Shown: in pieces, positions 1-64,000 of the stretch | Position numbering within the stretch: the stretch's first letter is position 1 | How the letters are laid out: the number at the start of each line of letters is the position of its first letter | NCBI RefSeq assembly: GCF_030605225.1 | Contig: NZ_JAUWAV010000023.1 | Coordinates: forward strand, 1-64,000 | DNA length: 64,000 nt | From: Geoalkalibacter sp. | GTDB taxonomy: Bacteria > Desulfobacterota > Desulfuromonadia > Desulfuromonadales > Geoalkalibacteraceae | Reading direction: 5' to 3' | Notes under the pieces: model-generated | The model's input: the letters and a program-made list of their open reading frames with translations, nothing else | What the model was told of the DNA's origin: nothing | The model's database searches: none | Position numbers and translations under genes: made by a program

Positions 1-2
1 TG

Positions 3-110
3 CGCCAGACTGTTTTCGAGTACATCGAAGTTGACTACAATCGAAGCCGCCGCCACAGCGCCAACGGGTACATTAGCCCAGAGGCGGTGGAGGCGAAATT
101 AGCCGCTTAG
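3..110 (+). CDS. IS3-family transposase (OrfB), C-terminal end only
   Basis: The first bases read in frame 3 as the last 35 residues of an IS3-family DDE transposase and stop at TAG. The peptide carries the family's typical ending, with FEYIEVDYNRSRRHSANGY and then SPEAVEAKLA. The rest of the gene lies to the left of the window, so completeness cannot be judged. The bases after the stop (about 111-150) are probably the right end of the element, but the partner inverted repeat is outside the window and I cannot place the end exactly. Confidence 0.85.
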   Translation, partial: RQTVFEYIEVDYNRSRRHSANGYISPEAVEAKLAA

Positions 111-189
111 CGCGCTGTCCGTTTTTGCTGGGCAAGATCACATTGCGAGTTTACCGGGAATAAACCGCCTGGAACCCTGATGGTTCAAA

Positions 190-429
190 TCAAGGCGACA
201 GATAAAGCACCCCGGACTCGGCGATGCCGCTGGACATATAGGCGAGCCCCATGACCAGGGGCAGTGCCACGTCGGAGAGAAAGAAGAAGGTGATGCCCTG
301 GGTGCGTCCCCAGACTTTTTTCAGGCGGGTCAGGCGGTAGAACTCGTTGTCGGAGAGTCCGCGACACAGGCCGACGAGGGCGGCGAAAAGGGCGAAGAAG
401 CCGAGGGTGATTTTGGAGGGAGTGGTCAT
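190..429 (-). CDS. Small hydrophobic membrane protein of unknown function
   Basis: A 79-residue protein starting MTTPSKITLGFFALFAALVG. It has a hydrophobic N-terminal segment (about residues 8-24), a polar middle rich in Arg and Lys (LTRLKKVWGRTQG), and a second hydrophobic segment (about 48-68), which suggests two membrane spans with a short basic loop. The ATG at 429 is preceded by a good ribosome binding site (GCAGGAGG on the minus strand, about 436-443), which argues for a real gene. It lies next to a transposase remnant with no operon partner. I do not recognise the family. Confidence 0.6.
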   Translation of the reverse strand: MTTPSKITLGFFALFAALVGLCRGLSDNEFYRLTRLKKVWGRTQGITFFFLSDVALPLVMGLAYMSSGIAESGVLYLSP

Positions 430-849
430 GGGAAACCTCCTGCGGGATTATTCTCCACGCCGCCCAAGCGACGCTTTGCCAAACAATATAACCTCGTTCT
501 AATCAAATGGCAAGCTCTGATCTTCTCAGCATCATTTCAGATTTCTTCCCACCTCGGCGAGGCGCCAATCGACCCTGATCAAGCTGTCGGGACCAAGGCG
601 GATCAAACCAACCCCCACCCTCGCCAAAAAGCCGCGAAATCAGGACTATCACTTGGCGCCCGGCCAAGGATTCCGATCCTGGCGATGGTCTTGCGGGCAC
701 TGCGGATGACCGGCGGAGCAGGGTCATGACCGCGTCGTCGCGTTCGTCGAACAGGTTTTTAGGCGCGTCGTCGTTGGGGGTGAGTCCGCGAACCGGGCGG
801 ATCCTCCGCTGCGGCCCTGAAAAATGAACTCGCGCGGGTCCGAAATTCC
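430..849. other. Gene-poor stretch, possibly degenerate coding remnant
   Basis: No convincing intact gene lies between the small membrane protein and the ADP-ribosylglycohydrolase. A 74-codon minus-strand open frame (503-727) has no ribosome binding site and a low-complexity composition. Reading the minus strand in the same frame from about 800 gives a peptide containing LTPNDDAPKNLFDERDDAVM, which loosely resembles the C-terminal part of UmuC-type polymerases (…LFD.R…). Its continuation is frameshifted. With the IS3 tail at the window edge this looks like a decayed area, but the UmuC resemblance is weak. Confidence 0.3.
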
Positions 850-1635
850 TCAGCGGGGCCTTCTTTTCGGAATCACATGGCGCTCGACGAAATTTCGCAA
901 AATTCGGCTCAGGGGCAGATCGAGAACCTCATAAACCCTCGCTTCGATCCAGTCCGGCACCCCGAAAAATGCCTCGGCGATGCCGCCGGTCATGCAGGCC
1001 AGGGTGTCGCTGTCGCCGCCCAGGGAAACGGCATTGCGAACGGCGTCCTCGAAATCCGTCCCTTCCAGGAACGCGAGAATGGCCTCGGGTACCGACCCCT
1101 GACAGCTGACATCAAACCCATAATGAGGACGGATGTCGTCGATGCGCCGCCGGAGATCGTAGCCAAAGCGCCACTGGAGCTGACTTTGAATCTCTTTTTT
1201 TCCGCGCCCCTGACGCGCCATGAGGATCGCCGCGGCCACGGCCTGGGCACCCTTCACGCCCTCGGGGTGGTCATGAGTGACGCAGGCGCTTGTCGCGGCG
1301 GCGTTGACGACCTGATCCAGGGTGTCGAAAAACCAGGCGACCGGGCTGACCCGCATGGCCGAGCCGTTGCCGAAACTGTTATAGGGCCCCAGGTTGGAAT
1401 CCCGGGCCCAGCGATGAAAGCGCCCGCCATAGCCCGCATGGGGATAGGCGGCATAATAGCGTCGCATGACGACAGTCAAATCCGCGTCCTCCATCAGACT
1501 CTCGGCAAGAGCCAGGCTCAGCACGCTGTCGTCGGTAAACGCGCAATCGGGGTGGAAAAGGACAAAATCCTTGCTTTTCAGGTTGTTGAACTCAAAACGC
1601 GAACCAATGATGTCGCCCGCAATCGCACCCAGCAT
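850..1635 (-). CDS. ADP-ribosylglycohydrolase (DraG-like) family protein
   Basis: This 261-residue protein has the metal-dependent ADP-ribosylglycohydrolase fold, which removes ADP-ribose from proteins or small molecules. Visible motifs are GAIAGDIIGS at the N terminus, FTDDSVL (first metal-ligand motif, about residues 33-39), GNGSAMR (about 90), HDHPEG, and the C-terminal GGDSDTLA that completes the binuclear Mg site. Length is normal for the family. DraG proper reverses nitrogenase ADP-ribosylation, but no draT or nif gene is here and many bacteria carry DraG-like paralogues of other function, so the substrate is unknown. Downstream of yjbQ on the same strand (18 nt apart) and probably co-transcribed. 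Confidence 0.85.
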   Translation of the reverse strand: MLGAIAGDIIGSRFEFNNLKSKDFVLFHPDCAFTDDSVLSLALAESLMEDADLTVVMRRYYAAYPHAGYGGRFHRWARDSNLGPYNSFGNGSAMRVSPVAWFFDTLDQVVNAAATSACVTHDHPEGVKGAQAVAAAILMARQGRGKKEIQSQLQWRFGYDLRRRIDDIRPHYGFDVSCQGSVPEAILAFLEGTDFEDAVRNAVSLGGDSDTLACMTGGIAEAFFGVPDWIEARVYEVLDLPLSRILRNFVERHVIPKRRPR

Positions 1636-1653
1636 AGCTCTCCCCCGCCATTT

Positions 1654-2073
1654 TCATTCCCCGATGATCTTCACCAGCACCCGCTTGCGGCGGCGGCCGT
1701 CGAATTCACCGTAGAAAATCTGCTCCCAGGGACCGAAATCGAGTTTTCCTCCGGTGACGGCCACCACCACCTCACGGCCCAGGATGCTGCGCTTGAGATG
1801 GGCATCGCCGTTGTCCTCGCCCGTCTTGTTGTGGCGGTACAGGCTCAGGGGTTCGTGGGGGGCAAGTTCTTCAAGCCAGCGCTCGAAATCCTGGTGCAGA
1901 CCGCGTTCGTCGTCATTGATGAAAACCGAGGCGGTGATGTGCATGGCATTGACCAGGCAAAGCCCTTCGCGGATGCCGCTTTCCTTCAAACATTGATCGA
2001 CCTCGCCGGTAATGTTAACAAACCCCAGACGGGTTGGAACCTCGAACCAGAGTTCTTTGCGATAGGATTTCAT
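1654..2073 (-). CDS. yjbQ: YjbQ family (UPF0047) protein
   Basis: A 139-residue protein of the YjbQ/UPF0047 family, small beta-rich trimeric proteins with a conserved His/Glu site. E. coli YjbQ has weak thiamine-phosphate synthase activity, and the true role is unsettled. Diagnostic stretches are [16 protein letters not shown], the [17 protein letters not shown] core and [15 protein letters not shown] near the C terminus. An in-frame ATG lies six codons upstream (2091), but GAGGTG sits just before the ATG at 2073, so that start is preferred. It heads a two-gene minus-strand unit with the DraG-like gene. Confidence 0.88.
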
Positions 2074-2112
2074 CGACACACCTCGCAACATAATTTTTTA
2101 GGGAAAAACATT

Positions 2113-2140
2113 TTGACTTTTTCATCAAAAAGTTTAAGTT
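2113..2140 (+). promoter_or_regulatory. Weak sigma-70-like promoter candidate for the DUF3187 gene
   Basis: TTGACT (2113-2118) and TAAGTT (2135-2140) are separated by 16 nt in an AT-rich island between divergent genes. The same island can fold a small 7-bp A/T hairpin (2116-2133). The -10 match is poor, so this is a tentative pattern match. Confidence 0.3.
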
Positions 2141-2186
2141 TTTAAGGATTCACCGTCACCGAGACATGCTCCCAAGGAGAGTCAGC

Positions 2187-3197
2187 TTGCATCGCTTCGC
2201 CGGCATTCTGCTGTTTTTCTGCCTGACGCTCGCCCTTCTCCCGGGACGCTCGGTCCTTGCCGACCCGGTTCGGCCTTTTTTTACCCGAAACCTGCAGCCG
2301 GTCATCCAGATTTTCGGCCTGCCTCCGGCCGATGACGGCCTGCTTGCCGCGCCGGGAACCAGCCACGCCCGCCTGACGGCGGAAGCCGCCAATCACTTTG
2401 CCATCAGCCGCAAGGGCGCAGAAAGCGTTGAGTTCGACGGCGAGACCTATCGTTTTACCCTGGCTCTGCGCGCAGCCTTGGGCCGCGACTGGGAGCTGGG
2501 CATCGACCTCCCCCTGGTGACTCAGGATGGCGGCATTCTTGATGGCTTCATCGAAAACTGGCATGACGCGTTCGGCATGAGTCAAGGGGGTCGCAATCGC
2601 CGCGAGCGCGATCGTTTGTTCTATTTTTACCAGAAGGTTGGAGAAACAAAACTCGACGTTGATCACGGAAGCACTGGCCTGGGCGACATCTCGGTGCTGC
2701 TTGCCCGCCGGATTTTCGCGGAACAGTTCGGCAGCGAGCGGCATCTGGCCCTGCGCGGCGGCATCAAGCTGCCCACGGGCAATTCCGACCGCCTGCACGG
2801 CAGCGGCAGCACCGATGTCCACCTGCGACTGGCCGCAACGGATGCCCGGACCTTGCGCGGCATCGACACCACGCTGTTCGCATCGGGGGGTCTGTTGTGG
2901 CTGAGTCCCGGCGACATTTTATCCGACCAGCAGCGCCATTGGGTCTGGTTCGGCAATGCCGGCCTGGGTTGGAAGCCGCTGGGATGGATGGCCCTCAAGG
3001 CGCAGATCGACGGTCACTCGGCTTTTTTCGACGGCAGCGACCTGCGGGAAACCGGCAAACCTTCGGCCCAACTGATGGTCGGCGGCAGTCTCTACTTTCC
3101 GGGGGATTGGACGCTGGACCTGGGGATCGGTGAGGATATCATGGTCGCGACCGCTCCCGACGTGGTTTTTCATCTGGCCCTGGCGCGACGATTCTAG
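2187..3197 (+). CDS. DUF3187 family outer-membrane-type protein
   Basis: A protein of about 336 residues with an N-terminal signal peptide (hydrophobic FAGILLFFCLTLALL, then Ala-Asp-Pro). The mature part has alternating strands with aromatic ends (LEIDLPL-type, LALRGGIKLPTG, WTLDLGIGEDI), typical of DUF3187 porin-like proteins. It probably resides in the outer membrane, with function unknown. An ATG exists at 2166, but a clear AAGGAG at 2174-2179 lies 7 nt before an in-frame TTG at 2187, giving a normal signal peptide, so I choose the TTG. It stands alone between yjbQ and the gsp operon. Confidence 0.75.
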   Translation: MHRFAGILLFFCLTLALLPGRSVLADPVRPFFTRNLQPVIQIFGLPPADDGLLAAPGTSHARLTAEAANHFAISRKGAESVEFDGETYRFTLALRAALGRDWELGIDLPLVTQDGGILDGFIENWHDAFGMSQGGRNRRERDRLFYFYQKVGETKLDVDHGSTGLGDISVLLARRIFAEQFGSERHLALRGGIKLPTGNSDRLHGSGSTDVHLRLAATDARTLRGIDTTLFASGGLLWLSPGDILSDQQRHWVWFGNAGLGWKPLGWMALKAQIDGHSAFFDGSDLRETGKPSAQLMVGGSLYFPGDWTLDLGIGEDIMVATAPDVVFHLALARRF

Positions 3198-3213
3198 CAA
3201 GCCGACCTTGCGT

Positions 3214-3243
3214 TTGCCTGTATCACTGGAGCTGTGCTATAAA
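3214..3243 (+). promoter_or_regulatory. Candidate sigma-70 promoter of the gsp operon
   Basis: TTGCCT (3214-3219), 18-nt spacer, then TATAAA (3238-3243) preceded by TGC, an extended -10. It lies in the only sizeable gap upstream of gspC and would leave a leader of about 120 nt before the gspC ATG. Confidence 0.55.
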
Positions 3244-3370
3244 TGCCCGAAAAACTTATTTCCTACAAACCCAGTCGTGATAGGCGTTCCCGCATCCCGA
3301 CCTTGAACAAATCGACGGATGGCCCCTTGACCTCAGCTTTTCTTGCCCGGTGGGAAACCTTCCCTTCGCC

Positions 3371-4297
3371 ATGACCCCTCAGGCCTTTTTCCATCGCTAT
3401 TTTCCCGGCATCTACCTTGGCCTCATGGGGCTGCTGGGGATCACCGCCGGCTGGGTCGCCTCGATCCTGCTCGGTATCTGGCTGACGCCCCCCGTCGCGA
3501 CCGGCGACGCGCGCCAGGAAACCCGTGTCGATGCGGTGCAAAAGCGCCCCCTGAGCGAGTTCGAGGTCATTCTCTCCCGCAATATTTTCGACTCGACCGG
3601 CAAGCTCATCATCGCCCTGGACGAGGTTCCGGCCGGCGCCGGTCAACCCGTCGAGGCGATCGAGGAGACCCCCGTGCGCGCGGCGCGCGCCAATCTGGTG
3701 CTGATCGGCACGGTGGTGGCCGGCGAGGATTCCCTGGCGCTGATTCAGGAAGGGCGAACCACCGGCATTTATCGTCTCGGGCAAGAGGTGACGGGCGGCG
3801 GCAAGATCGAGGCCATCGAGCGCAACTTCGTCGTTCTGTTGCACCGCGACGGCAGTCGGGAAAATCTCGTCATCCCCACCGAATCGCCCACTCCGGCCCG
3901 TGCCGCGGCGACCGCGGCCCCTGCCGCCGCGGCTGGGGCGGGCGCGGCGCCGGCCTATAACATCCAGCAGGTCGGCGAAAACAAATGGCAGATTCCCCGC
4001 CAGACCGCCGAGGAAGCCCGCGGCAATCTCAATGAGCTGCTGCGCCAGGCGCGCATGGAGCCGCGTATCGTCGCCGGACAGACCGAAGGTTTCATCGTGC
4101 GCATGATCCGCCCCAATTCGTTTCTCGACATGCTCGGCATTCGCCGCGGCGACGTGCTCATGGAAATCAACAACATTCAGCTCAACAGCCCCGAGCGGGC
4201 CCTGCAGATTTTCCAGCAGTTGCGCGAGGCCCGCAACATCGCGGTGAGTCTGGTGCGGGATGGTCAGCCCATGACCTTTGAATACGAGATCAATTGA
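3371..4297 (+). CDS. gspC: Type II secretion protein GspC
   Basis: Inner-membrane protein linking the secretin to the inner-membrane platform of the type II secretion system. The 308 residues contain a short cytoplasmic N terminus, one membrane span (YLGLMGLLGITAGWVASILLG, about residues 12-32), a homology region with the typical SRNIFDSTGK motif, a poly-Ala/Pro linker (about 175-195), and a C-terminal PDZ domain (NSFLDMLGIRRGDVLMEIN). The start is uncertain: a GTG at 3350 is in frame and the frame stays open further upstream, but no site has a strong ribosome binding site. First gene of the gsp operon. Confidence 0.9.
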   Translation: MTPQAFFHRYFPGIYLGLMGLLGITAGWVASILLGIWLTPPVATGDARQETRVDAVQKRPLSEFEVILSRNIFDSTGKLIIALDEVPAGAGQPVEAIEETPVRAARANLVLIGTVVAGEDSLALIQEGRTTGIYRLGQEVTGGGKIEAIERNFVVLLHRDGSRENLVIPTESPTPARAAATAAPAAAAGAGAAPAYNIQQVGENKWQIPRQTAEEARGNLNELLRQARMEPRIVAGQTEGFIVRMIRPNSFLDMLGIRRGDVLMEINNIQLNSPERALQIFQQLREARNIAVSLVRDGQPMTFEYEIN

Positions 4298-4312
4298 TCA
4301 TCAAAAACCCAA

Positions 4313-4400
4313 GGGGACGCGGATTTTCAGGATGAACGCGGATTTCGCGTATGTCCCTCCGAGATTCTGATTTTCGCGCCCTCATCCGCGTTCCGATGTT
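4313..4400 (+). repeat. Dispersed palindromic repeat, copy A (gspC-gspD gap)
   Basis: This 88-nt element starts GGGGACGCGGATTTTCAGGA and closes with an ATCCGCGTTC arm. GAACGCGGAT (4334-4343) and ATCCGCGTTC (4384-4393) form a 10-bp inverted repeat. A closely similar element lies at 50260-50362: about 30 nt at the left ends match with only three differences, and both keep TGTCCCTC in the middle and a TCATCCGCGT-type right arm. Here it separates gspC from the gspD ribosome binding site inside an otherwise overlapping operon. Confidence 0.8.
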
Positions 4401-4436
4401 TTGGCGCTCAACATCTCCTTTGCAGGAGGCTTTGCC

Positions 4437-6548
4437 TTGAAGATCCGACTTTTTACGCTCCTCTGCGTTCTGACCTGGTGTCTCGCGGCCGTTCCCGCTC
4501 CGGTTTTTTCCCAGGCCGCATCCGCCGGCAACGAGGGAATCGCCATCGATTTCAAGGACATCGACCTGCCGGATCTGATCCAGACCATGAGCGAGTTGAC
4601 CGGGCGCAATTACATCTACGACGAGACGGTGCGCGGCAAGGTTACGATCATCTCGCCGCGCCGCATGAGCCTTGATGAAGCCTATCGGGTATTCCTCACG
4701 GTCCTCAATGTCAAGGGCTATACCGTGGTTCCGAGCGGCTCGGTCTACAGGGTCGTGGCCATCCAGAACGCCAAGGAAAGCACACTGCCGACCATCCTCC
4801 CCGACCGCTGGCGCGATCCGAGCGATCAGTTCGTCACCCAGCTGGTGCCTCTGCAAAACATCGATGCCACGGAAGTGGCCACCAGCGTGCTGGCGCCCCT
4901 GATGCCCAAGACGAGCAACGTCATTCCTTATGCGCCCAGCAACACCCTGATCATCAGCGACACGGCGGCCAACATCGACCGGCTGCTTAAAATCATCAAC
5001 CAGCTCGATGTGCCCGGCACCGCCGACACCCTTGAAGTCATCTCCCTGGAGTACGCCAACGCCGAAGAGGTGGCCGCCCTGGTGACGCAGTTCATCGCCC
5101 AGCGGGTCACCACCCAGCCTCGTCGGCGCACGGCGGCGGCCGCTGCTGCGGCTGCGGCGGCGGGCGCCAGCGATGGCAGCAAGGTCATCCCCTTTAAACC
5201 GACCAACGTGCTGGTGGTCATGGCCGGCAAGGAGGATCTGGAAACCATCCGCCACCTGGTCCGACGCCTGGACCAGAAACCCAGCCAGGTGCGCTCGGGA
5301 ATTCAGGTGTATTATCTGGAAAACGCCGACGCCGAAACCCTGGCCAAGACTCTCAACGAAATTCTCACCGGGATCAAGTCCCAGGCCAGAACCGCGCCAA
5401 CCGCCCGCGTCGCCCAGCCCGGTCAGCCGATCGGAGAGCCGACTCTGCAGGCGGTGAGCATCACCGCCGACAAACCGACCAATTCGCTGATCATCAACAG
5501 CACCCCGGAAGAATTCGACACCATCCGCGACATCATCGCCCAGCTCGATATCAAGCGGAAACAGGTGTATGTCGAGGCGCTGATCCTTGAACTGTCCATG
5601 GATGCCACCCAGCGCCTCGGAGCGTCTCTGCAAGGCGCGGTGTCCACGGGCTCGGACAGTGTCATTTTCGGCACCAGCCATCTCAACACCGGCCCGGCCG
5701 GACTCGGCGATCTCTCGGCCGTCGGCAACACCGGCGTGCCCAATCTGCTGACCCGCACCATCGACGGCATCCTGCTCGGCGGAATTTTCAGCCCCATCAC
5801 CGTCAAGGGCCCCGACGGCAACGACATCAGCGTGCCGGCGCTCTCCGCGCTCATCGACCTCTCCAAGACCGACACGGACATCAACATTCTCTCCGCGCCG
5901 CGCCTGCTCACTTCCGACAACGAGGAGGCGGAAATCATCGTCGGGCGCAACGTGCCCATCATCACCTCGCGGCTGACCGATACCGGCGCCAGCACCGGGC
6001 TGGCCCAAAGCGTTTCGGTGGAGCGTCGCGACGTCGCCCTGACCCTGCGCTTCACGCCCCAGATCACCGAAGGCAACCTGGTGCGACTCAATGTCTTTCA
6101 GGAATCCACGGACATCGCCCAGCAGAGCGTCGGCGACGTCAACCAGGTGGGACCGACCTTCACCAAGCGTCAGCTGCGCAACACTGTACTTGCCGAAAAC
6201 GGCCGCACCATCGTGCTCGGTGGGCTGATTGATTCCAACGTGCAGGAACGCATCTCCAAAGTGCCGCTGCTCGGCGACATTCCGGTGCTCGGCTGGCTCT
6301 TCAAGCGCAAAAGCACCACGGAAACCAAAACCAATCTGCTCGTGTTCATCACGCCGCACATCGTGCAAAGCGCCAATGATCTTGCGGCTCTGACCTCCAA
6401 AGCGAAAACAGATATGGACCGCTTTCAGGCCGATGATCGCAGCCTGCGGGAAAACCAGGCACGGATGGCTCAGGAGAATCTGAACATCCAGCCGCCTGCG
6501 CCGCCCGAGGCCCTTCCTCTCGTGCACCCCGAGCCCCTTGGAAACTAG
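4437..6548 (+). CDS. gspD: Type II secretion outer-membrane secretin GspD
   Basis: Forms the outer-membrane channel of the type II secretion system. About 703 residues: signal peptide (LFTLLCVLTWCLAAV…FSQ), N0/N1-N3 ring domains (FKDIDLPDLIQTMSELTGRN, later NTLIISDTAANIDRLLKIIN), a ten-Ala tract in the N2-N3 region, and the secretin domain with VEALILELS, ILSAPRLLTSDNEEAEIIVG and VPLLGDIPVLGWLFK. Start: AGGAGG at 4424-4429 lies 7 nt before an in-frame TTG at 4437, which opens directly onto the signal peptide; earlier in-frame codons lie inside the repeat element. No separate pilotin gene is visible nearby. Confidence 0.96.
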   Translation: MKIRLFTLLCVLTWCLAAVPAPVFSQAASAGNEGIAIDFKDIDLPDLIQTMSELTGRNYIYDETVRGKVTIISPRRMSLDEAYRVFLTVLNVKGYTVVPSGSVYRVVAIQNAKESTLPTILPDRWRDPSDQFVTQLVPLQNIDATEVATSVLAPLMPKTSNVIPYAPSNTLIISDTAANIDRLLKIINQLDVPGTADTLEVISLEYANAEEVAALVTQFIAQRVTTQPRRRTAAAAAAAAAAGASDGSKVIPFKPTNVLVVMAGKEDLETIRHLVRRLDQKPSQVRSGIQVYYLENADAETLAKTLNEILTGIKSQARTAPTARVAQPGQPIGEPTLQAVSITADKPTNSLIINSTPEEFDTIRDIIAQLDIKRKQVYVEALILELSMDATQRLGASLQGAVSTGSDSVIFGTSHLNTGPAGLGDLSAVGNTGVPNLLTRTIDGILLGGIFSPITVKGPDGNDISVPALSALIDLSKTDTDINILSAPRLLTSDNEEAEIIVGRNVPIITSRLTDTGASTGLAQSVSVERRDVALTLRFTPQITEGNLVRLNVFQESTDIAQQSVGDVNQVGPTFTKRQLRNTVLAENGRTIVLGGLIDSNVQERISKVPLLGDIPVLGWLFKRKSTTETKTNLLVFITPHIVQSANDLAALTSKAKTDMDRFQADDRSLRENQARMAQENLNIQPPAPPEALPLVHPEPLGN

Positions 6549-6553
6549 CGATC

Positions 6554-8254
6554 ATGACCCGCTGGAAACGCATTGGCGAGATTTTGCGGGAGGACGCCGG
6601 GTTGACTGAAGCCGTTCTTCAGGACGCCCTGGCGGCTCAGGTATCCGGCGGTCCGCGCCTGGGCGAAATTCTCCTCGACAAAAAAGCGATCACGCCCGAG
6701 CAACTGGGACGCGCCCTGGCCCGCCAGCAAAATCTGCCCTTTTTCGACCGCATCTCCATGCAGGGTCTCGATGATGACCTGCTGAACCTGATCCCCATCG
6801 GTTTTGCCAAGGAGTACCGCATTTTCCCCGTGCAGCGGGACGAAAACGGCATCGTCCTGGCCATGGCCGACCCCCTCGACAGCCGCCCCCTCAACGATCT
6901 GGTTTCCCTGACCGGCGCCTATGTCGAGGCGGCCGTCGCCACGCCGCAGGAGATTCTGCGCGCCATCAACCAGGCCTACGAATCCCGCGCCGGCGAGACC
7001 CGGGAAATCATCGGAGACATGGGAAGCGACGCCGACGCCGGACTCGCGCAAAACCTCGAACCGGCCGATCTGCTCGACACCTCCGATGAAGCGCCGATCA
7101 TTCGTTTTGTCAACAGCCTGGTCACCCAGGCGTACCGTGAGCGCGCCAGCGATATCCACATCGAGCCTTTTGAAACCGAACTGGTCGTGCGTTATCGCAT
7201 TGACGGCATTCTTTACGAGGTCGTCAAGCCGCCCATCAAGGCGCATGCCGGCATCGCCTCGCGCATCAAGATCATGTCCAACCTCAATATCGCCGAAAAG
7301 CGCCTGCCCCAGGACGGCCGCTTTCGCGTGCGCATCGCGGGCAAGGACGTGGACGTGCGCGTGTCCTGTCTGCCGACGGCCTTCGGCGAGCGCATCGTGC
7401 TGCGCCTGCTTGACAAAAGCTCCCAGGTGCTGACTCTCGAAGATGTGGGGCTGGAAAGCACGCTGCTCATGCAGATCCACCAGATGATCCACAAGACCCA
7501 CGGCATCTTTCTGGTCACGGGTCCGACCGGCTCGGGCAAGACCACCACGCTCTACGCCGCGCTGACGCGGCTCAACAGCCGCGAAAAAAACATCATCACC
7601 GTCGAGGATCCCATCGAATACCAGTTGGCCGGGGTCGGACAGATCCAGGTCAACCCCAAGATCAACCTGACCTTCGCCAACGGCCTGCGTTCCATTCTGC
7701 GCCAGGATCCCGACATCATCATGGTCGGGGAGATCCGTGACGGCGAGACGGCGGAAATTGCCGTGCAGTCGGCCCTGACCGGTCACATGGTCTTTTCCAC
7801 CCTGCACACCAACGATTCCGCCGGCGCCCTGACCCGCCTGGTGGAAATGGGCGTGGAGCCCTTTCTCGTCGCTTCTTCCGTGGTGGGCATTCTCGCTCAG
7901 CGTCTGGTGCGCACCATCTGTCCCCATTGCAAGGAGGCCTATCAGCCGACCGCCGAGGCGCTCCAGGAAATGGGCTTCGGCACCAGTCTTCCGGCAGGGG
8001 CCACCGCTTATCGCGGACGCGGCTGCGAGCAGTGCATGGACATCGGCTATCGCGGCCGCACCGGCATCTACGAACTGCTCACCATGGATGACGAGTTGCG
8101 CGACCTGGTGCTCAAGAAAAGCGACTCGGCGACCATCAAGAATGCCGCGATCCGCAAGGGCATGGTGGCGCTGCGCGAGGCCGGATTGGCCAAGGCCCTC
8201 CAGGGCCGAACCACGCTTGAGGAAGTGATGCGCGTGACGCAGGAGGACGTCTGA
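6554..8254 (+). CDS. gspE: Type II secretion ATPase GspE
   Basis: Cytoplasmic hexameric ATPase that powers pseudopilus assembly. The 566 residues include an N-terminal MshEN/T2SSE_N domain (repeated LGEIL and LPFFDRISM-type segments), then the ATPase core. Walker A is GPTGSGKTTTLYA (about residue 323), the Asp box and Walker B lie around DIIMVGEIRDGETAEIA, and the His box is GHMVFSTLHTNDSAGA. A zinc-type tetracysteine motif (CPHC…CEQC) follows, as in GspE/PilB proteins. It starts 5 nt after gspD and ends one base before gspF. Confidence 0.97.
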   Translation: MTRWKRIGEILREDAGLTEAVLQDALAAQVSGGPRLGEILLDKKAITPEQLGRALARQQNLPFFDRISMQGLDDDLLNLIPIGFAKEYRIFPVQRDENGIVLAMADPLDSRPLNDLVSLTGAYVEAAVATPQEILRAINQAYESRAGETREIIGDMGSDADAGLAQNLEPADLLDTSDEAPIIRFVNSLVTQAYRERASDIHIEPFETELVVRYRIDGILYEVVKPPIKAHAGIASRIKIMSNLNIAEKRLPQDGRFRVRIAGKDVDVRVSCLPTAFGERIVLRLLDKSSQVLTLEDVGLESTLLMQIHQMIHKTHGIFLVTGPTGSGKTTTLYAALTRLNSREKNIITVEDPIEYQLAGVGQIQVNPKINLTFANGLRSILRQDPDIIMVGEIRDGETAEIAVQSALTGHMVFSTLHTNDSAGALTRLVEMGVEPFLVASSVVGILAQRLVRTICPHCKEAYQPTAEALQEMGFGTSLPAGATAYRGRGCEQCMDIGYRGRTGIYELLTMDDELRDLVLKKSDSATIKNAAIRKGMVALREAGLAKALQGRTTLEEVMRVTQEDV

Positions 8255-8255
8255 G

Positions 8256-9476
8256 GTGCCTCTTTTCGATTACGCCGGTTACAACGCCCAGGGCAAGAAA
8301 GTCAGCGGCGTCATTGAAGGCAGCGGGCGGCGCACGGTTCTGCAGCTGCTGAAAAACCAGGGGATCGTCGCCACGGAGATTGTCCAGCAGAGCGTGGCGC
8401 CCAAGGGTCGCCGCGGCTTGCCGGCATGGCTGACCCGGCGGCGTATTCCCGTCAACGACCTGGCGGCCGCCACCCGGCAGCTCGCCACCCTGCTCGGCGC
8501 CGGCATCGCATTGGACGAGGCCCTTGCGACCCTCGCCGGTCAGCAGGAAAAACCCGGTTTCGCCAAGGCCCTGACGCAAACCCGCGAAGACGTGGTGCAG
8601 GGGCAGGCGCTGCATCAGGGTCTGGCCCGCCATGCCCACATCTTTTCCGAGCTTTACGTGAATATGGTGCAGGTAGGCGAGAGCAGCGGCACTCTCGACC
8701 AGGTTCTGCACCGGCTGGCCGATTTTCTGGAGGAGCAGGCCCGACTGCGCTCGCGAATTCAGGCCGCCATGGCCTATCCGGTGTTGATGGCGCTGATCGG
8801 CACCGGGGTTTTGTTCTTTCTCATGGCCTTCGTCGTGCCCAAGGTCACGCGCATGCTCGAAGACATGGACCGTGCCCTGCCCCTGCCCACCCAGTTGCTC
8901 ATCAGCACCAGCGATTTTCTCTCCAACTGGTGGTGGCTGCTGTTGCTGCTGATGGCGGGCGCGTTGCTGATTCTCGCCCAGTATCTCAAGACCGAAGCGG
9001 GCAAGATGGGCCTGGATCGGCTCAAGCTGAACCTGCCCATGTTCGGCAAGCTCAACCTGCTGCTGGCGACGGCGCGCTTCACCCGCACCCTCGGCACCCT
9101 GCTGCGCAGCGGCGTGCCGCTTCTGGCGGCGCTGCAGATCGTGCAGAACCTCATGGGCAACCGGGTACTCAAGCAGGTTCTGGAAGACACCATCAGCGCC
9201 GTGCGCGAGGGTGAAAGTCTCGCCCAGCCCCTGCTCCGATCGGGTATCTTCCCGAAAATGGTGTCGCAGATGGCCGCGGTCGGGGAAAAAAGCGGCGAGT
9301 TGGAGGAAATGCTCTTCAAGGTGGCCGATGCCTACGAGCATCAGGTCGATTCAACCATCAATGCCTTGCTCTCCCTGTTGGAACCGGTGATGATTCTGCT
9401 GATGGGCACGGTGGTCGGTTTCATCGTCCTGGCCATTTTGCTGCCGATTTTCGAGGCCAGCCAGGGGATTGGATGA
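8256..9476 (+). CDS. gspF: Type II secretion inner-membrane platform protein GspF
   Basis: Polytopic inner-membrane platform protein contacting GspE and GspL. The 406 residues show two GspF/PilC domains, each with an LATLLGAGIALDEAL-type helix followed by a transmembrane pair. Hydrophobic spans are at about residues 172-193, 225-245 and 375-398, the last ending in LAILLPIFEASQGIG. It starts at a GTG, with AGGAGG inside the end of gspE. The stop forms ATGA with an ATG that could be an alternative, much longer start for gspG. Confidence 0.96.
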   Translation: MPLFDYAGYNAQGKKVSGVIEGSGRRTVLQLLKNQGIVATEIVQQSVAPKGRRGLPAWLTRRRIPVNDLAAATRQLATLLGAGIALDEALATLAGQQEKPGFAKALTQTREDVVQGQALHQGLARHAHIFSELYVNMVQVGESSGTLDQVLHRLADFLEEQARLRSRIQAAMAYPVLMALIGTGVLFFLMAFVVPKVTRMLEDMDRALPLPTQLLISTSDFLSNWWWLLLLLMAGALLILAQYLKTEAGKMGLDRLKLNLPMFGKLNLLLATARFTRTLGTLLRSGVPLLAALQIVQNLMGNRVLKQVLEDTISAVREGESLAQPLLRSGIFPKMVSQMAAVGEKSGELEEMLFKVADAYEHQVDSTINALLSLLEPVMILLMGTVVGFIVLAILLPIFEASQGIG

Positions 9477-9482
9477 AGACGC

Positions 9483-9510
9483 TCGTTGGTTGTCGGTCGT
9501 TGGTTGTCGG
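9483..9510 (+). repeat. Perfect 14-bp tandem repeat between gspF and gspG
   Basis: TCGTTGGTTGTCGG occurs twice head to tail (9483-9496 and 9497-9510), followed by an A-rich stretch. It interrupts an operon whose other junctions mostly overlap. It is similar in GTC/TTG-rich style to the inverted repeat at 34698-34757. Confidence 0.8.
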
Positions 9511-9550
9511 AAAAAAACAAAACGTCATCGCGGAAAGTTTAGAGGGAAAC

Positions 9551-9991
9551 ATGACAAAATACCTAAAGCACTCTCAGCGTGGTTTTACCCTCATCGAGAT
9601 CATGGTGGTGGTCATCATTCTGGGCATCCTGGCGGGAATCGTGGTGCCGCGCCTGCTCGATGAACCCGACGAGGCCCGTCGCACCAAGGCGCAGGTGCAG
9701 ATCCGCAGCCTGGAGGAAGCCTTGGCCATGTTCAAGCTGCACAACGGTTTTTTCCCCACCACCGAGCAGGGTTTGCAGGCCCTGGTGACCAAGCCGGAAA
9801 CGGGGCGCATTCCGACCAACTACAAGGACGGCGGCTATATTCGCCAGATCCCCCTGGATCCCTGGGGCAATCCCTACGTCTATCTGAGCCCCGGCGTGCA
9901 TGGGGATTTCGATCTGATGTCCTATGGTGCCGACGGCGAACCGGGCGGCGAAGGCAAGAATGCCGACATTGAAAACTGGAATCTGCACTAG
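9551..9991 (+). CDS. gspG: Major pseudopilin GspG
   Basis: Main subunit of the type II pseudopilus. The 146 residues begin MTKYLKHSQRGFTLIEIMVV: a short basic leader, Gly-Phe prepilin peptidase site, Glu at +5 and the hydrophobic helix. The C-terminal half has the GspG signature (PTTEQGLQALVTKPE, IPLDPWGNPYVYLSPG, DLMSYGADGEPGGEGKNADI) with the calcium-binding region. An in-frame ATG at 9473 would add 26 residues encoded by the tandem-repeat spacer, and that leader would be unusually long, so 9551 is preferred. Confidence 0.96.
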   Translation: MTKYLKHSQRGFTLIEIMVVVIILGILAGIVVPRLLDEPDEARRTKAQVQIRSLEEALAMFKLHNGFFPTTEQGLQALVTKPETGRIPTNYKDGGYIRQIPLDPWGNPYVYLSPGVHGDFDLMSYGADGEPGGEGKNADIENWNLH

Positions 9992-10496
9992 CCCGGACCG
10001 ATTCACTGACGCGCGGGGCTTTACGCTCGCGGAACTGACGGTTGTCGTTTTTATCATCGCCCTGATTTCGCTTTTGACCCTGCCGCTTCTGGGGCGGGTC
10101 GGAAACGCCGATCTCAAGGCCGCGGGGCGCCAGCTCGCCGGTTCGGTCAAATATCTCTACAACGAAGCGGCCATGCAGCGCCTTACTCACCGCCTGAGTT
10201 TCGACCTCGATGCCGCCGTCATCTCCTCTCTGCGCCAGGAGGACAGCGGCGAATGGGTGCCCCTGCCGGGCAGGCGCGGCCACATCACCTTGCCCGGCTC
10301 GGTGCGCCTGAAAAACGTCGAGGTGATAGGCAAGGGACTGTTTTCCGCGGGCACGGTGTCCATGGACATCTTTCCCGTGGGCTGGCTGGAAGAAACGGTG
10401 CTGCACCTGGAAGACGGTCCGGCAAAAATGACGGTGCGATTTTCTCCCCTAATCGGCACCGCCGAATTTTACGACGGCCACCGCGAGTTCCGTTGA
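9960..10496 (+). CDS. gspH: Minor pseudopilin GspH
   Basis: About 178 residues. The prepilin motif RGFTLAELTVVVFIIALISL follows a leader of about 20 residues, and the C-terminal domain has the beta-rich GspH pattern. The start is not certain: the ATG at 9960 overlaps gspG by 32 nt and has GAAGGCAAG just upstream, and a TTG at 9969 is a shorter option. Its stop overlaps the gspI start (TGATG). Minor pseudopilins form the pseudopilus tip. Confidence 0.85.
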   Translation: MPTLKTGICTSPDRFTDARGFTLAELTVVVFIIALISLLTLPLLGRVGNADLKAAGRQLAGSVKYLYNEAAMQRLTHRLSFDLDAAVISSLRQEDSGEWVPLPGRRGHITLPGSVRLKNVEVIGKGLFSAGTVSMDIFPVGWLEETVLHLEDGPAKMTVRFSPLIGTAEFYDGHREFR

Positions 10497-10894
10497 TGGA
10501 TCGCCTGCGCGAGCAACGGGGGTTTTCCCTGCTTGAAATCATGGTGGCCCTGGCCGTGGTGGCCATTGCCCTCACCACGCTGCTTGGCCTGGGCAATCGC
10601 TCCATCGGCGCGCAGGGCGAAATCCAGCGCCTGACCCAGGCCACCATGCTCGCCCAGCGCACCCTGAGCGAAGTGGAAACCTACTATACTCTCGGTCGAG
10701 AGGGCGAATTGGCCATGACCGGCGTCTTCGACGAACCCTTTCAGGAGTACCGCTGGGAGATCGAGTTTTCCGAAACGCTGCTGCCCGCGGTTCAGCAGGT
10801 GGATGTCCGGGTGCTCTGGGGACCGGCGGAGCGGATGGAAAAGATCGACATCGCTTCATTCGTGTTTCGCGCCGGGGGGTCGCTGCGCCCGTGA
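10496..10894 (+). CDS. gspI: Minor pseudopilin GspI
   Basis: 132 residues starting MDRLREQRGFSLLEIMVALA: a short leader, Gly-Phe cleavage site with Glu at +5, then the helix. The later part (TMLAQRTLSEVETY, EYRWEIEFSE) follows the GspI pattern. The ATG overlaps the gspH stop, and the gene ends in a GTGA overlap with gspJ. It is expected to sit with GspJ and GspK at the pseudopilus tip. Confidence 0.92.
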   Translation: MDRLREQRGFSLLEIMVALAVVAIALTTLLGLGNRSIGAQGEIQRLTQATMLAQRTLSEVETYYTLGREGELAMTGVFDEPFQEYRWEIEFSETLLPAVQQVDVRVLWGPAERMEKIDIASFVFRAGGSLRP

Positions 10895-11496
10895 GAGCCC
10901 AAGGCTTCACCCTGCTCGAGATTCTGGTCGCCCTGACCATCACCGCCATCGTCCTGACCTCGGTCTACGGGGTTTTCGCCACCTTGAGTTCCGCCAAGGA
11001 AGAACTCGAAAGCGACGCCGAGATCTTCCATCAGGCGCGGGTGTTGTTTGACCGCATGGCGCGCGAAATCCGCAGCGTCTATTATCACCCTGCCCGCGAG
11101 TCCATTTTTCAGGGGGGAGAGGGCGAGGAACGTCAGGATTTTCTCGAATTGACGACGAGGGCCACTTCCCCGACCCTGCCGCGAGCCGCGGGCATATCAC
11201 GGGTGCGCTACGAAGTGCGGCCCGATCCCGATGATCGCGAAGGGCCGCCGCAACTGGTGCGGCGGGAGGAAAGTCTGCTGCCGGGCGCTGCCGCGGCGGG
11301 CATGGAACACCGTCTTGCCGCGGGCATCCGCACCTTTCGCCTGCGTTTTTTCGACGGCATCGAATGGCGCGACGCCTGGAGCGCGGGCGATGGCCTGGGC
11401 TTGCCGCAGATGGTCGAACTTTTCTTGGAAATCGAGGCGCAAGGACGCTCCCGAACCTTTCTCACGGCGGTGGAAGTCCCGCGGATCGAGCCATGA
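10891..11496 (+). CDS. gspJ: Minor pseudopilin GspJ
   Basis: 201 residues, starting from GTG (GTGA overlap with gspI): MRAQGFTLLEILVALTITAI, with a very short leader before the Gly-Phe site. The remainder (ARVLFDRMAREIRSVYYHP…FLELTTRATSP…RVRYEV) is typical of GspJ. It ends in an ATGA overlap with gspK. Confidence 0.93.
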   Translation: MRAQGFTLLEILVALTITAIVLTSVYGVFATLSSAKEELESDAEIFHQARVLFDRMAREIRSVYYHPARESIFQGGEGEERQDFLELTTRATSPTLPRAAGISRVRYEVRPDPDDREGPPQLVRREESLLPGAAAAGMEHRLAAGIRTFRLRFFDGIEWRDAWSAGDGLGLPQMVELFLEIEAQGRSRTFLTAVEVPRIEP

Positions 11497-12449
11497 GAGA
11501 TCCCCTGCTGCGCCAGGAAAAGGGCATGGTGTTGCTGCTGGTGCTGGTGGTGGTCGCCCTGCTGTCGGCCCTGCTCACCGAGTTCGCCTTCTCCACGCTG
11601 GTCGATCTGCGCCTGGTCGAGACCTATCGCGACAGCACCCGCGCCTATTATCTGGCGCGCGGCGGCATGCGCGCCGGGCAGATGATTCTGCAAGAGGACC
11701 GCAACGCCTACGATGCCCGCAACGAACTCTGGGGACAGGGGGTCGCCAATTTTCCCGTCGGCGAGGAAGGCATCGTCACCATCGACATCGAGGATTTGGA
11801 CGGCCGGCTGGCGATCAACGCCCTGGTGCGGGGCAACAACCCCGATCCGGTGCAAAAGGAGCGCTTCATGCGGCTGTTCGAGCAGTTTGATTTCGACCAT
11901 CCGGCCGACATGGTCGCCGCCTTGATCGATTGGCTCGACTCGGGCGACGATGTCTATGAGCAGGATGGGGCTCTCGGCGCGGAAAGCGCCTACTACCAGA
12001 GCCTGAACCCGCCCTACGCGGCGCGCAACGGCTCACTGGCAAGCCTCGACGAACTCGCCCTGGTGCGCGGCTTCAGTGCCGATATCGTCGAAACCCTGCG
12101 CCCGCATGTCAGTTTGCACGGGGATTTGCGCGTCAACCTCAACACGGCCGCTCCCGAGGTCATCGCCACCCTGCATTTTGACGAGGCGCGCCCCGTTTAT
12201 CCCGAGGAAGCGCAGGATATCGCTGCCGCCCGCGACCTTGCGCCCTTTGAAAATCTGGAGGATTTCCAGCGGGAATTTCCCGGTCTCTGGGAAAAATTTC
12301 CCACGAGCGCCGAGCTCACCTACGGCATCGGCTTCAAAAGCAACTATTATCTGATTCGCTCCCAGGCGTGGGTCAATGACGGCACCCGCACCGTGACCGC
12401 CGTGGTCAGCAAGAGCGACAACAAAATTCATTCCCTGCGCGTCGACTGA
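11493..12449 (+). CDS. gspK: Minor pseudopilin GspK
   Basis: 318 residues. The leader ends at QEKGMVLLLVLVVVALLSAL; GspK lacks the Glu at +5 that other pseudopilins carry, consistent with its place at the very tip. The large globular domain contains DLDGRLAINAL, ALIDWLDSGDDV, YAARNGSLASLDELALVRGF and VNLNTAAPEVIATL, the characteristic GspK helix-hairpin region. The ATG at 11493 overlaps the gspJ stop. Confidence 0.95.
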   Translation: MRDPLLRQEKGMVLLLVLVVVALLSALLTEFAFSTLVDLRLVETYRDSTRAYYLARGGMRAGQMILQEDRNAYDARNELWGQGVANFPVGEEGIVTIDIEDLDGRLAINALVRGNNPDPVQKERFMRLFEQFDFDHPADMVAALIDWLDSGDDVYEQDGALGAESAYYQSLNPPYAARNGSLASLDELALVRGFSADIVETLRPHVSLHGDLRVNLNTAAPEVIATLHFDEARPVYPEEAQDIAAARDLAPFENLEDFQREFPGLWEKFPTSAELTYGIGFKSNYYLIRSQAWVNDGTRTVTAVVSKSDNKIHSLRVD

Positions 12450-12456
12450 AGAACCT

Positions 12457-13854
12457 ATGGCCAAAAAATTTATCGGTATCGACATTGAGGACGGCCTGCT
12501 GCGCATCGTGACGGCCGAGGCAAGCAAAACCGGCCCGGTTCTGACGGGCGCGGCGGAGAAGGCCCTGCCCGCCGAAGAGGATGCGCTGGTCAGCGCCTTG
12601 GCGCAATGCCTCGACCAGGTCGCCTTTGGCGACATCGTCGCAACCTTTCTGCCGGCGATGGGCAATTTTTTCCGGCGGCTGGAGTTTCCCTTCTCGGATT
12701 CCAAGAAAATCGCCGCCGCCTTGCCGCTGGCCATGAGCAGCCAGGTGCCCGCGGGCGAGGATCTCGAATTTGATTTTCTCGCCCCTCGGCCTCACGCCGG
12801 CGGGTTCAGGGTCGGCGCCGCTGCGGTGAAAAAATCCGCGGCGCTCCTCATGGCCGGGTATTTTCAACAAGCCAATGTTCCCCTGCATGTTCTAGATCTG
12901 GCGCCCTTCGCCTTTGCCGCCGGCTTGCGCCGTTTTGTCGACGACGGCGTGCTCGGCTACATCAGCCAAGGCGAGATCAGCCTGGCGCGGCTCGCCGATG
13001 GACAGGTCGTCGATTTCCGCGCCCTTCCCTACCGCTCATCCCATCCGGCGGAAAAAACCGCAGCCCTGATCCTGCGGGATTATCTCGCCCTGGCCCGGCC
13101 CGACGCAGAAAAAACTCAACCGCTTTATCTGATCGGCAGCGGGGCCACCGACGCATTGCGTCAAGCCCTGCGCGCGGCCGAGATCGATGTGCGTGTTCCT
13201 TCTCTAAGCGTCCAGGGCGAGCCCTTGTCCGCGAGCATGCTCCCCGCCGCCGCCCTGGCGCTGCGCGCCGCGCTGCCCGAGCGCGAACATCAGCTTAATT
13301 TTCTCAAGGGCGAGCTCTCGCCCAAAAGTGAATGGGCCGGGTTTCGCCGCCGCCTCATGGGCGCCGCCGCCCTTTTGGGGCTGACCCTGATTCTGGCGGG
13401 CGCGGGTGCCTATGCCGACTTCGCGCACAAAAAGGCGCGCGCGGAGGCCCTGGCCGCGGAGATGACCCAGGTTTTCCGTCAGACCTTCCCCCAGGCCAGC
13501 GTGATCGTCGACGTGCCCGCGCAGATGCGCTCAAGCCTTGCGCAATTGCGAGAACGCGCCCGCCTACTGGGCTTGGGGGCCGACCGCTCGGCGCTCAACA
13601 TCCTGCGCGAGGTTTCGGCGCGCACCCCGACTGACATCACGCTTGACATCCGCGAACTCAATTTCGTCAGCGATCAGTTGCGCCTCGATGGCACCACTTC
13701 CTCTTTCGAGGCCATCAACCGTCTGTCCCTCAGCCTGGAAACCTCGCCCCTCTTTCAGGACGCCCAGATTACCGACGCGAAAATGGGACTGGACGGCACG
13801 CGCGTCGATTTTCGCCTCAACCTGAGAATTTCGCCGGAGGATCCGCTGCGATGA
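12457..13854 (+). CDS. gspL: Type II secretion inner-membrane protein GspL
   Basis: 465 residues. The N-terminal part (MAKKFIGIDIEDGLLRIV onward) is the actin-like cytoplasmic domain that binds GspE. One membrane span lies at about residues 300-322 (GAAALLGLTLILAGAGAYADF), followed by a PilN-like periplasmic domain (LNILREVSARTPTDITLDIREL). The arrangement resembles a PilM-PilN fusion, which is what GspL is. It starts 7 nt after gspK and ends in an ATGA overlap with gspM. Confidence 0.92.
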   Translation: MAKKFIGIDIEDGLLRIVTAEASKTGPVLTGAAEKALPAEEDALVSALAQCLDQVAFGDIVATFLPAMGNFFRRLEFPFSDSKKIAAALPLAMSSQVPAGEDLEFDFLAPRPHAGGFRVGAAAVKKSAALLMAGYFQQANVPLHVLDLAPFAFAAGLRRFVDDGVLGYISQGEISLARLADGQVVDFRALPYRSSHPAEKTAALILRDYLALARPDAEKTQPLYLIGSGATDALRQALRAAEIDVRVPSLSVQGEPLSASMLPAAALALRAALPEREHQLNFLKGELSPKSEWAGFRRRLMGAAALLGLTLILAGAGAYADFAHKKARAEALAAEMTQVFRQTFPQASVIVDVPAQMRSSLAQLRERARLLGLGADRSALNILREVSARTPTDITLDIRELNFVSDQLRLDGTTSSFEAINRLSLSLETSPLFQDAQITDAKMGLDGTRVDFRLNLRISPEDPLR

Positions 13855-14381
13855 TCGGCAACTTGTCCCAACGGGAAAAATTGTTTCTCGGCGCCGGAGC
13901 CCTTGCCGTTTTGGTGGTGATCCTCTGGTTCGGCATTCTCTCCCCCTACCGCGAAGGGATCGCCGCCGCCGAAGCGCGCATCCAGAGCCGTGAGCGGCAG
14001 TTGGAGGAGGTTCGTCTGCTGCAGCGCGAATACCGGCGCCTGCAGCAGGAACTGACCCTCGCCGAGCGCCGGCTGGTGACCAGCGCCCGCGGGTTTTCCC
14101 TGTTTTCGTTCGTCGAGGACGTCACCAATCGCACCGGTGTTCGTGAAAACTTGGTGTCCATGCGCCCCCAAAGCCCGCAGACCCTGGGTGAATTTCGCGA
14201 GGAATCGGTGGAAATCCGCCTCGACCGCATTCGTCTCGACCAGTTGGTGCGGCTGCTGCACGCCTTGGAGGCCGCGGACATTCACCTCAACACCAAGAAC
14301 CTGCGCATCCGCACGCGCTTTGACGACAAAACGCTGCTCGACACAACCCTCGTAGTCTCCTACATGCAGAAAACGACATGA
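13851..14381 (+). CDS. gspM: Type II secretion protein GspM
   Basis: 176 residues: a short cytoplasmic start (MIGNLSQREKLFLGAGALAV), one membrane span (about residues 13-30), a coiled-coil segment (AEARIQSRERQLEEVRLLQREYRR region, about 42-75) and a small periplasmic ferredoxin-like domain. It partners GspL in the inner-membrane platform and overlaps both gspL and gspN by 4 nt. Confidence 0.9.
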   Translation: MIGNLSQREKLFLGAGALAVLVVILWFGILSPYREGIAAAEARIQSRERQLEEVRLLQREYRRLQQELTLAERRLVTSARGFSLFSFVEDVTNRTGVRENLVSMRPQSPQTLGEFREESVEIRLDRIRLDQLVRLLHALEAADIHLNTKNLRIRTRFDDKTLLDTTLVVSYMQKTT

Positions 14382-15277
14382 AATTTATTTCGAAACGTCT
14401 GAATCATTCCGCCCCGGACTTAAAAAAAGGTCATCTCGGCTCGCGCCTGTTGCTGCACCTGAGCGCCCTCGGCCTGTTGCTGATCGCCTTTGTCCTGACG
14501 CTGATCCTGCTCTTTCCCGTCCAGGCGCTTCGAGACCGCGTGGAGCAGATGATATTCACGCAAAGCGGCGTGCGCGTGGATATCGGCGGGCTGAGCGTCA
14601 CCCCGCCGCTGACCCTGACCCTGCGGGATCTGCGCTGGCAGCCCGAACTCAGGAACTGGCCCCCGGTGCAAGTTGCCGCGCTGCGCCTCTCCCCGGTCTG
14701 GTCCGGCCTGTTCAGCGCCAACCCCGGTGTTCACTTCAACGCCGCCTTTGCCGTCGGCTCCATACAGGGCCAGGCCTCCCGGGACGGCAGCCTCAAGGCA
14801 GCCATCAAGGGGGTCGGCATCGCGCCGTTTTTGCCGGAAGCTTTTCCCTATCCGGTTCAGGGCACCCTGAGCGGGAATTTTGAATCCCTGGGCGAACTGC
14901 TCGCCAACAGCGGCCAGGCCAGTGTTCAATTAAGACTTGAGGGCGGCGCCTTGACGGGTCTGGAGTCCCTGGGCGCGGCGAACGGCCGCCTGAGCCTGGG
15001 CCAGGTTGACCTGCGCGCGGATTTGCAAGGCCGCAACCTGCGGATTGAAGAGCTACGGGCGACAGAGGGCGATCTGCGGGTGGACGGCAAGGGAACCCTG
15101 CTGCTTGGCGCCGATGCGCCATCGAGCCGCCTTACGGCGCAGATCGAATTGACCCCTGCGCCCTCTTTGGATCCCAATCTCGCCGACCTGCTCCTGCTGA
15201 CCGGCGTAAACCCTGATCCAACGGGCATTTATCGGTTGCGCCTGTCGGGATCCCTGGCCGCGCCCGTGGTTCGTTGA
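14378..15277 (+). CDS. gspN: Type II secretion protein GspN
   Basis: 299 residues with an N-terminal membrane span (LLLHLSALGLLLIAFVLTLILL) and an AsmA-like periplasmic domain of repeated amphipathic strands (GVRVDIGGLSVTPPLTLTLR…GKGTLLLGADAPSS). GspN occurs in only some type II systems, and the type seen in delta-proteobacteria matches this length and position. It overlaps gspM by 4 nt and is the last gene of the operon. No prepilin peptidase (gspO) is present in the window. Confidence 0.85.
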   Translation: MKFISKRLNHSAPDLKKGHLGSRLLLHLSALGLLLIAFVLTLILLFPVQALRDRVEQMIFTQSGVRVDIGGLSVTPPLTLTLRDLRWQPELRNWPPVQVAALRLSPVWSGLFSANPGVHFNAAFAVGSIQGQASRDGSLKAAIKGVGIAPFLPEAFPYPVQGTLSGNFESLGELLANSGQASVQLRLEGGALTGLESLGAANGRLSLGQVDLRADLQGRNLRIEELRATEGDLRVDGKGTLLLGADAPSSRLTAQIELTPAPSLDPNLADLLLLTGVNPDPTGIYRLRLSGSLAAPVVR

Positions 15278-15288
15278 AGGATTTGGGC

Positions 15289-15317
15289 TTGACTTGTCGA
15301 ACCTGATTGGCTAAGGT
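15289..15317 (+). promoter_or_regulatory. Candidate sigma-70 promoter of the Bax-like gene
   Basis: TTGACT (15289-15294), 17-nt spacer, TAAGGT (15312-15317), in the short gap between gspN and the Bax-like gene. The implied leader is about 25 nt, and the spacing is ideal. Confidence 0.6.
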
Positions 15318-15347
15318 TCGATCCTGGCTTGTCCAGACCTTAGACCT

Positions 15348-16271
15348 ATGAAAATTTTGCCATCGATCAACCGACTGGTTCTTACGGGGTTGCTGTTTGT
15401 GCTGCCGCCGTTTTTCCAGGGCTGCCAGGAAGCTTCGACCTTAACGGTTGAACCTCCCCGGGAGCAATCCCCTCCCGCCGCCCTCGTGGTGTCCCCCGAG
15501 TCCCACGACGAGTTGTCCCGCATCTTCGCGCTCAACAACTACGATCTGGACACCCTTGAGGAAGGGGTGCCCAAACTCATCGTTCAATCTCTGCCCCAGG
15601 ATCTCGAGAACATTTCCCAAACCAGCGAACGCAAGCGCCTCTTCTTTCTCACCCTGCTGCCCATGGTGCTCATGGCCAACGAGGAAATCCAGGCCGAGCG
15701 CGACCTGATCGAATCGGTGCTCTCCGCCTACGATCAGGGGCGAGCGCCCAGCGCCGCCATGATCGAGCGCCTGGAGGGCATTCAGTTGAAATACAAGGTC
15801 AGTGGGGATCTTCTCGAGGATGCCAAGGCTCGGGACGCTCTGCTCAGGCGCGTCGATATCCTGCCGCCGTCCCTGGTGCTGGCCCAGGCGGCCAATGAAT
15901 CGGCCTGGGGCACGTCACGCTTCGCCAAGCTCGCCAACAATCTTTTTGGGGAGTGGACCTTTACGCCGGGCACCGGCATCGTGCCCAAGGAGCGTCCGGA
16001 AGGGCAGATTTACGAAGTGCGCAGTTTTCCCACCATCTACGACTCTCTACAGTCCTACATGCTCAACATCAATACTCACCGCGCCTATGCGAAACTGCGC
16101 GACACCCGCGCCCAACTGCGGCTTGAGGAACGCCCCCTGCGCGGCGTCGAACTGGCCGAGGGGCTCACGGCCTATTCCATCCGCCGCGAAGCCTATGTCG
16201 CGGAAATCGCCGCCATGATCCGCCACAACAAACTGACCCGCTTCTCGGACATCAGCCTGCGCGGATCCTGA
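15348..16271 (+). CDS. Bax-like glucosaminidase-domain lipoprotein
   Basis: A 307-residue predicted lipoprotein: hydrophobic N terminus ending in FFQGC (lipobox Cys, about residue 26). The C-terminal domain has the Bax/FlgJ-type glucosaminidase features LVLAQAANESAWGTSRFAKLANNLFGEWTF (catalytic Glu in NESAWG) and a later YAKLRDTRAQLR segment. It should cleave peptidoglycan glycan strands from the envelope side. The position just after the gsp operon, with its own promoter, could mean a role in opening the wall for the secretion machine, but that is only inferred from proximity. Confidence 0.85.
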   Translation: MKILPSINRLVLTGLLFVLPPFFQGCQEASTLTVEPPREQSPPAALVVSPESHDELSRIFALNNYDLDTLEEGVPKLIVQSLPQDLENISQTSERKRLFFLTLLPMVLMANEEIQAERDLIESVLSAYDQGRAPSAAMIERLEGIQLKYKVSGDLLEDAKARDALLRRVDILPPSLVLAQAANESAWGTSRFAKLANNLFGEWTFTPGTGIVPKERPEGQIYEVRSFPTIYDSLQSYMLNINTHRAYAKLRDTRAQLRLEERPLRGVELAEGLTAYSIRREAYVAEIAAMIRHNKLTRFSDISLRGS

Positions 16272-16282
16272 TCAATCCCGCA

Positions 16283-17371
16283 TCAGAACAACGTCCCCAA
16301 CACAATGCCCAGCGCACTGAGCGGCCCGGCGTCGCCGATGCCGTCAACGGTCTTCTCGACCTTGTTGAGGGTCGTTTTGGCGTCGCGGTACAGATCATCC
16401 TCGTTGACGAGCCGGCCGATGGTGCCCTGTCCGTCGTCGATCTTGGCGGCGATGCTATTGATGCGCGTCATGGTTTCGGTGGTTTCCACGTAGAGCTTTT
16501 CGTCGTGGATCAACCGTCCCAGGGTGCCCTCGCCCTGATTGGCCTTGGCGGTGATGTCGCGGATATTGCCCAGGGCGTCCGCGGCGCGATCATGCACCTC
16601 GTTGTTGACCAGCAACTGACCGAGGGTGCCCTCACCGTTCTTGAGGCGCTCGGTGATTTCCTGCAAATTGGCCAGGGCCGCCGTGGTGTTCTCGTAAAGC
16701 TGCTCGTCGTGAAGCATGCGCCCGAGGGAGCCCTCGCCGGACTCAAGGCGCCGGGTGAGCTCGGCCAGATTGGCGGCCACGGCCTGGACATCGGCATAGA
16801 GCGCCGGATCATTGACCAACTGGCCCAAGGTTCCCTGGCCTTCATCAACCTTGCGCAGAATATTGGCCAGACGTTCGCCGGAAACGTTGAGCTGTTCGCG
16901 GCCTTCGGTGAGAAACGCGCTGAAATCGGTCATGGCCGTTTTAAAGTTGCGGTCAAGGTCGGCAAGCATCTGATCGATGTTGACGCTGGGCTCGGTGGGA
17001 ACCGCCGATCCCGGCTCGAGAATCGGCTTGCCTTCCGAGCCGAAGGAAAGCCCGAGGAACTGTCCGCCGAGGAGATTGGTCTGGCGCACCCGGGCAATGG
17101 TGTCGCCCTTGACCGCCGTGCCCTCGGCCACGCGAAACACGACCTTGATGCGGTAATCCTCAAGCTGGATGGATCTGACCTTGCCCACCTGCACGCCCGC
17201 CATGCGCACCGGATCACCCTCGTTGAGACCGACCAGGGATTCAAAATAGGCCACGTATTCCACCTGGCTTTCAAAAGGCCGGAATTCTTCGACGAACTCG
17301 ATCAGCAGCGCCAGGGCGACCAGCGCGACGAGAAAAAACAGACCGACTTTCTGCTCGGTTGAAATCGCCAT
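16283..17371 (-). CDS. mlaD: MlaD-type MCE-domain lipid transport protein with C-terminal repeats
   Basis: 362 residues. An N-terminal membrane anchor (VGLFFLVALVALALLIEFV) is followed by one MCE domain (VEYVAYFESLVGLNEGDPVRMAGVQVGKV, about 37-120). The C-terminal half has five tandem copies, about 37 residues apart, of a G-[EQ]-G-[TS]-[LI]-G-[RQ] motif followed by an acidic/aromatic segment (such as GTLGRLIHDEKLY). E. coli MlaD has no such tail. It carries phospholipids between membranes with MlaE and MlaF. Last gene of the minus-strand cluster; no mlaC is in the window. Confidence 0.93.
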   Translation of the reverse strand: MAISTEQKVGLFFLVALVALALLIEFVEEFRPFESQVEYVAYFESLVGLNEGDPVRMAGVQVGKVRSIQLEDYRIKVVFRVAEGTAVKGDTIARVRQTNLLGGQFLGLSFGSEGKPILEPGSAVPTEPSVNIDQMLADLDRNFKTAMTDFSAFLTEGREQLNVSGERLANILRKVDEGQGTLGQLVNDPALYADVQAVAANLAELTRRLESGEGSLGRMLHDEQLYENTTAALANLQEITERLKNGEGTLGQLLVNNEVHDRAADALGNIRDITAKANQGEGTLGRLIHDEKLYVETTETMTRINSIAAKIDDGQGTIGRLVNEDDLYRDAKTTLNKVEKTVDGIGDAGPLSALGIVLGTLF

Positions 17372-17372
17372 C

Positions 17373-18266
17373 TCAGGCTCCTGTAATTCCCTTGGTGGTG
17401 GTGTAGATAAAATTTTTCACGTTCGGATTCTCGCTGGCCTTGAGTTCGGCCGGCGTGCCGATTTCGATGATCCGCCCCTCGTGGATCATGGCCACGCGAT
17501 CCGAGAGATAAAAGGCGAAATTGAGATCGTGGCTGACGATGATGCTGGTCAGGCTCACCTCGTCCCTGAGCTTCATGATGACCCGGGCCAGTTCGTCGGA
17601 AGTCACCGGGTCGAGTTCGGCGGTGGGCTCGTCGTAAAGAATCAGATCGGGGTTCATGGCCAGGGAGCGGGCGATGGCCACCCGTTTTTTCATGCCCCCG
17701 GAAAGCTCCGAGGTCATGAGATCTTCCTTGCCCTCGAGTCCCACCAGGCGCAGCTTCTGCCGGATGATGCGCCGGATGCGTCCTTCGTTGCAGATCCGTT
17801 TCTCCCGCAGCCATAGGCCGACGTTTTCCCCGACCGTCAGCGAATTGAACAGGGCCGAGGTCTGAAACACCATGCTGTAGCGGTATTCGCGCGGCGCGTT
17901 CTTCGGCTTGGGGGCGAAAACATCATGACCGTCGATGAGAATCCGGCCGCTGTCGGGTTTGATCAGCTTGACGATGTGCTTGAGCAGCACGCTCTTGCCG
18001 GTCCCCGAGGGGCCGATGATGGAAAAGGTTTCTCCCGCCTTGATTTCCAGGCAGATGTCCTTGAGCACATGCAGATTGCCGAAGGATTTGTTGAGGTTTT
18101 CGATGCGGATGTCGACCCCGCGCGGCTCTGCGTATTCGGCGACGCACTCGCCGCGTTCTTCCTCATCGAAAACCGAGCCGGGAAAGCCGTGCACCAGCTT
18201 GTTCAACAAACCGCCATTGCCGTTATCGTTGCCGTTGGCCTGCTTGGTCGTAGGCATAAGAATCAA
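17373..18266 (-). CDS. mlaF: MlaF-type ABC transporter ATPase
   Basis: About 297 residues. ATPase of the Mla lipid transporter: Walker A GPSGTGKS, signature LSGGMKKR, Walker B LILYDEPTAELDP and switch His in IIVSHDLNF. An N-terminal extension of about 45 residues, Asn/Gly-rich at first, precedes the usual start. Two starts are possible: a TTG at 18266 with AGGA 4 nt upstream, or an ATG at 18257 with a long spacing; the first is given. It sits between mlaE (6 nt) and mlaD (1 nt). Confidence 0.93.
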   Translation of the reverse strand: MILMPTTKQANGNDNGNGGLLNKLVHGFPGSVFDEEERGECVAEYAEPRGVDIRIENLNKSFGNLHVLKDICLEIKAGETFSIIGPSGTGKSVLLKHIVKLIKPDSGRILIDGHDVFAPKPKNAPREYRYSMVFQTSALFNSLTVGENVGLWLREKRICNEGRIRRIIRQKLRLVGLEGKEDLMTSELSGGMKKRVAIARSLAMNPDLILYDEPTAELDPVTSDELARVIMKLRDEVSLTSIIVSHDLNFAFYLSDRVAMIHEGRIIEIGTPAELKASENPNVKNFIYTTTKGITGA

Positions 18267-18272
18267 GCGTTC

Positions 18273-19052
18273 CTAGAGAGTCATGCGCGTCAAAAAGTAA
18301 TTGGCGACCATGATCAGCAAAAACCCCATGACCACCGCGCGCGTGGTGGAGCGGCCGATGCCGCGGGCGCCGCCGGTGGTGCTGAAACCGACATAGCAGC
18401 CGACATGGGCGATGATCCCGCCGAAGACGGTGGCCTTGAGCAGGCCCTTGAAGATCTCGGCGTAATCCAGGGCCAGTATCAGATTGTCGAAATAGACATT
18501 GAGGGGCACGTTGATGCGCGGCGTGAAGCTGCTGATGAAGCCGCCGCCAAGAATGCCGACGATGATGGAGAACACCGTCAGCGCCGGCACCGCCAGCAGG
18601 CAGGCGATCATGCGCGGCATGGCCAGATAGCGCACCGGGTTGATTTCCAGGGTCTTGAGGGCGTCGATCTCCTCGTAGACCTTCATGGCCCCGATTTCCG
18701 CCGCCATGGCCGAGCCGACGCGACCGGCCACGAGAATGCTGGTCATGACGGGTCCGAGCTCCTTGACCATGGACAGACCGACGATGGCGCCGATGACGTT
18801 CTGCGTGCCGTACACCGCCAACTGCGTGCCGGTCTGAAGGGCGAGAACCATGCCGACGAAAAAGGCCATGAGCGCCGCGATGGGCAGGGTGTCGTTGCCG
18901 ATGTCCTTCATCTGGCGAAAAATGGAGGGCAGATTGCGCGGCGCTTCCTTGAAGTAATAGAAGGTCTGCGCCAGTTGCTGCAGCATCTCGCCGGTGGTCT
19001 GCGCCAGGGCGAGAAGTTTGCCGCCGAGGGCGCCGAGAAACCGTCCGATCAT
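18273..19052 (-). CDS. mlaE: MlaE-type ABC transporter permease
   Basis: 259 residues, normal for MlaE. Signature segments are MVLALQTGTQLAVYGTQNVIG, LGPVMTSILVAGRVGSAMAAEIGAMKV (the conserved coupling region) and DALKTLEINPVRYLAMPR, with five to six hydrophobic spans. Forms the membrane core with MlaF and MlaD. Its ATG overlaps the stop of the upstream Trp/Pro-repeat gene (ATGA), so the two are translationally coupled. Confidence 0.95.
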   Translation of the reverse strand: MIGRFLGALGGKLLALAQTTGEMLQQLAQTFYYFKEAPRNLPSIFRQMKDIGNDTLPIAALMAFFVGMVLALQTGTQLAVYGTQNVIGAIVGLSMVKELGPVMTSILVAGRVGSAMAAEIGAMKVYEEIDALKTLEINPVRYLAMPRMIACLLAVPALTVFSIIVGILGGGFISSFTPRINVPLNVYFDNLILALDYAEIFKGLLKATVFGGIIAHVGCYVGFSTTGGARGIGRSTTRAVVMGFLLIMVANYFLTRMTL

Positions 19053-20542
19053 GGCGTCGGCTCCGTCTGCCCCCAGGAGATTCCCCAGGGCAGATAGAAC
19101 AGGGACAGGCGGCTGCCGGCCGGCTCGCGAACCAGAGTCACCAGCCCCTTGAGAATCTTGATTTCACGCATTTCGCCTCCCTCGCCCCGATATCCGACCA
19201 GAGGAAAAACCTCGTAGGCCAGATCCGCTCCGCGGCGCTCCTTCCAGTACAGATTCCAAAGAAAAGAGGATACGGAGTTGCCCTGCGTGTCCCATTTGCT
19301 CTGATAAAGGGTGTAAAGCGGCGACCAGTTGCGCCGGATGCCGCCCTTCTCCGGGAAAAACGGCTCCAGCAGAGCCAGGGTGGAAAAATGCGACACCCCC
19401 TGGCGCCGCTCGTAATTGAACAAGGGCCAGAAGGCCACCCGCTTGAGCCGGACATAATCGGGTTCTTCCTCCAAGCGCAGGCGCTCCTCCAGGTTGGAGT
19501 AAAGAAAAAACAGCACCTGGCGCCGCTCGCGCACCAGTTCTTCGGTGGTCAGGCGACTGTGCAGGAAAAACGGCCAGAGCACCCAGTTGCGCTCCAGGGC
19601 GCCTGTGCGCTCGCGCGAATAAAAAGGCAAAAACTTGCGCGACTCGCGATGACTGCCCTGGGCATGGCGAACCAGCGGCCAGGGAAAGTTCCATTCCTCG
19701 TAATCGCGTTCACGATCGACGATATGACTGAAAAAGGGCCACAGCCAGGTTCTCTGACTGCGGGCCGGCGAATCATCAGCGAGATAAAAGGGAAACACCC
19801 CGCGACGGTGCCGGGGATTTTCCGTATCCAGGCGCAGGTGCTCGTTGAAATAAAAGGGCCAGAGCACGAATCGCTTCTGGTACACCCCGTCTTTCTGCGA
19901 GCGGCCGTACAAGGGCCAGATCTTCACGCCGCTTTCGTTTTCTCCCTCGATACGGGCATAGATCGGCCAGAGGATATTGGTGATTTCCGTATCGCCGCGC
20001 CGAGTATAGCCGTAAACGGGAAACAGGGTGAAGCGAATCTCATCGCGCCAGAACTTGCCGTAAAGCTTGCCTCCGAAAGGAAAGAAGGCGAAATAATCGC
20101 CCTGCTCCCGGTCCTGGCCGTAGAAGATGAAGGGAAACAGCATGAATTCGTCGCCGTGCCCTTCGCGGCGACGATCCGTATCCGATTCCAGCAGCCGAAA
20201 AAATTGAAAGTAGCGCTGATCCTGCGACTGGCGGCTGCCGGCCGCAGGGTAGAGATACTCGGCGAAGCGGCGGCCGTCCTCTTCATCGTGGGCCCGGAAA
20301 AACAAGGGGCGCACGCCGTATTCCACCTCGCTGCCCTTGCGCTCGTGCTTGAACAAGGGTCCGAGCAGACGCAGGCTCGAATACTCAAGACGCGGTGAGC
20401 TGCGATAATCGATCAGCGGCCAAAGGGTGAAAATCCGGTCCTGATCTTGCGCCTGTCCCGGCGACGGCGCGCCCAAAATCAACAGCAAGGCGCCCGCCAT
20501 GGCCAGGACAACGGAGCGTGCCGGCATGTTAAGAATCCGCAT
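19049..20542 (-). CDS. Secreted Trp-Pro-aromatic repeat protein, Mla-linked, function unknown
   Basis: About 497 residues. After a signal peptide (SVVLAMAGALLLILGAPSPGQAQ) the chain is built of many short repeats of the form W-P-[FLI]-[FYV] or F-P-[FV]-[FY] spaced 15-35 residues, e.g. FTLWPLIDYR, LFPFIFYG, AFFPFGGKLYG, NILWPIYAR, KIWPLYGRS, VLWPFYFNEH, WLWPFFSH, AFWPLFNYER. The charged/aromatic alternation suggests a beta-barrel or long beta-sheet outer-membrane protein. ATGs at 20542 and 20527 are both near the upstream stop; I prefer 20542. Coupled to mlaE by ATGA. I know of no assigned function; the context suggests lipid handling at the outer membrane. Confidence 0.75.
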   Translation of the reverse strand: MRILNMPARSVVLAMAGALLLILGAPSPGQAQDQDRIFTLWPLIDYRSSPRLEYSSLRLLGPLFKHERKGSEVEYGVRPLFFRAHDEEDGRRFAEYLYPAAGSRQSQDQRYFQFFRLLESDTDRRREGHGDEFMLFPFIFYGQDREQGDYFAFFPFGGKLYGKFWRDEIRFTLFPVYGYTRRGDTEITNILWPIYARIEGENESGVKIWPLYGRSQKDGVYQKRFVLWPFYFNEHLRLDTENPRHRRGVFPFYLADDSPARSQRTWLWPFFSHIVDRERDYEEWNFPWPLVRHAQGSHRESRKFLPFYSRERTGALERNWVLWPFFLHSRLTTEELVRERRQVLFFLYSNLEERLRLEEEPDYVRLKRVAFWPLFNYERRQGVSHFSTLALLEPFFPEKGGIRRNWSPLYTLYQSKWDTQGNSVSSFLWNLYWKERRGADLAYEVFPLVGYRGEGGEMREIKILKGLVTLVREPAGSRLSLFYLPWGISWGQTEPTP

Positions 20543-21497
20543 CGCCATGGAGTCGATCGAAGGCTTCCCGCGCCGGTTCGAAATCTTCCTCGATGTTGAG
20601 GGCTTCGGCATGGGCGGCGATGGCGCCGGCCACATCGCCGCAGCGCTCCCGGCACAGACCGAGAAAATGAAAAAATTCCGGAGCGCGATACATGGCGCAA
20701 AAATAGGGATCTTCGGCGACCCGCTCCATGTCGCGCCGCGCATCCTCGACCTCGCCCTTGCGAAAGGCCTCTTGGGCCTGACCGATGGCGTCGAAATCAT
20801 CGATCAGCGGATGGTCGGGAACCTTTCCGGCGTCGATATCCTGCAGGCGCCGCAGCAACTCCTGCCGGGCGGAACCGGGCGGCAAACGGTCACAGATGCC
20901 CTGCCAGCGCCGCGCGGCGCCGGGATAATCGCCGAGGTAATAATCGATCTGTCCGAGATAGTTGAGAATACCCATTTCGGGTGCGGCACGGTTCAGGGCC
21001 TGCTGCAGATAGCCCAGCGCCTTGAGCAGATCGGCGCGGCAATTGTGCAGTTCGGAAAACATGGTGCCCACCTGATAGTGCGCGATGCCCAACTGCTGGA
21101 ACAGGCCGGGATTTTCCGGTTCGAGCAACAGCAGAATGCGCAGCAGGGTGATCTTGCGCCGGATGTAGAGTGGATCCACCTGGCGGGCGTCGAGCATCAC
21201 CAGTTGGGTGCCGATCTCCGCGAGAAAATGGGGATAGGCATCGCGCAGCAAACCGGCGTAGACCCGATTGTGCGGGCAGTCCGGAAACTCGCGAAGATAA
21301 TCGAAGATCCCCTGTCCGATGGCATCATCGCTGGGGTCGCCCAGGGGGTCGACGGCGACGTGCACCGGCAGGGGAACCCGCGGCAGCGGCAGAGGCATGC
21401 GTTCGGGGCCGACGGCGACGCTTCGGCCCGGCGATGGCGTCCAAAGACGATAAAATCGCGGAGAAAGAGAGACCGCGCCTTCTTGCTGGTTACTCAT
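20529..21497 (-). CDS. TPR-repeat protein heading the Mla cluster
   Basis: 322 residues without a signal peptide. The C-terminal two thirds consist of helical tetratricopeptide-like repeats (PGLFQQLGIAHYQVG, LLKALGYLQQALNRAAPEMGILNYLGQIDYYLGDYPGAARRWQG, PEFFHFLGLCRERCGDVAGAIAAHAEALN). The N-terminal part is Pro-rich and unassigned. Upstream in-frame codons exist to 21608, but TAGGTG directly precedes the ATG at 21497. It overlaps the next gene by 14 nt and is probably the first gene of the unit leading to mlaEFD. Likely a cytoplasmic scaffold or regulator; specific role unknown. Confidence 0.7.
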   Translation of the reverse strand: MSNQQEGAVSLSPRFYRLWTPSPGRSVAVGPERMPLPLPRVPLPVHVAVDPLGDPSDDAIGQGIFDYLREFPDCPHNRVYAGLLRDAYPHFLAEIGTQLVMLDARQVDPLYIRRKITLLRILLLLEPENPGLFQQLGIAHYQVGTMFSELHNCRADLLKALGYLQQALNRAAPEMGILNYLGQIDYYLGDYPGAARRWQGICDRLPPGSARQELLRRLQDIDAGKVPDHPLIDDFDAIGQAQEAFRKGEVEDARRDMERVAEDPYFCAMYRAPEFFHFLGLCRERCGDVAGAIAAHAEALNIEEDFEPAREAFDRLHGDADS

Positions 21498-21523
21498 GGC
21501 ACCTACCTTGAAGACCATCAACC

Positions 21524-21544
21524 CGGCGGCGCTTCGCGCCGCCG
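21524..21544 (-). other. Strong GC hairpin in the leader of the TPR gene
   Basis: A perfect 9-bp inverted repeat, CGGCGGCGC (21524-21532) and GCGCCGCCG (21536-21544), with a 3-nt loop, 27 nt before the TPR gene ATG. No T-run follows, so it is not an obvious terminator. It could be an mRNA-stabilising or translation-modulating leader hairpin. Otherwise 21545-21693 shows nothing I can name. Confidence 0.45.
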
Positions 21545-21693
21545 AAAATCCATCGGCAGTGGATCGGACACTTCGACGCCCTGGATGATACCCCAAATCA
21601 GGGTTCAAAGGCGAGCGACATTGCTTGCATTATTTCCGCCGGCGTCCGACGCCGCGCCGGGTTGTCCAGCGTCGCGAAAACAGCGGAGAAATC

Positions 21694-21724
21694 AAAAGAA
21701 AAGGGCGGAGCCTCGGCCCCACCC
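21694..21724 (-). terminator. Intrinsic terminator downstream of tRNA-Gln
   Basis: Read on the minus strand, GGGTGGGGC / GCTCCGCCC form a 9-bp stem (with G-U pairs) around a CGAG tetraloop, followed by TTTTCTTTT. It lies 77 nt beyond the tRNA 3' end and is the first credible stop for the amidohydrolase-tRNA transcript. Confidence 0.65.
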
Positions 21725-21800
21725 TGGGTGCCTTCCCGCGGGAAGGCGCGAACTTTGACCGACCACATCACGCAAAAGCGCGAGGGATCCGGGATTTTTT

Positions 21801-21875
21801 TGGCTGGGGCGCTAGGATTCGAACCTAGGGATGTTGGAGTCAGAGTCCAATGCCTTACCGCTTGGCGACGCCCCA
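21801..21875 (-). tRNA. tRNA-Gln (anticodon CUG)
   Basis: A 75-nt cloverleaf on the minus strand. The acceptor TGGGGCG pairs with CGCCCCA, the D arm is GCCAAGCGGTAAGGC, the anticodon stem TTGGA/TCCAA encloses loop CTCTGAC (anticodon CTG), and the T arm contains GGTTCGAATCC. The U1-A72 pair and G73 are typical of tRNA-Gln, and CCA is encoded. The gene lies only 16 nt after the amidohydrolase stop on the same strand. Confidence 0.97.
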
Positions 21876-21891
21876 AAATGGGAGATTTCTT

Positions 21892-23184
21892 TTAGCAGAC
21901 TTTCATGCCGGGGTCAAGGGCAAAATGCACCTCGCGACCGGCCAGATACAGGGCGCGCACCTCGGCGGTGCGGCCGGGGCTGACCAGAAACTCATCGAGT
22001 TCGCCCAGGGATGGCAGCGCAGCGCAGCGCAGCACCTGAAAATGAGCGCCCATGCGGGGGGCGAAGCCGCCCATGTCCGCGCCGAGCCCCAAGGCCCGCG
22101 CGCCGTTGCAGGTGGCCATGCACAGCAGCTCGCGAGGGGCCAGACGCCCGGAGAATGCCCGACGGGCAAAGGCCAGCTCATCCCAGACGGAGAGGGAATC
22201 ATTGCTCGCCAGGCTGTCGGTGCCGAGGGCCAGGTTCACTCCGGCCTTCCGGTAGCTTTCCACAGGCGCCAAACCGACCCCCAGATGCCGATTGGAGCGA
22301 GGACAAAGCACCACCGAGGCACCGGCGCGCGCGATGGCCCGGCATTCGTCCGCATCGACCTGCACCCCATGCACCAGCAGATTGTCGGCAACGAGCCCCC
22401 CTCGTTCCGCAAGATAGGGAACCGGCCGACGACGCGCCGGTGGCGGCAGCATGTCGCGCCAGCCGACCAGGGGATAAAGCCGCTCGGCGATGGGTCCTTT
22501 GGATCCCAGGAGAAATTCGACCTCCGCCGCGGATTCGGCCAGATGCGTCGAGAGGGGCAGGCCGTGGCGCCGGGCGTAATCGAAAAGACTTTCCAGATAC
22601 TCGCCGCTGAGATTGTAAGGCGAATGGGGCGCAAGGCCCAGACGCAAACGTCCGGCCAGGCATTCGTCGGAAATCTTGCCGAGACCACGCAGCATCTGCC
22701 TGTTGCCGGCCGGATCCAGGCCGAGGGTTTCCAGATACAGGCGGCCGTAAAGCGGGGCATTGCGGTATTGGTCGCGCGCGGGCAGCCAGGAGAGAATATC
22801 GCCCACCGCCCCCGTTCCGGCGGCCAGACAGGCACGAATGCCGTCTCGGAGAGAGGCGGCGAAAAGATCGGGAGCCAGGGCGCGCTTGACCCGGATGATG
22901 CGCAGGATCCAATCGATGAAGTCGCTGGGCGCTGAGTGTTCGCCGCGCTGCGCGGCCCACTGGGGGAAATGGGTCAGCTCGAGATGAGTGTGGGCGTTGA
23001 CGAGGGGCGGCAACAGCACGCTGTCGTCGCCGAAATCAACGACCGCGGCTCGGGGATGAGCCGCGGTCATGGCCTTTTTGGAACCAAGATCGACAATCTG
23101 CCCATGGCGTACCACCAGGGCGCCGCCCTCCAGGGAGACGCCGCTGATCGGCACCAGATAACGGGCCAGGTAGAGAGTGTCCAC
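21892..23184 (-). CDS. Amidohydrolase of the AtzA/TrzA/MtaD group (possible aminodeoxyfutalosine deaminase)
   Basis: A 430-residue metal-dependent deaminase. The N-terminal beta-sandwich is followed by the TIM-barrel metal motif NAHTHLELT (about residues 63-71), STHLAES, LLVHGVQVD, and GTDSLASNDSLSVWDEL with the catalytic Asp. Relatives deaminate S-adenosylhomocysteine, methylthioadenosine, guanine or, in futalosine menaquinone synthesis, aminodeoxyfutalosine. The last would fit a menaquinone-using anaerobe, but no other mqn gene is in the window. It starts at GTG 8 nt after panD and is the last protein gene of the pan unit. Confidence 0.8.
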   Translation of the reverse strand: MDTLYLARYLVPISGVSLEGGALVVRHGQIVDLGSKKAMTAAHPRAAVVDFGDDSVLLPPLVNAHTHLELTHFPQWAAQRGEHSAPSDFIDWILRIIRVKRALAPDLFAASLRDGIRACLAAGTGAVGDILSWLPARDQYRNAPLYGRLYLETLGLDPAGNRQMLRGLGKISDECLAGRLRLGLAPHSPYNLSGEYLESLFDYARRHGLPLSTHLAESAAEVEFLLGSKGPIAERLYPLVGWRDMLPPPARRRPVPYLAERGGLVADNLLVHGVQVDADECRAIARAGASVVLCPRSNRHLGVGLAPVESYRKAGVNLALGTDSLASNDSLSVWDELAFARRAFSGRLAPRELLCMATCNGARALGLGADMGGFAPRMGAHFQVLRCAALPSLGELDEFLVSPGRTAEVRALYLAGREVHFALDPGMKVC

Positions 23185-23192
23185 GCCGGGAA

Positions 23193-23588
23193 TCAGATGG
23201 CTTTTTTCAGCTCGGCCTGGCCGCCCGTTTCCACCTTCTGCGCCGTGGGGCGATTTTTGTCGTCGACGAACACCAGCTTGGGCTCATGGGTCGCGACCTG
23301 CTCCTCGGGCAAATCGAGCCAGCTGGCAATGATCACCAGATCTCCGCGGGACACCAGACGCGCCGCCGCGCCGTTGATGCAGATGGTGCCGCTGCCGGGC
23401 TGACCTTCGATGGCATAGGTCTGAAACCGGGTGCCGTAGGTGACGTTCCAGATATCGACAGCCTCGTAGGGCTTGATGTCGGCCTGTTCGAGAAGATTGC
23501 GGTCGATGGTGACGCTGCCCTCATAGTGCAGGTCGGCACCGGTCACCGTGGCGCGGTGAATTTTGGATTTGAGCATTTTTCTCGTCAT
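23193..23588 (-). CDS. panD: Aspartate 1-decarboxylase
   Basis: 131 residues. Makes beta-alanine from aspartate for pantothenate synthesis. The proenzyme self-cleaves at Gly24-Ser25 to form the pyruvoyl group; here [10 protein letters not shown] places Gly at 24 and Ser at 25, exactly the E. coli numbering if translation starts at the ATG at 23588 ([13 protein letters not shown]). Other conserved stretches are [20 protein letters not shown] and GDLVIIASW. The ATG overlaps the panC stop (ATGA). Confidence 0.97.
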
Positions 23589-24445
23589 GGTTCTGGAATC
23601 TCCTCTCCCAGATGGTGGTTGTCGATCAGGCGGGTCGCGCCCACCCTGACGGCCAGCAAGAGTACGGCATGAGGGCCGATGGTCTCCAGGTCGCTCAACG
23701 TCTCGTCGTGACAGACCTGGATGTAATCGATCCTCGCTTCGGGTTCCTGTTGAATTCTCTCGCGCACCGCCGCGAGCACGCGACGGCTGTCGCGCTCGCC
23801 GGCCTTGACCTGCGCCGCGGCGAGACGGATACCATCGAACAGCGCCAGGGCCTGCCGTCGCTGATCGGGGGTGAGTTTGACGTTGCGCGAGCTCATGGCC
23901 AGTCCGTCCGCCTCGCGCACGATGGGCAGGCCACGCACTTCGACGGGCAGATTGAGATCGGCGCTCATGCGGCGGATCACGGCCAGTTGCTGAAAATCCT
24001 TCTGTCCGAAAAAGGCCACGTGGGGTTGCACGATATTGAACAGCTTGCACACCACCGTGGTCACGCCCCGAAAATGGCCGGGGCGACTGGCGCCGCAGAG
24101 ATTTCCGGTCAGTCCCTCGACCTCGACCCAGGTGGAAAATCCGGCCGGATACATGGCGCTTGCGCGCGGCGCGAAGAGCCAGTCGGTGCCGACGGCGCGC
24201 GCCATCTCCGCATCGCGCGAAAGATCGCGCGGATAGCTGTCGAAATCCTCGCCGGCGCCGAACTGGGTCGGATTGACGAAAATACTCAGCACGACGACAT
24301 CCCCGGCGGCACGCGCCGCGCGCAGCAAGGACAGATGCCCTTCGTGCAGATAGCCCATGGTGGGCACGAAGGCCAGGCGCTTGCCCTCGCCCCGGGCGGC
24401 CAGGCAACGCTGTTGCATGTCCTGAATATCGGTAATGATTTCCAT
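23585..24445 (-). CDS. panC: Pantothenate synthetase (pantoate-beta-alanine ligase)
   Basis: 286 residues. Joins pantoate to beta-alanine using ATP. Motifs: [15 protein letters not shown] (HIGH-like ATP site, about 28-42), [36 protein letters not shown] and the C-terminal [13 protein letters not shown] (KMSKS-like). Length is normal. It follows panB by 9 nt and overlaps panD. Confidence 0.98.
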
Positions 24446-24454
24446 GAACGCCCG

Positions 24455-25261
24455 CTAGTCGAAAGAGTGTTCGGCGGCCGGGAACAGCGCATCTTTCACT
24501 TCCCGGACATAGGCTTCGACGCCGCCGCGGATCACCCCCGAGACATCGGCGTATTTTTTGACGAATTTCGGCGAATACTTTTCACACAGGCCGAGAATGT
24601 CGTGAATGACCAGCACCTGACCGTCGCAGTAAACCCCGGCACCGATGCCGATGGTGGGAATGGAAACCGCGTTGGTGATGTCCCGCGCCAGATAACGCGG
24701 AATGCCTTCGAGCACCAGGGCGAAGGCGCCGGCGGCCTCCACCGCCTGGGCGTCGGCCAGCAGTTGGCGGGCCTGAGCTTCCTGGCGCCCCTGGACAAGA
24801 TAACCACCCATGCGATGGACCGATTGGGGGGTCAGACCGATATGACCCATGACGGGAATGTCCATGGCGGTGATGGCGCGGATGGTTTCGGCCTGATTCT
24901 CGCCCCCTTCGAGCTTGACGGCCTGCGCCCCGCCCTCCTTGATGAGGCGACCCGCATTGAGGCGGGCATCACGCAGGTCGACCTGGTAGGAGAGAAAGGG
25001 CAGGTCAGCCACCACGAGTGCCCGTCGCGAACCGCGCACCACGGCGCGCGTGTGATAGATCATCTCCTCCATGGTCACCGGCAAGGTCGTGTCGTGACCG
25101 GAGAACACGGTGCCGACGGAATCGCCCACCAGAATCACATCGATGCCGGCCTCGTCCATGATCCGCGCCAGCGGATAGTCATAGGCGGTCAGAACACTGA
25201 TCTTCTCACCCTCGGCTTTCATTTTCCGCAAGGCGAGGATGGTCTTGCGCTTGGGTTCCAT
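24455..25261 (-). CDS. panB: 3-methyl-2-oxobutanoate hydroxymethyltransferase
   Basis: 268 residues. Adds a hydroxymethyl group from methylene-tetrahydrofolate to ketoisovalerate, the first pantothenate step. Motifs: [40 protein letters not shown] (metal-binding Asp), [29 protein letters not shown] and [13 protein letters not shown]. The frame is open well upstream, but homology begins at the ATG at 25261, which has AGGGA before it. First gene of panBCD; a terminator hairpin lies 40 nt upstream of its start (see leader). Confidence 0.98.
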
Positions 25262-25300
25262 GGCGTTCCCTGCCGACCAGGGTGCAGGCCGGCGCCGAAA

Positions 25301-25335
25301 AATAAAAAAGCCCTTCGATGACGGGATCGAAAGGC
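25301..25335 (-). terminator. Intrinsic terminator in the panB leader
   Basis: On the minus strand, GCCTTTCGAT and ATCGAAGGGC make a 10-bp stem (one G-U pair) with a CCCGTC loop, followed at once by TTTTTTATTTTT. A textbook Rho-independent terminator 40 nt upstream of the panB ATG. It either ends the transcript of the flavin reductase-like gene (its stop is 260 nt upstream) or works as an attenuator for panBCD. Confidence 0.85.
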
Positions 25336-25336
25336 A

Positions 25337-25477
25337 GAATACGGCCCTCGGACAAGGGATGTCCGGGAATTCTCTTTGGCGCCTTCCGTCCCGGTCCCTG
25401 CGGATCCAGGCGGTCTGTGTCCGGATGTTGCTCTTCTTGCCGGTCGGTGTCAGCTCCAGTACGGGTTCCGGGCATTC
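25337..25477 (-). ncRNA. Structured RNA candidate upstream of panB (leader or small RNA)
   Basis: On the minus strand GAATGCCC (25470-25477) can pair with GGGC…ATTC (25337-25347, three-base bulge), closing a domain of about 140 nt that abuts the terminator at 25310-25335. Inside, CGGACA and TGTCCG (25349-25365) form a perfect 6-bp hairpin with a 5-nt loop, and a CCTG/CAGG hairpin sits near 25404. No protein of recognisable family is encoded. I could not match it to a riboswitch or small-RNA class I know. Confidence 0.4.
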
Positions 25478-25594
25478 CGACATCATTAAAAAAGACGTTT
25501 CATCGAATATCACAGGTTGCGCGCCAAGGTCCAGCGTTTTTTCACCAACTGAAATTTTCCGTATACGCAGAATTTGTTCATTGGCGCCGACCGG

Positions 25595-26185
25595 TCATTC
25601 GCGTGTCTTGTCCGCAAAAAGCCGGATCCCGTCCCGATAGGCATCTCCCCTCTTCTCCCCCAGGCTCCAGTATTCACGAATCCCGCCCAGGTAAACCAGG
25701 GGATCGAAGACCCTGGCATCCATGCGTCCCTCTTCGTCGAAGGCCGCATCGAGGGCGTGGATTTCAAGAATTTCGCCCAGAACCAGACGATATTCGCCCA
25801 AATGATGCTCCCCCACCACCCGGCATTCCACGTTGAGGGGCGATTCGGCCACCAACGGCGCCGCCACCTGGGTCGCCGGTTCCAGGGACAGCCCGCTGAC
25901 GGCCGCCTTGTCCGTATCCCGGCCGGATTTGAGGCCGCAGAAATCGGCTTCCACCGCCAGGGACGCGGGTACCAGATTCACCGTGAAGCAACCGCCGGCA
26001 GCGATATTTTCGTAGGACTGCCGCTGGTGATGCAGGGCGAGGGCCAATGTCGGCGGGGTCTTGCTGACGATGCCGACCCAGGACGCCGTCATCAGGTTCA
26101 CTCCGCCTTGCCGATTGCAAGTCGCCACCCAGGTGGTCGGCTGGGGAAAAAAGGTTATGCAGGATCCAAGCTTTCGTTTTTTCAT
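25595..26185 (-). CDS. Flavin reductase-like (FMN-binding split barrel) protein
   Basis: 196 residues with the flavin reductase-like domain: PTTWVATCNRQGGVNLMTASWVGIVSKTPPTLALALH, YENIAAGGCFTVNLVP and the mid-protein AVSGLSLEP… VAESPLNVECRVV. The family binds FMN in a split barrel and usually supplies reduced flavin or acts as a small flavoprotein. The start at ATG 26185 is set by GGAGAG 6-7 nt upstream; an in-frame codon at 26206 lacks one. Transcribed toward panB, with the structured leader in between. Confidence 0.85.
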   Translation of the reverse strand: MKKRKLGSCITFFPQPTTWVATCNRQGGVNLMTASWVGIVSKTPPTLALALHHQRQSYENIAAGGCFTVNLVPASLAVEADFCGLKSGRDTDKAAVSGLSLEPATQVAAPLVAESPLNVECRVVGEHHLGEYRLVLGEILEIHALDAAFDEEGRMDARVFDPLVYLGGIREYWSLGEKRGDAYRDGIRLFADKTRE

Positions 26186-26291
26186 TGGAACTCTCCTGTT
26201 TATCAAGGGATAAAGCGCGCGCCGGGCTTTCTTTCCAGAAAACTCACCGGGCGCTAAAATGAACGAAGGACGTCACGGAAAAGGAGGCGTT

Positions 26292-26549
26292 ATGAACGGG
26301 CTGATCATCAAAAACGAAATTTACTGGCACCCTTCATGGTCATCGGACATCGGCCGGCGCTTATCGATCGAAGACAGCACCAAAGGGTTGTTTGTCTTTG
26401 CGCCGGAATTGTCCCGAGAGGACATTCTGACGAAACTTCAGGATATTCCCTCCGATTCCTTCTCATTGATCGAACTTGAGGAAGTTTCGGAAAAGGAATG
26501 CGAATTCATGGGAGATTCAGGCCGGTGCTATCGTCGTCCCCTGCACTGA
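26292..26549 (+). CDS. Small acidic protein of unknown function
   Basis: 85 residues starting MNGLIIKNEIYWHPSWSSDI. GGAGG lies 4 nt upstream of the ATG at 26292; an in-frame ATG at 26259 lacks a ribosome binding site. The C-terminal half is acidic (LIELEEVSEKECEFMGDSG) with two cysteines. No signal peptide or membrane segment. It faces the convergent GDH gene 11 nt away and is divergent from the flavin reductase-like gene. I do not recognise the family. Confidence 0.6.
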   Translation: MNGLIIKNEIYWHPSWSSDIGRRLSIEDSTKGLFVFAPELSREDILTKLQDIPSDSFSLIELEEVSEKECEFMGDSGRCYRRPLH

Positions 26550-26560
26550 GCAACCCCCGC

Positions 26561-29500
26561 TCAACGGGATGGAATGAGTGAGCCCAGGGTCCGCACCCAA
26601 ACACTGAAGGGATGAAAATTGACCGGTTCAGACGCCTGGATCTGCTGCTGAACAGTGCGAAGATCGCGAATTTTCTGACGGCGACGAGAAAGGTAGCGCT
26701 CCACGTTGCCATCGGTTTCCTCAAGCACGGCGCGGGTCAAGGCAAACAACGACGTTGTCAGGTCCGCCAGAAATGTCTCGTAGGCGAGACGATCCCAGCG
26801 ATCCCGCAGGGGAACCTTGGCCGCCCTGGTGCTTAGGGTGCCGATGTCGAAAACGCCGGCAAGATCCCGGTACGCACAGGTCACGGTGCGCAGATCACGC
26901 CCCGTTTCGTCGACCAGGCTCACCAGCGGCAGCACATCCCGCAGATAAGGCAAGCCTGCGACCAGCAAGGCCAAGGAGCGGGACAAACCCTGCGATTCCA
27001 GATCGGCGGCGCGCCCCTCGGCACCCGCCCACTCGGCGGCCGGCACCACGCCGGGGAGCATGTTGAGAAATTCCTCCATGCGGTCGCGCCAAAGGCGGAT
27101 CACGTCATCGTCCAGGGACGCATCGAGGTTGCGCTCCAGGGACCAGAGGCACAATTCCCGCAGAGTGTCGGCATAGCGCCTGAAAATTTCATATTGATCG
27201 TTTGCCGCCATGAGGTTGTCGAGACCGAAGACCGCCTGCCGCAGAGCATCGCCCTGGAGAATCCGATCAAAAAAGGCAAAGGTCAGGGCACACTCCGCCA
27301 GGTTGCGCCCCGAGCGATGGCTGAGTTGAATCATCAGGGCGCTTCCTCCCAGATCAATGACCCGGTTGGTGAGGACCGTTGCGGTGATTTCCTGGGCGAG
27401 GGGGTGCTTGTCGAGGTGAGCGGCAAAGCGCTCGCGAATGGTTCCGGGAAAATATTCGGCGAGAAATTCGCGGGTGCTGTCCCTAAGCGAGAAACCCTTT
27501 TCGAGCAACGCCTGAAACAGCTGCATTTTGCCGTAGGCCAGCAGAATGGCAAGCTCCGGCCGCGTCAGGGATTTACCCGGGCGCGCCAGCAGTTCCTTGG
27601 AGGTCGGCAGGCATTCCCCCGCGCGATCCAGCAGGCCGGCATTGGCCAGGCGCTCCGTCAGATCGACAAAGGGCGCGGGATTGTCCTGGCAGCGGCGCAG
27701 ATCCAGGGAAAGGGCCAGACTTTGCGTATAGTTGTTGCGCAGCACCGCGGCGCAGACATCCGTGGTCACCTCGCGCAGCAGGCGATCGCGCTCCGCGCGG
27801 TCGGCAAGGCACTGCTGCTCGGCGAGCACCTGCATGAGAATCTTGAGATTGACCTCGTGATCGGAGCAGTCGACGCCGGCCGAATTGTCGATGGCGTCGG
27901 TGTTGATGCGCCCGCCGTTGAGGGCGAACTCGATGCGGGCCCTTTGCGTAAAACCGAGATTGCCCCCCTCTCCCACCACGCGCACCCGCAACTGAGCCGC
28001 ATCGATGCGCACCGCGTCGTTGTTGCGATCGCCGACCTCCTCATGCTTTTCGCTCGAAGCCTTGACGTAGGTGCCGATGCCGCCGTTCCACAGCAGATCG
28101 GCCGGCGCCTGCAGAATGAGCCGCACCAGATCCTGTCCGTCGACGGAAGCGTGACGCACGCCGAGAAGGTCGCGCACCTGCGGCGAGAGGGGGATGTCCT
28201 TGGCCTGGCGCGAATAAATGCCGCCGCCCGCGGAAATCAGGGCGCGATCATAATCCTCCCAGGAGGAACGAGGCAGGTGATACAAGCGCTCACGCTCGCG
28301 GTATGACGCGGCGGGATCGGGGTTGGGATCGAGAAAGATGTGACGATGGTCGAAGGCGCCCACCAGGCGGATCTGGCGCGAGAGCAGCATGCCGTTGCCG
28401 AACACATCGCCGCTCATGTCGCCGATGCCCACCACGCTCAAGGGTTCGCTTTGAATGTCGCGGCCCAGTTCGCGAAAATGGCGTTTGACGCATTCCCAGG
28501 CGCCGCGGGCGGTGATGCCCAGCGCCTTGTGATCGTAACCCTGCGAACCGCCGCTGGCAAAGGCATCGTCGAGCCAGAAACGGTACTCGCGGCTGACGGC
28601 GTTGGCCGTATCGGAAAACTGCGCCGTGCCCTTGTCGGCGGCCACCACCAGGTAGGGATCCTCATCGTCATAGGCCACCAACCCGGCGGGACGCACCACC
28701 TGACCGCCCACGCGATTGTCGGTGAGATCGAGCAAGCCGCGCATCAGCGTCACGTAAGCGGCGCGCGATAATTGCGCCCCCTCCTCCCGCGTCCGATAGG
28801 GGGTCTGAACGATAAAGCCACCCTTGGATCCGACCGGAACGATCAGGGCGTTTTTCGTCATCTGTGTTTTCATCAGCCCGAGAATTTCGGTGCGAAAATC
28901 ATCGGGCCGGTCCGACCAGCGAATGCCGCCGCGCGCGACTCGCCCGCCGCGCAGGTGGATGCCTTCCATGGCGGCGGCATGTACGTAGATCTCGAACAGC
29001 GGTCGCGGCGCGGGCATCTCGATGATGCCGATGGCGCTGATCTTGAAGGCGAAAAAATAGTCCGAGGCCGAGCGCCGCAGAAAAAAATTGGTGCGCACCG
29101 TGGAGTCGATGAGATTGAAGAACGTGCGCAGGATACGGTCTTCATTGATGTCCGCGACCTCCTCAAGGGCCGCTGCCAACTGCATGCGCAGGGGCGAGAG
29201 CGCCTGCTCCTCGCGCGCCGACTGGTCGCTCCAGGCCTCGCGGGGTTCGAAGCGGGCACTGAAATAACGAAACAGCAAAAGGGCGATATGCGGATTGTTG
29301 ATCAGCGCATAAGCCACGCGACGCTTGGTGAACGTCGAGCCGAGTTGATGATAGTAATTGCGATAACCGCGAAAGACGTCGATCTCCCGCCAGTCCAAGC
29401 CGGTCAGCACCAGGAGGCGATTGAGGTTGTCGTTCTCGATCTCGCCGCGCCGCAAGGCGATGAGCATCGCCAGCAGCTTGTCGCCGAGTTGCCCCAGGGG

Positions 29501-31327
29501 CAGCGCCCGCTCGTCGTTGCAGCGCACCGCGAAGCTCTTGATGAAATAGGTTTCCTCCTGCGGCTTGACGAGGTAGTCGAGTTCGTCGATGACCCAGAGG
29601 TGCATGTTTTCCAGAAGGGGCATGAGCTCGTTGAGATAGGTTTCACGGCGGCTGTAAAACTGCAACCGAAAATACTCCTCATCATTGTGGAACGGGCCCC
29701 AGAGGCTGAAAAACTCTCCCCCGCCGCGCCGCACTTCTTCCATGCCCTGAATATCGCGCAGGGCGAAGCGAGGATGGGTCAGAGTGCGGTATTCGGCGGA
29801 AAATCCCAGGTTATAGCGGTCAAAGAGCGTCTCGCCGAGTTCCTCGCCGAAACGGCGCTCCAGCAGCACCCGCAGCTTCATGTCCCAGGGCCGGGCGATT
29901 TCCGTGAGGCCGCGCTCCAGGCGGCGCACATCATGGGGGGCATCCTTGGCGACGGCCGTCACCCTCACATGCAGGCTCAGATAGTCGCTCGACAGATGGA
30001 TGGGACGGGAACTGCTCTCTTCGGCATGGAAAAATCGCCGGATATAGGCTTCCAGGCGGTCGATGTGCGCCGGGTCGTAAAACTCGCGCGGCATGATCAG
30101 CAGCAGGGTCAGGCTGCGCAGCGAGAGGCTGGGGGCCACCACGACCTTCACCGCTCCCTCGCGGTAGAGAAACGTAAAGGAGCGCACCGCTGCCTGCAAG
30201 GCCTCGGGGCTCATGAAAAACAATTCGACCTTGGGAAAGGTATTGAAGATATCGATGGTTTTGTTGTAGTCGTGGCAGCCCCGGGGGATCCCCAGCGCCT
30301 GGAGGGCTCGCTCGATTTTGCGCCGCAAGGAAGGAACGGAAAAGGTGGGCTCCTCCAGAAACTTCTGGGAAAACAGCCCGCAAAAGGCATGCTCGCGGCA
30401 ACTGCCGTCGGGCAAGGGTTCACGCCAGCCAAGATAGTACAGATGCTCGCCGCGATGCACCGGACTCAGATTTTCCGTCGTGTCCACCACCACCAGGCTG
30501 TCGCGCAGGATGCGCCGGTGCACCTCGCTGCCGAAACGCGCCAGGGGCAGGGTTTCGCCCTTTTGCATGTCCGGCAGCCCGGGGAAAATTCCCAGGGGTT
30601 CTTCCCCGAGGGTCACCTGTCCGGCGCCTCCCGGCTGGGCAACCAGCCAGCCGCGGTACCCAAAGGGCAAGAAATTGTCGTTCTGCAGCCAACTCCAAAA
30701 CTCGCGGTCTTCCTCGGTCGGGGCAAGTTTTTCCAGGCGCCGCAGACAGGCCGAAAGTTTGCGCCGGTCCCGCTCGACCTGCAATACCGCCGCGAAGACC
30801 TCACGGATCTCATCCTCAAGGCGTCTTCGCGCCTTTTCCTGAAGCCCCTGCAGTTCCACCAGGATCAAGGATTCCCGGGGCGCTCTGCCGGAACCTGCGC
30901 TGAGTTCGACGATACGCCCCTGCCGGCGGCGAATGGTTAGAATGGGGTGACTGATGACCTGGAAACGCAGGCGGTTGCGGTTGAGCAGGGTTTGCAGCGA
31001 ATCCACCAAAAAGGGCGCATCGGGGGTGTTGGTGAGAAGATACCAGCGCCCCGCCCTCACCCCAGGGACCAGAGCCAGGGCGACATCCTCGCGCCTGGCG
31101 TCGATGAAGGTGAAGATTTGGGTGATCCAGCCCGCCAGCCGCTCCGCGGGCAGGTGTTGAAAGTAGGAACGGGCGGTGTGGATTTCCAGTTCCAGGGCCA
31201 GTTGACGCAGGGCCTCGCCCTGGCCGTCGGGAGCCAGGGACGCAAGCCGCGTCAGAATCTCTTCGGTGAGCGCCCCGAGCCCGTCACGGCCGGGGTCCTC
31301 GGTTGCCGTATCCACGAAAATATTCAT
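26561..31327 (-). CDS. NAD-specific glutamate dehydrogenase, large (about 180 kDa) type
   Basis: 1,588 residues, the size of the large bacterial NAD-GDH family (Bac_GDH). It oxidises glutamate to 2-oxoglutarate and ammonia with NAD, mostly in catabolism. The long N-terminal half has ACT-like regulatory domains (e.g. LLTNTPDAPFLVDSLQTLLNRN). The catalytic core carries GGIRWSDRPDDFRTEILGLMKTQMTKNALIVPVGSKGGF, then GDMSGDVFGNGMLLS, LLWNGGIGTYVKAS and RVVGEGGNLGFTQRARIEFALNGGRINTDAIDNSAGVDCSDHEVN (nucleotide-binding region). AAGGA precedes the ATG. A single-gene unit, convergent with the small gene at 26292. Confidence 0.96.
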   Translation of the reverse strand: MNIFVDTATEDPGRDGLGALTEEILTRLASLAPDGQGEALRQLALELEIHTARSYFQHLPAERLAGWITQIFTFIDARREDVALALVPGVRAGRWYLLTNTPDAPFLVDSLQTLLNRNRLRFQVISHPILTIRRRQGRIVELSAGSGRAPRESLILVELQGLQEKARRRLEDEIREVFAAVLQVERDRRKLSACLRRLEKLAPTEEDREFWSWLQNDNFLPFGYRGWLVAQPGGAGQVTLGEEPLGIFPGLPDMQKGETLPLARFGSEVHRRILRDSLVVVDTTENLSPVHRGEHLYYLGWREPLPDGSCREHAFCGLFSQKFLEEPTFSVPSLRRKIERALQALGIPRGCHDYNKTIDIFNTFPKVELFFMSPEALQAAVRSFTFLYREGAVKVVVAPSLSLRSLTLLLIMPREFYDPAHIDRLEAYIRRFFHAEESSSRPIHLSSDYLSLHVRVTAVAKDAPHDVRRLERGLTEIARPWDMKLRVLLERRFGEELGETLFDRYNLGFSAEYRTLTHPRFALRDIQGMEEVRRGGGEFFSLWGPFHNDEEYFRLQFYSRRETYLNELMPLLENMHLWVIDELDYLVKPQEETYFIKSFAVRCNDERALPLGQLGDKLLAMLIALRRGEIENDNLNRLLVLTGLDWREIDVFRGYRNYYHQLGSTFTKRRVAYALINNPHIALLLFRYFSARFEPREAWSDQSAREEQALSPLRMQLAAALEEVADINEDRILRTFFNLIDSTVRTNFFLRRSASDYFFAFKISAIGIIEMPAPRPLFEIYVHAAAMEGIHLRGGRVARGGIRWSDRPDDFRTEILGLMKTQMTKNALIVPVGSKGGFIVQTPYRTREEGAQLSRAAYVTLMRGLLDLTDNRVGGQVVRPAGLVAYDDEDPYLVVAADKGTAQFSDTANAVSREYRFWLDDAFASGGSQGYDHKALGITARGAWECVKRHFRELGRDIQSEPLSVVGIGDMSGDVFGNGMLLSRQIRLVGAFDHRHIFLDPNPDPAASYRERERLYHLPRSSWEDYDRALISAGGGIYSRQAKDIPLSPQVRDLLGVRHASVDGQDLVRLILQAPADLLWNGGIGTYVKASSEKHEEVGDRNNDAVRIDAAQLRVRVVGEGGNLGFTQRARIEFALNGGRINTDAIDNSAGVDCSDHEVNLKILMQVLAEQQCLADRAERDRLLREVTTDVCAAVLRNNYTQSLALSLDLRRCQDNPAPFVDLTERLANAGLLDRAGECLPTSKELLARPGKSLTRPELAILLAYGKMQLFQALLEKGFSLRDSTREFLAEYFPGTIRERFAAHLDKHPLAQEITATVLTNRVIDLGGSALMIQLSHRSGRNLAECALTFAFFDRILQGDALRQAVFGLDNLMAANDQYEIFRRYADTLRELCLWSLERNLDASLDDDVIRLWRDRMEEFLNMLPGVVPAAEWAGAEGRAADLESQGLSRSLALLVAGLPYLRDVLPLVSLVDETGRDLRTVTCAYRDLAGVFDIGTLSTRAAKVPLRDRWDRLAYETFLADLTTSLFALTRAVLEETDGNVERYLSRRRQKIRDLRTVQQQIQASEPVNFHPFSVWVRTLGSLIPSR

Positions 31328-31445
31328 GACATCCTTGGCGGGCAGAGGGTTGGCGGCGGCTGGACAAGGTCATGAAGCTTCTCTAAAAAGAATAGAGGAC
31401 CGGCGGGGCTTTGCAAGGCACGGAAACGCTCTTGAAATTCACGCT

Positions 31446-32318
31446 TCAGGTCAGAATCCGCACATCGGCCTCGCGGCGCAATTCTCCAACCCATTGCTTG
31501 AGCAGGTTGACTTCGGCCTCCTCCTTGAGAAAGGCGCGCAGGCGCCCTTCGGCCTCCTCCAGGCTCAGACGGCGCTCGGGCGTCTTGTCCAGCACCAGAA
31601 TCAGGTGAAAGCCGTAGGGCGTTTCCACGATCTCGCCCAATTCTCCCGGGCGCTGTTGAAAGGCCGCGTTCTCGAAAGAATCCACCATCTGGCCGCGGCT
31701 GAAATAGCCGAGGTCGCCGCCGGCCTGAGCGCTGGGACAATCGGAATGCTCGCGCGCCAGACTCGCGAAATCGGCGACGCTCAGCCGCGCGCGCAATTCG
31801 CGAATGCGCGAGAGAGCAGCGTCGCGTTCATCGCCCTGCCCGGCGATGAGGATGTGCCTGGCATGGACTTTCTCCGGCTCGATCATCTTGCGCGGATAGC
31901 GCTGATAGAGCTTTTCCACCTCCTGGGCCTGGGGCTCGGGCACGGCCTTGAGCTTTTCCGCGGTCATGAGGTTGACGGTCAGATCCTCGCGCACCATGCG
32001 GTGATAGAATTCCGGGCTCATGCCGGCTTTTTCCAGATTGGCGTAGAACTCCTCCGCGTTGGCGAAAGAGGCGATGAGCTTGTTTTTTTCTTCCTCGACG
32101 CTCTCTTCAGAGGCCAGGATGCCCGCGGCCAGGGCGGCCTGAAAAATCAACGCCCGCGCGATGAGCTTTTCCAGGGCCATGTCCTGGACTTCCTGAAACT
32201 GATCGACGGAGAGTTGCTCGACAGCCTTGTGATGCATTTGCTGGGCATAGACGCGCATGGTGCTATCAAGTTCATTGCGACTGATGGGACGACCATTGAC
32301 CTTCGCGACGGTTTCCAC
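31446..32318 (-). CDS. PpiC-type peptidyl-prolyl isomerase without visible signal peptide
   Basis: 290 residues. The N-terminal part is a SurA/NifM-like helical chaperone region (VNGRPISRNELDSTMRVYAQQM, with AANAEEFYANLEKAGMS-type helices). The C-terminal parvulin domain spans about 148-245 (VHARHILIAGQGDERDAALSRIRELR… GGDLGYFSRGQMVDSFENAAF…TPYGFHLILVLDK). Unlike SurA or PrsA it opens METVAKVNG without a hydrophobic leader, so it is probably cytoplasmic, as in NifM-type proteins. GAGAT is before the ATG. It lies 26 nt downstream of rsmA on the same strand. Confidence 0.85.
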   Translation of the reverse strand: METVAKVNGRPISRNELDSTMRVYAQQMHHKAVEQLSVDQFQEVQDMALEKLIARALIFQAALAAGILASEESVEEEKNKLIASFANAEEFYANLEKAGMSPEFYHRMVREDLTVNLMTAEKLKAVPEPQAQEVEKLYQRYPRKMIEPEKVHARHILIAGQGDERDAALSRIRELRARLSVADFASLAREHSDCPSAQAGGDLGYFSRGQMVDSFENAAFQQRPGELGEIVETPYGFHLILVLDKTPERRLSLEEAEGRLRAFLKEEAEVNLLKQWVGELRREADVRILT

Positions 32319-32344
32319 GGACAGATCTCCTTTGGTGAACGAAT

Positions 32345-33136
32345 TTATGGGCGCAGAGCCGCCGAGAGCCGCGCAAATTGCTCAAGGGACAGAGTTTCGC
32401 CCCGCGCCTGCGGGTCGATAGCACAATCACCGAGGGCGGCAAGCACATCGACTTCGGCAAAGCCCGCGGCCTTGAGGGTATTGCGCAAGGTCTTGCGGCG
32501 CTGGGCAAAGGCGGCCTTGACCACCCGGCGAAAAAACGCCTCGTCGGCCACCGCCGCCCGCGGGGCAGGCAGCGCCTCGAAGGCGAGCACCACCGAATCG
32601 ACCTTGGGCGGCGGGAAAAAGGCGCCGGGCCGCACCAGAACCACCCGCCGGATATCAAACCACAAGGGGCAAAGCACCGAAAGAATTCCGTACTCGCCGG
32701 TGCCGGGCGCGGCGCACAGACGCTCGCCCACTTCCTTTTGAAACATCAGAACCAGGCGTTCGAACAGGTGCCGGCAATCCAGGATGCGAAACAGAATCTG
32801 GCTGGAAATGTTGTAGGGCAGATTGGCAACGAGGGTATAGGGCGGCTCGCGCAACACTTCGTCCCAGGACAGCAGCAAGGCATCGCCCTGGTGGATGCCG
32901 AGGCGCGGGTGGCGGCGCTCCTCCAACCGGGTCACCAGGTCGCGGTCGATCTCCATCACCTCGACCCGACCGGCCGATTCCAGCAGGCGGTCGGTCAGCG
33001 CGCCCAGGCCGGGGCCGATTTCGAGCACCCGGCTGCCCCCGTCGAGCCGCGCGGCCTCCAGGATGCGCTCGATGACGGACTGATCGCGCAGAAAATTCTG
33101 GCCGAAGCGTTTGCGCGGCCGGTGATCGTCCTGCAT
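32345..33136 (-). CDS. rsmA: 16S rRNA (adenine1518-N6/adenine1519-N6)-dimethyltransferase
   Basis: 263 residues. KsgA/RsmA dimethylates two adjacent adenines in the 3' helix of 16S rRNA during 30S maturation. Motifs: KRFGQNFLRDQSVIERI, VLEIGPGLGALTDRLL (SAM loop), VEVMEIDRDL, ANLPYNISSQILFRIL (NLPY catalytic motif) and RVVLVRPGAFFPPPKVDS. Upstream in-frame codons exist, but AGGAGC precedes the ATG at 33136, which starts MQDDHRPRKRFGQ. Confidence 0.97.
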   Translation of the reverse strand: MQDDHRPRKRFGQNFLRDQSVIERILEAARLDGGSRVLEIGPGLGALTDRLLESAGRVEVMEIDRDLVTRLEERRHPRLGIHQGDALLLSWDEVLREPPYTLVANLPYNISSQILFRILDCRHLFERLVLMFQKEVGERLCAAPGTGEYGILSVLCPLWFDIRRVVLVRPGAFFPPPKVDSVVLAFEALPAPRAAVADEAFFRRVVKAAFAQRRKTLRNTLKAAGFAEVDVLAALGDCAIDPQARGETLSLEQFARLSAALRP

Positions 33137-33146
33137 CAGGGCTCCT

Positions 33147-33629
33147 TTATCCGCGCCGTTTGCGGCGAGGCCAGCGGGGAACACGCCAATTCTTGAACAG
33201 AGGAATCAGCCGCAGGGTCAGGGCATAGGTCAGGGCGCCGCTCAAGATGCCGAGCACCACCCCGCCGATGGTCAGGGGCAGAAACAGATCCCAGCCGAAG
33301 CTCTTGAGCGCCTGGAAATTGAACTCCTCGAGCAGATGCACCCGCTCCATTCTCAGCAGCAGCCGCCCGGTTTCGTAGCTCAAGGCATAGATAAAGGGCG
33401 CGGTGAGGGGGTTGGTCACCCACACGCCGATGGCGGCGGCGATCTTGTTTTCGCGCAGCAAAATCGCGACGAACACGGCTATCAGCATCTGCACGCCGAA
33501 GGTCGGCGTCAGGCCGATGAACACCCCCAGAGCCAGACCCTTGGCGATCTCATCGGCACTGCCCTGCAGGCGCAACAGGCGAATGAAATTGAGCTTAAAC
33601 TGTCGGATCAGACCCCAGCGCCGCCACAT
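33147..33629 (-). CDS. DUF2062 inner-membrane protein
   Basis: 160 residues matching DUF2062: FIRLLRLQGSADEIAKGLALGVFIGLTPTFGVQML, then KIAAAIGVWVTNPLTAPFIYALSYETGR and a C-terminal hydrophobic span (TIGGVVLGILSGALTYALTL) followed by a very basic tail (WPRRKRRG). Two to three membrane segments; function unknown. The reading frame continues upstream inside tsaD, but AGAGGAC before the ATG at 33629 fixes the start. It lies between tsaD (25 nt) and rsmA (10 nt). Confidence 0.85.
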   Translation of the reverse strand: MWRRWGLIRQFKLNFIRLLRLQGSADEIAKGLALGVFIGLTPTFGVQMLIAVFVAILLRENKIAAAIGVWVTNPLTAPFIYALSYETGRLLLRMERVHLLEEFNFQALKSFGWDLFLPLTIGGVVLGILSGALTYALTLRLIPLFKNWRVPRWPRRKRRG

Positions 33630-33654
33630 AGTCCTCTTATCGTCCGCAAATCGT

Positions 33655-34689
33655 CTAGTGCAAATCCCGCGAGAAATCGTCTCCGGCGCGATCCAGGGGC
33701 CAACTGGCAAGGGCGTTGAGATCCAGGGGCGAAGCAAAACCTCTTTGCAGATAATCCTGGGCCGCCACGCCGAGCATGGCCGCGTTGTCGGTACACAAAA
33801 GCGGAGAGGGAAAAAACACCTCGATGTCGCGTTGCGCGGCGGCCTGCTGCAGCGCCTGGCGCAGGCCGCGGTTGCAGGCGACTCCGCCGGCCACGACCAG
33901 ACGCCGCATCCCGGTCGCATCGAGCGCCCGCAGGGCCTTGGCGGTCAAAACCTCGACGGCCGCGCGCTGAAAGCCGGCCGCCAGATCCTTGAGATGCTGA
34001 CCCGCGATGGGCGCGCTCTGGCGGTTCACGTAGTTGAGAACGGCGGTCTTGATGCCGCTGAAACTGAAATCCAGATTGTCCTGGTGCAGCAGCGGCCGGG
34101 GAAAAACGATGGCCTCGGGATCGCCCTCGGCGGCCAGACGGTCCATGACCGCGCCGCCCGGATAGCCCAGTCCGAGTAGTTTGGCCACCTTGTCGTAGGC
34201 CTCGCCCGCCGCGTCATCGAGGGTGCGGCCCAGGGTCCGATAGCGTCCGACCCCATCGACGCGATAAAGATGGGTATGGCCGCCGGAGACGATGAGGCAG
34301 ACGAAGGGATAGGCGACCTCGCGCTCCAGCTGAATCGCCAGGGCGTGCCCTTCGATGTGATGGACGCCGACCCAGGGAATGCCCCGGGCGAAGGCCAGGG
34401 CCTTGGCCGCCGCCAGTCCCACCAGCAGGGCGCCGACCAGGCCGGGTCCGCGCGTCACCGCCACCCCTTCGATGGCCCCGATGTCCACCTGCGCTTTGTC
34501 CAGGGCCTCGGCGATGACCACCGGCAGGGCTTCCAAGTGCTTGCGCGAGGCCAGTTCGGGCACCACGCCGCCATAGCGCGCATGCACGTCGACCTGCGAG
34601 GCGATGACGTTGGAGAGCACTTCACGCCCGGCGCGCACCACCGCTGCGGAAGTTTCGTCGCAGGACGACTCAAGGCAGAGCAAAAGCAT
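33655..34689 (-). CDS. tsaD: tRNA N6-threonylcarbamoyladenosine synthase subunit TsaD
   Basis: 344 residues. Transfers the threonylcarbamoyl group to A37 of ANN-decoding tRNAs. Kae1/Gcp motifs: LESSCDETSAAVV at the N terminus, VHHIEGHALAI (iron-binding His pair), LIVSGGHTHLYRV, LGLGYPGGAVMDRLA and VVAGGVACNRGLR. Length is normal. It is preceded by a 20-bp inverted repeat that separates it from phoH. Confidence 0.97.
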   Translation of the reverse strand: MLLLCLESSCDETSAAVVRAGREVLSNVIASQVDVHARYGGVVPELASRKHLEALPVVIAEALDKAQVDIGAIEGVAVTRGPGLVGALLVGLAAAKALAFARGIPWVGVHHIEGHALAIQLEREVAYPFVCLIVSGGHTHLYRVDGVGRYRTLGRTLDDAAGEAYDKVAKLLGLGYPGGAVMDRLAAEGDPEAIVFPRPLLHQDNLDFSFSGIKTAVLNYVNRQSAPIAGQHLKDLAAGFQRAAVEVLTAKALRALDATGMRRLVVAGGVACNRGLRQALQQAAAQRDIEVFFPSPLLCTDNAAMLGVAAQDYLQRGFASPLDLNALASWPLDRAGDDFSRDLH

Positions 34690-34697
34690 ATCAAGCG

Positions 34698-34757
34698 GTC
34701 CTTTGTCCCTGGTCCTTCGTCACTGGTCTAAAAAACAAAGGACCAGGGACAAAGGAC
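34698..34757. repeat. Perfect 20-bp inverted repeat between phoH and tsaD
   Basis: Positions 34698-34717 are the exact reverse complement of 34738-34757, around a 20-nt AT-rich centre that carries another GTC/CTGG unit. The arms are built of GTCCTTTGTCCCTGGTCC-type units. It fills nearly the whole gap between the phoH stop and the tsaD start. No T-run follows on either strand, so termination is not assured; an mRNA stem of this strength could act on RNA processing or on tsaD translation. Confidence 0.9.
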
Positions 34758-34763
34758 AGCAAT

Positions 34764-36080
34764 TTACAGCAAGTTCGCCGCCAACTCCGCCAGGGGCGAA
34801 CGCTCGCCCTTGGTCAGGATGACGTGACCGGCCAGTTCCTGTCCCTTGAATTTCTCGACGAGGTAGGTCAGGCCGTTGCTCGATGAATCCACGTAGGGAT
34901 TGTCGATCTGGTAGGGATCGCCGGTGAGCACGATCTTGGTCCCCTCCCCGGCGCGGGTGACGATGGTCTTGATTTCATGGGGAGTGAGATTCTGCGCTTC
35001 GTCGACGATGAGAAACTGCCGGGGGATGGAGCGCCCGCGGATGTAGGTGAGCGCCTCGATTTCCAGAAAGCCGAGTTCGACCAGTTCCTTGTAGCCGCGC
35101 TTGCGCTTGCCGCGCTCATCGACATTGCCGAGCAGCAGCTCGACGTTGTCGAAAATGGGCTGCATCCAGGGGGCGAGCTTTTCCTCGATGTCTCCCGGCA
35201 GAAAACCCAGATCCTTGCCCAGGGGGAAAACCGGGCGCGACACCAGCAGGCGGCTGTAGCTGCCCTCGTCGGACACCTTGTGCAAGCCGGCCGCGATGGC
35301 GAGCAGCGTTTTTCCGGTACCGGCCTTGCCCACCAGGGTGACGAGCTGGATGTCGTCGTTGAGCAGCAGGTCGAAGGCGAACTGCTGCTCGCGATTGCGC
35401 GAATGAATGCCCCACAACCCCTCCTTGGGCGGGCGCAGCAGGGGCACCACCTTCCGCTGCGCCTTGGAGTAGCGGCCGATGGCGCTGTGCGAGGGGTTTC
35501 CCACGTCGATGAGCGTCAGGCACTGGTTGGGCAGATACTCGTCGGGCAGGGCGAGAAACCCCTGGCCGTAGAAGGTATCGACCTGCTCCTTGCTCAGCAT
35601 GACCTGGGCGGTGCCGGAATAGAGGTCTTCGATGGAGACCTTGTCGGATTCGTAATCCTCGGCCGCCAGACCCAGGGCATCGGCCTTGATGCGCAGGTTG
35701 GTGTCCTTGGTGACGAACACCACCGGACAGTCGCACTGCTCCTTCTTCTGCATGGCCACGGCGAGAATGCGATTGTCGCCGCGCTCGGTGCGCAGTTCCG
35801 GCGGCAGTTGGCGGATGAATTCTTCCTGGTAGATCTCGACGATCAGGGTCCCACCGGTCTCCAAGGGCACGCCCTCGGTGAGACGATTGCCCTCGCGCAT
35901 GCGGTCGAGAATGCGCGACACATGGCGGGCGTTGCGCCCGGTTTCGTTCTGGTCCTTCTTGAAGCGATCAATCTCCTCGATGACGGTGATCGGCACGACG
36001 ACATCGTTGTCCTCGAATTTGAACAAGGCTTCAGGATCATGGAGCAAAACATTGGTATCGAGGATGTAGACTTTCTTCAT
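34764..36080 (-). CDS. phoH: PIN-PhoH fusion ATPase (PhoH2/YlaK type)
   Basis: 438 residues. An N-terminal PIN ribonuclease domain (KKVYILDTNVLLHDPEALFKFED, with later Asp residues in ERGDNRILAVA and FVTKDTNLRIKADALG) is fused to a PhoH helicase-type ATPase: Walker A LVGKAGTGKTLLAIAAGL, Walker B FLIVDEAQNLTPHEIKTIVTRAG, and KIVLTGDPYQIDNPYVD. Such fusions are RNA-unwinding and cleaving enzymes, often linked to toxin-antitoxin-like regulation. AACGAG-type sequence precedes the start. Downstream of a small lipoprotein gene (45 nt gap). Confidence 0.95.
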   Translation of the reverse strand: MKKVYILDTNVLLHDPEALFKFEDNDVVVPITVIEEIDRFKKDQNETGRNARHVSRILDRMREGNRLTEGVPLETGGTLIVEIYQEEFIRQLPPELRTERGDNRILAVAMQKKEQCDCPVVFVTKDTNLRIKADALGLAAEDYESDKVSIEDLYSGTAQVMLSKEQVDTFYGQGFLALPDEYLPNQCLTLIDVGNPSHSAIGRYSKAQRKVVPLLRPPKEGLWGIHSRNREQQFAFDLLLNDDIQLVTLVGKAGTGKTLLAIAAGLHKVSDEGSYSRLLVSRPVFPLGKDLGFLPGDIEEKLAPWMQPIFDNVELLLGNVDERGKRKRGYKELVELGFLEIEALTYIRGRSIPRQFLIVDEAQNLTPHEIKTIVTRAGEGTKIVLTGDPYQIDNPYVDSSSNGLTYLVEKFKGQELAGHVILTKGERSPLAELAANLL

Positions 36081-36125
36081 CAGAAACTCGTTTCCGCTAG
36101 TGGTGGTTGGACGAAACGGGGTGAA

Positions 36126-36401
36126 TCAGCGGTTGTAGTGCGAAACTTCAATTCCCTCGCTGGTGGCGAGCAGCTTGATGTAGACGGGACGCTGGCGATA
36201 GAAGCCTTCGATGACCACTTCCCCCGAATGGTTGAGGGCGTTGAGAACCGCCTCGGGCGCATCATCGATCTGATAGATGCGATAAATGTTGGTACGGGCC
36301 AGATCCTGACGGGAGAGGGGTTTTTCCGGAGGCAGGGAACAGCCGACCCACATCAGGGCGACCGGAACGGCCAGCAACAGGCGGGAGCGCTTGAACCTCA
36401 T
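36126..36401 (-). CDS. Small lipoprotein, function unknown
   Basis: 91 residues: MRFKRSRLLLAVPVALMWVGC gives a basic n-region, hydrophobic core and lipobox Cys at residue 21. The mature part (TNIYRIYQIDDAPEAVLNALNHSGEVVIEGFYRQRPVYIKLL) is a small alpha/beta domain I do not recognise. AAGGAG lies 8 nt before the ATG at 36401. It follows the aminotransferase gene by 29 nt and may be co-transcribed. Confidence 0.7.
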   Translation of the reverse strand: MRFKRSRLLLAVPVALMWVGCSLPPEKPLSRQDLARTNIYRIYQIDDAPEAVLNALNHSGEVVIEGFYRQRPVYIKLLATSEGIEVSHYNR

Positions 36402-36430
36402 GGCGAAAACTCCTTGTCCGGATCGATCTT

Positions 36431-37585
36431 TCAACGAGGCGGGTGCGCCGCCAGGGCGCTCAGGGCACCGACCACGGTCCGCATCTCATCCAGGGTATTG
36501 AAATACCCCGGGCTCAGCCGCACCGTGCCGCGGGGAAAGGTGCCGATGGTGCGATGGGCATCGGGCGCGCAATGCAGACCGACGCGCGCCAGGATACCGT
36601 ATTCGCGATCGAGCAGAAATCCGATTTCCGCCGGATCGTACTCCCCCAGGGTCAGGGACAGCGCACCGCCGTGGTAGAGGGGATCAAGCGGCCCGTGGAG
36701 TTTCATCCCGGCAATGGCGGAGAGCCCCTCGATGAGTTCTCCAAGAAGCTCGGCTTCGTGAGCCCGTATGGCCGCCAGGCCTTCGCGCTGCAAAAAACGA
36801 ATGCCGGCGGTCAGTCCGGCCAAGCCGGGCGTGTTGAGCGTGCCGGCCTCCAGCCGCTCGGGCATGTGCTCGGGGGGCAGATCGGAACTGGAATTGGCGC
36901 CGGTTCCGCCATAAACCAAGGGACGCGGTTCCAGGCCCTCGCGCACATAGAGAAAACCCGTACCCTGGGGTCCCAGCAAGCCCTTGTGCCCGGGGGCCGC
37001 CAGCAGGTCGATGCCCATATCGTCGACGTCGAGAGAAAAAATTCCCGCGCTCTGCGCCGCGTCGACAAAAAAGACGATCCCCTCGCGACGGCACCAGGGG
37101 CCGATGTCCTCGATGGGCTGCAAGGTGCCGGTCACGTTGGAGCAATGACTCAACACGACCATGGTGGTTTTTTTTTCGGCGCAGGCGCGACGAATCTCGC
37201 CGGGATCGATCCGACCGCGCTCGTCGGCCCGCACCTTGACCACGCACAGGCCCTGATCCTGAAGCGCGCGCAGGGGCCGGGTCACGGCATTGTGCTCCAT
37301 GGTCGAGGTGACGACGCGGTCACCGGGCCGCAACAGCCCGAAGAGGCCGAAATTGATCGCCTCGGTGGCATTGCCGGTGAAGGCGATGCGCGATGCGTCA
37401 TGGGCACCGATGATTTCCGCCGCGGCTTCCCTGGCCTCGAACACGATGCGTCCGGCCTCCAGGGCAAGATGGTGCCCGCCGCGTCCGGGATTGGCGCCGG
37501 CGTCGCGCAGGGTGGCGGCGACGGCCTGATGCACCTCCGGCGGCTTGGGGAAGGAGGTGGCTGCATTGTCGAGGTAAATCGCCAT
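36431..37585 (-). CDS. Class V aminotransferase / cysteine desulfurase family protein
   Basis: 384 residues. A PLP enzyme of the cysteine desulfurase type: IYLDNAATSFPKPPEV, FTGNATEAINFGLFGL, VVLSHCSNVTGTLQPIEDIG, FFVDAAQSAGIFSLDV, the PLP lysine in APGHKGLLGPQG, and a catalytic-type Cys in ILARVGLHCAPDAHRTIG. I associate this branch with a family named for its co-occurrence with selenium metabolism. It could supply sulfur or selenium from Cys/Sec. The ATG at 37585 has GGGGA upstream; a TTG three codons earlier is less likely. It follows the SPASM gene by 19 nt. Confidence 0.82.
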   Translation of the reverse strand: MAIYLDNAATSFPKPPEVHQAVAATLRDAGANPGRGGHHLALEAGRIVFEAREAAAEIIGAHDASRIAFTGNATEAINFGLFGLLRPGDRVVTSTMEHNAVTRPLRALQDQGLCVVKVRADERGRIDPGEIRRACAEKKTTMVVLSHCSNVTGTLQPIEDIGPWCRREGIVFFVDAAQSAGIFSLDVDDMGIDLLAAPGHKGLLGPQGTGFLYVREGLEPRPLVYGGTGANSSSDLPPEHMPERLEAGTLNTPGLAGLTAGIRFLQREGLAAIRAHEAELLGELIEGLSAIAGMKLHGPLDPLYHGGALSLTLGEYDPAEIGFLLDREYGILARVGLHCAPDAHRTIGTFPRGTVRLSPGYFNTLDEMRTVVGALSALAAHPPR

Positions 37586-37604
37586 GCCGGACAATCCCCG
37601 TGAT

Positions 37605-38537
37605 CTAACGGCTGCCGCGGCACATGAGGTCGCGGCCTTCGCTCTTCATCTTAAAGGTTTCCGCCAGACCGCGGCAACCGCCGAGGCAGATCGGCAGATC
37701 GCGGCAATCACGGCAAGCGGCGGGCAGACGCGCGATGACCGATCTCACCCCGTGGCGCAGGGGCGACTGCCAGAGTTCCTCCAACTCCGTCGTGAGCAGC
37801 GAACCGAGCACCAGCGGCCAGGAGGAACAAGGATAGAGATTGCCCCGGGCATCGATGTGGCCCAGACTGTTGGCGGCCTGGCAGCCCCCGTATTCGCCGC
37901 GCCCTTGGGTGCCCGCGGCAAAGAAAATTTCCCAGATGAACAGATCATGGACCTCAAGATCGAGTCCGCGCCTTGCGCTCGCGCCATCCCCGCCCACCCA
38001 TCGACGCAGATCCTCGATGTCCTCGGGACCAGGCAGGCGCAAGTCCTCGGGCTTTTGCCATTCGTCGGCAATGCGGGCGTTGGGAAGTTTCAGACGGGCA
38101 ATGCCCAGACGCCGGCACAAATCGGCGAGGGCGGGAATGCGTTGCAGATTGCGCTGTGAAGGCCGCAACAGCAGTGATGGAGCATAGCCCAGAGCGCGCA
38201 GGGCCGCAACGGCTTTCTCAATGAGGCGATCCGGTTGGTCGGCAACCTCCGTGACATCGAGAAAAAGCTCCCGCAGGGACCAGCCGCCGGCAAGCCGGGA
38301 GAAATTCTCCTCCTCGGGAGAAACGACGAGGGAAACCTGGCAGCCGGCGGCGAGATGCGCGACCACCCGCGCGCAGGCGTCATGGGACAGGGGCCGACCA
38401 TCGAGCAGCACAAAGAACACACCGGCGGCGAGCAGGCGGTCGGCGATCAGCATCAATTCGGAAGCAGGCAGAAGGTGCTCGGGATGATAAATGTCCCAAG
38501 TCAGGCGCAGAGGAGCATCGAGAAGATCAAGACTCAT
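37605..38537 (-). CDS. GeoRSP-type SPASM protein lacking the radical SAM cysteines
   Basis: 310 residues. The C-terminal SPASM region keeps its cysteines (YGGCQAANS, GNLYPCSSWPLVLGSL, CRDCRDLPICLGGC, MCRGS), ligands for auxiliary iron-sulfur clusters. The N-terminal domain has a radical SAM-like layout (LRLTWDIYHPEHLL, VFFVLLDGRPLS), but the CxxxCxxC that binds the SAM cluster is absent. It is therefore probably a non-catalytic partner of the true radical SAM enzyme upstream. I know such proteins as the 'GeoRSP system SPASM domain protein'. Located directly after the precursor gene and hairpin. Confidence 0.8.
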   Translation of the reverse strand: MSLDLLDAPLRLTWDIYHPEHLLPASELMLIADRLLAAGVFFVLLDGRPLSHDACARVVAHLAAGCQVSLVVSPEEENFSRLAGGWSLRELFLDVTEVADQPDRLIEKAVAALRALGYAPSLLLRPSQRNLQRIPALADLCRRLGIARLKLPNARIADEWQKPEDLRLPGPEDIEDLRRWVGGDGASARRGLDLEVHDLFIWEIFFAAGTQGRGEYGGCQAANSLGHIDARGNLYPCSSWPLVLGSLLTTELEELWQSPLRHGVRSVIARLPAACRDCRDLPICLGGCRGLAETFKMKSEGRDLMCRGSR

Positions 38538-38582
38538 GAATTGCGGAAATCACCAGGGAAGGCGGCCATGGGCCGCGGGTCG

Positions 38583-38625
38583 AAAAAGGTGGGGGGGCAG
38601 TTTCCTGCCCCCCGGAGCCTTTTTC
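38583..38625 (-). terminator. Strong hairpin with T-run after the precursor peptide gene
   Basis: On the minus strand GGGGGGCAG and CTGCCCCCC form a perfect 9-bp stem around GAAA, followed by CACC and TTTTT, with an outer AAAAAGG/CCTTTTT pairing. It begins at the peptide stop codon and precedes the SPASM gene by about 45 nt. Most simply it is a partial terminator or processing stop giving more peptide mRNA than downstream enzyme mRNA. See findings for a selenocysteine alternative. Confidence 0.75.
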
Positions 38626-38680
38626 AGCAGGGATGGACGTTGGAAGACCCGACCACCCGCGGCTTCATGTACTTCTTCAT
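38624..38680 (-). CDS. Putative GeoRSP precursor peptide (18 aa)
   Basis: An 18-residue reading frame, MKKYMKPRVVGSSNVHPC, with AGGGGAG 6 nt before its ATG. It lies between the radical SAM enzyme and the SPASM protein, the usual place for a modified-peptide precursor. It is basic at the N terminus, small/polar in the middle, and ends in Cys. An in-frame ATG at 38734, also with a fair ribosome binding site (GGAG), would give a 36-residue form with a Lys/Arg-rich leader. Substrate role is inferred from position. Confidence 0.7.
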   Translation of the reverse strand: MKKYMKPRVVGSSNVHPC

Positions 38681-38780
38681 AATGTTCTCCCCTTTCCGGC
38701 TGATTGTTTTGCCTCTCGCGAGACCCTTTTCCATGCTTTCTCCGGCCCACCCGGGAAAGCCTCCCAACAAAATTCATTCC

Positions 38781-39785
38781 TTATTTCCAGCAGTGCGGAT
38801 CAGGCTGTTCCAGATCGCCGGTCACCGCCAGTGCCCGCGCCGTGCAACCGCCCAGGCAATCGGCGAAGGATTCGCATCCGCCGCACTTGCCCTTGGCTTC
38901 CTTGTTGCGCATGGCGTTGAGAACCGGCGAATGATACCAGATCTGATCAAAATCATCCCGCAGAATGTTGCCGACCACCAAGGGTATGAACCCGCAGGGG
39001 GTGATGTCGCCATTGGGGCGCAAATGTAGCGAGAGTTTACCACAGGAACTGCCCTTGACCAAAGAGTTTTCACGGTATTGGGGCAAGGAGGCGATCACCG
39101 GGTCGTCAAAGGAAATGGCGAGATCCTTGACCTGCTCCTTGACCTCGAGGGCTTCGACGTAAAAAGCACGCCACTCCGCAGGCGTCAAATCGAGTTCCTG
39201 GCGATTTTCAAAACCCTTGCCGCTGCATTTGAAGTTGTGCAGATAGATCTGCGAAACCCCATGGTCGCGGGCGAGTTCGAGCAAATCGCGGAAATTCTTG
39301 TGGTTGATCCGCGAAATCACCGAACTCATGGTCGTCGTCACCCCGGCATCGCGAAGGTGGTCGAGGGCCGCAACCGCCCTTGCGAAGGAGCCCTCCCGAC
39401 AACGAAAGTCATCATGCAAAGCGGCAAGATGGCTGTCGATGCTCACGCCCACGGACTTAAAGCCTGACGATTGCAATCTTCGCGCCGCCTCGCCATCGAG
39501 CAGCCAGCCATTGGTGTTCATCGAGACATTGAGTCCCTGACGCCCTGCGTAGCCGGCGATCTCGAACAGATCGGGGCGCAGCAGCGGCTCACCGCCGCCG
39601 AAATTGATGAAAGGCACCTTTTTCGCCGCAAGAACATCGACAATGCGACAGATGTCGGCGGTATCGAGTTCCTCGCCCTCCTCATAGCGGCTGTAGCAAT
39701 GAGCGCAGACGAAATTGCAGCGAAAGGACAGCGTCCAGTTGAAGGTCAGGGGCGCGGAAAATAGATCGGTAAAGGCCTCAGACAT
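38781..39785 (-). CDS. GeoRSP-type radical SAM/SPASM peptide-modifying enzyme
   Basis: 334 residues. The radical SAM cluster motif is CNFVCAHC (Cys23, Cys27, Cys30), followed by the GGGEPLLRPDL SAM-binding motif and SMNTNGWLLD. The SPASM domain holds Cys in SSCGKLSLHLRPNGDITPCGF and a CGGCESFADCLGGC cluster, then a late Cys (DPHCW). Such enzymes install thioether, C-C or similar links on ribosomal peptides. It overlaps the PqqD-like gene by 8 nt and precedes the 18-codon peptide gene, so it is the catalytic centre of the locus. Confidence 0.92.
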   Translation of the reverse strand: MSEAFTDLFSAPLTFNWTLSFRCNFVCAHCYSRYEEGEELDTADICRIVDVLAAKKVPFINFGGGEPLLRPDLFEIAGYAGRQGLNVSMNTNGWLLDGEAARRLQSSGFKSVGVSIDSHLAALHDDFRCREGSFARAVAALDHLRDAGVTTTMSSVISRINHKNFRDLLELARDHGVSQIYLHNFKCSGKGFENRQELDLTPAEWRAFYVEALEVKEQVKDLAISFDDPVIASLPQYRENSLVKGSSCGKLSLHLRPNGDITPCGFIPLVVGNILRDDFDQIWYHSPVLNAMRNKEAKGKCGGCESFADCLGGCTARALAVTGDLEQPDPHCWK

Positions 39786-40092
39786 AACTCAGCCACCCCC
39801 GCTGCTCCAAATCGGCGAGAAATGCCTCGACATCCTCGACCAGTTCGTCGCGCTCCACCTCGAATTCGGCGGCCAGCGCCTCGATCAGTTCCTCGACGCC
39901 GCGACTGCCGTCGCAGAGACTCCAAATGTGTCCACCGACCAGATTGAGCTGATGCATCATGCCGGAGATGATCAAAATCACCGTGCCCCGCTCGTCCACG
40001 GCTTCACCGCGCTGCTGCGCCTTGAGTATTTCTTCCTCGCGGCGCTTTTCATGGCGCCAGACAATCTGGGGATTACGCAGGGGACGTTTCAA
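39778..40092 (-). CDS. PqqD-like peptide chaperone of the GeoRSP locus
   Basis: About 104 residues. PqqD family winged-helix protein: ERGTVILIISGMMHQLNLVGGHIWSLCDG, then GVEELIEALAAEFEVERDELVEDVEAFLADLEQRGWLSYV, matching the family's pattern of a beta-hairpin followed by helices ending in L…G-x-L. PqqD proteins bind the leader of the precursor and deliver it to the radical SAM enzyme. The start is a TTG at 40092 with GAGAAGAGG 6 nt upstream; no ATG is available at a suitable place. The long basic N-terminal segment (KRREEEILKAQQRGEAV) is unusual. Confidence 0.82.
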   Translation of the reverse strand: MKRPLRNPQIVWRHEKRREEEILKAQQRGEAVDERGTVILIISGMMHQLNLVGGHIWSLCDGSRGVEELIEALAAEFEVERDELVEDVEAFLADLEQRGWLSYV

Positions 40093-40124
40093 AACGGGCC
40101 TCTTCTCCGTATCGATAAATGATT

Positions 40125-41186
40125 TCAGGCGGATCGCTCGCGCATCAGCAGACCGGTCAGCAACACCAGCGCCAAGCCGACGAGAACCGCCACCTTGCCG
40201 TAAACGGGGACTCCGGCGGCGGTGGCCGCCAACCCCCAACCCTGGACGACGGCGGCGCCAATGAGCATGCCCAGGACCACCATCCCGGCGTCCGTATCTC
40301 CCTCGCCGGCCTTGATGAGCTGACGAAACGGACAACCGCCGACCAGCACCGATATCCAACCCACCAACCCCATGCCGAGAAAGCTCCAGGCATGTTCCAG
40401 GTGAGCGCCGGGCTGTCCGTAAAAACCCGGCTCGAAGCGCCCGATGAGCAGATTGGCGAGGACCGCCGCCCCGGTAAAGGCGATAAGCCCCCAGAGCAGC
40501 GGCGCGCGTCGTCCGAGCACCAGGGCATCGCGTACCCCGCCGGTAATGCAGAACCGGCTGCGCTGGGCGAGAAAACCGAGCAGCACCCCGGCGCCCAGGG
40601 ACAGCAAAAGGGGCGCGTGCTGCGCCGCGCTGCCGCGACTGGAAGTGAGAATGAAGCTCGGCTGCACCAGGGCAAACACCAGCAGCAGCGCAAAGAGAGC
40701 CGGCACCACAAAACCCGTCCCGCCGCGCTGCGGCGTACTCATGCCGAAATGCACGCCCGCGGCAAGACTGCGCAGCCCGAGCCACACACCCGCCACCAGG
40801 CCGCCCAGGGCGGCCAGGGCGGTGAGATCGCCGGCGGTCAACCGCAAAAACAGCTTGATGGGACAACCGATGAAAATGGCACACCCGACGATGAGAAAAA
40901 AACCCGCCGTGAAGCGGCCCAGCGGGGCATTGCCGCCGCGTGAGCGAAATTCGCGAAACAGCAGCGCGCTGCCCATGGCGCCAAGCACGAAGCCGATCAA
41001 CTCCGGCCGCAGGTACTGCATGCGTTCATTGGCGTGCAGGCCCAGAGCACCGGCGCTGTTCTCGAGAAAGCAGGATACGCAGATCCCGGAGTTTTCCGGA
41101 TTGCCCCAGACCGTCAGGAGCACCCCCAACAGGCCAAGACTCAGGCTGGCGGCCATGATCATCCAGAACTCACGCTGCTTCAGCAT
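40125..41186 (-). CDS. YedE-type (YeeE/YedE) selenium-associated membrane transporter
   Basis: 353 residues with about nine hydrophobic spans. Family signatures: GICVSCFLENSAGALGLH near the N terminus, FLIVGCAIFIGCPIKLFLRL, LAQRSRFCITGGVRDALVLG and VLVGGCPFRQLIKAGEGDTDAGM, with conserved Cys residues on the transport path as in YeeE/YedE thiosulfate or sulfur-compound channels. I associate this branch with selenium metabolism. It lies 32 nt upstream of the PqqD-like gene on the same strand. Confidence 0.85.
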   Translation of the reverse strand: MLKQREFWMIMAASLSLGLLGVLLTVWGNPENSGICVSCFLENSAGALGLHANERMQYLRPELIGFVLGAMGSALLFREFRSRGGNAPLGRFTAGFFLIVGCAIFIGCPIKLFLRLTAGDLTALAALGGLVAGVWLGLRSLAAGVHFGMSTPQRGGTGFVVPALFALLLVFALVQPSFILTSSRGSAAQHAPLLLSLGAGVLLGFLAQRSRFCITGGVRDALVLGRRAPLLWGLIAFTGAAVLANLLIGRFEPGFYGQPGAHLEHAWSFLGMGLVGWISVLVGGCPFRQLIKAGEGDTDAGMVVLGMLIGAAVVQGWGLAATAAGVPVYGKVAVLVGLALVLLTGLLMRERSA

Positions 41187-41198
41187 CGCCGGTCGCTC

Positions 41199-41744
41199 TC
41201 ATTCGCATCCGCCGGCGAGCCGGCTTTGCAGATAATAGACGTTGCGCAGGGCGGCGGTCACCGAAGGGTTGTCGGGGTTGGCCCGGGCGCGTTCGCTCAG
41301 CACCGTCAGTCCTTCCTCCACCGCCTTCTGGATGCGCGTCCGCTCGCTCAAGGGGCTGCGTTGGTCGACGTAATCGCCGTTGAGACGCAAACCTTGCACA
41401 AAACTTGCCACGGCCTCCTCCAACACTCCCTGCTCGTGGAGAATCAGCCCTTTGAGGACAAACCCATGCGCCTCGCCGGCATAGGTGCGATTGAGTTGCT
41501 CGAGCATCAGCAGAGCTTGCTGCGCCTGTCCCTGCCGGCGAAGGTCCTGAACGGGGCCATAAATCTGCTGCAGGAAAGCGGCTCGCGCCTGATAGGCCAT
41601 TTCACGTTCCATGGCACGCTCGATGCCGCTTGCCTGCCGGGCGCCCGAAGCGCCGGGCACGCCGGCAATGAGCAACCAGGCCAGGGCCGCGACGACTCCG
41701 ATCAACCCCAGCACATGCAACCGATCATGCCAGTCCCAGCGCAT
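41199..41744 (-). CDS. Membrane-anchored TPR-like protein
   Basis: 181 residues. A single N-terminal membrane span (LHVLGLIGVVAALAWLLIAGV) leads into a helical periplasmic domain with TPR-like pairs (AYQARAAFLQQIYGPVQDLRRQGQAQQALLMLEQLNRTYAGEAHGFVLKGLILHEQGVLEEAVASFVQGLRL region, about 45-120) and Cys near the end. AGGAG lies 11 nt before the ATG at 41744; a TTG at 41753 is too close to it. Follows the PhnD-like gene and precedes yedE. Likely part of the same operon; role unknown. Confidence 0.65.
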   Translation of the reverse strand: MRWDWHDRLHVLGLIGVVAALAWLLIAGVPGASGARQASGIERAMEREMAYQARAAFLQQIYGPVQDLRRQGQAQQALLMLEQLNRTYAGEAHGFVLKGLILHEQGVLEEAVASFVQGLRLNGDYVDQRSPLSERTRIQKAVEEGLTVLSERARANPDNPSVTAALRNVYYLQSRLAGGCE

Positions 41745-41749
41745 CGCCG

Positions 41750-42685
41750 TCAAAACTCCTGATAGGGGGGCATGTTGACCCGCCGCAGCAGGTCGCGATT
41801 GACATCGTAATCGCTGTCGAGCAATTGCTCGAAACCGTCGATGAGCGCCGCATTGAGCACCTTGATGCGCTCACCGTCCATCTCCACCGTATCCTCGGGA
41901 GTGAGCTTGAGCAGAGCACGACGGAAATCCGCCACCAGCTTGGCATCGACGTGCGGCGCCGCGCCGAAGGTGCAATAGGGCATGATCTCGCTTTGCGCAA
42001 GGATGCGGAAATCATCGGCTTCGATCTTGCCTTCGGCGATCATGATTTCAAGATCGAGCACCGGCGCGGCGGCCACGTCGAAGGCCCCGAACCAGGCGCC
42101 GTAGATCACCTTTTCGTGCTTGAAGGACCCATGGGGAATGGCGTAGTAGGCCAGATCCAACTCGGGATCGATGCCCGCCTGAAGCAGCAGGTCGTACTGA
42201 GCGGCATACCCCTGCAACGCCAGTTGCGGGCCGAAAATCAATCGCTTGCCGCGCACATCCTCAAGGGTCTGGATGTCGCTGTCGCGCCGCACGACCAGCG
42301 CACCGGCGGTACGCGATCCGTATTGACCGCGTTTTTCCGTGGCCAGCAGTTCAAGGTTTTGCTCTTTTTTGAGAATGATGTAGAGAATGGCGTTGGTGTG
42401 AGTGAAGTCGAATTCACCCTGCTCGTAGCGTTCGACGAAATCCTGGGTATCGACGGGAATAGCCTCGAAGCGCACCCCCAATTCCTTCTCGAGATAGCGG
42501 GTCAGGGGCAGAAAACGGTGCATGGTTTCGGCTTCGCTGTTGCAGTTCATATAGCCGATGCGATACACCGGCCCCGAAGGGGTCTTTTCGCAACCCGCCA
42601 GAAGAACGGCCAAGGCCATCGCCAGCACCGGAAGCAGAGCGCGCAGCCGAAAGCCGCGCCGAACCGTCAGAAAATCGTTCATCAT
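41750..42685 (-). CDS. PhnD-like periplasmic solute-binding lipoprotein
   Basis: 311 residues. Lipoprotein signal (ALLPVLAMALAVLLAGC) then a phosphate/phosphite/phosphonate-type binding fold: YRIGYMNCNSEAETMHRFLPLTRYLEKELGVRFEAIPVDTQ, FDFTHTNAILYIILKKEQ, LIFGPQLALQGYAAQYDLLLQAGIDP and YGAWFGAFDVAAAP. No permease or ATPase is adjacent here, so it may be a sensor or an orphan binding protein. Ligand unknown; the PhnD fold also binds other oxyanions, and the selenium-linked neighbourhood makes a selenium or sulfur oxyanion worth considering, but this is only inference. Confidence 0.8.
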   Translation of the reverse strand: MMNDFLTVRRGFRLRALLPVLAMALAVLLAGCEKTPSGPVYRIGYMNCNSEAETMHRFLPLTRYLEKELGVRFEAIPVDTQDFVERYEQGEFDFTHTNAILYIILKKEQNLELLATEKRGQYGSRTAGALVVRRDSDIQTLEDVRGKRLIFGPQLALQGYAAQYDLLLQAGIDPELDLAYYAIPHGSFKHEKVIYGAWFGAFDVAAAPVLDLEIMIAEGKIEADDFRILAQSEIMPYCTFGAAPHVDAKLVADFRRALLKLTPEDTVEMDGERIKVLNAALIDGFEQLLDSDYDVNRDLLRRVNMPPYQEF

Positions 42686-42709
42686 GGACCTTTTCCGAGA
42701 GAAGATTTT

Positions 42710-43807
42710 TCAGAAATCGGGAAGAACCAGGCGAGGCGCCTGCTCCAAGGGATCGACGGCCTCGACCCATCCCGTTTCCGGGCGCAGACGACCATCGCGC
42801 AGCACGGCGGCCAGGACGTTCGGGTCGGCGCTGCCCCACCAGTTGCCCGGAGCCGGAGCGACCGTGGTGCCCTCGTTGCTGACGGCATAGAGTCCGTTGC
42901 CCTCGATGTGATTGCCGGTGATCCGCCCCCGGGCATTGAGCCAGCGCACTCCCGCGCGCCCGTTGTCGACAATGCGGTTGCCGCTGATTTCGGCGTCGGA
43001 TTCTTCAAGAAAGATGCCATGTTCACTGTTGCCCGTCACCAAATTGCCGACGAGGGTGCCGCGGGAACCTTGCAGATAAAGACCGCGGCGGTTGGCGGTG
43101 ATCAGATTGCCTGTCGCGACCACGGTGGAATCGCGCAAATTGACGCCGTTGATGAGATTGCCCTCGATTCGACAGCCCTGCATCTCCAACTCGCTGTACA
43201 CGCAGCGCACGCCCCAGTAGCTGCCCTTGACCACCGAATCCACCAGTCGCACCTGGGAATTGCGAAACTGGAGACCGTTGAGGTTGTCTTCGAGGCGACA
43301 GCGCTCGATGCCGACCTCCGATTCCTGAAACTGAAAACCGCGCATGTTGCGCCGAAAGAGGGAATCGCTGACTCGCGCCCGGGAGAAATGGGCGTGAAAC
43401 CCACGATAGGCATACTCGATGATGCAATGGGCCAGCAGATTTTCCTCGTCTTCGGCCAGCATCATGTTGATCGCGCCCCAACTGCCAGGCACCGGGTCAC
43501 TTGCGGTGCTGGTGAAACGAATCGGCGCCTCCGGCGTGCCGAGCGCCTTGAGGCGCCCCTGAATGAAGATCTCGTGCTCGCCGACGCCGTCGCCGTTGCT
43601 GTCCATGGGAGTGAAGCGCACCGTGGTCCCGGGACGGATTTCCAGCGTCACCCCCGGCGCCACCGTCAGGATTCCGTCAATCAGAACCTCGCCTTCCCAC
43701 ACCGTGTCCTGCCAAAGAGTATCCTCGCCGCGATAAATCTGCTGGGCGAAGGCCGACGCCGGCCAAAGCGCCAAAAGACCTGCCACGACAAGCCAGGCGA
43801 ACCTCAC
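42710..43807 (-). CDS. Periplasmic right-handed beta-helix protein (NosD/CASH-like), copy 1
   Basis: 365 residues. Signal peptide (FAWLVVAGLLALWPASAFA), then an N-terminal cap (ILTVAPGVTLEIRPGTTVRF) and many parallel beta-helix coils with N-[RL]-I and G-[NV]-x-I repeats (GVNLRDSTVVATGNLITANRRGLYLQGSRGTLVGNLVTGNSEHGIFLEESDAEISGNRIVDNG region). It ends with NWWGSADPN, a common closing motif in such proteins. The fold occurs in NosD and carbohydrate-active proteins. Overlaps the second beta-helix gene by 4 nt. Confidence 0.85.
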   Translation of the reverse strand: MRFAWLVVAGLLALWPASAFAQQIYRGEDTLWQDTVWEGEVLIDGILTVAPGVTLEIRPGTTVRFTPMDSNGDGVGEHEIFIQGRLKALGTPEAPIRFTSTASDPVPGSWGAINMMLAEDEENLLAHCIIEYAYRGFHAHFSRARVSDSLFRRNMRGFQFQESEVGIERCRLEDNLNGLQFRNSQVRLVDSVVKGSYWGVRCVYSELEMQGCRIEGNLINGVNLRDSTVVATGNLITANRRGLYLQGSRGTLVGNLVTGNSEHGIFLEESDAEISGNRIVDNGRAGVRWLNARGRITGNHIEGNGLYAVSNEGTTVAPAPGNWWGSADPNVLAAVLRDGRLRPETGWVEAVDPLEQAPRLVLPDF

Positions 43808-44628
43808 GGCCGGCCTCCGGGCAAGCCAAGCAGCCGCACGTCCTGCTGGTTGCCTCGCACCTGATCGGTCGGCGCGGAGTCAACCGGCCCATGAAGCGCG
43901 ATACCGATGCCGTTGCCGCTGATCCGATTGCCCTGCAGGCGCGGCCGGCTGGAGCGGTCGATGAACAGGCCTTCCTCATTGTGGTTCAGGATGCGATTGT
44001 CCAGCATCAAGGGGTGGGATTCGATCCAGCAAAACACGCCCGCCTCGCCGCCTTCAATCAAATTGCCGATCAAAGACGGTGCGCTTCGTTGCTGGGCGAT
44101 GATGCCGTAGCGGCAGGCAAGAATCTCGCTGTCGCGGATCTCGGGGGAGCTGTTGATGCAGAGAATGCCCTGTTCGGCATGCTCGATGCGCGTATGGCGG
44201 ATAAGGCTGTCCGTCGCACCGTCGAGCAGCAGTCCGGCCCAGGCGTAGGCGCCTTCTTCCTTGGGGCGAGAGAGATTGAAAAGCACCGGATGGGCGGCGG
44301 TGCCTTCGCTGCGCAATGTGCCGCGCACCAGCAGTTCCGTCGCCGAGGACAACCATTCCGGATCGATCTTGGTGCTATCGGAAGGCACCACGTAGACTAC
44401 AGTCCCGGGGCGCAATGTCAGAGTGATCCCGGCGGGCACCAACAGATCATCGGCCAGCACCACGGCGCCTTCCAGCACCAGATCGGCCGTCAGGACGCCC
44501 GAGACGCGCGGCAGCTTGTCCAGATCCGGCGCGGCGGACGCAACCACCGTCAGGCCCAGCGGCGCCTGGGCGCACCCCCCGAACCAAAGGGTCAGGGCCG
44601 ACAAGAGCAGGTAGAGAAATTTTCGCAT
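43804..44628 (-). CDS. Right-handed beta-helix lipoprotein, copy 2
   Basis: About 274 residues. Signal peptide with lipobox (MRKFLYLLLSALTLWFGGC), then VPAGITLTLRPGTVVYV, the same N-terminal cap as the next gene, and coils such as SLIRHTRIEHAEQGILCINSSPEIRDSEILACRYGI and LFIDRSSRPRLQGNRISGNGIGIALHG. It is a shorter relative of the following gene, suggesting tandem duplication. An ATG at 44643 overlaps the upstream stop; the ATG at 44628 gives the normal signal peptide. ATGA overlap with the downstream gene. Confidence 0.8.
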   Translation of the reverse strand: MRKFLYLLLSALTLWFGGCAQAPLGLTVVASAAPDLDKLPRVSGVLTADLVLEGAVVLADDLLVPAGITLTLRPGTVVYVVPSDSTKIDPEWLSSATELLVRGTLRSEGTAAHPVLFNLSRPKEEGAYAWAGLLLDGATDSLIRHTRIEHAEQGILCINSSPEIRDSEILACRYGIIAQQRSAPSLIGNLIEGGEAGVFCWIESHPLMLDNRILNHNEEGLFIDRSSRPRLQGNRISGNGIGIALHGPVDSAPTDQVRGNQQDVRLLGLPGGRP

Positions 44629-44633
44629 GGAGA

Positions 44634-45152
44634 TCAAATCCATCGCTGGCGCATGAGAAAAGCCCGAGCCGCGGCGGCCGGCGGCGCCCCCGCTGCGACC
44701 TCGGCCGCCAAAGCCTGAAAGAGTTCCGGCGTCAGCAGTCGATCAAGCCGCTGCAAGGCGGGCGCCACGGTGGTGAATTGTAGTTCCTCCAGGGGACGAC
44801 GGCCGGAGAGCAGGTAGGGTACACCGGCAGCCGTCACCAGGGGCGTGAACTCCTCCGCAAGATCGGGCGCAAAGGCCATGTCGACGCGCTTTTCACGTAG
44901 GAAATGCAGTGGGTCGGCGCCCTCCAGGGGCACGGCCACCGTCTCCACGCCGGTTTTTTCCTTGATGTAAAGGGCGACGACCGCATAAAAGGCTCGCTGC
45001 TCGGCCGCATCGCCCAGCCCGATATAAAGCTTGGGTCCAAAGCAGGCCCGCGCGGTCGACACCTGAAGCGCGAAACCCAGAACCAGCAGGGCCAGACAGA
45101 CGGCCGAACGCGGGACAAAACGGCGGCGATGAATGAATCGGCGCGAAATCAT
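44634..45152 (-). CDS. Short periplasmic solute-binding-like protein
   Basis: 172 residues. Signal peptide with a very basic n-region (RRFIHRRRFVPR) and hydrophobic core AVCLALLVLGFALQVSTARA. The mature protein begins CFGPKLYIGLGDAAEQRAFYAVVALYIKEKTGVETVAVPL and continues FLREKRVDMAFAPDLAEEF, resembling half of a type II periplasmic binding protein of the glycine-betaine or PhnD kind. At about 135 mature residues it is half the normal length. First gene of the minus-strand cluster, directly behind a strong promoter. Confidence 0.65.
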   Translation of the reverse strand: MISRRFIHRRRFVPRSAVCLALLVLGFALQVSTARACFGPKLYIGLGDAAEQRAFYAVVALYIKEKTGVETVAVPLEGADPLHFLREKRVDMAFAPDLAEEFTPLVTAAGVPYLLSGRRPLEELQFTTVAPALQRLDRLLTPELFQALAAEVAAGAPPAAAARAFLMRQRWI

Positions 45153-45159
45153 GCTTTCG

Positions 45160-45189
45160 ACTATAGTGCGAGAGGTTGAAAAAGGTCAA
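45160..45189 (-). promoter_or_regulatory. Strong sigma-70 promoter of the GeoRSP-region cluster
   Basis: On the minus strand TTGACC (45184-45189), 18-nt spacer, TATAGT (45160-45165). The -10 box ends only 7 nt before the ATG at 45152, so the transcript would be leaderless or nearly so. Confidence 0.65.
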
Positions 45190-45229
45190 ATGGCGGCGGC
45201 GCACCTCACCCGAGGAAGGCGGTGCTCCG

Positions 45230-46603
45230 TCACTCCTCGCGCTCCAGCAGACCATATTTTTCCATCTTATAGCGCAAGGTGGTGCGTTTGATGCCGAGCA
45301 CGTCGGCGGCACGGGTCTGGGAGTTTTTTTCCCGTCTCAGGGTCTGCACGATGAGCTGACGCTCCAGATCCTCCAGCAGTTCGGTGAGGCTGCCGCCACG
45401 CTCGGGCACCTTGAGGCAGATTTCATCCTGATCCTGCAAACCCTGGGGCAGGTCGCGGGGCGTGATGACCTCGCCGCGCGAGAGCACCACGGCGCGCTCC
45501 ATGGCGTTCTGCAGTTCGCGCACATTGCCCGGCCAGTCATAGGCGAGCAGGCATGACAGGGCGCGCGGCGCGATGTCGCGCACCGCCTTGCCCATTTCGG
45601 CGGCGAATTTCGCCAGAAAATGGCGGGCCAGGGGCTCCACGTCCTCGCGCCGCTCGCGCAGGGGCGGCACATGGATATTGACCACGTTGAGGCGATAGTA
45701 AAGATCCTCGCGAAAGCGCCCGGCGCGCACCTCATCGTCGAGATGTTTGTTGGTCGCGGCAACGATGCGCACGTCCGAGCGGATGGTGCGCACTCCGCCC
45801 ACTCGCTCGAATTCATGCTCCTGAATGACGCGCAGCAGCTTGACCTGGGCATTGAGGCTCATCTCGCCGACTTCATCAATGAACAAGGTGCCTTCGTGAG
45901 CCAGTTCGAAGCGGCCCTTCTTGGTCCCCAGGGCGCCGGTGAAGGCCCCTTTTTCGTGGCCGAAGAGCTCGCTTTCAAGCACTCCTTCCGAAAGAGCGGC
46001 GCAGTTGAGCACGACGAAGGGCTTGTCCTTGCGCGCCGAATTGAAATGGATGGAGCGGGCGATGAGTTCCTTGCCCGTGCCGCTTTCTCCGGTGATCAGG
46101 ACATTGGCGTTGCTCGCCGCGACGGAGCTAGCCATGTCGAACACCTGCCGCATGCGCGACGACTCGCTGGCGATGCCGGAGAAGCTGAAACGCTGGGCGA
46201 GTTCCTCGTGCAGATAGCGGTTTTCCGCCAGCAGCCGTTCATGCTCGAGGGCCTTGGCCACGGTCAGCTTGATCTCATCGGTCTCGAACGGTTTGGTGAT
46301 GTAATCATAGGCGCCGGCGCGCAGGGCCTTCACGGCGCTTTCCACCGTGCCATAGGCGGTGATCATGATGGTCGGCAGGCCCGGATCGAATTCCTTGATG
46401 CGCTCGAGCAGCTCCAATCCCGTCATGCCGGGCATCTGAATATCAACCAGGGCCAGATCGACCCCGCCGATCCCCAGTTCGCGCAGAGCCTCCTCGCCGC
46501 CGGGCACGGCCACCGTCTCATAGCCCTCCCGGGACAGCACGCGATCCAGCAAGCGGCGCATGCCCTGCTCATCATCGACAATCAGGATTTTTTCTCCTGC
46601 CAT
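45230..46603 (-). CDS. NtrC-family sigma-54-dependent response regulator
   Basis: 457 residues. Receiver domain (KILIVDDEQGMRRLLD, phospho-Asp in LALVDIQMPG, about residue 52, Lys in YITKPFE). AAA+ domain with Walker A ITGESGTGKELIARSIH, the sigma-54 contact loop GAFTGA, and Walker B TLFIDEVGEM. C-terminal Fis-type helix-turn-helix (NSQTRAADVLGIKRTTLRYKMEKYGLL). It activates sigma-54 promoters after phosphorylation. AAGGGCC precedes the ATG at 46603. No sensor kinase is adjacent. Upstream of, and on the same strand as, the GeoRSP cluster but with a promoter in between, so it could be its regulator. Confidence 0.94.
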   Translation of the reverse strand: MAGEKILIVDDEQGMRRLLDRVLSREGYETVAVPGGEEALRELGIGGVDLALVDIQMPGMTGLELLERIKEFDPGLPTIMITAYGTVESAVKALRAGAYDYITKPFETDEIKLTVAKALEHERLLAENRYLHEELAQRFSFSGIASESSRMRQVFDMASSVAASNANVLITGESGTGKELIARSIHFNSARKDKPFVVLNCAALSEGVLESELFGHEKGAFTGALGTKKGRFELAHEGTLFIDEVGEMSLNAQVKLLRVIQEHEFERVGGVRTIRSDVRIVAATNKHLDDEVRAGRFREDLYYRLNVVNIHVPPLRERREDVEPLARHFLAKFAAEMGKAVRDIAPRALSCLLAYDWPGNVRELQNAMERAVVLSRGEVITPRDLPQGLQDQDEICLKVPERGGSLTELLEDLERQLIVQTLRREKNSQTRAADVLGIKRTTLRYKMEKYGLLEREE

Positions 46604-46720
46604 GGCCCTTAAGTCCGCCTTCCTGAAATGAAGGTAAAAATAAAGCATTTTAAATGATTCAAGAAAGTCGGGTCAAGTTCGGAATGGTCTTCAGCCCCCT
46701 CGAAGAGGCCGGATTGCGCC

Positions 46721-46749
46721 TTGACAGCCTCGACATCTTGTGGTTTATT
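46721..46749 (+). promoter_or_regulatory. Sigma-70 promoter candidate for nrdJ
   Basis: TTGACA (46721-46726), 17-nt spacer, TTTATT (46744-46749). The -35 box and spacing are ideal. The leader to the nrdJ ATG is about 97 nt. I looked for NrdR boxes and a cobalamin riboswitch here and saw neither. Confidence 0.6.
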
Positions 46750-46852
46750 TCGGCTCGATCTCAACATCTAGCGTACCCAGGGGCTCCATCCCGATGCCCC
46801 CCGCCCGCTCGACGGGAGAAAACCCAGCGCCTTTTCATCCATGAGGATCGGT

Positions 46853-49800
46853 ATGAAAAAATCAAAAAGCTCCAGTTCCCTGTCCCTGACCACCAACGCC
46901 CGCACGGTGCTTGAGCGCCGCTACCTGAAGCGCGACGCGGAAGGCAAGGTGCTCGAAACCCCGGAGGACATGTTCCGCCGGGTGGCCAAAACCATCGCCG
47001 CGGCGGAAACCCGCTTCGCCAAGGGGCAGGATCCGGCCGCCCTCGAAGAAAAATTCTACCGCATGATGACCGCCCTGGAATTTCTGCCCAACTCCCCCAC
47101 CCTGATGAACGCCGGCCGTGAACTCGGGCAGCTTTCCGCCTGCTTCGTGCTGCCCGTGGGCGATTCCATGGAGAGCATCTTCGAGGCGATCAAGAACACC
47201 GCCCTGATTCACAAAAGCGGCGGCGGTACGGGGTTTTCCTTCTCGCGCATCCGCCCGGCCAACGACGTGGTCGCCTCCACCACCGGAGTCTCCTCGGGGC
47301 CGCTCTCGTTCATGAAGGTGTTCGACGCCGCCACCGAGACCATCAAGCAGGGCGGCACCCGGCGCGGCGCCAACATGGGCATCCTGCGCGTCGATCATCC
47401 TGACATCATGGACTTCATCATGTGCAAGCGCGACCAGACGGTGCTCACCAACTTCAACATCTCCGTCGGCCTCACCGAAGCCTTCATGGATGCCGTGGAA
47501 CAGGACGCCGAATATGAGCTGCGCAATCCCCGCGACGGCAGGGTGGTGAAAAAACTCTCGGCGCGCAAGGTCTTTGAACACATCGTCGAACTCGCCTGGA
47601 CCAACGGCGAACCGGGCATCATCTTCCTCGACCGTCTCAACCGCGATAATCCCACGCCGCTGGTGGGCGAAATCGAGAGCACCAATCCCTGCGTCACGGC
47701 CGATACCTTTGTCTTGACGAGCGAGGGCCCACGCCAGGTTCGCGACCTGGTCGGCAGACCCAGCGCCCTGATCATCGACGGCCAGGCCCATGCCACGACG
47801 GCGGCGGGCTTTTTTGCCACGGGGCACAAATCCGTGGTGCGCCTGAGCACCCGCGAGGGACAGCATTTGCGGCTGACAGCCGATCATCTCGTGCTCACCG
47901 CCGCATCCCTGACCCGCTATCGGATCGAAAAGCGCTGGGTACCGGCGGGCGAACTTCAGGCGGGCGATCGCATTCTGCTGCACAATCATCGTCCGCTGTC
48001 CGGCTGGAACGGACCGGGCACCCTCGGCGAAGGCTATCTCCTCGGGCTGCTGGTCGGCGACGGCACCCTCAAGCAGGACAAGGCGGTCCTGTCCGCCTGG
48101 AAAACCCGGCAGGCCGCCAATGGCGGCAACCATCCCCGTGGGATCGATGCGGTCATGGCCACGGCTGAAACATTCGCGCGCGAAATGCCCCACCGCAGCG
48201 ATTTTCAAGGATGGCAGGAGATCGCGGAGCGTGGCGAATACCGCCTGAGCCTTGCGTCCTTAAAAACCCTGGCACTCAACATGGGCATGGCACCGGGTAA
48301 AAAGGACATCACCCCGACCCTGGAGAAAACGTCTTCGGATTTTTACCGCGGCTTTCTCAGCGGCCTGTTTGATACGGACGGCAGCGTCCAGGGAAGTCGG
48401 CAAAAAGGCGTCAGCGTGCGTCTGGCGCAAAGCGATCTGTCGCGCCTGGAAGCCGTCCAGCGCATGCTGCTGAGGCTGGGAATCGTTTCGACTCTCTATG
48501 CGGCGCGACGCTGCGCCGGTACGACCCTGCTGCCCGACGGCAAGGGTGGACAGCGCGATTATGCGACCAAGGCACAACACGAATTGATCATCAGCAACGA
48601 TAATCTCGAACGGTTTGCCACCCTTATCGGCTTTCGCGACACGGACAAACAGCAGCGACTGGAGACTTTGCTGACGGGCTATGAGCGCCGTTTCAACCGT
48701 GAGCGTTTCGTCGCAACCGTCGAGCAGGTTCTCGCCGACGGCAGCGAAGAGGTCTTCGATGTGCAAGTGCCCGGCATCAACGCTTTCGACGCCAATGGTC
48801 TCTACGTTCACAACTGTGGCGAGCAACCACTGCTGCCCTACGAATCCTGCAACCTGGGTTCCATCAATCTGGCGACCCTGGTCAAGGAAGAGGAGATCGA
48901 CTGGGAGAAGCTGGGCGAAACGGTGGATCTCGCCGTGCGCTTTCTCGACAACGTCATCGAGGTCAACAAGTACCCGCTGGCCCTGATCGACGAGATGACC
49001 CGCGCCAACCGCAAGATCGGTCTGGGCGTGATGGGCTGGGCCGATCTGCTGATTCTGCTCGGCATTGCCTACAACAGCCCCCAGGCGGTGCAACTCGGCG
49101 AAAAGGTGATGAAATTCATCAATGACCGCGCCCATGAGGCTTCGCGGGATCTGGCCGAGGAGCGCGGCGCCTTCCCCAATTTCAAGGGCAGTATTTACGA
49201 TAAGCCCGGCCTGCGGCCAATCCGCAACGCCACCTGCACCACCATCGCGCCCACGGGCACCATCTCCATCATCGCCAGTTCCTCCAGCGGCATCGAGCCG
49301 CTGTTCGCGGTGAGCTACGTGCGGCAGGTACTGGACAACGACATTCTGGTGGAGGTTCATCCCCTCTTTGAAAAGGTCGCCAAGCAGCGCGGTTTCTATT
49401 CACCGGAGTTGATGAAGCTGATCGCCGAACACGGCACCATTCAGGACATCGCGCAGATTCCCGAGGACGTGCGGCGCATTTTCGTCACCGCCCACGACAT
49501 CACCCCGGAAGATCACATCCGCATGCAGGCGGCCTTTCAGAAACACACGGACAATGCCGTCTCCAAGACCGTGAATTTCTGCAACACCGCCACGCGCGAC
49601 GATGTCTCCACGGTCTATCGGCTGGCGTACAAATCGGGCTGCAAGGGCGTCACCATCTATCGCGACGGCTCGCGCGACATGCAGGTGCTCTCCGTGGCGA
49701 AAAAGGAAGAAAAGAAGGAGCCCGAAAAAGTCGTGCCCATGGAAAGCCTCAAGCCCGGCCGCAAGCGCGAACGCCCCCGCGCCCTGCGCGGCGCCACCTA

Positions 49801-50209
49801 CCAGATGGAAACGGGCTGCGGACCGCTCTACGTGACCATCAACGAGGACAACCAGGGACTTTTTGAACTCTTCACCACCATGGGCAAGGCCGGCGGCTGC
49901 GCGGCCAGCCAGTGCGAGGCCATCGGCCGCTTGGTGTCCCTGGCCTGGCGCTCGGGCGTGCAGGCACGCCAGGCCGTCAAGCAGATGATCGGCATCACCT
50001 GCCACAAGCCCGCCGGGTTCGGCGACAACCGCATCACCAGTTGCGCCGACGCGGTGGCCAAGGCGATCCAGATGCACATGCTGCAGGACGGCGAAAAAGG
50101 CCTGATCGTGAGCAATACCGGCGGCGCCTGTCCCGAATGCGGCGGCCCCGTCGAGCACGAAGGCGGCTGCTGCGTGTGTCACGCCTGCGGCTATTCCGAG
50201 TGCGCCTGA
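46853..50209 (+). CDS. nrdJ: Adenosylcobalamin-dependent (class II) ribonucleotide reductase with intein
   Basis: 1,118 codons; 743 residues after removal of a 375-residue intein. Reduces ribonucleotides to deoxyribonucleotides with a cobalamin-generated thiyl radical. Host motifs: FLPNSPTLMNAGRELGQLSACFVLPVGDSME, SGGGTGFSFSRIRP, GTRRGANMGIL, then IESTNP, the intein, CGEQPLLPYESCNLGSINL (active-site Cys and Glu), ATCTTIAPTGTISIIA, and a C-terminal zinc-type CPECGG…CCVCHACGYSEC module that supplies redox cysteines. GAGGATCGGT precedes the ATG at 46853; an earlier in-frame ATG at 46841 is less likely. Confidence 0.97.
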   Translation: MKKSKSSSSLSLTTNARTVLERRYLKRDAEGKVLETPEDMFRRVAKTIAAAETRFAKGQDPAALEEKFYRMMTALEFLPNSPTLMNAGRELGQLSACFVLPVGDSMESIFEAIKNTALIHKSGGGTGFSFSRIRPANDVVASTTGVSSGPLSFMKVFDAATETIKQGGTRRGANMGILRVDHPDIMDFIMCKRDQTVLTNFNISVGLTEAFMDAVEQDAEYELRNPRDGRVVKKLSARKVFEHIVELAWTNGEPGIIFLDRLNRDNPTPLVGEIESTNPCVTADTFVLTSEGPRQVRDLVGRPSALIIDGQAHATTAAGFFATGHKSVVRLSTREGQHLRLTADHLVLTAASLTRYRIEKRWVPAGELQAGDRILLHNHRPLSGWNGPGTLGEGYLLGLLVGDGTLKQDKAVLSAWKTRQAANGGNHPRGIDAVMATAETFAREMPHRSDFQGWQEIAERGEYRLSLASLKTLALNMGMAPGKKDITPTLEKTSSDFYRGFLSGLFDTDGSVQGSRQKGVSVRLAQSDLSRLEAVQRMLLRLGIVSTLYAARRCAGTTLLPDGKGGQRDYATKAQHELIISNDNLERFATLIGFRDTDKQQRLETLLTGYERRFNRERFVATVEQVLADGSEEVFDVQVPGINAFDANGLYVHNCGEQPLLPYESCNLGSINLATLVKEEEIDWEKLGETVDLAVRFLDNVIEVNKYPLALIDEMTRANRKIGLGVMGWADLLILLGIAYNSPQAVQLGEKVMKFINDRAHEASRDLAEERGAFPNFKGSIYDKPGLRPIRNATCTTIAPTGTISIIASSSSGIEPLFAVSYVRQVLDNDILVEVHPLFEKVAKQRGFYSPELMKLIAEHGTIQDIAQIPEDVRRIFVTAHDITPEDHIRMQAAFQKHTDNAVSKTVNFCNTATRDDVSTVYRLAYKSGCKGVTIYRDGSRDMQVLSVAKKEEKKEPEKVVPMESLKPGRKRERPRALRGATYQMETGCGPLYVTINEDNQGLFELFTTMGKAGGCAASQCEAIGRLVSLAWRSGVQARQAVKQMIGITCHKPAGFGDNRITSCADAVAKAIQMHMLQDGEKGLIVSNTGGACPECGGPVEHEGGCCVCHACGYSECA
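47690..48814 (+). mobile_element. Intein with LAGLIDADG endonuclease domain in NrdJ
   Basis: 375 codons (NrdJ residues 280-654) between NP and CGEQP. Splicing blocks: A starts CVTADTFVLTSEGPRQVRDL (Cys1 nucleophile), B is HLRLTADHLVLT, F is EEVFDVQVPGINAFDANG, and G is YVHN followed by Cys+1. Two LAGLIDADG helices are visible, GYLLGLLVGDGTL and YRGFLSGLFDTDGSV, each with its acidic residue, so the homing endonuclease may be active. All splicing residues (Cys1, block B His, penultimate His, terminal Asn, Cys+1) are present. Confidence 0.96.
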
Positions 50210-50259
50210 TAGATGAATCGAGCCTGCGTCCCAGCCCTAGAACCTAGAGTCAAGGGCCA

Positions 50260-50362
50260 GGGGACGCAGATTTTCAGGATCAAGGCGGATTTCTTGTCCC
50301 TCGGTTGGGGGTCATATCCGCCTTGATCCTGCCTTTTCCGCGTTCATCCGCGTCCAAGGTTT
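50260..50362 (+). repeat. Dispersed palindromic repeat, copy B (nrdJ-arfB gap)
   Basis: Related to the element at 4313-4400. A perfect 16-bp inverted repeat, CAGGATCAAGGCGGAT (50275-50290) and ATCCGCCTTGATCCTG (50316-50331), flanks a 25-nt centre containing TGTCCCTC. The right end repeats a TTCATCCGCGTCC unit. The stem would form strongly in RNA. It fills most of the 163-nt gap between nrdJ and arfB; 50210-50259 shows nothing I can name. Confidence 0.85.
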
Positions 50363-50372
50363 GATTGCCTTT

Positions 50373-50792
50373 ATGACTGTGCTGCGTATTTCCAATCAGA
50401 TCGCCATCCCGGGCCACGAAATCGAGATGACCGCGATTCCCGCCCAGGGCGCCGGCGGCCAGAACGTCAACAAGGTGGCCACCGCTATTCACCTGCGCTT
50501 CGACGTCCGCGCCTCTTCCCTGCCCGATGCCGTCAAGGAGCGCCTGCTCGCCCTCAAGGACCAGCGTCTCACCCACGAGGGTGTGATCGTCATCAAGGCG
50601 CAACAGCACCGCACCCAGGAACGCAACCGCGCCGAGGCCCTCAAGCGCCTGCAGCAGCTTATACAAGGCGCCCTGGTTACGGCGCGCAAACGCACACCGA
50701 CCAAACCCACCAAAGGCGCACAGGAGAAGCGGCTGCTGGGCAAAGCACGTCGCGGCGCGGTCAAGAGCCTGCGCGGAAAAATCGAAGACTGA
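50373..50792 (+). CDS. arfB: Peptidyl-tRNA hydrolase ArfB (YaeJ), ribosome rescue
   Basis: 139 residues. Frees stalled ribosomes by hydrolysing peptidyl-tRNA. Motifs: IPGHEIEMTAIPAQGAGGQNVNKVATAIHLRFDV with the catalytic GGQ, then LTHEGVIVIKAQQHRTQERNR, and the basic C-terminal tail (TARKRTPTKPTK…KRLLGKARRGAVKSLRGK) that enters the empty mRNA channel. The ATG at 50373 is used; AAGG lies 13 nt upstream, so translation initiation may be weak. Directly after the palindromic repeat. Confidence 0.95.
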   Translation: MTVLRISNQIAIPGHEIEMTAIPAQGAGGQNVNKVATAIHLRFDVRASSLPDAVKERLLALKDQRLTHEGVIVIKAQQHRTQERNRAEALKRLQQLIQGALVTARKRTPTKPTKGAQEKRLLGKARRGAVKSLRGKIED

Positions 50793-50869
50793 CCCTCGCC
50801 CCTCTGCACAAGCCGCACTTAGAATTAGAATTCCCGATAGCACGGATCGTAATTATCCAGATTTCCAAT

Positions 50870-50898
50870 TTGCCTTTTTTTCTCCCTCTTTCTAGAAT
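50870..50898 (+). promoter_or_regulatory. Sigma-70 promoter candidate for the PhnDCE-like operon
   Basis: TTGCCT (50870-50875), 17-nt spacer made almost only of pyrimidines, TAGAAT (50893-50898). Start of the binding-protein gene is 48 nt downstream, with GAGGGAGAG as ribosome binding site. Confidence 0.6.
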
Positions 50899-50945
50899 CG
50901 CGCTTTTCGCCAACCATCTGATGCGAGGGAGAGAAAAAGAAAAAC

Positions 50946-51863
50946 ATGAAACGAATTCTGACATTGCTGCTGCTCGCCGCCTTGAGCCTCGCGGGCTGCC
51001 AGAAGAGCGAAACCGCTCCGGACGAACCCGTGCAGCCGGCGCAAGCCCAGCGGCCCGCCAAACTGGTCATCACCGCCATCCCCGACGACAATGCCGAGAA
51101 CATGCGCGAGTTTTTCGGCCTGATCGCGCGGCACATTGAAGAGAGCGTCGGCATCCCCTGCGAATACGTGCATGTGGACAACTACGCCGCCAGCGTGACC
51201 GCCCTTGCCACCGGCCAGGCGCACCTGTCCTGGTTCGGCGCGGTGACCACCGCCCAGGCTTACATGCAGATGCGCGACGCCCTGAGCGTGGTGGCCGCGC
51301 GCGACATCGACAAGGAATTCGTCTCCTACTTCATCGCCAACGCCGGGTTGAATCTCGCGCCGGTGGACAACCTGGGCGAGCTGGCGAAATTGGCCGCGGA
51401 ACAAGGCTGGACCTTCACCTTCGGCAGCAAGAGCAGCACTTCGAGTCATCTCATGCCGCGCAGCTTCTTCACCGAGCAGAGCGGCCAGGCGCCGGAGAAG
51501 GTGTTCCGCGCGGTGGCCTACAGCGGCAGCCACGACGTGGTGCTGCAAAAGGTCGCCAACGGCGAGTTTCACCTGGGCGCCCTCGGCCAGCCGCCCTATG
51601 ATCGAGCCGCAGCGGAGATCAAAGCCAAGGCGCCCATCGTCTATACCACCCCCAAGTTCACCAATTACTGTTTCGCGGCGCGCACGGATCTCGGCGCCGA
51701 TCTGATCGGCGAAATCCGCGCGGCGCTGCTGCGCCTGCACGAAACCCCCGAGGGAGAGAAGATTCTCAGCTATCTCAAGGCCAAGAAATTCGTCGAGGCC
51801 GATATCAGCGAGTGGCTGGGCTATGTGCAATTGATCGAATCGGGCGTGGACATCGGCGGGTGA
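50946..51863 (+). CDS. PhnD-like solute-binding lipoprotein of an ABC transporter
   Basis: 305 residues. Lipoprotein signal LTLLLLAALSLAGC (Cys at about residue 18), then a phosphate/phosphonate-type binding fold: KLVITAIPDDNAENMREFFGLIARHIEESVGIPCEYVHVDNYAASVTALATGQAHLSWFGAVTTAQAY, FTFGSKSSTSSHLMPRSFF and YSGSHDVVLQKVANGEFHLGA. Binds the substrate and delivers it to the fused permease downstream. The ligand cannot be told from sequence; PhnD relatives bind phosphonates, phosphite or phosphate. First gene of three; ends in GTGA overlap with the ATPase. Confidence 0.9.
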   Translation: MKRILTLLLLAALSLAGCQKSETAPDEPVQPAQAQRPAKLVITAIPDDNAENMREFFGLIARHIEESVGIPCEYVHVDNYAASVTALATGQAHLSWFGAVTTAQAYMQMRDALSVVAARDIDKEFVSYFIANAGLNLAPVDNLGELAKLAAEQGWTFTFGSKSSTSSHLMPRSFFTEQSGQAPEKVFRAVAYSGSHDVVLQKVANGEFHLGALGQPPYDRAAAEIKAKAPIVYTTPKFTNYCFAARTDLGADLIGEIRAALLRLHETPEGEKILSYLKAKKFVEADISEWLGYVQLIESGVDIGG

Positions 51864-52663
51864 AAGAAGCGGGCGAGGCCGAAATTTTCGCGCTACGCGG
51901 CGTGGGCAAATCCTTCGGCGACACGCCCGTCTTGAAGGATTTGAGTTTTTGCATCGCGGCGGGGGAGCGGTTGGCGGTGATCGGTCCGTCGGGCGCCGGA
52001 AAAACCACGCTCTTTCGGTTGCTCAGCGCCGTGCTCAAGCCCACTACCGGCGAAGTGCGCGCCCTGGGGCAAGACACAAGGCGCTTGCGCGGACGCGCAC
52101 TGCACCGGCTGCGCCGCGACATCGGCGTGCTCTACCAAAACGACAACCTCATCGCGCACCTGCGCGTGGTGCATAACGTGCTGATGGGCAAACTGGGTGA
52201 ATGGAGTCTGGCGCGCGCGCTGCTTTCGCTGCTCTGGCCGCAGGACCTGGCCGGGGCCAAGGCTGCCCTGCAGCAGGTCGAATTGGCGGATAAGCTCTGG
52301 TGCCTGCCCGGCGAACTCTCCGGCGGCCAGCAGCAGCGCGTGGCCATCGCGCGACTCATCGTCCAGCAGCCGCGTGTCATGCTCGCCGATGAGCCGGTCA
52401 GTCAGCTCGACATCCGACTGGGACGTGAAATCATCGAACTGCTCTGCGCCACGGCCAGATCCCTGGGCAGCACTCTGCTTGTCAACCTGCATACCCTCGA
52501 GCTGCTGCACGGCAATTTTGAGCGCGTCATCGCCCTGCGCCAGGGCCAGCTGTTCTGGCAAGGCCCCCCCTCGGCCCTCACCCGTGAGCTCTTGCGCGAG
52601 ATCTACGGCGCCGAATACCGCGCCCTGCACCTCGACGAGGTTCCTCTCGAAGCGGGCGCATGA
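51860..52663 (+). CDS. PhnC-like ABC transporter ATPase
   Basis: 267 residues from a GTG overlapping the upstream stop. Walker A IGPSGAGKTTLFRLLSAVLKP, Q-loop region VLYQNDNLIAHLRVVHNVLMGKLGEW (close to PhnC's typical NVL.G..G), signature [15 protein letters not shown], Walker B VMLADEPVSQLD and switch His in LLVNLHTLELL. Energises the PhnE-like permease. ATGA overlap with the permease gene. Confidence 0.93.
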   Translation: MKEAGEAEIFALRGVGKSFGDTPVLKDLSFCIAAGERLAVIGPSGAGKTTLFRLLSAVLKPTTGEVRALGQDTRRLRGRALHRLRRDIGVLYQNDNLIAHLRVVHNVLMGKLGEWSLARALLSLLWPQDLAGAKAALQQVELADKLWCLPGELSGGQQQRVAIARLIVQQPRVMLADEPVSQLDIRLGREIIELLCATARSLGSTLLVNLHTLELLHGNFERVIALRQGQLFWQGPPSALTRELLREIYGAEYRALHLDEVPLEAGA

Positions 52664-54546
52664 AGTCTTCTTCCCGCGACCTCCAACGCCTGTTCACTCC
52701 TCGTCCCTGGCGTCATTGGGCCATTCTCGCGACGCTGGGTGCCCTGACGGCTGCCGCATTGATGAATGCCGCCTGGGATTTCTCCGCCCTGGCCCACCCC
52801 GAGCAGCGCGCGGCGGCCCTGGCACGCATGCTTTCCTGGGCGCGCACCTTCGCCTCTCCGGAATTCAGCGACGAATTTCTGCGGCACTGCTGGGCGCTCA
52901 CCTTGCAGACCCTCTCGGCCGCGACCCTGGGAACCTCCCTGGCGGTGGCGGCCGGGTTTCTGCTCGCCATGGGCTCGTCCCGCGTCGTGTGCGTGGGGGA
53001 GGAAGACGTCCGGGGCTGGCGGCGCCATGTCGCCCTGCGCAGCCCCGCGGCGGCCTTTTGCGCCCTGTGCCGCCTGGTGCAGGATGTGCTGCGCGCGGTG
53101 CCCGATTTCGTGTGGGCCATCATTCTGGTCGCCATGATCGGCCTGGGGCCCCTGACCGGGGCTCTGGCCCTTGCCCTCAACATCACCGGAATCCTCGCCA
53201 AGGTCTACAGCGAGCTCTGGGACAGCATCGAGGAGCGCGACTACGAGCAGCTGCGCGCCCTTGGCGCGGGACGCCTCAAAACCTTTTTCTACGGTATTCG
53301 CCCCCTGGCCTCGCGCGGCGTGCTGAGCTTCACTCTGATGCGCGCCGAGTGCGCCGTCCGCAACGCGGCGGTGATCGGCGCCGTGGGCGGCGGCGGACTG
53401 GGCGCGGAAATCTGGTACCAGATCCAGTTCGGCGCCTGGGGCAAAGTGACGACCCTCATGCTCTTCACCCTGGCGCTGACCCTGAGCGCCGATCTAGCGA
53501 GCAATTTCCTGCGGCGTCAACTGCGCGACGATCCCAATCATTCGCGTGGCCGGGCGACGCGCGGCGGGGCGCGGCGCGTACTGCCCGCCTACCTCGGCGG
53601 CGGCTTCGCGGCGCTGGTTCTACTCTGGTCCCTGTGGTTCATGGGTTGGGGCGACAACGCGCCGCCCGGACAGCAGAGCCGCAACTACCTGGAACCGGCG
53701 GTGAAGCTCGCGACGGGGGAATCCTGGCGCAACCTGGCGTTTTTCGCGCGGCTGCTGCAACCGGAATTCGACGGCGCCGCCCTGGGCCTGGGTGGCGGGG
53801 AACCAAGCGTTCATCTGTTCGCCGAGTACGGCCCGCTGGAGTTCTGGAAGCCTGCAGCCTGGGCGGCCTGGGATGAGCAACTGGAGAACTGGTTTGTCTG
53901 GCGGGTGGTGAAATCAGCCTCCGTGCCCCTGGCCATGGCGCTCATCGGCACCCTGCTCGGCGTGGCGGGCGCCATTTTCCTGAGCTATCCCCATAGCCTG
54001 GCATTTCAGCTCGAAGCGGCGCGCTTCACCGGAGAGTGCGCCCATCCGCTGGTGCGCGGTTTGCGGATGCTGCACCTGATCGGTGCGCGCCTCACCGGGC
54101 TCATCGCCCGGGGCGTGCCTGAAGTGATGTGGGCCTTTTTGCTCATTGCCTTTTTCGGCCCCGGACTGCTCGCCGGCACCCTGGCCATCGCCATTCACAG
54201 CACCGGCGTGCTGGTGCGGGTGTTCAGCGAAACGGTGGACAACCTTCCCTACCGACGCTTCGAACAGGCCTTTCTCGGTTCGCGCCTGACGTGCTTCGGC
54301 TGCGTCGCGGCGCCCCTGTCCTGGCGCGACTGGATGACCTACAGCTTTTTCCAGTTCGAGAGCAACGTGCGCGCGGGCGTGGTGCTGGGCATCGTCGGCG
54401 TCGGCGGTCTGGGGTTTTTCTTTACCTTCAACTTCGAATGGTTTCGCTTCGAGAAAGCCGCCACCTACCTGCTGATGATCATCGCCCTCACCATTCTCAT
54501 CGACCGTCTGTCGCGTCTGCTGAAAATCTCGCGCATCGCGCGCTGA
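52660..54546 (+). CDS. Double PhnE-like ABC permease (two permease modules fused)
   Basis: 628 residues, about twice a normal PhnE. Each half has a PhnE-type permease with its cytoplasmic coupling region: first half PDFVWAIILVAMIGLGPLTGAL…YEQLRALGAGRLKTFFYGIRP…AAVIGAVGGGGLGAEI, second half PEVMWAFLLIAFFGPGLLAGTL…YRRFEQAFLGSRLTCFGCVAAP…VVLGIVGVGGLGFFF. The halves are joined by a soluble segment of about 110 residues (about 300-410, GQQSRNYLEPAVKLATGESW…). Other bacteria often have separate phnE1 and phnE2. Last gene of the operon; no phosphonate-cleaving gene is nearby. Confidence 0.9.
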   Translation: MKSSSRDLQRLFTPRPWRHWAILATLGALTAAALMNAAWDFSALAHPEQRAAALARMLSWARTFASPEFSDEFLRHCWALTLQTLSAATLGTSLAVAAGFLLAMGSSRVVCVGEEDVRGWRRHVALRSPAAAFCALCRLVQDVLRAVPDFVWAIILVAMIGLGPLTGALALALNITGILAKVYSELWDSIEERDYEQLRALGAGRLKTFFYGIRPLASRGVLSFTLMRAECAVRNAAVIGAVGGGGLGAEIWYQIQFGAWGKVTTLMLFTLALTLSADLASNFLRRQLRDDPNHSRGRATRGGARRVLPAYLGGGFAALVLLWSLWFMGWGDNAPPGQQSRNYLEPAVKLATGESWRNLAFFARLLQPEFDGAALGLGGGEPSVHLFAEYGPLEFWKPAAWAAWDEQLENWFVWRVVKSASVPLAMALIGTLLGVAGAIFLSYPHSLAFQLEAARFTGECAHPLVRGLRMLHLIGARLTGLIARGVPEVMWAFLLIAFFGPGLLAGTLAIAIHSTGVLVRVFSETVDNLPYRRFEQAFLGSRLTCFGCVAAPLSWRDWMTYSFFQFESNVRAGVVLGIVGVGGLGFFFTFNFEWFRFEKAATYLLMIIALTILIDRLSRLLKISRIAR

Positions 54547-54567
54547 CCGGCAAGGCCGCGCCCGTCT

Positions 54568-54597
54568 GCTGGCATCCGCCGGCCCCCGGACTATAAT
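54568..54597 (+). promoter_or_regulatory. Promoter candidate for the dienelactone hydrolase gene
   Basis: A perfect TATAAT (54592-54597) stands in the 126-nt gap after the permease gene, with only a poor -35 (CTGGCA, about 54569-54574, 17 nt upstream). The leader to the ATG would be about 70 nt. Confidence 0.4.
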
Positions 54598-54672
54598 TGA
54601 AATGTCTTTCCCCCAAGGCTTTCCGCGCATGGCCGCATGCGCGGGCGTCCTACGACAACAGGAGAAACCCCC

Positions 54673-55461
54673 ATGAAAAAACTGATGATCATCCTGTGCT
54701 TCGTCCTGGCTTCGGCCACCTTGTCCCAGGCGGCGGTCAAAGGTTATGAAATCAACTATCTGGCCGGCGAGACTCAGCTCAAGGGCTATCTGGCCGTCAA
54801 TGAAAAAATCGAAGGCAAGCGCCCCGGCGTGCTGGTGGTGCACGAATGGTGGGGGCTCAACGACTACGCCCGCGAACGGGCGCGCATGCTGGCGGAGCTT
54901 GGCTACACCGCCCTGGCCGTGGATATGTACGGCGACGGCAAAACGGCCGAGCATCCCGGCGAAGCTGGCCAGTTCGCCGCCGCCGTGAGAAAAAACCTGC
55001 CCCTGGCCAAGGAACGCTTCAGCGCGGCTCTTGAGGTGCTCAAGCAGCAGCCCAGCGTCAACCCCGATCAACTGGCCGCCATCGGCTACTGCTTCGGCGG
55101 CGCGGTGGTGCTGGAGATGGCTCGCGCCGGCCTTGATCTCGACGGCGTGGCGAGTTTTCACGGCAGCCTGACCACCGACAATCCGGCGCAACCGGGCCGG
55201 GTCAAGGCACGCATCATCGTGTTCAACGGCGCCGACGACCCGATGATCAGCGCCGAGGACATCGCCGCCTTCAAGGAGGAAATGCAAGCAGCGGGAGCCG
55301 ATCTGCGCTTCATCAACTACCCCGGCGCGACCCACAGCTTCACCAGCCCCGGAGCCGATGAACTCGGCAGGAAATTCGACCTGCCCCTGGCCTACAACGC
55401 CGAAGCCGATGCCCATTCCTGGCAGGCGCTGCAGGAATTCTTCCGCGAGATCTTTCGCTGA
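54673..55461 (+). CDS. Secreted dienelactone hydrolase family protein
   Basis: 262 residues. Signal peptide (LMIILCFVLASATLSQA) then an alpha/beta hydrolase of the dienelactone hydrolase type: RPGVLVVHEWWGLNDYARERARMLAELGYTALAVDMYGDGK, nucleophile Cys in IGYCFGGAVVLEMAR, catalytic Asp in FNGADDPMIS and His in YPGATHSFTSPGAD. It should hydrolyse a small ester or lactone in the periplasm; the substrate is unknown. CAGGAG precedes the ATG at 54673. Its stop overlaps the next start (TGATG). Confidence 0.9.
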   Translation: MKKLMIILCFVLASATLSQAAVKGYEINYLAGETQLKGYLAVNEKIEGKRPGVLVVHEWWGLNDYARERARMLAELGYTALAVDMYGDGKTAEHPGEAGQFAAAVRKNLPLAKERFSAALEVLKQQPSVNPDQLAAIGYCFGGAVVLEMARAGLDLDGVASFHGSLTTDNPAQPGRVKARIIVFNGADDPMISAEDIAAFKEEMQAAGADLRFINYPGATHSFTSPGADELGRKFDLPLAYNAEADAHSWQALQEFFREIFR

Positions 55462-55655
55462 TGCCTTTTGAACTTTGGCGCCAGGACGATCACGGCAACC
55501 GTTTTCTGGTCGGCGTCTTCGCCGAGCGGCGGCAAGCCGAGGAAAAAATGCGGCACCTCACGCAGGTGCCGCATAAGCAGTCCTATTGGATCGTCCCCTC
55601 GCCCCCTGCATCGCACACCACCGGACCATGTCATGATCAAAGGCGTTCTGATTGA
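55461..55655 (+). CDS. Small conserved-looking protein of unknown function
   Basis: 64 residues: MPFELWRQDDHGNRFLVGVF then AERRQAEEKMRHLTQVPHKQSYWIVP and a Pro/His-rich tail. The first 45 residues look like a small alpha/beta domain in which a charged helix follows a strand pair. The ATG overlaps the hydrolase stop, and its end overlaps the next gene by 23 nt, so it is translationally embedded. No signal peptide. Confidence 0.65.
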   Translation: MPFELWRQDDHGNRFLVGVFAERRQAEEKMRHLTQVPHKQSYWIVPSPPASHTTGPCHDQRRSD

Positions 55656-56388
55656 TTTGAGCGGCACCGTGCATCTCGGCGCGCAGGAAATACCCGGAGC
55701 GGTGGCCGCGGTGCATGAGATCCAGCGCGGCGGCCTGCCGCTGCGTTTTGTCACCAACACCTCGCGCATGCCGCGCCGCATGCTCCAGGAGCTGCTGGAG
55801 CGCCTGGGACTAAAGGTGCCGCCGGAGCTGATTTTCACCGCGCCGCGAGCAGTTTACCGCTATCTGCGGGAGCGGCAACTGCGCCCGTTCCTGCTCATCC
55901 ATCCACGTCTCATGGAAGAATTTTCCGACCTGCCCCAGCACGAACCCAACGCCGTGGTTCTCGGCCTGGCCGAGGAAAAATTCGATTACGCGCACCTCAA
56001 CCAGGCCTTTCATCTGCTGTTGCAGGGAGCGCCGCTGCTCACCATGGGCCGCACCCGTTATTTCGAAGCCGGCGCCGGTCTGCAACTCGATGCCGGTCCC
56101 TTTGTCGCCGCGCTGGAATACGCCGCCGGCATCGAGGCCCAGGTGCTGGGCAAACCCTCCGCGCAATTTTTTCATGCCGCCGTCGCCGAACTGGGCCTTC
56201 AGCCTGACGAGGTGGTGATGATCGGCGATGATGCGGCCTCGGATGTGGGTGGAGCGCTGGCGGCGGGCCTGCGGGCGATTCTCGTGCGAACCGGCAAATA
56301 CCGTCCGGGAGACGAGCAAAGAATCGGGCGCTCCGGTGCGAGAACCGCCCGGGATCTCGCCGAGGCGGCGCGCCTCATTCTCGCCTGA
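55633..56388 (+). CDS. HAD-IIA hydrolase, HDHD2/LHPP-like
   Basis: 251 residues. Subclass IIA haloacid dehalogenase phosphatase: IKGVLIDLSGTVHLGAQEIPGA (motif I as D-L-S-G-T), LRFVTNTSRMPRRMLQELLERLGL (motif II), LGKPSAQFFHAAVAELGL (motif III Lys) and MIGDDAASDVGGALAAGLRAILVRTGKY (motif IV). The D-x-S-G-T form instead of D-x-D-G-T is the mark of the HDHD2/LHPP branch, which includes phosphohistidine/pyrophosphate phosphatases. ATG at 55633; the frame is open upstream but out of family homology. Confidence 0.88.
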   Translation: MIKGVLIDLSGTVHLGAQEIPGAVAAVHEIQRGGLPLRFVTNTSRMPRRMLQELLERLGLKVPPELIFTAPRAVYRYLRERQLRPFLLIHPRLMEEFSDLPQHEPNAVVLGLAEEKFDYAHLNQAFHLLLQGAPLLTMGRTRYFEAGAGLQLDAGPFVAALEYAAGIEAQVLGKPSAQFFHAAVAELGLQPDEVVMIGDDAASDVGGALAAGLRAILVRTGKYRPGDEQRIGRSGARTARDLAEAARLILA

Positions 56389-56410
56389 CGCAAGACAACA
56401 AGCGCGACGA

Positions 56411-57133
56411 CTATTGAATGTGGAGGGGAGCTTCCGGGGGGCCTTCCACGGGTAGCCAGGCGCAGTTTGTCCAGCTGTAGTGCTCGCGGGGGCGAAAGTG
56501 ATCCTTGTAGCCCATGCGGCTGCAACCGGGCACGTAATAGCCGAGGTAATAATAGGAGAGGCCGAGACGGCGGGCGTGCTCGATTTCGTGGAGGGCGCCG
56601 AGGGTTCCGGGATGCAGGTGCGCGAAGGCGGGATCGTAGAAGAAATAGACGCTGTTGAGGCAATCGCTGCCGAGATCGAGGAAGCCGGCGCCGATGAGTT
56701 CCTTTTGGTAATAAAGTTCGGTCTGCAAGGCCGGGCAGGACGGGACGTAAAAGTTGTAGAAAAAATCCTCGGGATCGCTGCTCTGCCCAAAGCGGCCCTC
56801 GGAATGTCGGCGGTAGAGTTCGTAGATCTGCTCGGTCATGGTCAGCGGACCGAAACGTACCTCGACGTCCTGGGCTTTTTTCAGGATTCGGCGTTGGCTG
56901 CGGCTCGGGGAAAAATCCGGCACCCGCACGCGCAGGGGCACGCAGTTGCGGCACTGAGGACATTCGGGACGAAAAAAATACAGGCCGAATTTACGCCAGC
57001 CTTCCGCCAGCAGCAGCGACATTTCCCGCTCATCGACCCGACCGGCCAGAAAATAGCAGTAGCGCTTGCGCTGATCGGCCAGATAAGGGCAATCCGTCAA
57101 CTCTTCGATCTGAGCTTGCTGGAAGATATGCAT
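56411..57133 (-). CDS. bpt: Aspartate/glutamate leucyltransferase (ATE/Bpt family)
   Basis: 240 residues. Adds leucine to N-terminal Asp or Glu to mark proteins for ClpAP in the N-degron pathway. Signature: CPYLADQRKRYCYFLAGRVDEREMSLLLAEGWRKFGLYFFRPECPQCRNCVPLRVRV (CxxC and conserved aromatic cluster), then RRHSEGRFGQSSDPEDFFYNFY and YYLGYYVPGCSRMGYKDHFRP. The ATG at 57133 starts MHIFQQAQIEEL; it has no strong ribosome binding site. Divergent from the NUDIX gene. Confidence 0.92.
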   Translation of the reverse strand: MHIFQQAQIEELTDCPYLADQRKRYCYFLAGRVDEREMSLLLAEGWRKFGLYFFRPECPQCRNCVPLRVRVPDFSPSRSQRRILKKAQDVEVRFGPLTMTEQIYELYRRHSEGRFGQSSDPEDFFYNFYVPSCPALQTELYYQKELIGAGFLDLGSDCLNSVYFFYDPAFAHLHPGTLGALHEIEHARRLGLSYYYLGYYVPGCSRMGYKDHFRPREHYSWTNCAWLPVEGPPEAPLHIQ

Positions 57134-57171
57134 GCTTGCAAATGGCCCCCCGGTTTGCGATAGTCGAGAGC

Positions 57172-57825
57172 ATGTCACAACTCGGTTTCGCGGTCAATCA
57201 GGCAACCAGCGTATACGCCATGCATTCCTTCGACGACATTTTTCTCCGGCTCAATGATCGCCCGGCGCGCCTTCTTAAAGACCGGATCCGGACGCGCTCG
57301 GCCGTCGCCATGCTCCTTGGCGCGAGCGAAGCGGGCGTTGAGATGCTCTTCATCAAGCGCGCGCCCCGAACGGGCGATCCCTGGTCGGGAGATCTGGCGT
57401 TTCCCGGGGGACGGATCGAAGCATTCGACAATGGTCCACGGGCGGCGGCGGAGCGCGAAACACGGGAGGAAATCGGCCTTGATCTCGAATCTGCCCGGTA
57501 TCTAGGCCGGCTTGACGACATCGCGGGCGCGCATTTGCCCGTCGTGGTTTCCTGCTTTGTCTACGGCCTTGTCCCACCCTTCACCCTGAATCTGAGCGAT
57601 GAGGTCGCCCAGACTTTCTGGACGCCACTCGCGACTCTCCGTGACCAGCGCCGCCACGGGCCGGCCTTGGTGCATTTCAACGGCAGCGCCCTGACCCGCC
57701 CCGCCATCGACCTGCTCGGGCCGGGCCACAAGGTTTTGTGGGGCATCACCTATCGGCTGGTGATGGCCTTTCTCGCTCGGCTCGGCGGGGAAAACCCTCT
57801 GCTTCCGCCTTGCCGCAACGACTAG
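57172..57825 (+). CDS. NUDIX hydrolase, CoA pyrophosphatase-like
   Basis: About 217 residues. NUDIX signature RETREEIGLD in the GGRIEAFDNGPRAAAERETREEIGLD segment. The upstream FIKRAPRTGDPWSGDLAFPGG matches the CoA pyrophosphatase (NudL-type) group, which cleaves CoA or related dinucleotides. Two starts are possible: the ATG at 57172 with GAGAG upstream, or the ATG at 57220, where homology begins (MHSFDDIFLRL). I give the first. Followed after 4 nt by the YkgJ-family gene. Confidence 0.85.
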   Translation: MSQLGFAVNQATSVYAMHSFDDIFLRLNDRPARLLKDRIRTRSAVAMLLGASEAGVEMLFIKRAPRTGDPWSGDLAFPGGRIEAFDNGPRAAAERETREEIGLDLESARYLGRLDDIAGAHLPVVVSCFVYGLVPPFTLNLSDEVAQTFWTPLATLRDQRRHGPALVHFNGSALTRPAIDLLGPGHKVLWGITYRLVMAFLARLGGENPLLPPCRND

Positions 57826-57829
57826 AAGG

Positions 57830-58102
57830 ATGGACGCCTTGACCGACGATCAATGGGAAAATTTGTGCCGACGCTGCGGACAGTGCTGTTTTGAAAAATG
57901 GATCGACGGCACTCGCATCACCTACACCCGCATCGCCTGTCGTCATCTTGACGTGCACAGCCGCGAATGTCGGGTTTACGACAAACGCTTTACGGTCGGC
58001 GAAGGCTGTTTACGGCTCACGCCGGAACTGGTGGCCGCGATCCAATGGCTTCCCGAGGACTGCGGCTATGTCGTGCATGTCAGAAATCGTCATAGACCGT
58101 GA
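57830..58102 (+). CDS. YkgJ/YcgN-type cysteine cluster protein
   Basis: 90 residues. Cysteine pattern CRRCGQCCF near residue 13, then IACRHLD, ECRVYDKRF, GEGCLRL and PEDCGYV, as in the CxxCxxCC zinc/iron-cluster family (YkgJ/UPF0153). Likely metal-binding and cytoplasmic; function unknown. Shorter than many relatives but with the full set of cysteines. Starts 4 nt after the NUDIX gene and likely co-transcribed. Confidence 0.85.
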   Translation: MDALTDDQWENLCRRCGQCCFEKWIDGTRITYTRIACRHLDVHSRECRVYDKRFTVGEGCLRLTPELVAAIQWLPEDCGYVVHVRNRHRP

Positions 58103-58300
58103 CAATAATTGCCGAATAACCGCTTCCTTCGCCCTTTCACCGACAACAAACGCCCGCCCGCTTTCCTGATTTCAAAACCCCGAGTTCATAAATTTTATCT
58201 AATTCCAGGACGTTGGAAAGATTCCAGGTTCAATGATCTTTTTTTAACTTTTCTGGCATTTCGCTTGCATTTTCCTCAAGGCAAGAACCTCGACGCTTTT

Positions 58301-58340
58301 TGCCCCGGCGCTCCCTCCTCCTGAGCCTGGGGCTTTTTTT
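58301..58340 (+). terminator. Intrinsic terminator after the NUDIX-YkgJ unit
   Basis: GCCCCGG (58301-58307) pairs with CCTGGGGC (58325-58332, one G-U pair), followed by TTTTTTT. Between the YkgJ stop and this hairpin (58103-58300) lies an AT-rich stretch in which I see no gene; a 71-codon open frame there has no ribosome binding site. Confidence 0.7.
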
Positions 58341-58362
58341 CTTTAAGCGACAGCCGGCAGCC

Positions 58363-58393
58363 CTTGACAGCTTAAGCCTTTCCAAACTAAAGT
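58363..58393 (+). promoter_or_regulatory. Promoter candidate with long spacer before the Cys/His-rich gene
   Basis: A perfect TTGACA (58363-58368) is followed by ACTAAA at 17 nt, or by the better TAAAGT (58388-58393) at 19 nt. A 19-nt spacer is typical of promoters remodelled by MerR-type metal regulators. I see no convincing dyad for such a regulator, so this is a suggestion only. Confidence 0.5.
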
Positions 58394-58400
58394 TTAACCC

Positions 58401-58724
58401 ATGTGGTATGGATTTCGAAAAATCCTCGGCTTGTCCTTGCTGTTCTTCCTGATCCTTGCCGTGAGTACGCCCCTCGTGACCAGCGCGGCGGCTGGAGGAA
58501 TCAAGGAAAGCGCCTGCTGTGCTCACGAGTCCGGCGGCGACGACCCTGATGTCGCTGACCAGGGGCACGACTGCCCCTTCTGCAGTGTTCTGTCCTTTGA
58601 TCTCACCGCGCCCGTGACCTTATGCATTCTGGTGGCCGAATCGCGCACTCCTAGCATTACCCCTGCAACTGCCGTCCCTGCCCAGTATCCGCGCAACATC
58701 GACTGGCCGCCCGAACCGGCCTGA
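58401..58724 (+). CDS. Small secreted Cys/His-rich protein, possible metal binder
   Basis: 107 residues. N-terminal hydrophobic signal (ILGLSLLFFLILAVSTPLVTSAAA), then ESACCAHESGGDDPDVADQGHDCPFCSVL with four Cys, two His and a run of Asp, and a Pro-rich tail. The HxCPxC pattern resembles short DUF2946-type secreted proteins linked to copper, but the family call is weak. Its own promoter and the ABC exporter downstream suggest a metal- or stress-related unit. Confidence 0.65.
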   Translation: MWYGFRKILGLSLLFFLILAVSTPLVTSAAAGGIKESACCAHESGGDDPDVADQGHDCPFCSVLSFDLTAPVTLCILVAESRTPSITPATAVPAQYPRNIDWPPEPA

Positions 58725-58814
58725 TTCGTCTTTCATGCCCGAGGTGCGCCCGGTCCGCGCCATGAGTGTGCCCGGCGTCGCAAAACTGTCCCCTCATTTC
58801 CCAGGAGATTTTCC

Positions 58815-59195
58815 ATGAAAAAGTTGCTGCGCGCCCTGTTTGCCACGGCGACCCTGATCGTCCTGCTCGTTTCCCTTTCCGCCTGCTCGGAAAATGCCCC
58901 CGCGGCCCTCAACGTCAACGACCTGCGCTCCGATCCCGGCGCGTTCAACGGCACCCTGACCGTCACGGGCATCCTCGGCGCGTTCTCCCAGCACGATCCG
59001 CAAATTTTCGGCATCATGGACAAGAGCGAACTTCAGTGCACCTCGCCGAACTGCAACAAGTTCTACCTGCCGGTGCGTTTCGCCGGCCAGGTTCCCGGCT
59101 ATGGCGACGAAGTGGTGATCACCGGCAGCTTCATGCCCGGCTCCATGCTCTTTGCGGCAACGGATCTCAAAGTCGTGCGCAACCACAAACTCTAG
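58815..59195 (+). CDS. OB-fold-like lipoprotein next to an ABC exporter
   Basis: 126 residues. Lipoprotein signal ALFATATLIVLLVSLSAC (Cys about 24), then NVNDLRSDPGAFNGTLTVTGILGAFSQHDPQIFGIMDKSELQCTSPNCNKFYLPVRFAGQVPGYGDEVVITGSF, the strand pattern of a small OB-fold with a CxxxxC pair. AGGAGATTTTCC precedes the ATG, nearly the same leader as that of the permease gene 14 nt downstream. Probably a periplasmic partner of the exporter in the usual place of a membrane-fusion protein. Confidence 0.75.
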   Translation: MKKLLRALFATATLIVLLVSLSACSENAPAALNVNDLRSDPGAFNGTLTVTGILGAFSQHDPQIFGIMDKSELQCTSPNCNKFYLPVRFAGQVPGYGDEVVITGSFMPGSMLFAATDLKVVRNHKL

Positions 59196-59209
59196 GAGAT
59201 TTTCCATCC

Positions 59210-60362
59210 ATGAATGTCTTTCATCTGACCGTGCGCAACGTCACGCGGCGCCGCGGACGGTTTCTTTTTACCCTGATGGGCATCACCGTGGGCATCGCCG
59301 CCCTAGTGACCTTTCTCGCCCTGGGCGGCGGGCTTAAGCGCGAAATCCAACGCGAGGCCAACGCCCTGGGTGCCCATCTGATCGTCACTCCCAAGGGCTC
59401 CTGCGCCTATGAGCAGGTCTCGATTCTCGCAGGCGAGCCCCTGCCCATCAACATCAGCGAAGACGAAGTGAACCGCATCGCCGCCATCGAGGGGCTCGAA
59501 GCGGTGCCCCTGATCACCGTGAAAACCGGCGTCAACAATCAACCGGTGCCCATCACCGGCGTGCCGGTTGAAACAATGAAGGCCTTCAAAAGCTGGTCCA
59601 TCGCCGAGGGGCGCTATTTCGACTCCCCGCGGGACTCGGGCATCCTCGTCGGGCACGGCCTGGCCCACGACGCCAAACTGGCCATCGGACAGGAACTGAG
59701 CGTGCGCGGCAGCCTGCTGCCCATCGTCGGCATCCTGAACAAGACCGGCAGTCGCGACGACAACGCCCTGTTCATCCCCCTGCCGGTCGCACAGCGCCTC
59801 TTCGAGGCGGGCGATCTGGTCTCCTACGTGCTGATTCGCGTCGACGACCTCGCCAAGGTCGATCAGTACATCCTCAAGATTCAGGAAACGGTGAATCTCG
59901 GCGTGGTTTCAGACGAGCAACTGCTCGCCTCGGTGCTGGCCATCGTCGGCACGGTGGGCACCACCATGCAGTTGGTCGCGGCCGTGGCGGTGCTGGCGGC
60001 CGCCTTCGGCATCGTCAACACCATGCTCACCGCCACCTATGAGCGGCGCCGCGAAATCGGCATCCTGCAGGCCATGGGTGCCCGCCGGCGTTTCATCTTC
60101 ACCCTGTTCATGCTCGAATCGGGTTTCTACGGCCTGCTCGGCGGCATCACCGGGGTGATCACCGGCCTGATCGCCGCGCGCCTTGCCTCGCCCCTGATCA
60201 GCAGCAACGCCTTCACCGTGTTCGTCAAGGGCGGTGATGCGGCGATGCTCGATGCCTCGCTGCTGGTGACGGCGATTTTTTTCTCCATGGTCGCCGCCGT
60301 GGTCGCCGGGGTCTATCCGGCCTGGCGTGCCTCGCAACTCTCACCCGTGGAGGCCATCAGCT

Positions 60363-60370
<8 letters not shown>
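59210..60370 (+). CDS. MacB/FtsX-type ABC transporter permease
   Basis: 386 residues. N-terminal span (FLFTLMGITVGIAALVTFLALGGG), a large periplasmic MacB-like domain (about 45-255), then three C-terminal spans (MQLVAAVAVLAAAFGIVNTML, GFYGLLGGITGVITGLIAARLA, LLVTAIFFSMVAAVVAGVYPAWRAS) with the conserved EIGILQAMGARRRFI loop and the closing SPVEAISYE. Such systems do mechanotransmission rather than classical transport. TAGGAG precedes the ATG at 59210. Overlaps the ATPase gene by 8 nt. Confidence 0.9.
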
Positions 60371-61040
<670 letters not shown>

Positions 61041-61073
61041 CGATGAATGGAGAATAACCGACGGGTGAAATGC

Positions 61074-61108
61074 CAGGGGTGATGCGCGGCGGTCGCGCAT
61101 CACCCCTG
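61074..61108. terminator. Bidirectional terminator hairpin between convergent genes
   Basis: A perfect 15-bp inverted repeat (61074-61088 and 61094-61108) with a 5-nt loop lies between the ABC ATPase gene and the convergent PH-like gene, and covers the latter's stop codon. Only a short TGTTT follows on the plus strand, so efficiency is uncertain. Confidence 0.7.
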
Positions 61109-61657
61109 TTTGCTAGGTGGGCCTGCCCCCTCGGGAGGAAGAGCCAGGGTCGGCGGCAGATGTTCAACCATGGCCTTGTCCAGCAGTCCGGTCAGGCGCT
61201 GGGGATGTTCGATGCAGAAAAAGCTCAAGGAGGTTTTGTCGTCGCTGCCGAACACCTCGACCGTGGCGAGTTCGTCGCCATGACGCCGGAGACGGTAACC
61301 CGTCACCTCGGCGAATCTCAAGGTTTCCCGTCGCGGCCTGAAGAATCCGCGCCACACATAAAGATTTTTCTCGTCGGCGGCGTAGAACACCTTCTCCCAT
61401 TCACGCCGCGCCAGCAGGAGATGCCCCACGGAATACCACAATCCCGCAAGGATGAAGGGCAGCGGAAACCAGGCCAGGGCGGGCTTGTTCCAGGCGCCGC
61501 TCATGCCCAGGCCGATCATCTCCATGTACACGCCGAGCAGCAACAGCAAAAGCCCCAGAACCGAGCGGCGCCAGTTGCGAAAAGTGTAGCAGCGCGGCGC
61601 CGGCTTGGCCTCCCAGCGCAAGGCATGGTTTTTCCCCGGCAACGACTGTCGATCCAT
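61100..61657 (-). CDS. Membrane protein with PH-like domain, function unknown
   Basis: 185 residues. Two membrane spans (SVLGLLLLLLGVYMEMIGLGM and ALAWFPLPFILAGLWYSVGHLLL) are followed by a cytoplasmic beta-rich domain (KVFYAADEKNLYVWRGFFRPRRETLRFAEVTGYRLRRHGDELATVEVFG) like bacterial PH-type domains. It overlaps the protease gene (TGATG), so the two are coupled. Its stop lies inside the bidirectional hairpin. Confidence 0.65.
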   Translation of the reverse strand: MDRQSLPGKNHALRWEAKPAPRCYTFRNWRRSVLGLLLLLLGVYMEMIGLGMSGAWNKPALAWFPLPFILAGLWYSVGHLLLARREWEKVFYAADEKNLYVWRGFFRPRRETLRFAEVTGYRLRRHGDELATVEVFGSDDKTSLSFFCIEHPQRLTGLLDKAMVEHLPPTLALPPEGAGPPSKQG

Positions 61658-62973
61658 CAGCGGCCTTCCAGCGCCCGCACCCGCTCGGCGGCAGCCTGCC
61701 CGATCTTGCCGCCGCGGTCGGCTTCGGCCAGGTTGCGATAAAGGGTCAAGGCTTTCTGCCGCTCGCCGGTCCTCTCGTAGCCCTGGGCCAGCAGATATCC
61801 CCCCTGCAGGGTCGGCAGAAGCTTCATGCTGAGTTCAAGTTCGCGCACCGCGGCGGCGTTTTCATTGCGCTGCAGCAGCGCAAACCCAAGGCCCATGCGC
61901 GACTCGTAGTAATTGCCGTCGAGTTCAACGGCCCGCTGCAGATTCCGACGCGCGGGAACCAGATCCTCGGCCTTGAGCTGGGCCAGCCCCAGCCGGGTGT
62001 AGATCAGCGCCTCGTTGGGTGCGGCCTGCAGGGCCTGCTGGTAGGTGGAGATGGCCTGGGGCAGCTGATTGCGCGCCTCCAGCCGACGACCCTGATCGTA
62101 GAGCTCGAAGCCTTTTTGTTTTTGGCGCAGGGAGGCTGTCGCCTGCTGAAATTCACGGACATTGAAGGTGAGTCCGGCGGCAGCCGTCGCATGGGGATAG
62201 GTGGCCTGGATGTAAGCCTGATTTTCGAGCATGCGTTCCTTGGAAAAGGGATGGGTGCGAAACAGCCCGCCGACCCAACTCGGTTCGGCTCCACCCTCGA
62301 GTTTGCGGTGGAAGAGCTCCTGGATCTGCACCGAGCCGCGCGGATCATAGCCGGCACGCACCATGTAGTCGATGCCCAGCCGGTCGGATTCACGTTCCTG
62401 TTCGCGACTGTAGGTGTTGTTGATGAGCGTGGCCGCCAGTTGTCCGGCCTGCTGCGCCAAAGGGCCGTAGGCGGCATCGCCGGCGACGCCGGAAATCACC
62501 GCCAGTCCGACATTGAGCAGCGCGCCGCGCTGCATGCCGGCCACGGAATGGCGCGCGGTGACGTGCCCGACCTCGTGCCCGAGCACCGAGGCCAGTTGGG
62601 CTTCATTTTCCATGACCACCAGCAAGCCCCGGGTGATGGCGATGGGACCGCCGGGCAAGGCAAAGGCATTGGGGGTCGAATCGTTGATGACGGCAAACTG
62701 ATAGGGCAGATCCGGTCGGTGACTGGCGCGGGCGACCCGCTGTCCGACCCGCTCGACGTAGGCGTTCAGGGCCTGATCCTGATAGGTGCCGCCCATCTGT
62801 TGGAGGACCTGCGGAAAGGTTTTTTGTCCGATGGAGATTTCTTGCGCCTCGGAAATCGGCATCAACGCCAGCTCCGAGCGTCCCGTGACGGGGTTGACGG
62901 CGCAACCCGCCAACCACGAAAGCACCAGCATTGCCGTAATCATTCTGGAAATGGCGTATTTCGAAAATTTCAT
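61657..62973 (-). CDS. BepA-like M48 metalloprotease lipoprotein with TPR tail
   Basis: 438 residues. Lipobox in AMLVLSWLAGC (Cys about 23); M48 catalytic motif LGHEVGHVTARHS (HExxH), third zinc ligand region YSREQERESDRLGIDYMVRAGYDP, and SFSKER-type loop THPFSKERM. The C-terminal half is TPR-rich (LPQAISTYQQALQAAPNEALIYTRLGLAQLKAEDLVPARRNLQRAVELD). E. coli BepA polices outer-membrane protein assembly, especially LptD. Length and order match BepA/YfgC, with a longer TPR tail. Divergent from typA. Confidence 0.92.
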   Translation of the reverse strand: MKFSKYAISRMITAMLVLSWLAGCAVNPVTGRSELALMPISEAQEISIGQKTFPQVLQQMGGTYQDQALNAYVERVGQRVARASHRPDLPYQFAVINDSTPNAFALPGGPIAITRGLLVVMENEAQLASVLGHEVGHVTARHSVAGMQRGALLNVGLAVISGVAGDAAYGPLAQQAGQLAATLINNTYSREQERESDRLGIDYMVRAGYDPRGSVQIQELFHRKLEGGAEPSWVGGLFRTHPFSKERMLENQAYIQATYPHATAAAGLTFNVREFQQATASLRQKQKGFELYDQGRRLEARNQLPQAISTYQQALQAAPNEALIYTRLGLAQLKAEDLVPARRNLQRAVELDGNYYESRMGLGFALLQRNENAAAVRELELSMKLLPTLQGGYLLAQGYERTGERQKALTLYRNLAEADRGGKIGQAAAERVRALEGR

Positions 62974-63078
62974 CTCGGCCGTTCCTTTCCGCCCTGGCGA
63001 ATCAATTCTGATCTACTCGAAAATTTTAAATAAATCTGGCCATTTGGCAAGAGAGGCCGGGGCGCTGAAAAAATCTGG

Positions 63079-63107
63079 TTGGTTTTTTCGCGAAGCTTCA
63101 CTAGAAT
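63079..63107 (+). promoter_or_regulatory. Sigma-70 promoter candidate for typA
   Basis: TTGGTT (63079-63084), 17-nt spacer, TAGAAT (63102-63107). It leaves a leader of about 42 nt to the typA ATG, with GAGGAG as ribosome binding site. Confidence 0.6.
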
Positions 63108-63156
63108 CGAAAGGTTTTGCCAATCCGCCAGTTGAAAGATTCGAGGAGATTCCTAA

Positions 63157-64000
63157 ATGCCCCAGAACATCCGCAACATCGCCATCATCGCGCACGTCGA
63201 TCACGGCAAGACCACCCTGGTCGACGCCATGCTCAAGCAGTCGGGCGTCTTTCGCGAAAACCAGGTCATCACCGAGCGCGTCATGGACAGCAACGACATC
63301 GAGAAGGAGCGCGGCATCACCATTCTCGCCAAGAACCTCTCCATCCGCCACGGCGACCTCAAGATCAACATCGTCGACACCCCCGGCCATGCCGACTTCG
63401 GCGGCGAAGTCGAACGGGTCCTGAAAATGGTCGACTCGGTGCTGCTGCTGGTCGACGCCTGCGACGGCCCCATGCCCCAGACCCGCTTCGTGCTCAAGAA
63501 ATCCCTCGATCTCGGCCTCAAGCCCATCGTCGTCATCAATAAGATCGACCGCCCCGGCGCGCGCCCGGAAAAGGTCGTGGACATGGTTTTCGATCTGTTC
63601 TGCGAACTCAACGCCAGCGAGGAACAGCTCGATTTTCCCATTGTTTTCGCCAGCGCCAAGCAAGGCATCGCCAAGCGCGACCTTCAGGATGACTCCGCCG
63701 ATCTGGAGCCGCTGTTCCAGATGATCCGCGAGCGCGTGGCGCCCCCGGAGGTCAACCCCGACCGGCCCTTTCAGATGCTGGTCACGCACATTGATTATAA
63801 CGACTACATCGGCCGCATCGCCACGGGCAAGATCTTCAATGGGAGCGTCAAGGCCGGTGAAAGCATCGCTCTCGTCAAGCGCGGCGGTGAAATCGTGCGC
63901 GGGCGCATTTCCAAGCTGCTCGGCTACGAGGGCCTGCGCCAGGTCGAGATCGGCGACGCCTCCGCCGGCGACATCGTCACCTTGGCCGGCTTCGAGGAGG
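63157..64000 (+). CDS. typA: Translational GTPase TypA/BipA (5' part, runs off the window)
   Basis: 281 codons are visible. GTPase motifs: G1 [16 protein letters not shown]2 [11 protein letters not shown]3 [17 protein letters not shown]4 [13 protein letters not shown], and the start of domain II ([22 protein letters not shown]). TypA is a ribosome-binding GTPase of the EF-G/LepA group that helps 50S assembly and growth under stress or cold. GAGGAG lies 8 nt before the ATG. The remaining half lies to the right of the window. Confidence 0.96.

Follow-up and report, generated by a model that had tools for sequence, protein, structure and literature searches.

A conserved 18-residue peptide as probable substrate of the GeoRSP radical SAM system, with dispersed copies beside multiheme cytochrome genes

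On what does the GeoRSP radical SAM system act, and what would its product be for? The enzymes are already named in NCBIfam (TIGR04302, TIGR04303, TIGR04304), and we found no substrate or function for them in the open literature, with subscription papers mostly outside our scope, so that an earlier description may exist; the one open paper in which the name GeoRSP turns up deals with elephants, and the portions of PMC4289311, PMC12977616, PMC7470986 and PMC9312934 that we consulted contain nothing on a GeoRSP substrate. The window analysed here, a stretch of 64,000 nucleotides from Geoalkalibacter sp., carries all three enzyme genes on the minus strand. The radical SAM/SPASM enzyme (38781..39785, 334 aa) scores 467 bits on TIGR04303, above the cut-off of 400, and contains the CxxxCxxC motif, which is present in 49/49 GeoRSP loci; its nearest solved structure by sequence is PqqE (6c8v, 5.8e-20). 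The second gene encodes a PqqD-like RRE protein, a peptide chaperone (39778..40092; PF05402, 1.8e-19), which at 99.0 bits on TIGR04302 lies below the cut-off of 100, and the third a SPASM protein (37605..38537), for which TIGR04304 is the best model, also below cut-off (100 of 300 bits). This partner lacks CxxxCxxC, as do all 38 partner sequences compared, yet seven SPASM cysteines are invariant over these 38 proteins from both halves of the class, for which reason we read it as a pseudo-radical-SAM protein; a model built from the 38 sequences (pLDDT 90) likewise predicts a pseudo-radical SAM barrel with a SPASM domain, resembling SuiB, PqqE and anSME.

Between the radical SAM gene upstream and the partner gene downstream lies a minus-strand frame of 18 codons, MKKYMKPRVVGSSNVHPC, with stop codon TGA (38624..38680). 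It is preceded on the same strand by the ribosome-binding site AAAGGGGAG (38687..38695) and followed by a terminator-like hairpin (38581..38626, minus strand), which begins within the peptide stop codon, has a T-run at its end and reaches a folding energy of -30.9 kcal/mol (z = -5.3; matched by 0/200 shuffles). The first-pass annotation had pointed to just this arrangement of frame, strong ribosome-binding site and hairpin, and all of its elements are indeed present. It had also proposed that a genuine gene should keep its K-Y-x-K-P start and its C-terminal end in related genomes with variation at third codon positions, and this expectation was borne out: the same 18-aa frame occupies the same gap in 22 of 28 GeoRSP loci of relatives, and mean identity at codon positions 1, 2 and 3 over 127 copies of 18 aa amounts to 0.84, 0.86 and 0.49, respectively. 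In the remaining six loci the partner gene begins no farther than about 30 nt from the radical SAM stop codon; all six genomes carry a peptide copy elsewhere, and a copy is found somewhere in 28/28. For the same 127 copies, identity in the 30-nt flanks is 0.35 before the frame and 0.28 after the stop, pS (0.746, saturated) compares with a pN of 0.146, and an SD-like motif precedes 124/127 copies versus a fraction of 0.23 in shuffles. In 107/180 copies a terminator-like site lies no more than 120 nt downstream, compared to 5/180 shuffled sequences, and over 183 copies the stop codon is TGA in 102, TAA in 70 and TAG in 11. The 18-aa frame is a real gene under strong protein-level selection and not a chance frame, and it is easily missed. 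A longer, 36-residue precursor starting at an in-frame ATG (38734), suggested earlier, did not hold up, as an in-frame ATG at least 10 codons upstream occurs in only 8/44 GeoRSP-linked copies and the extensions are mutually unlike. A known RNA element was likewise ruled out, since the sole Rfam match over 38300-39000 reaches 19.5 bits versus a gathering score of 39 and lies inside the radical SAM gene.

The peptide belongs to a family with forms of 17-20 aa whose sequences end in VHPC and which has members in Desulfuromonadales, Geobacter relatives and Nitrospirota; among its carriers are the laboratory isolates Geothermobacter hydrogeniphilus HR-1 and Geobacter sp. AOG1. A typical Desulfuromonadales form reads M-K-K-Y-x-K-P-[RK]-V-V-G-S-S-N-V-H-P-C, the form of Geobacter relatives is MKKRTYIKPRVVGSANVHPC, with N replaced by T, A, V, D or I in some, and that of Nitrospirota is MKKLTYVKPKVVGTANVHPC. 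The 183 copies were collected by patterns or a profile requiring most of Y, P and HPC, so that some of the invariance at these positions stems from the search itself; the variation at third codon positions, the flanks and the stop codons are free of this bias. One of the search patterns accepted NVHPC endings only, and contig titles, from which group names such as Desulfuromonadales were inferred, were given for 80 of its 115 matched stretches. No model in NCBIfam 20.0 (six forms of 20-36 aa scanned) or Pfam (three forms) matched the peptide, the bare 18-aa form of the window having entered these scans only inside its longer frame, and a single PDB match with an E-value of 0.75 was taken as chance. 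A copy on a contig of a Phycisphaerae metagenome-assembled genome (L200) is suspected to be contamination, because that genome has no GeoRSP match and the copy lies in an HD-protein neighbourhood like that of Desulfuromonadales.

Does the peptide travel with the enzymes? Among 277 genomes of the class, GeoRSP and the peptide occur together in 82, GeoRSP alone in two (G182, G226), the peptide alone in 13 and neither in 180, the radical SAM enzyme thus being found in 84/277 (E <= 1e-80, GeoRSP-negative meaning that it was not found at this threshold) and the peptide profile in 95/277 (E <= 1e-5). The co-occurrence has a Fisher p of 1.7e-53, a value calculated without phylogenetic correction and inflated by shared ancestry; presence is patchy inside several genera. 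Nine of the 13 peptide-only genomes are less than 90% complete, and at least three of the 13 (G004, G106, G107) have pieces of the radical SAM gene beside the peptide. A reversed control pattern gave seven matches across all 277 genomes. Furthermore, seven of eight Nitrospirota genomes, all picked for having the peptide, contain the GeoRSP radical SAM gene, six of them scoring above the cut-off and the seventh split into two pieces, and the eighth (G282) has a distant relative of it only. The proposal of the first-pass annotation that the peptide is the GeoRSP substrate is thus supported by a near-perfect co-occurrence reaching into Nitrospirota, and we consider it very probable that the enzymes would act on this peptide.

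Further genes flank those of the three enzymes. Downstream of the partner gene lies a cysteine desulfurase family gene (36431..37594, minus strand; TIGR01977, 442 bits, above cut-off), with a tblastn match in 8/8 Desulfuromonadales GeoRSP loci and in 0/20 others. Upstream, also on the minus strand, follow genes for a YedE-type sulphur/selenium transporter (40125..41186; TIGR04112, 399 bits, above cut-off), a TPR-like protein (41199..41753; PF13414, weak and below the Pfam cut-off), a phosphonate-type, PhnD-like periplasmic substrate-binding protein (41750..42685; PF12974) and two NosD-like right-handed beta-helix proteins (42710..43807 and 43804..44643). All five recur in 8/8 Desulfuromonadales GeoRSP loci, and among the 20 other loci YedE recurs in 12, the TPR and binding proteins in 13 each, and the two NosD-like proteins in 17 and 14, respectively; CarboxypepD_reg, ResB-like and permease genes are frequent additions in these other loci. 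Since GeoRSP is repeatedly surrounded by the NosD-like, binding-protein, TPR and YedE genes, in varying order (window 40125-45152, L164-L171, L287-L306), the functional locus may be larger than the three enzymes. A link to selenium, considered from YedE, is not supported beyond this proximity.

Where the product might be used is suggested by the copies that lie elsewhere. Many genomes contain two to six copies of the peptide gene, and that of the window a single one. Classed by simple motif rules, the genes directly upstream of the 183 copies encode multiheme cytochromes in 63 cases, the GeoRSP radical SAM enzyme in 44, FG-GAP/VCBS proteins in 16 and HD proteins in seven, with 40 other or none and 13 at a contig or locus end. 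After exclusion of the 44 GeoRSP-linked and 13 end copies, an ORF with at least three CxxCH motifs stands directly upstream of 58 of 126 copies, versus 3/306 background ORFs, sampled from five GeoRSP-positive genomes as 20 stretches at even spacing, and 7/90 same-strand ORFs downstream of copies. Of two peptide-adjacent cytochromes that were scanned, one has an MtrC/MtrF-like domain and the other CxxxxCH/CxxCH domains. At L118, such a cytochrome belongs to a possible porin-cytochrome operon, the putative porin being without Pfam match. Tandem peptide genes, 103 nt apart, stand behind one CxxCH-rich cytochrome at about 5396-5600 of L096 (G049). Divergent copies also occur behind giant cytochromes: one in L397 (G040) ends in NVHLC instead of NVHPC and is possibly decaying, and another in the window's own genus (L112 and L390, G003) has a TTG start and the sequence KIHIKPKGSGSANVHPC, as if cytochrome-linked copies were being lost in this genus.

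Cytochromes are not the only neighbours. The FG-GAP/VCBS proteins, about 480-530 aa long (L126, L135, L140, L121 and others), stand upstream of 16 of the 126 copies, one of them giving a weak UnbV/ASPIC match when scanned, and an HD-domain protein of about 190 aa directly precedes the peptide in L094, L127, L134, L138, L139, L142 and L200. Of ten scanned neighbours from the remaining class, seven carry CarboxypepD_reg, six of them over the Pfam cut-off. Genes that look NikR-like (L355, L358) or of NifU/IscU type (L233) also precede copies. Because many copies lie beside exported proteins other than cytochromes, 40/183 are without a class and a few lie beside apparently cytosolic proteins (HD, NikR-like, NifU-like), the role of the peptide may be wider than cytochromes.

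The link to cytochromes can be followed further by a profile, A2, made from the C-terminal 250 residues of seven peptide-adjacent giant cytochromes (E <= 1e-15). A2 was matched in 57 of 75 GeoRSP-positive genomes of the class (sampled from 84) versus 0/67 GeoRSP-negative genomes, the latter chosen mostly for completeness, a contrast to be read with the caveat that A2 derives from peptide-adjacent proteins. The matches comprise 3/3 GeoRSP-positive genomes of the window's own genus and 54/72 further ones of the class, leaving 18/75 without a match, and none was found in the eight Nitrospirota genomes; outside Desulfuromonadales nearly all matches are weak, at about 1e-15 to 1e-18, G140 excepted. 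Cytochromes with CxxxxCH/CxxCH exist in 20/50 GeoRSP-negative genomes, several of which have dozens of such matches, the longest frames reaching about 2,700 aa. The A2 contrast is therefore not simply an absence of such cytochromes. Nevertheless, since the corresponding number in GeoRSP-positive genomes is 29/30, lifestyle may lie behind part of it. Among 39 A2 loci, a peptide frame occurs within 400 nt in 16 (one ending in NVHLC) and is absent in 23. The genome of the window has three A2 giant cytochrome genes, with frames of 2121-2799 aa, none of them with a peptide frame within 400 nt. Since its one peptide gene lies in the GeoRSP operon, any action on these giants would have to be in trans.

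From these observations we infer a modification by GeoRSP, the residue involved and a role of the product as follows. The peptide gene would encode a precursor, made by ribosomes and then modified by GeoRSP, in which no classical leader is seen. Its conserved Y-x-x-P-x-V-V stretch is probably bound by the PqqD-like protein, while the modification, most likely of the C-terminal V-H-P-C, would be the task of the radical SAM/SPASM enzyme, in which the pseudo-radical-SAM partner probably takes part; the chemistry of the enzyme's relatives PqqE, MftC and AhbD suggests formation of a C-C bond or oxidative decarboxylation, and a modified terminal cysteine is a guess to which we give a low probability. 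Rather than being an antibiotic, the modified peptide may then serve giant extracellular multiheme cytochromes, along with certain other exported proteins, as a cofactor, ligand or assembly factor that acts in trans, and additional copies behind genes of this sort would adjust the supply of peptide to the need. Taken as a whole, a GeoRSP-modified peptide serving exported cytochromes in trans is the best explanation and, in our judgement, a probable one, and for the service to cytochromes or other exported proteins taken by itself we lean towards a yes. A bolder version, which we put forward as a tentative possibility, is that the product of GeoRSP is a cofactor or structural ligand derived from the peptide and dedicated to giant extracellular multiheme cytochromes, common to Desulfuromonadia and some Nitrospirota, and that, in Desulfuromonadia at least, it would dock on or be attached to the C-terminal domain of the cytochromes (CSKCHNPHASRLPKLMITNCLD ... 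NCHR ... GWNxVTPW).

Could the modified peptide instead handle heme or thiols transiently during maturation of c-type cytochromes, without staying in the product? ResB-like genes, found next to several peptide copies as well as in the GeoRSP loci of groups other than Desulfuromonadales, would fit such a function, as would the CxxxxCH/CxxCH domains of the one peptide-adjacent cytochrome; however, heme attachment to c-type cytochromes is periplasmic, whereas the peptide has no export signal, and the FG-GAP and CarboxypepD_reg proteins found beside other copies are not known to carry heme, which makes this reading improbable to us. Equally doubtful is that the product is a secreted small molecule (a metallophore, signal or antimicrobial), with the linkage to cytochromes reflecting mere co-regulation. 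The PhnD-like binding protein and NosD-like proteins recurring in GeoRSP loci, an ArsP-type permease in some of them and a V-H-P-C end that might bind metal could be accommodated, but a dedicated peptide exporter or peptidase was absent from the flanking genes scanned, presence of the system tracks a specific cytochrome domain (A2), and the very low sequence diversity of the family is unlike antimicrobial RiPPs.

Two further readings dispense with a modified product altogether. As a short frame directly ahead of a terminator-like hairpin, the peptide could be the leader of a transcription attenuator, in which stalled ribosomes would govern the terminator and, through it, the gene that follows, and a same-strand ORF of at least 100 aa does start within 400 nt downstream of 90/126 copies, chance ORFs included. 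Against this, conservation at the protein level spans the whole peptide instead of a run of one codon, the downstream genes are of many families, several loci (for instance L102, L110, L113 and L122) have the next listed ORF on the other strand, and the peptide is missing upstream of the partner gene in the six GeoRSP loci with a closed gap; we have thus rejected the attenuator as highly improbable. A selenopeptide, in which TGA is read as selenocysteine and the hairpin serves as SECIS element, would suit the C-TGA and hairpin of the window as well as the nearby YedE and cysteine desulfurase genes, yet the use of three different stop codons over the 183 copies excludes a conserved selenocysteine, conservation does not extend beyond the stop and the hairpin, with a T-run at its end, resembles a terminator, which reduces this idea to a negligible chance.

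To return to the GeoRSP-modified peptide, its closest analogues are PQQ and mycofactocin, cofactors made from tiny peptides. As with PqqA/D/E and MftA/B/C, a very short conserved precursor occurs with an RRE protein and a PqqE-like radical SAM/SPASM enzyme, without the diversity of antibiotic peptides. The system nevertheless belongs to neither: the radical SAM enzyme reaches 122 of 381 bits on the PqqE model and 188 of 265 on that of MftC, the scanned peptide forms match no NCBIfam model, and the peptide sequence is unlike those of PqqA and MftA. Unlike both, moreover, the window locus has a second, pseudo-radical-SAM partner, and the family has many dispersed precursor copies. The combination of a SPASM radical SAM enzyme and a small precursor is shared with geopeptide and other radical SAM/SPASM RiPP systems, and a short conserved precursor gene together with its putative modifying enzyme, as defines radical SAM-modified RiPPs, is found here. 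In contrast to these systems, there is no recognisable split into leader and core, and precursors lie beside cytochromes; the geopeptide maturase model TIGR04280 is outside the best 25 families listed for the radical SAM enzyme, and the partner reaches 15.8 of 400 bits.

A layout in which copies are dispersed behind the genes that they possibly serve escapes precursor searches confined to the gene clusters of the enzymes. For GeoRSP, the family provides a concrete candidate substrate, a synthetically accessible peptide of 18-20 residues, together with a testable link to extracellular electron transfer, which is the basis of metal reduction and of microbial electrodes. If the proposed role is true, extracellular electron transfer would include a component, a modified peptide, that has so far gone unrecognised.
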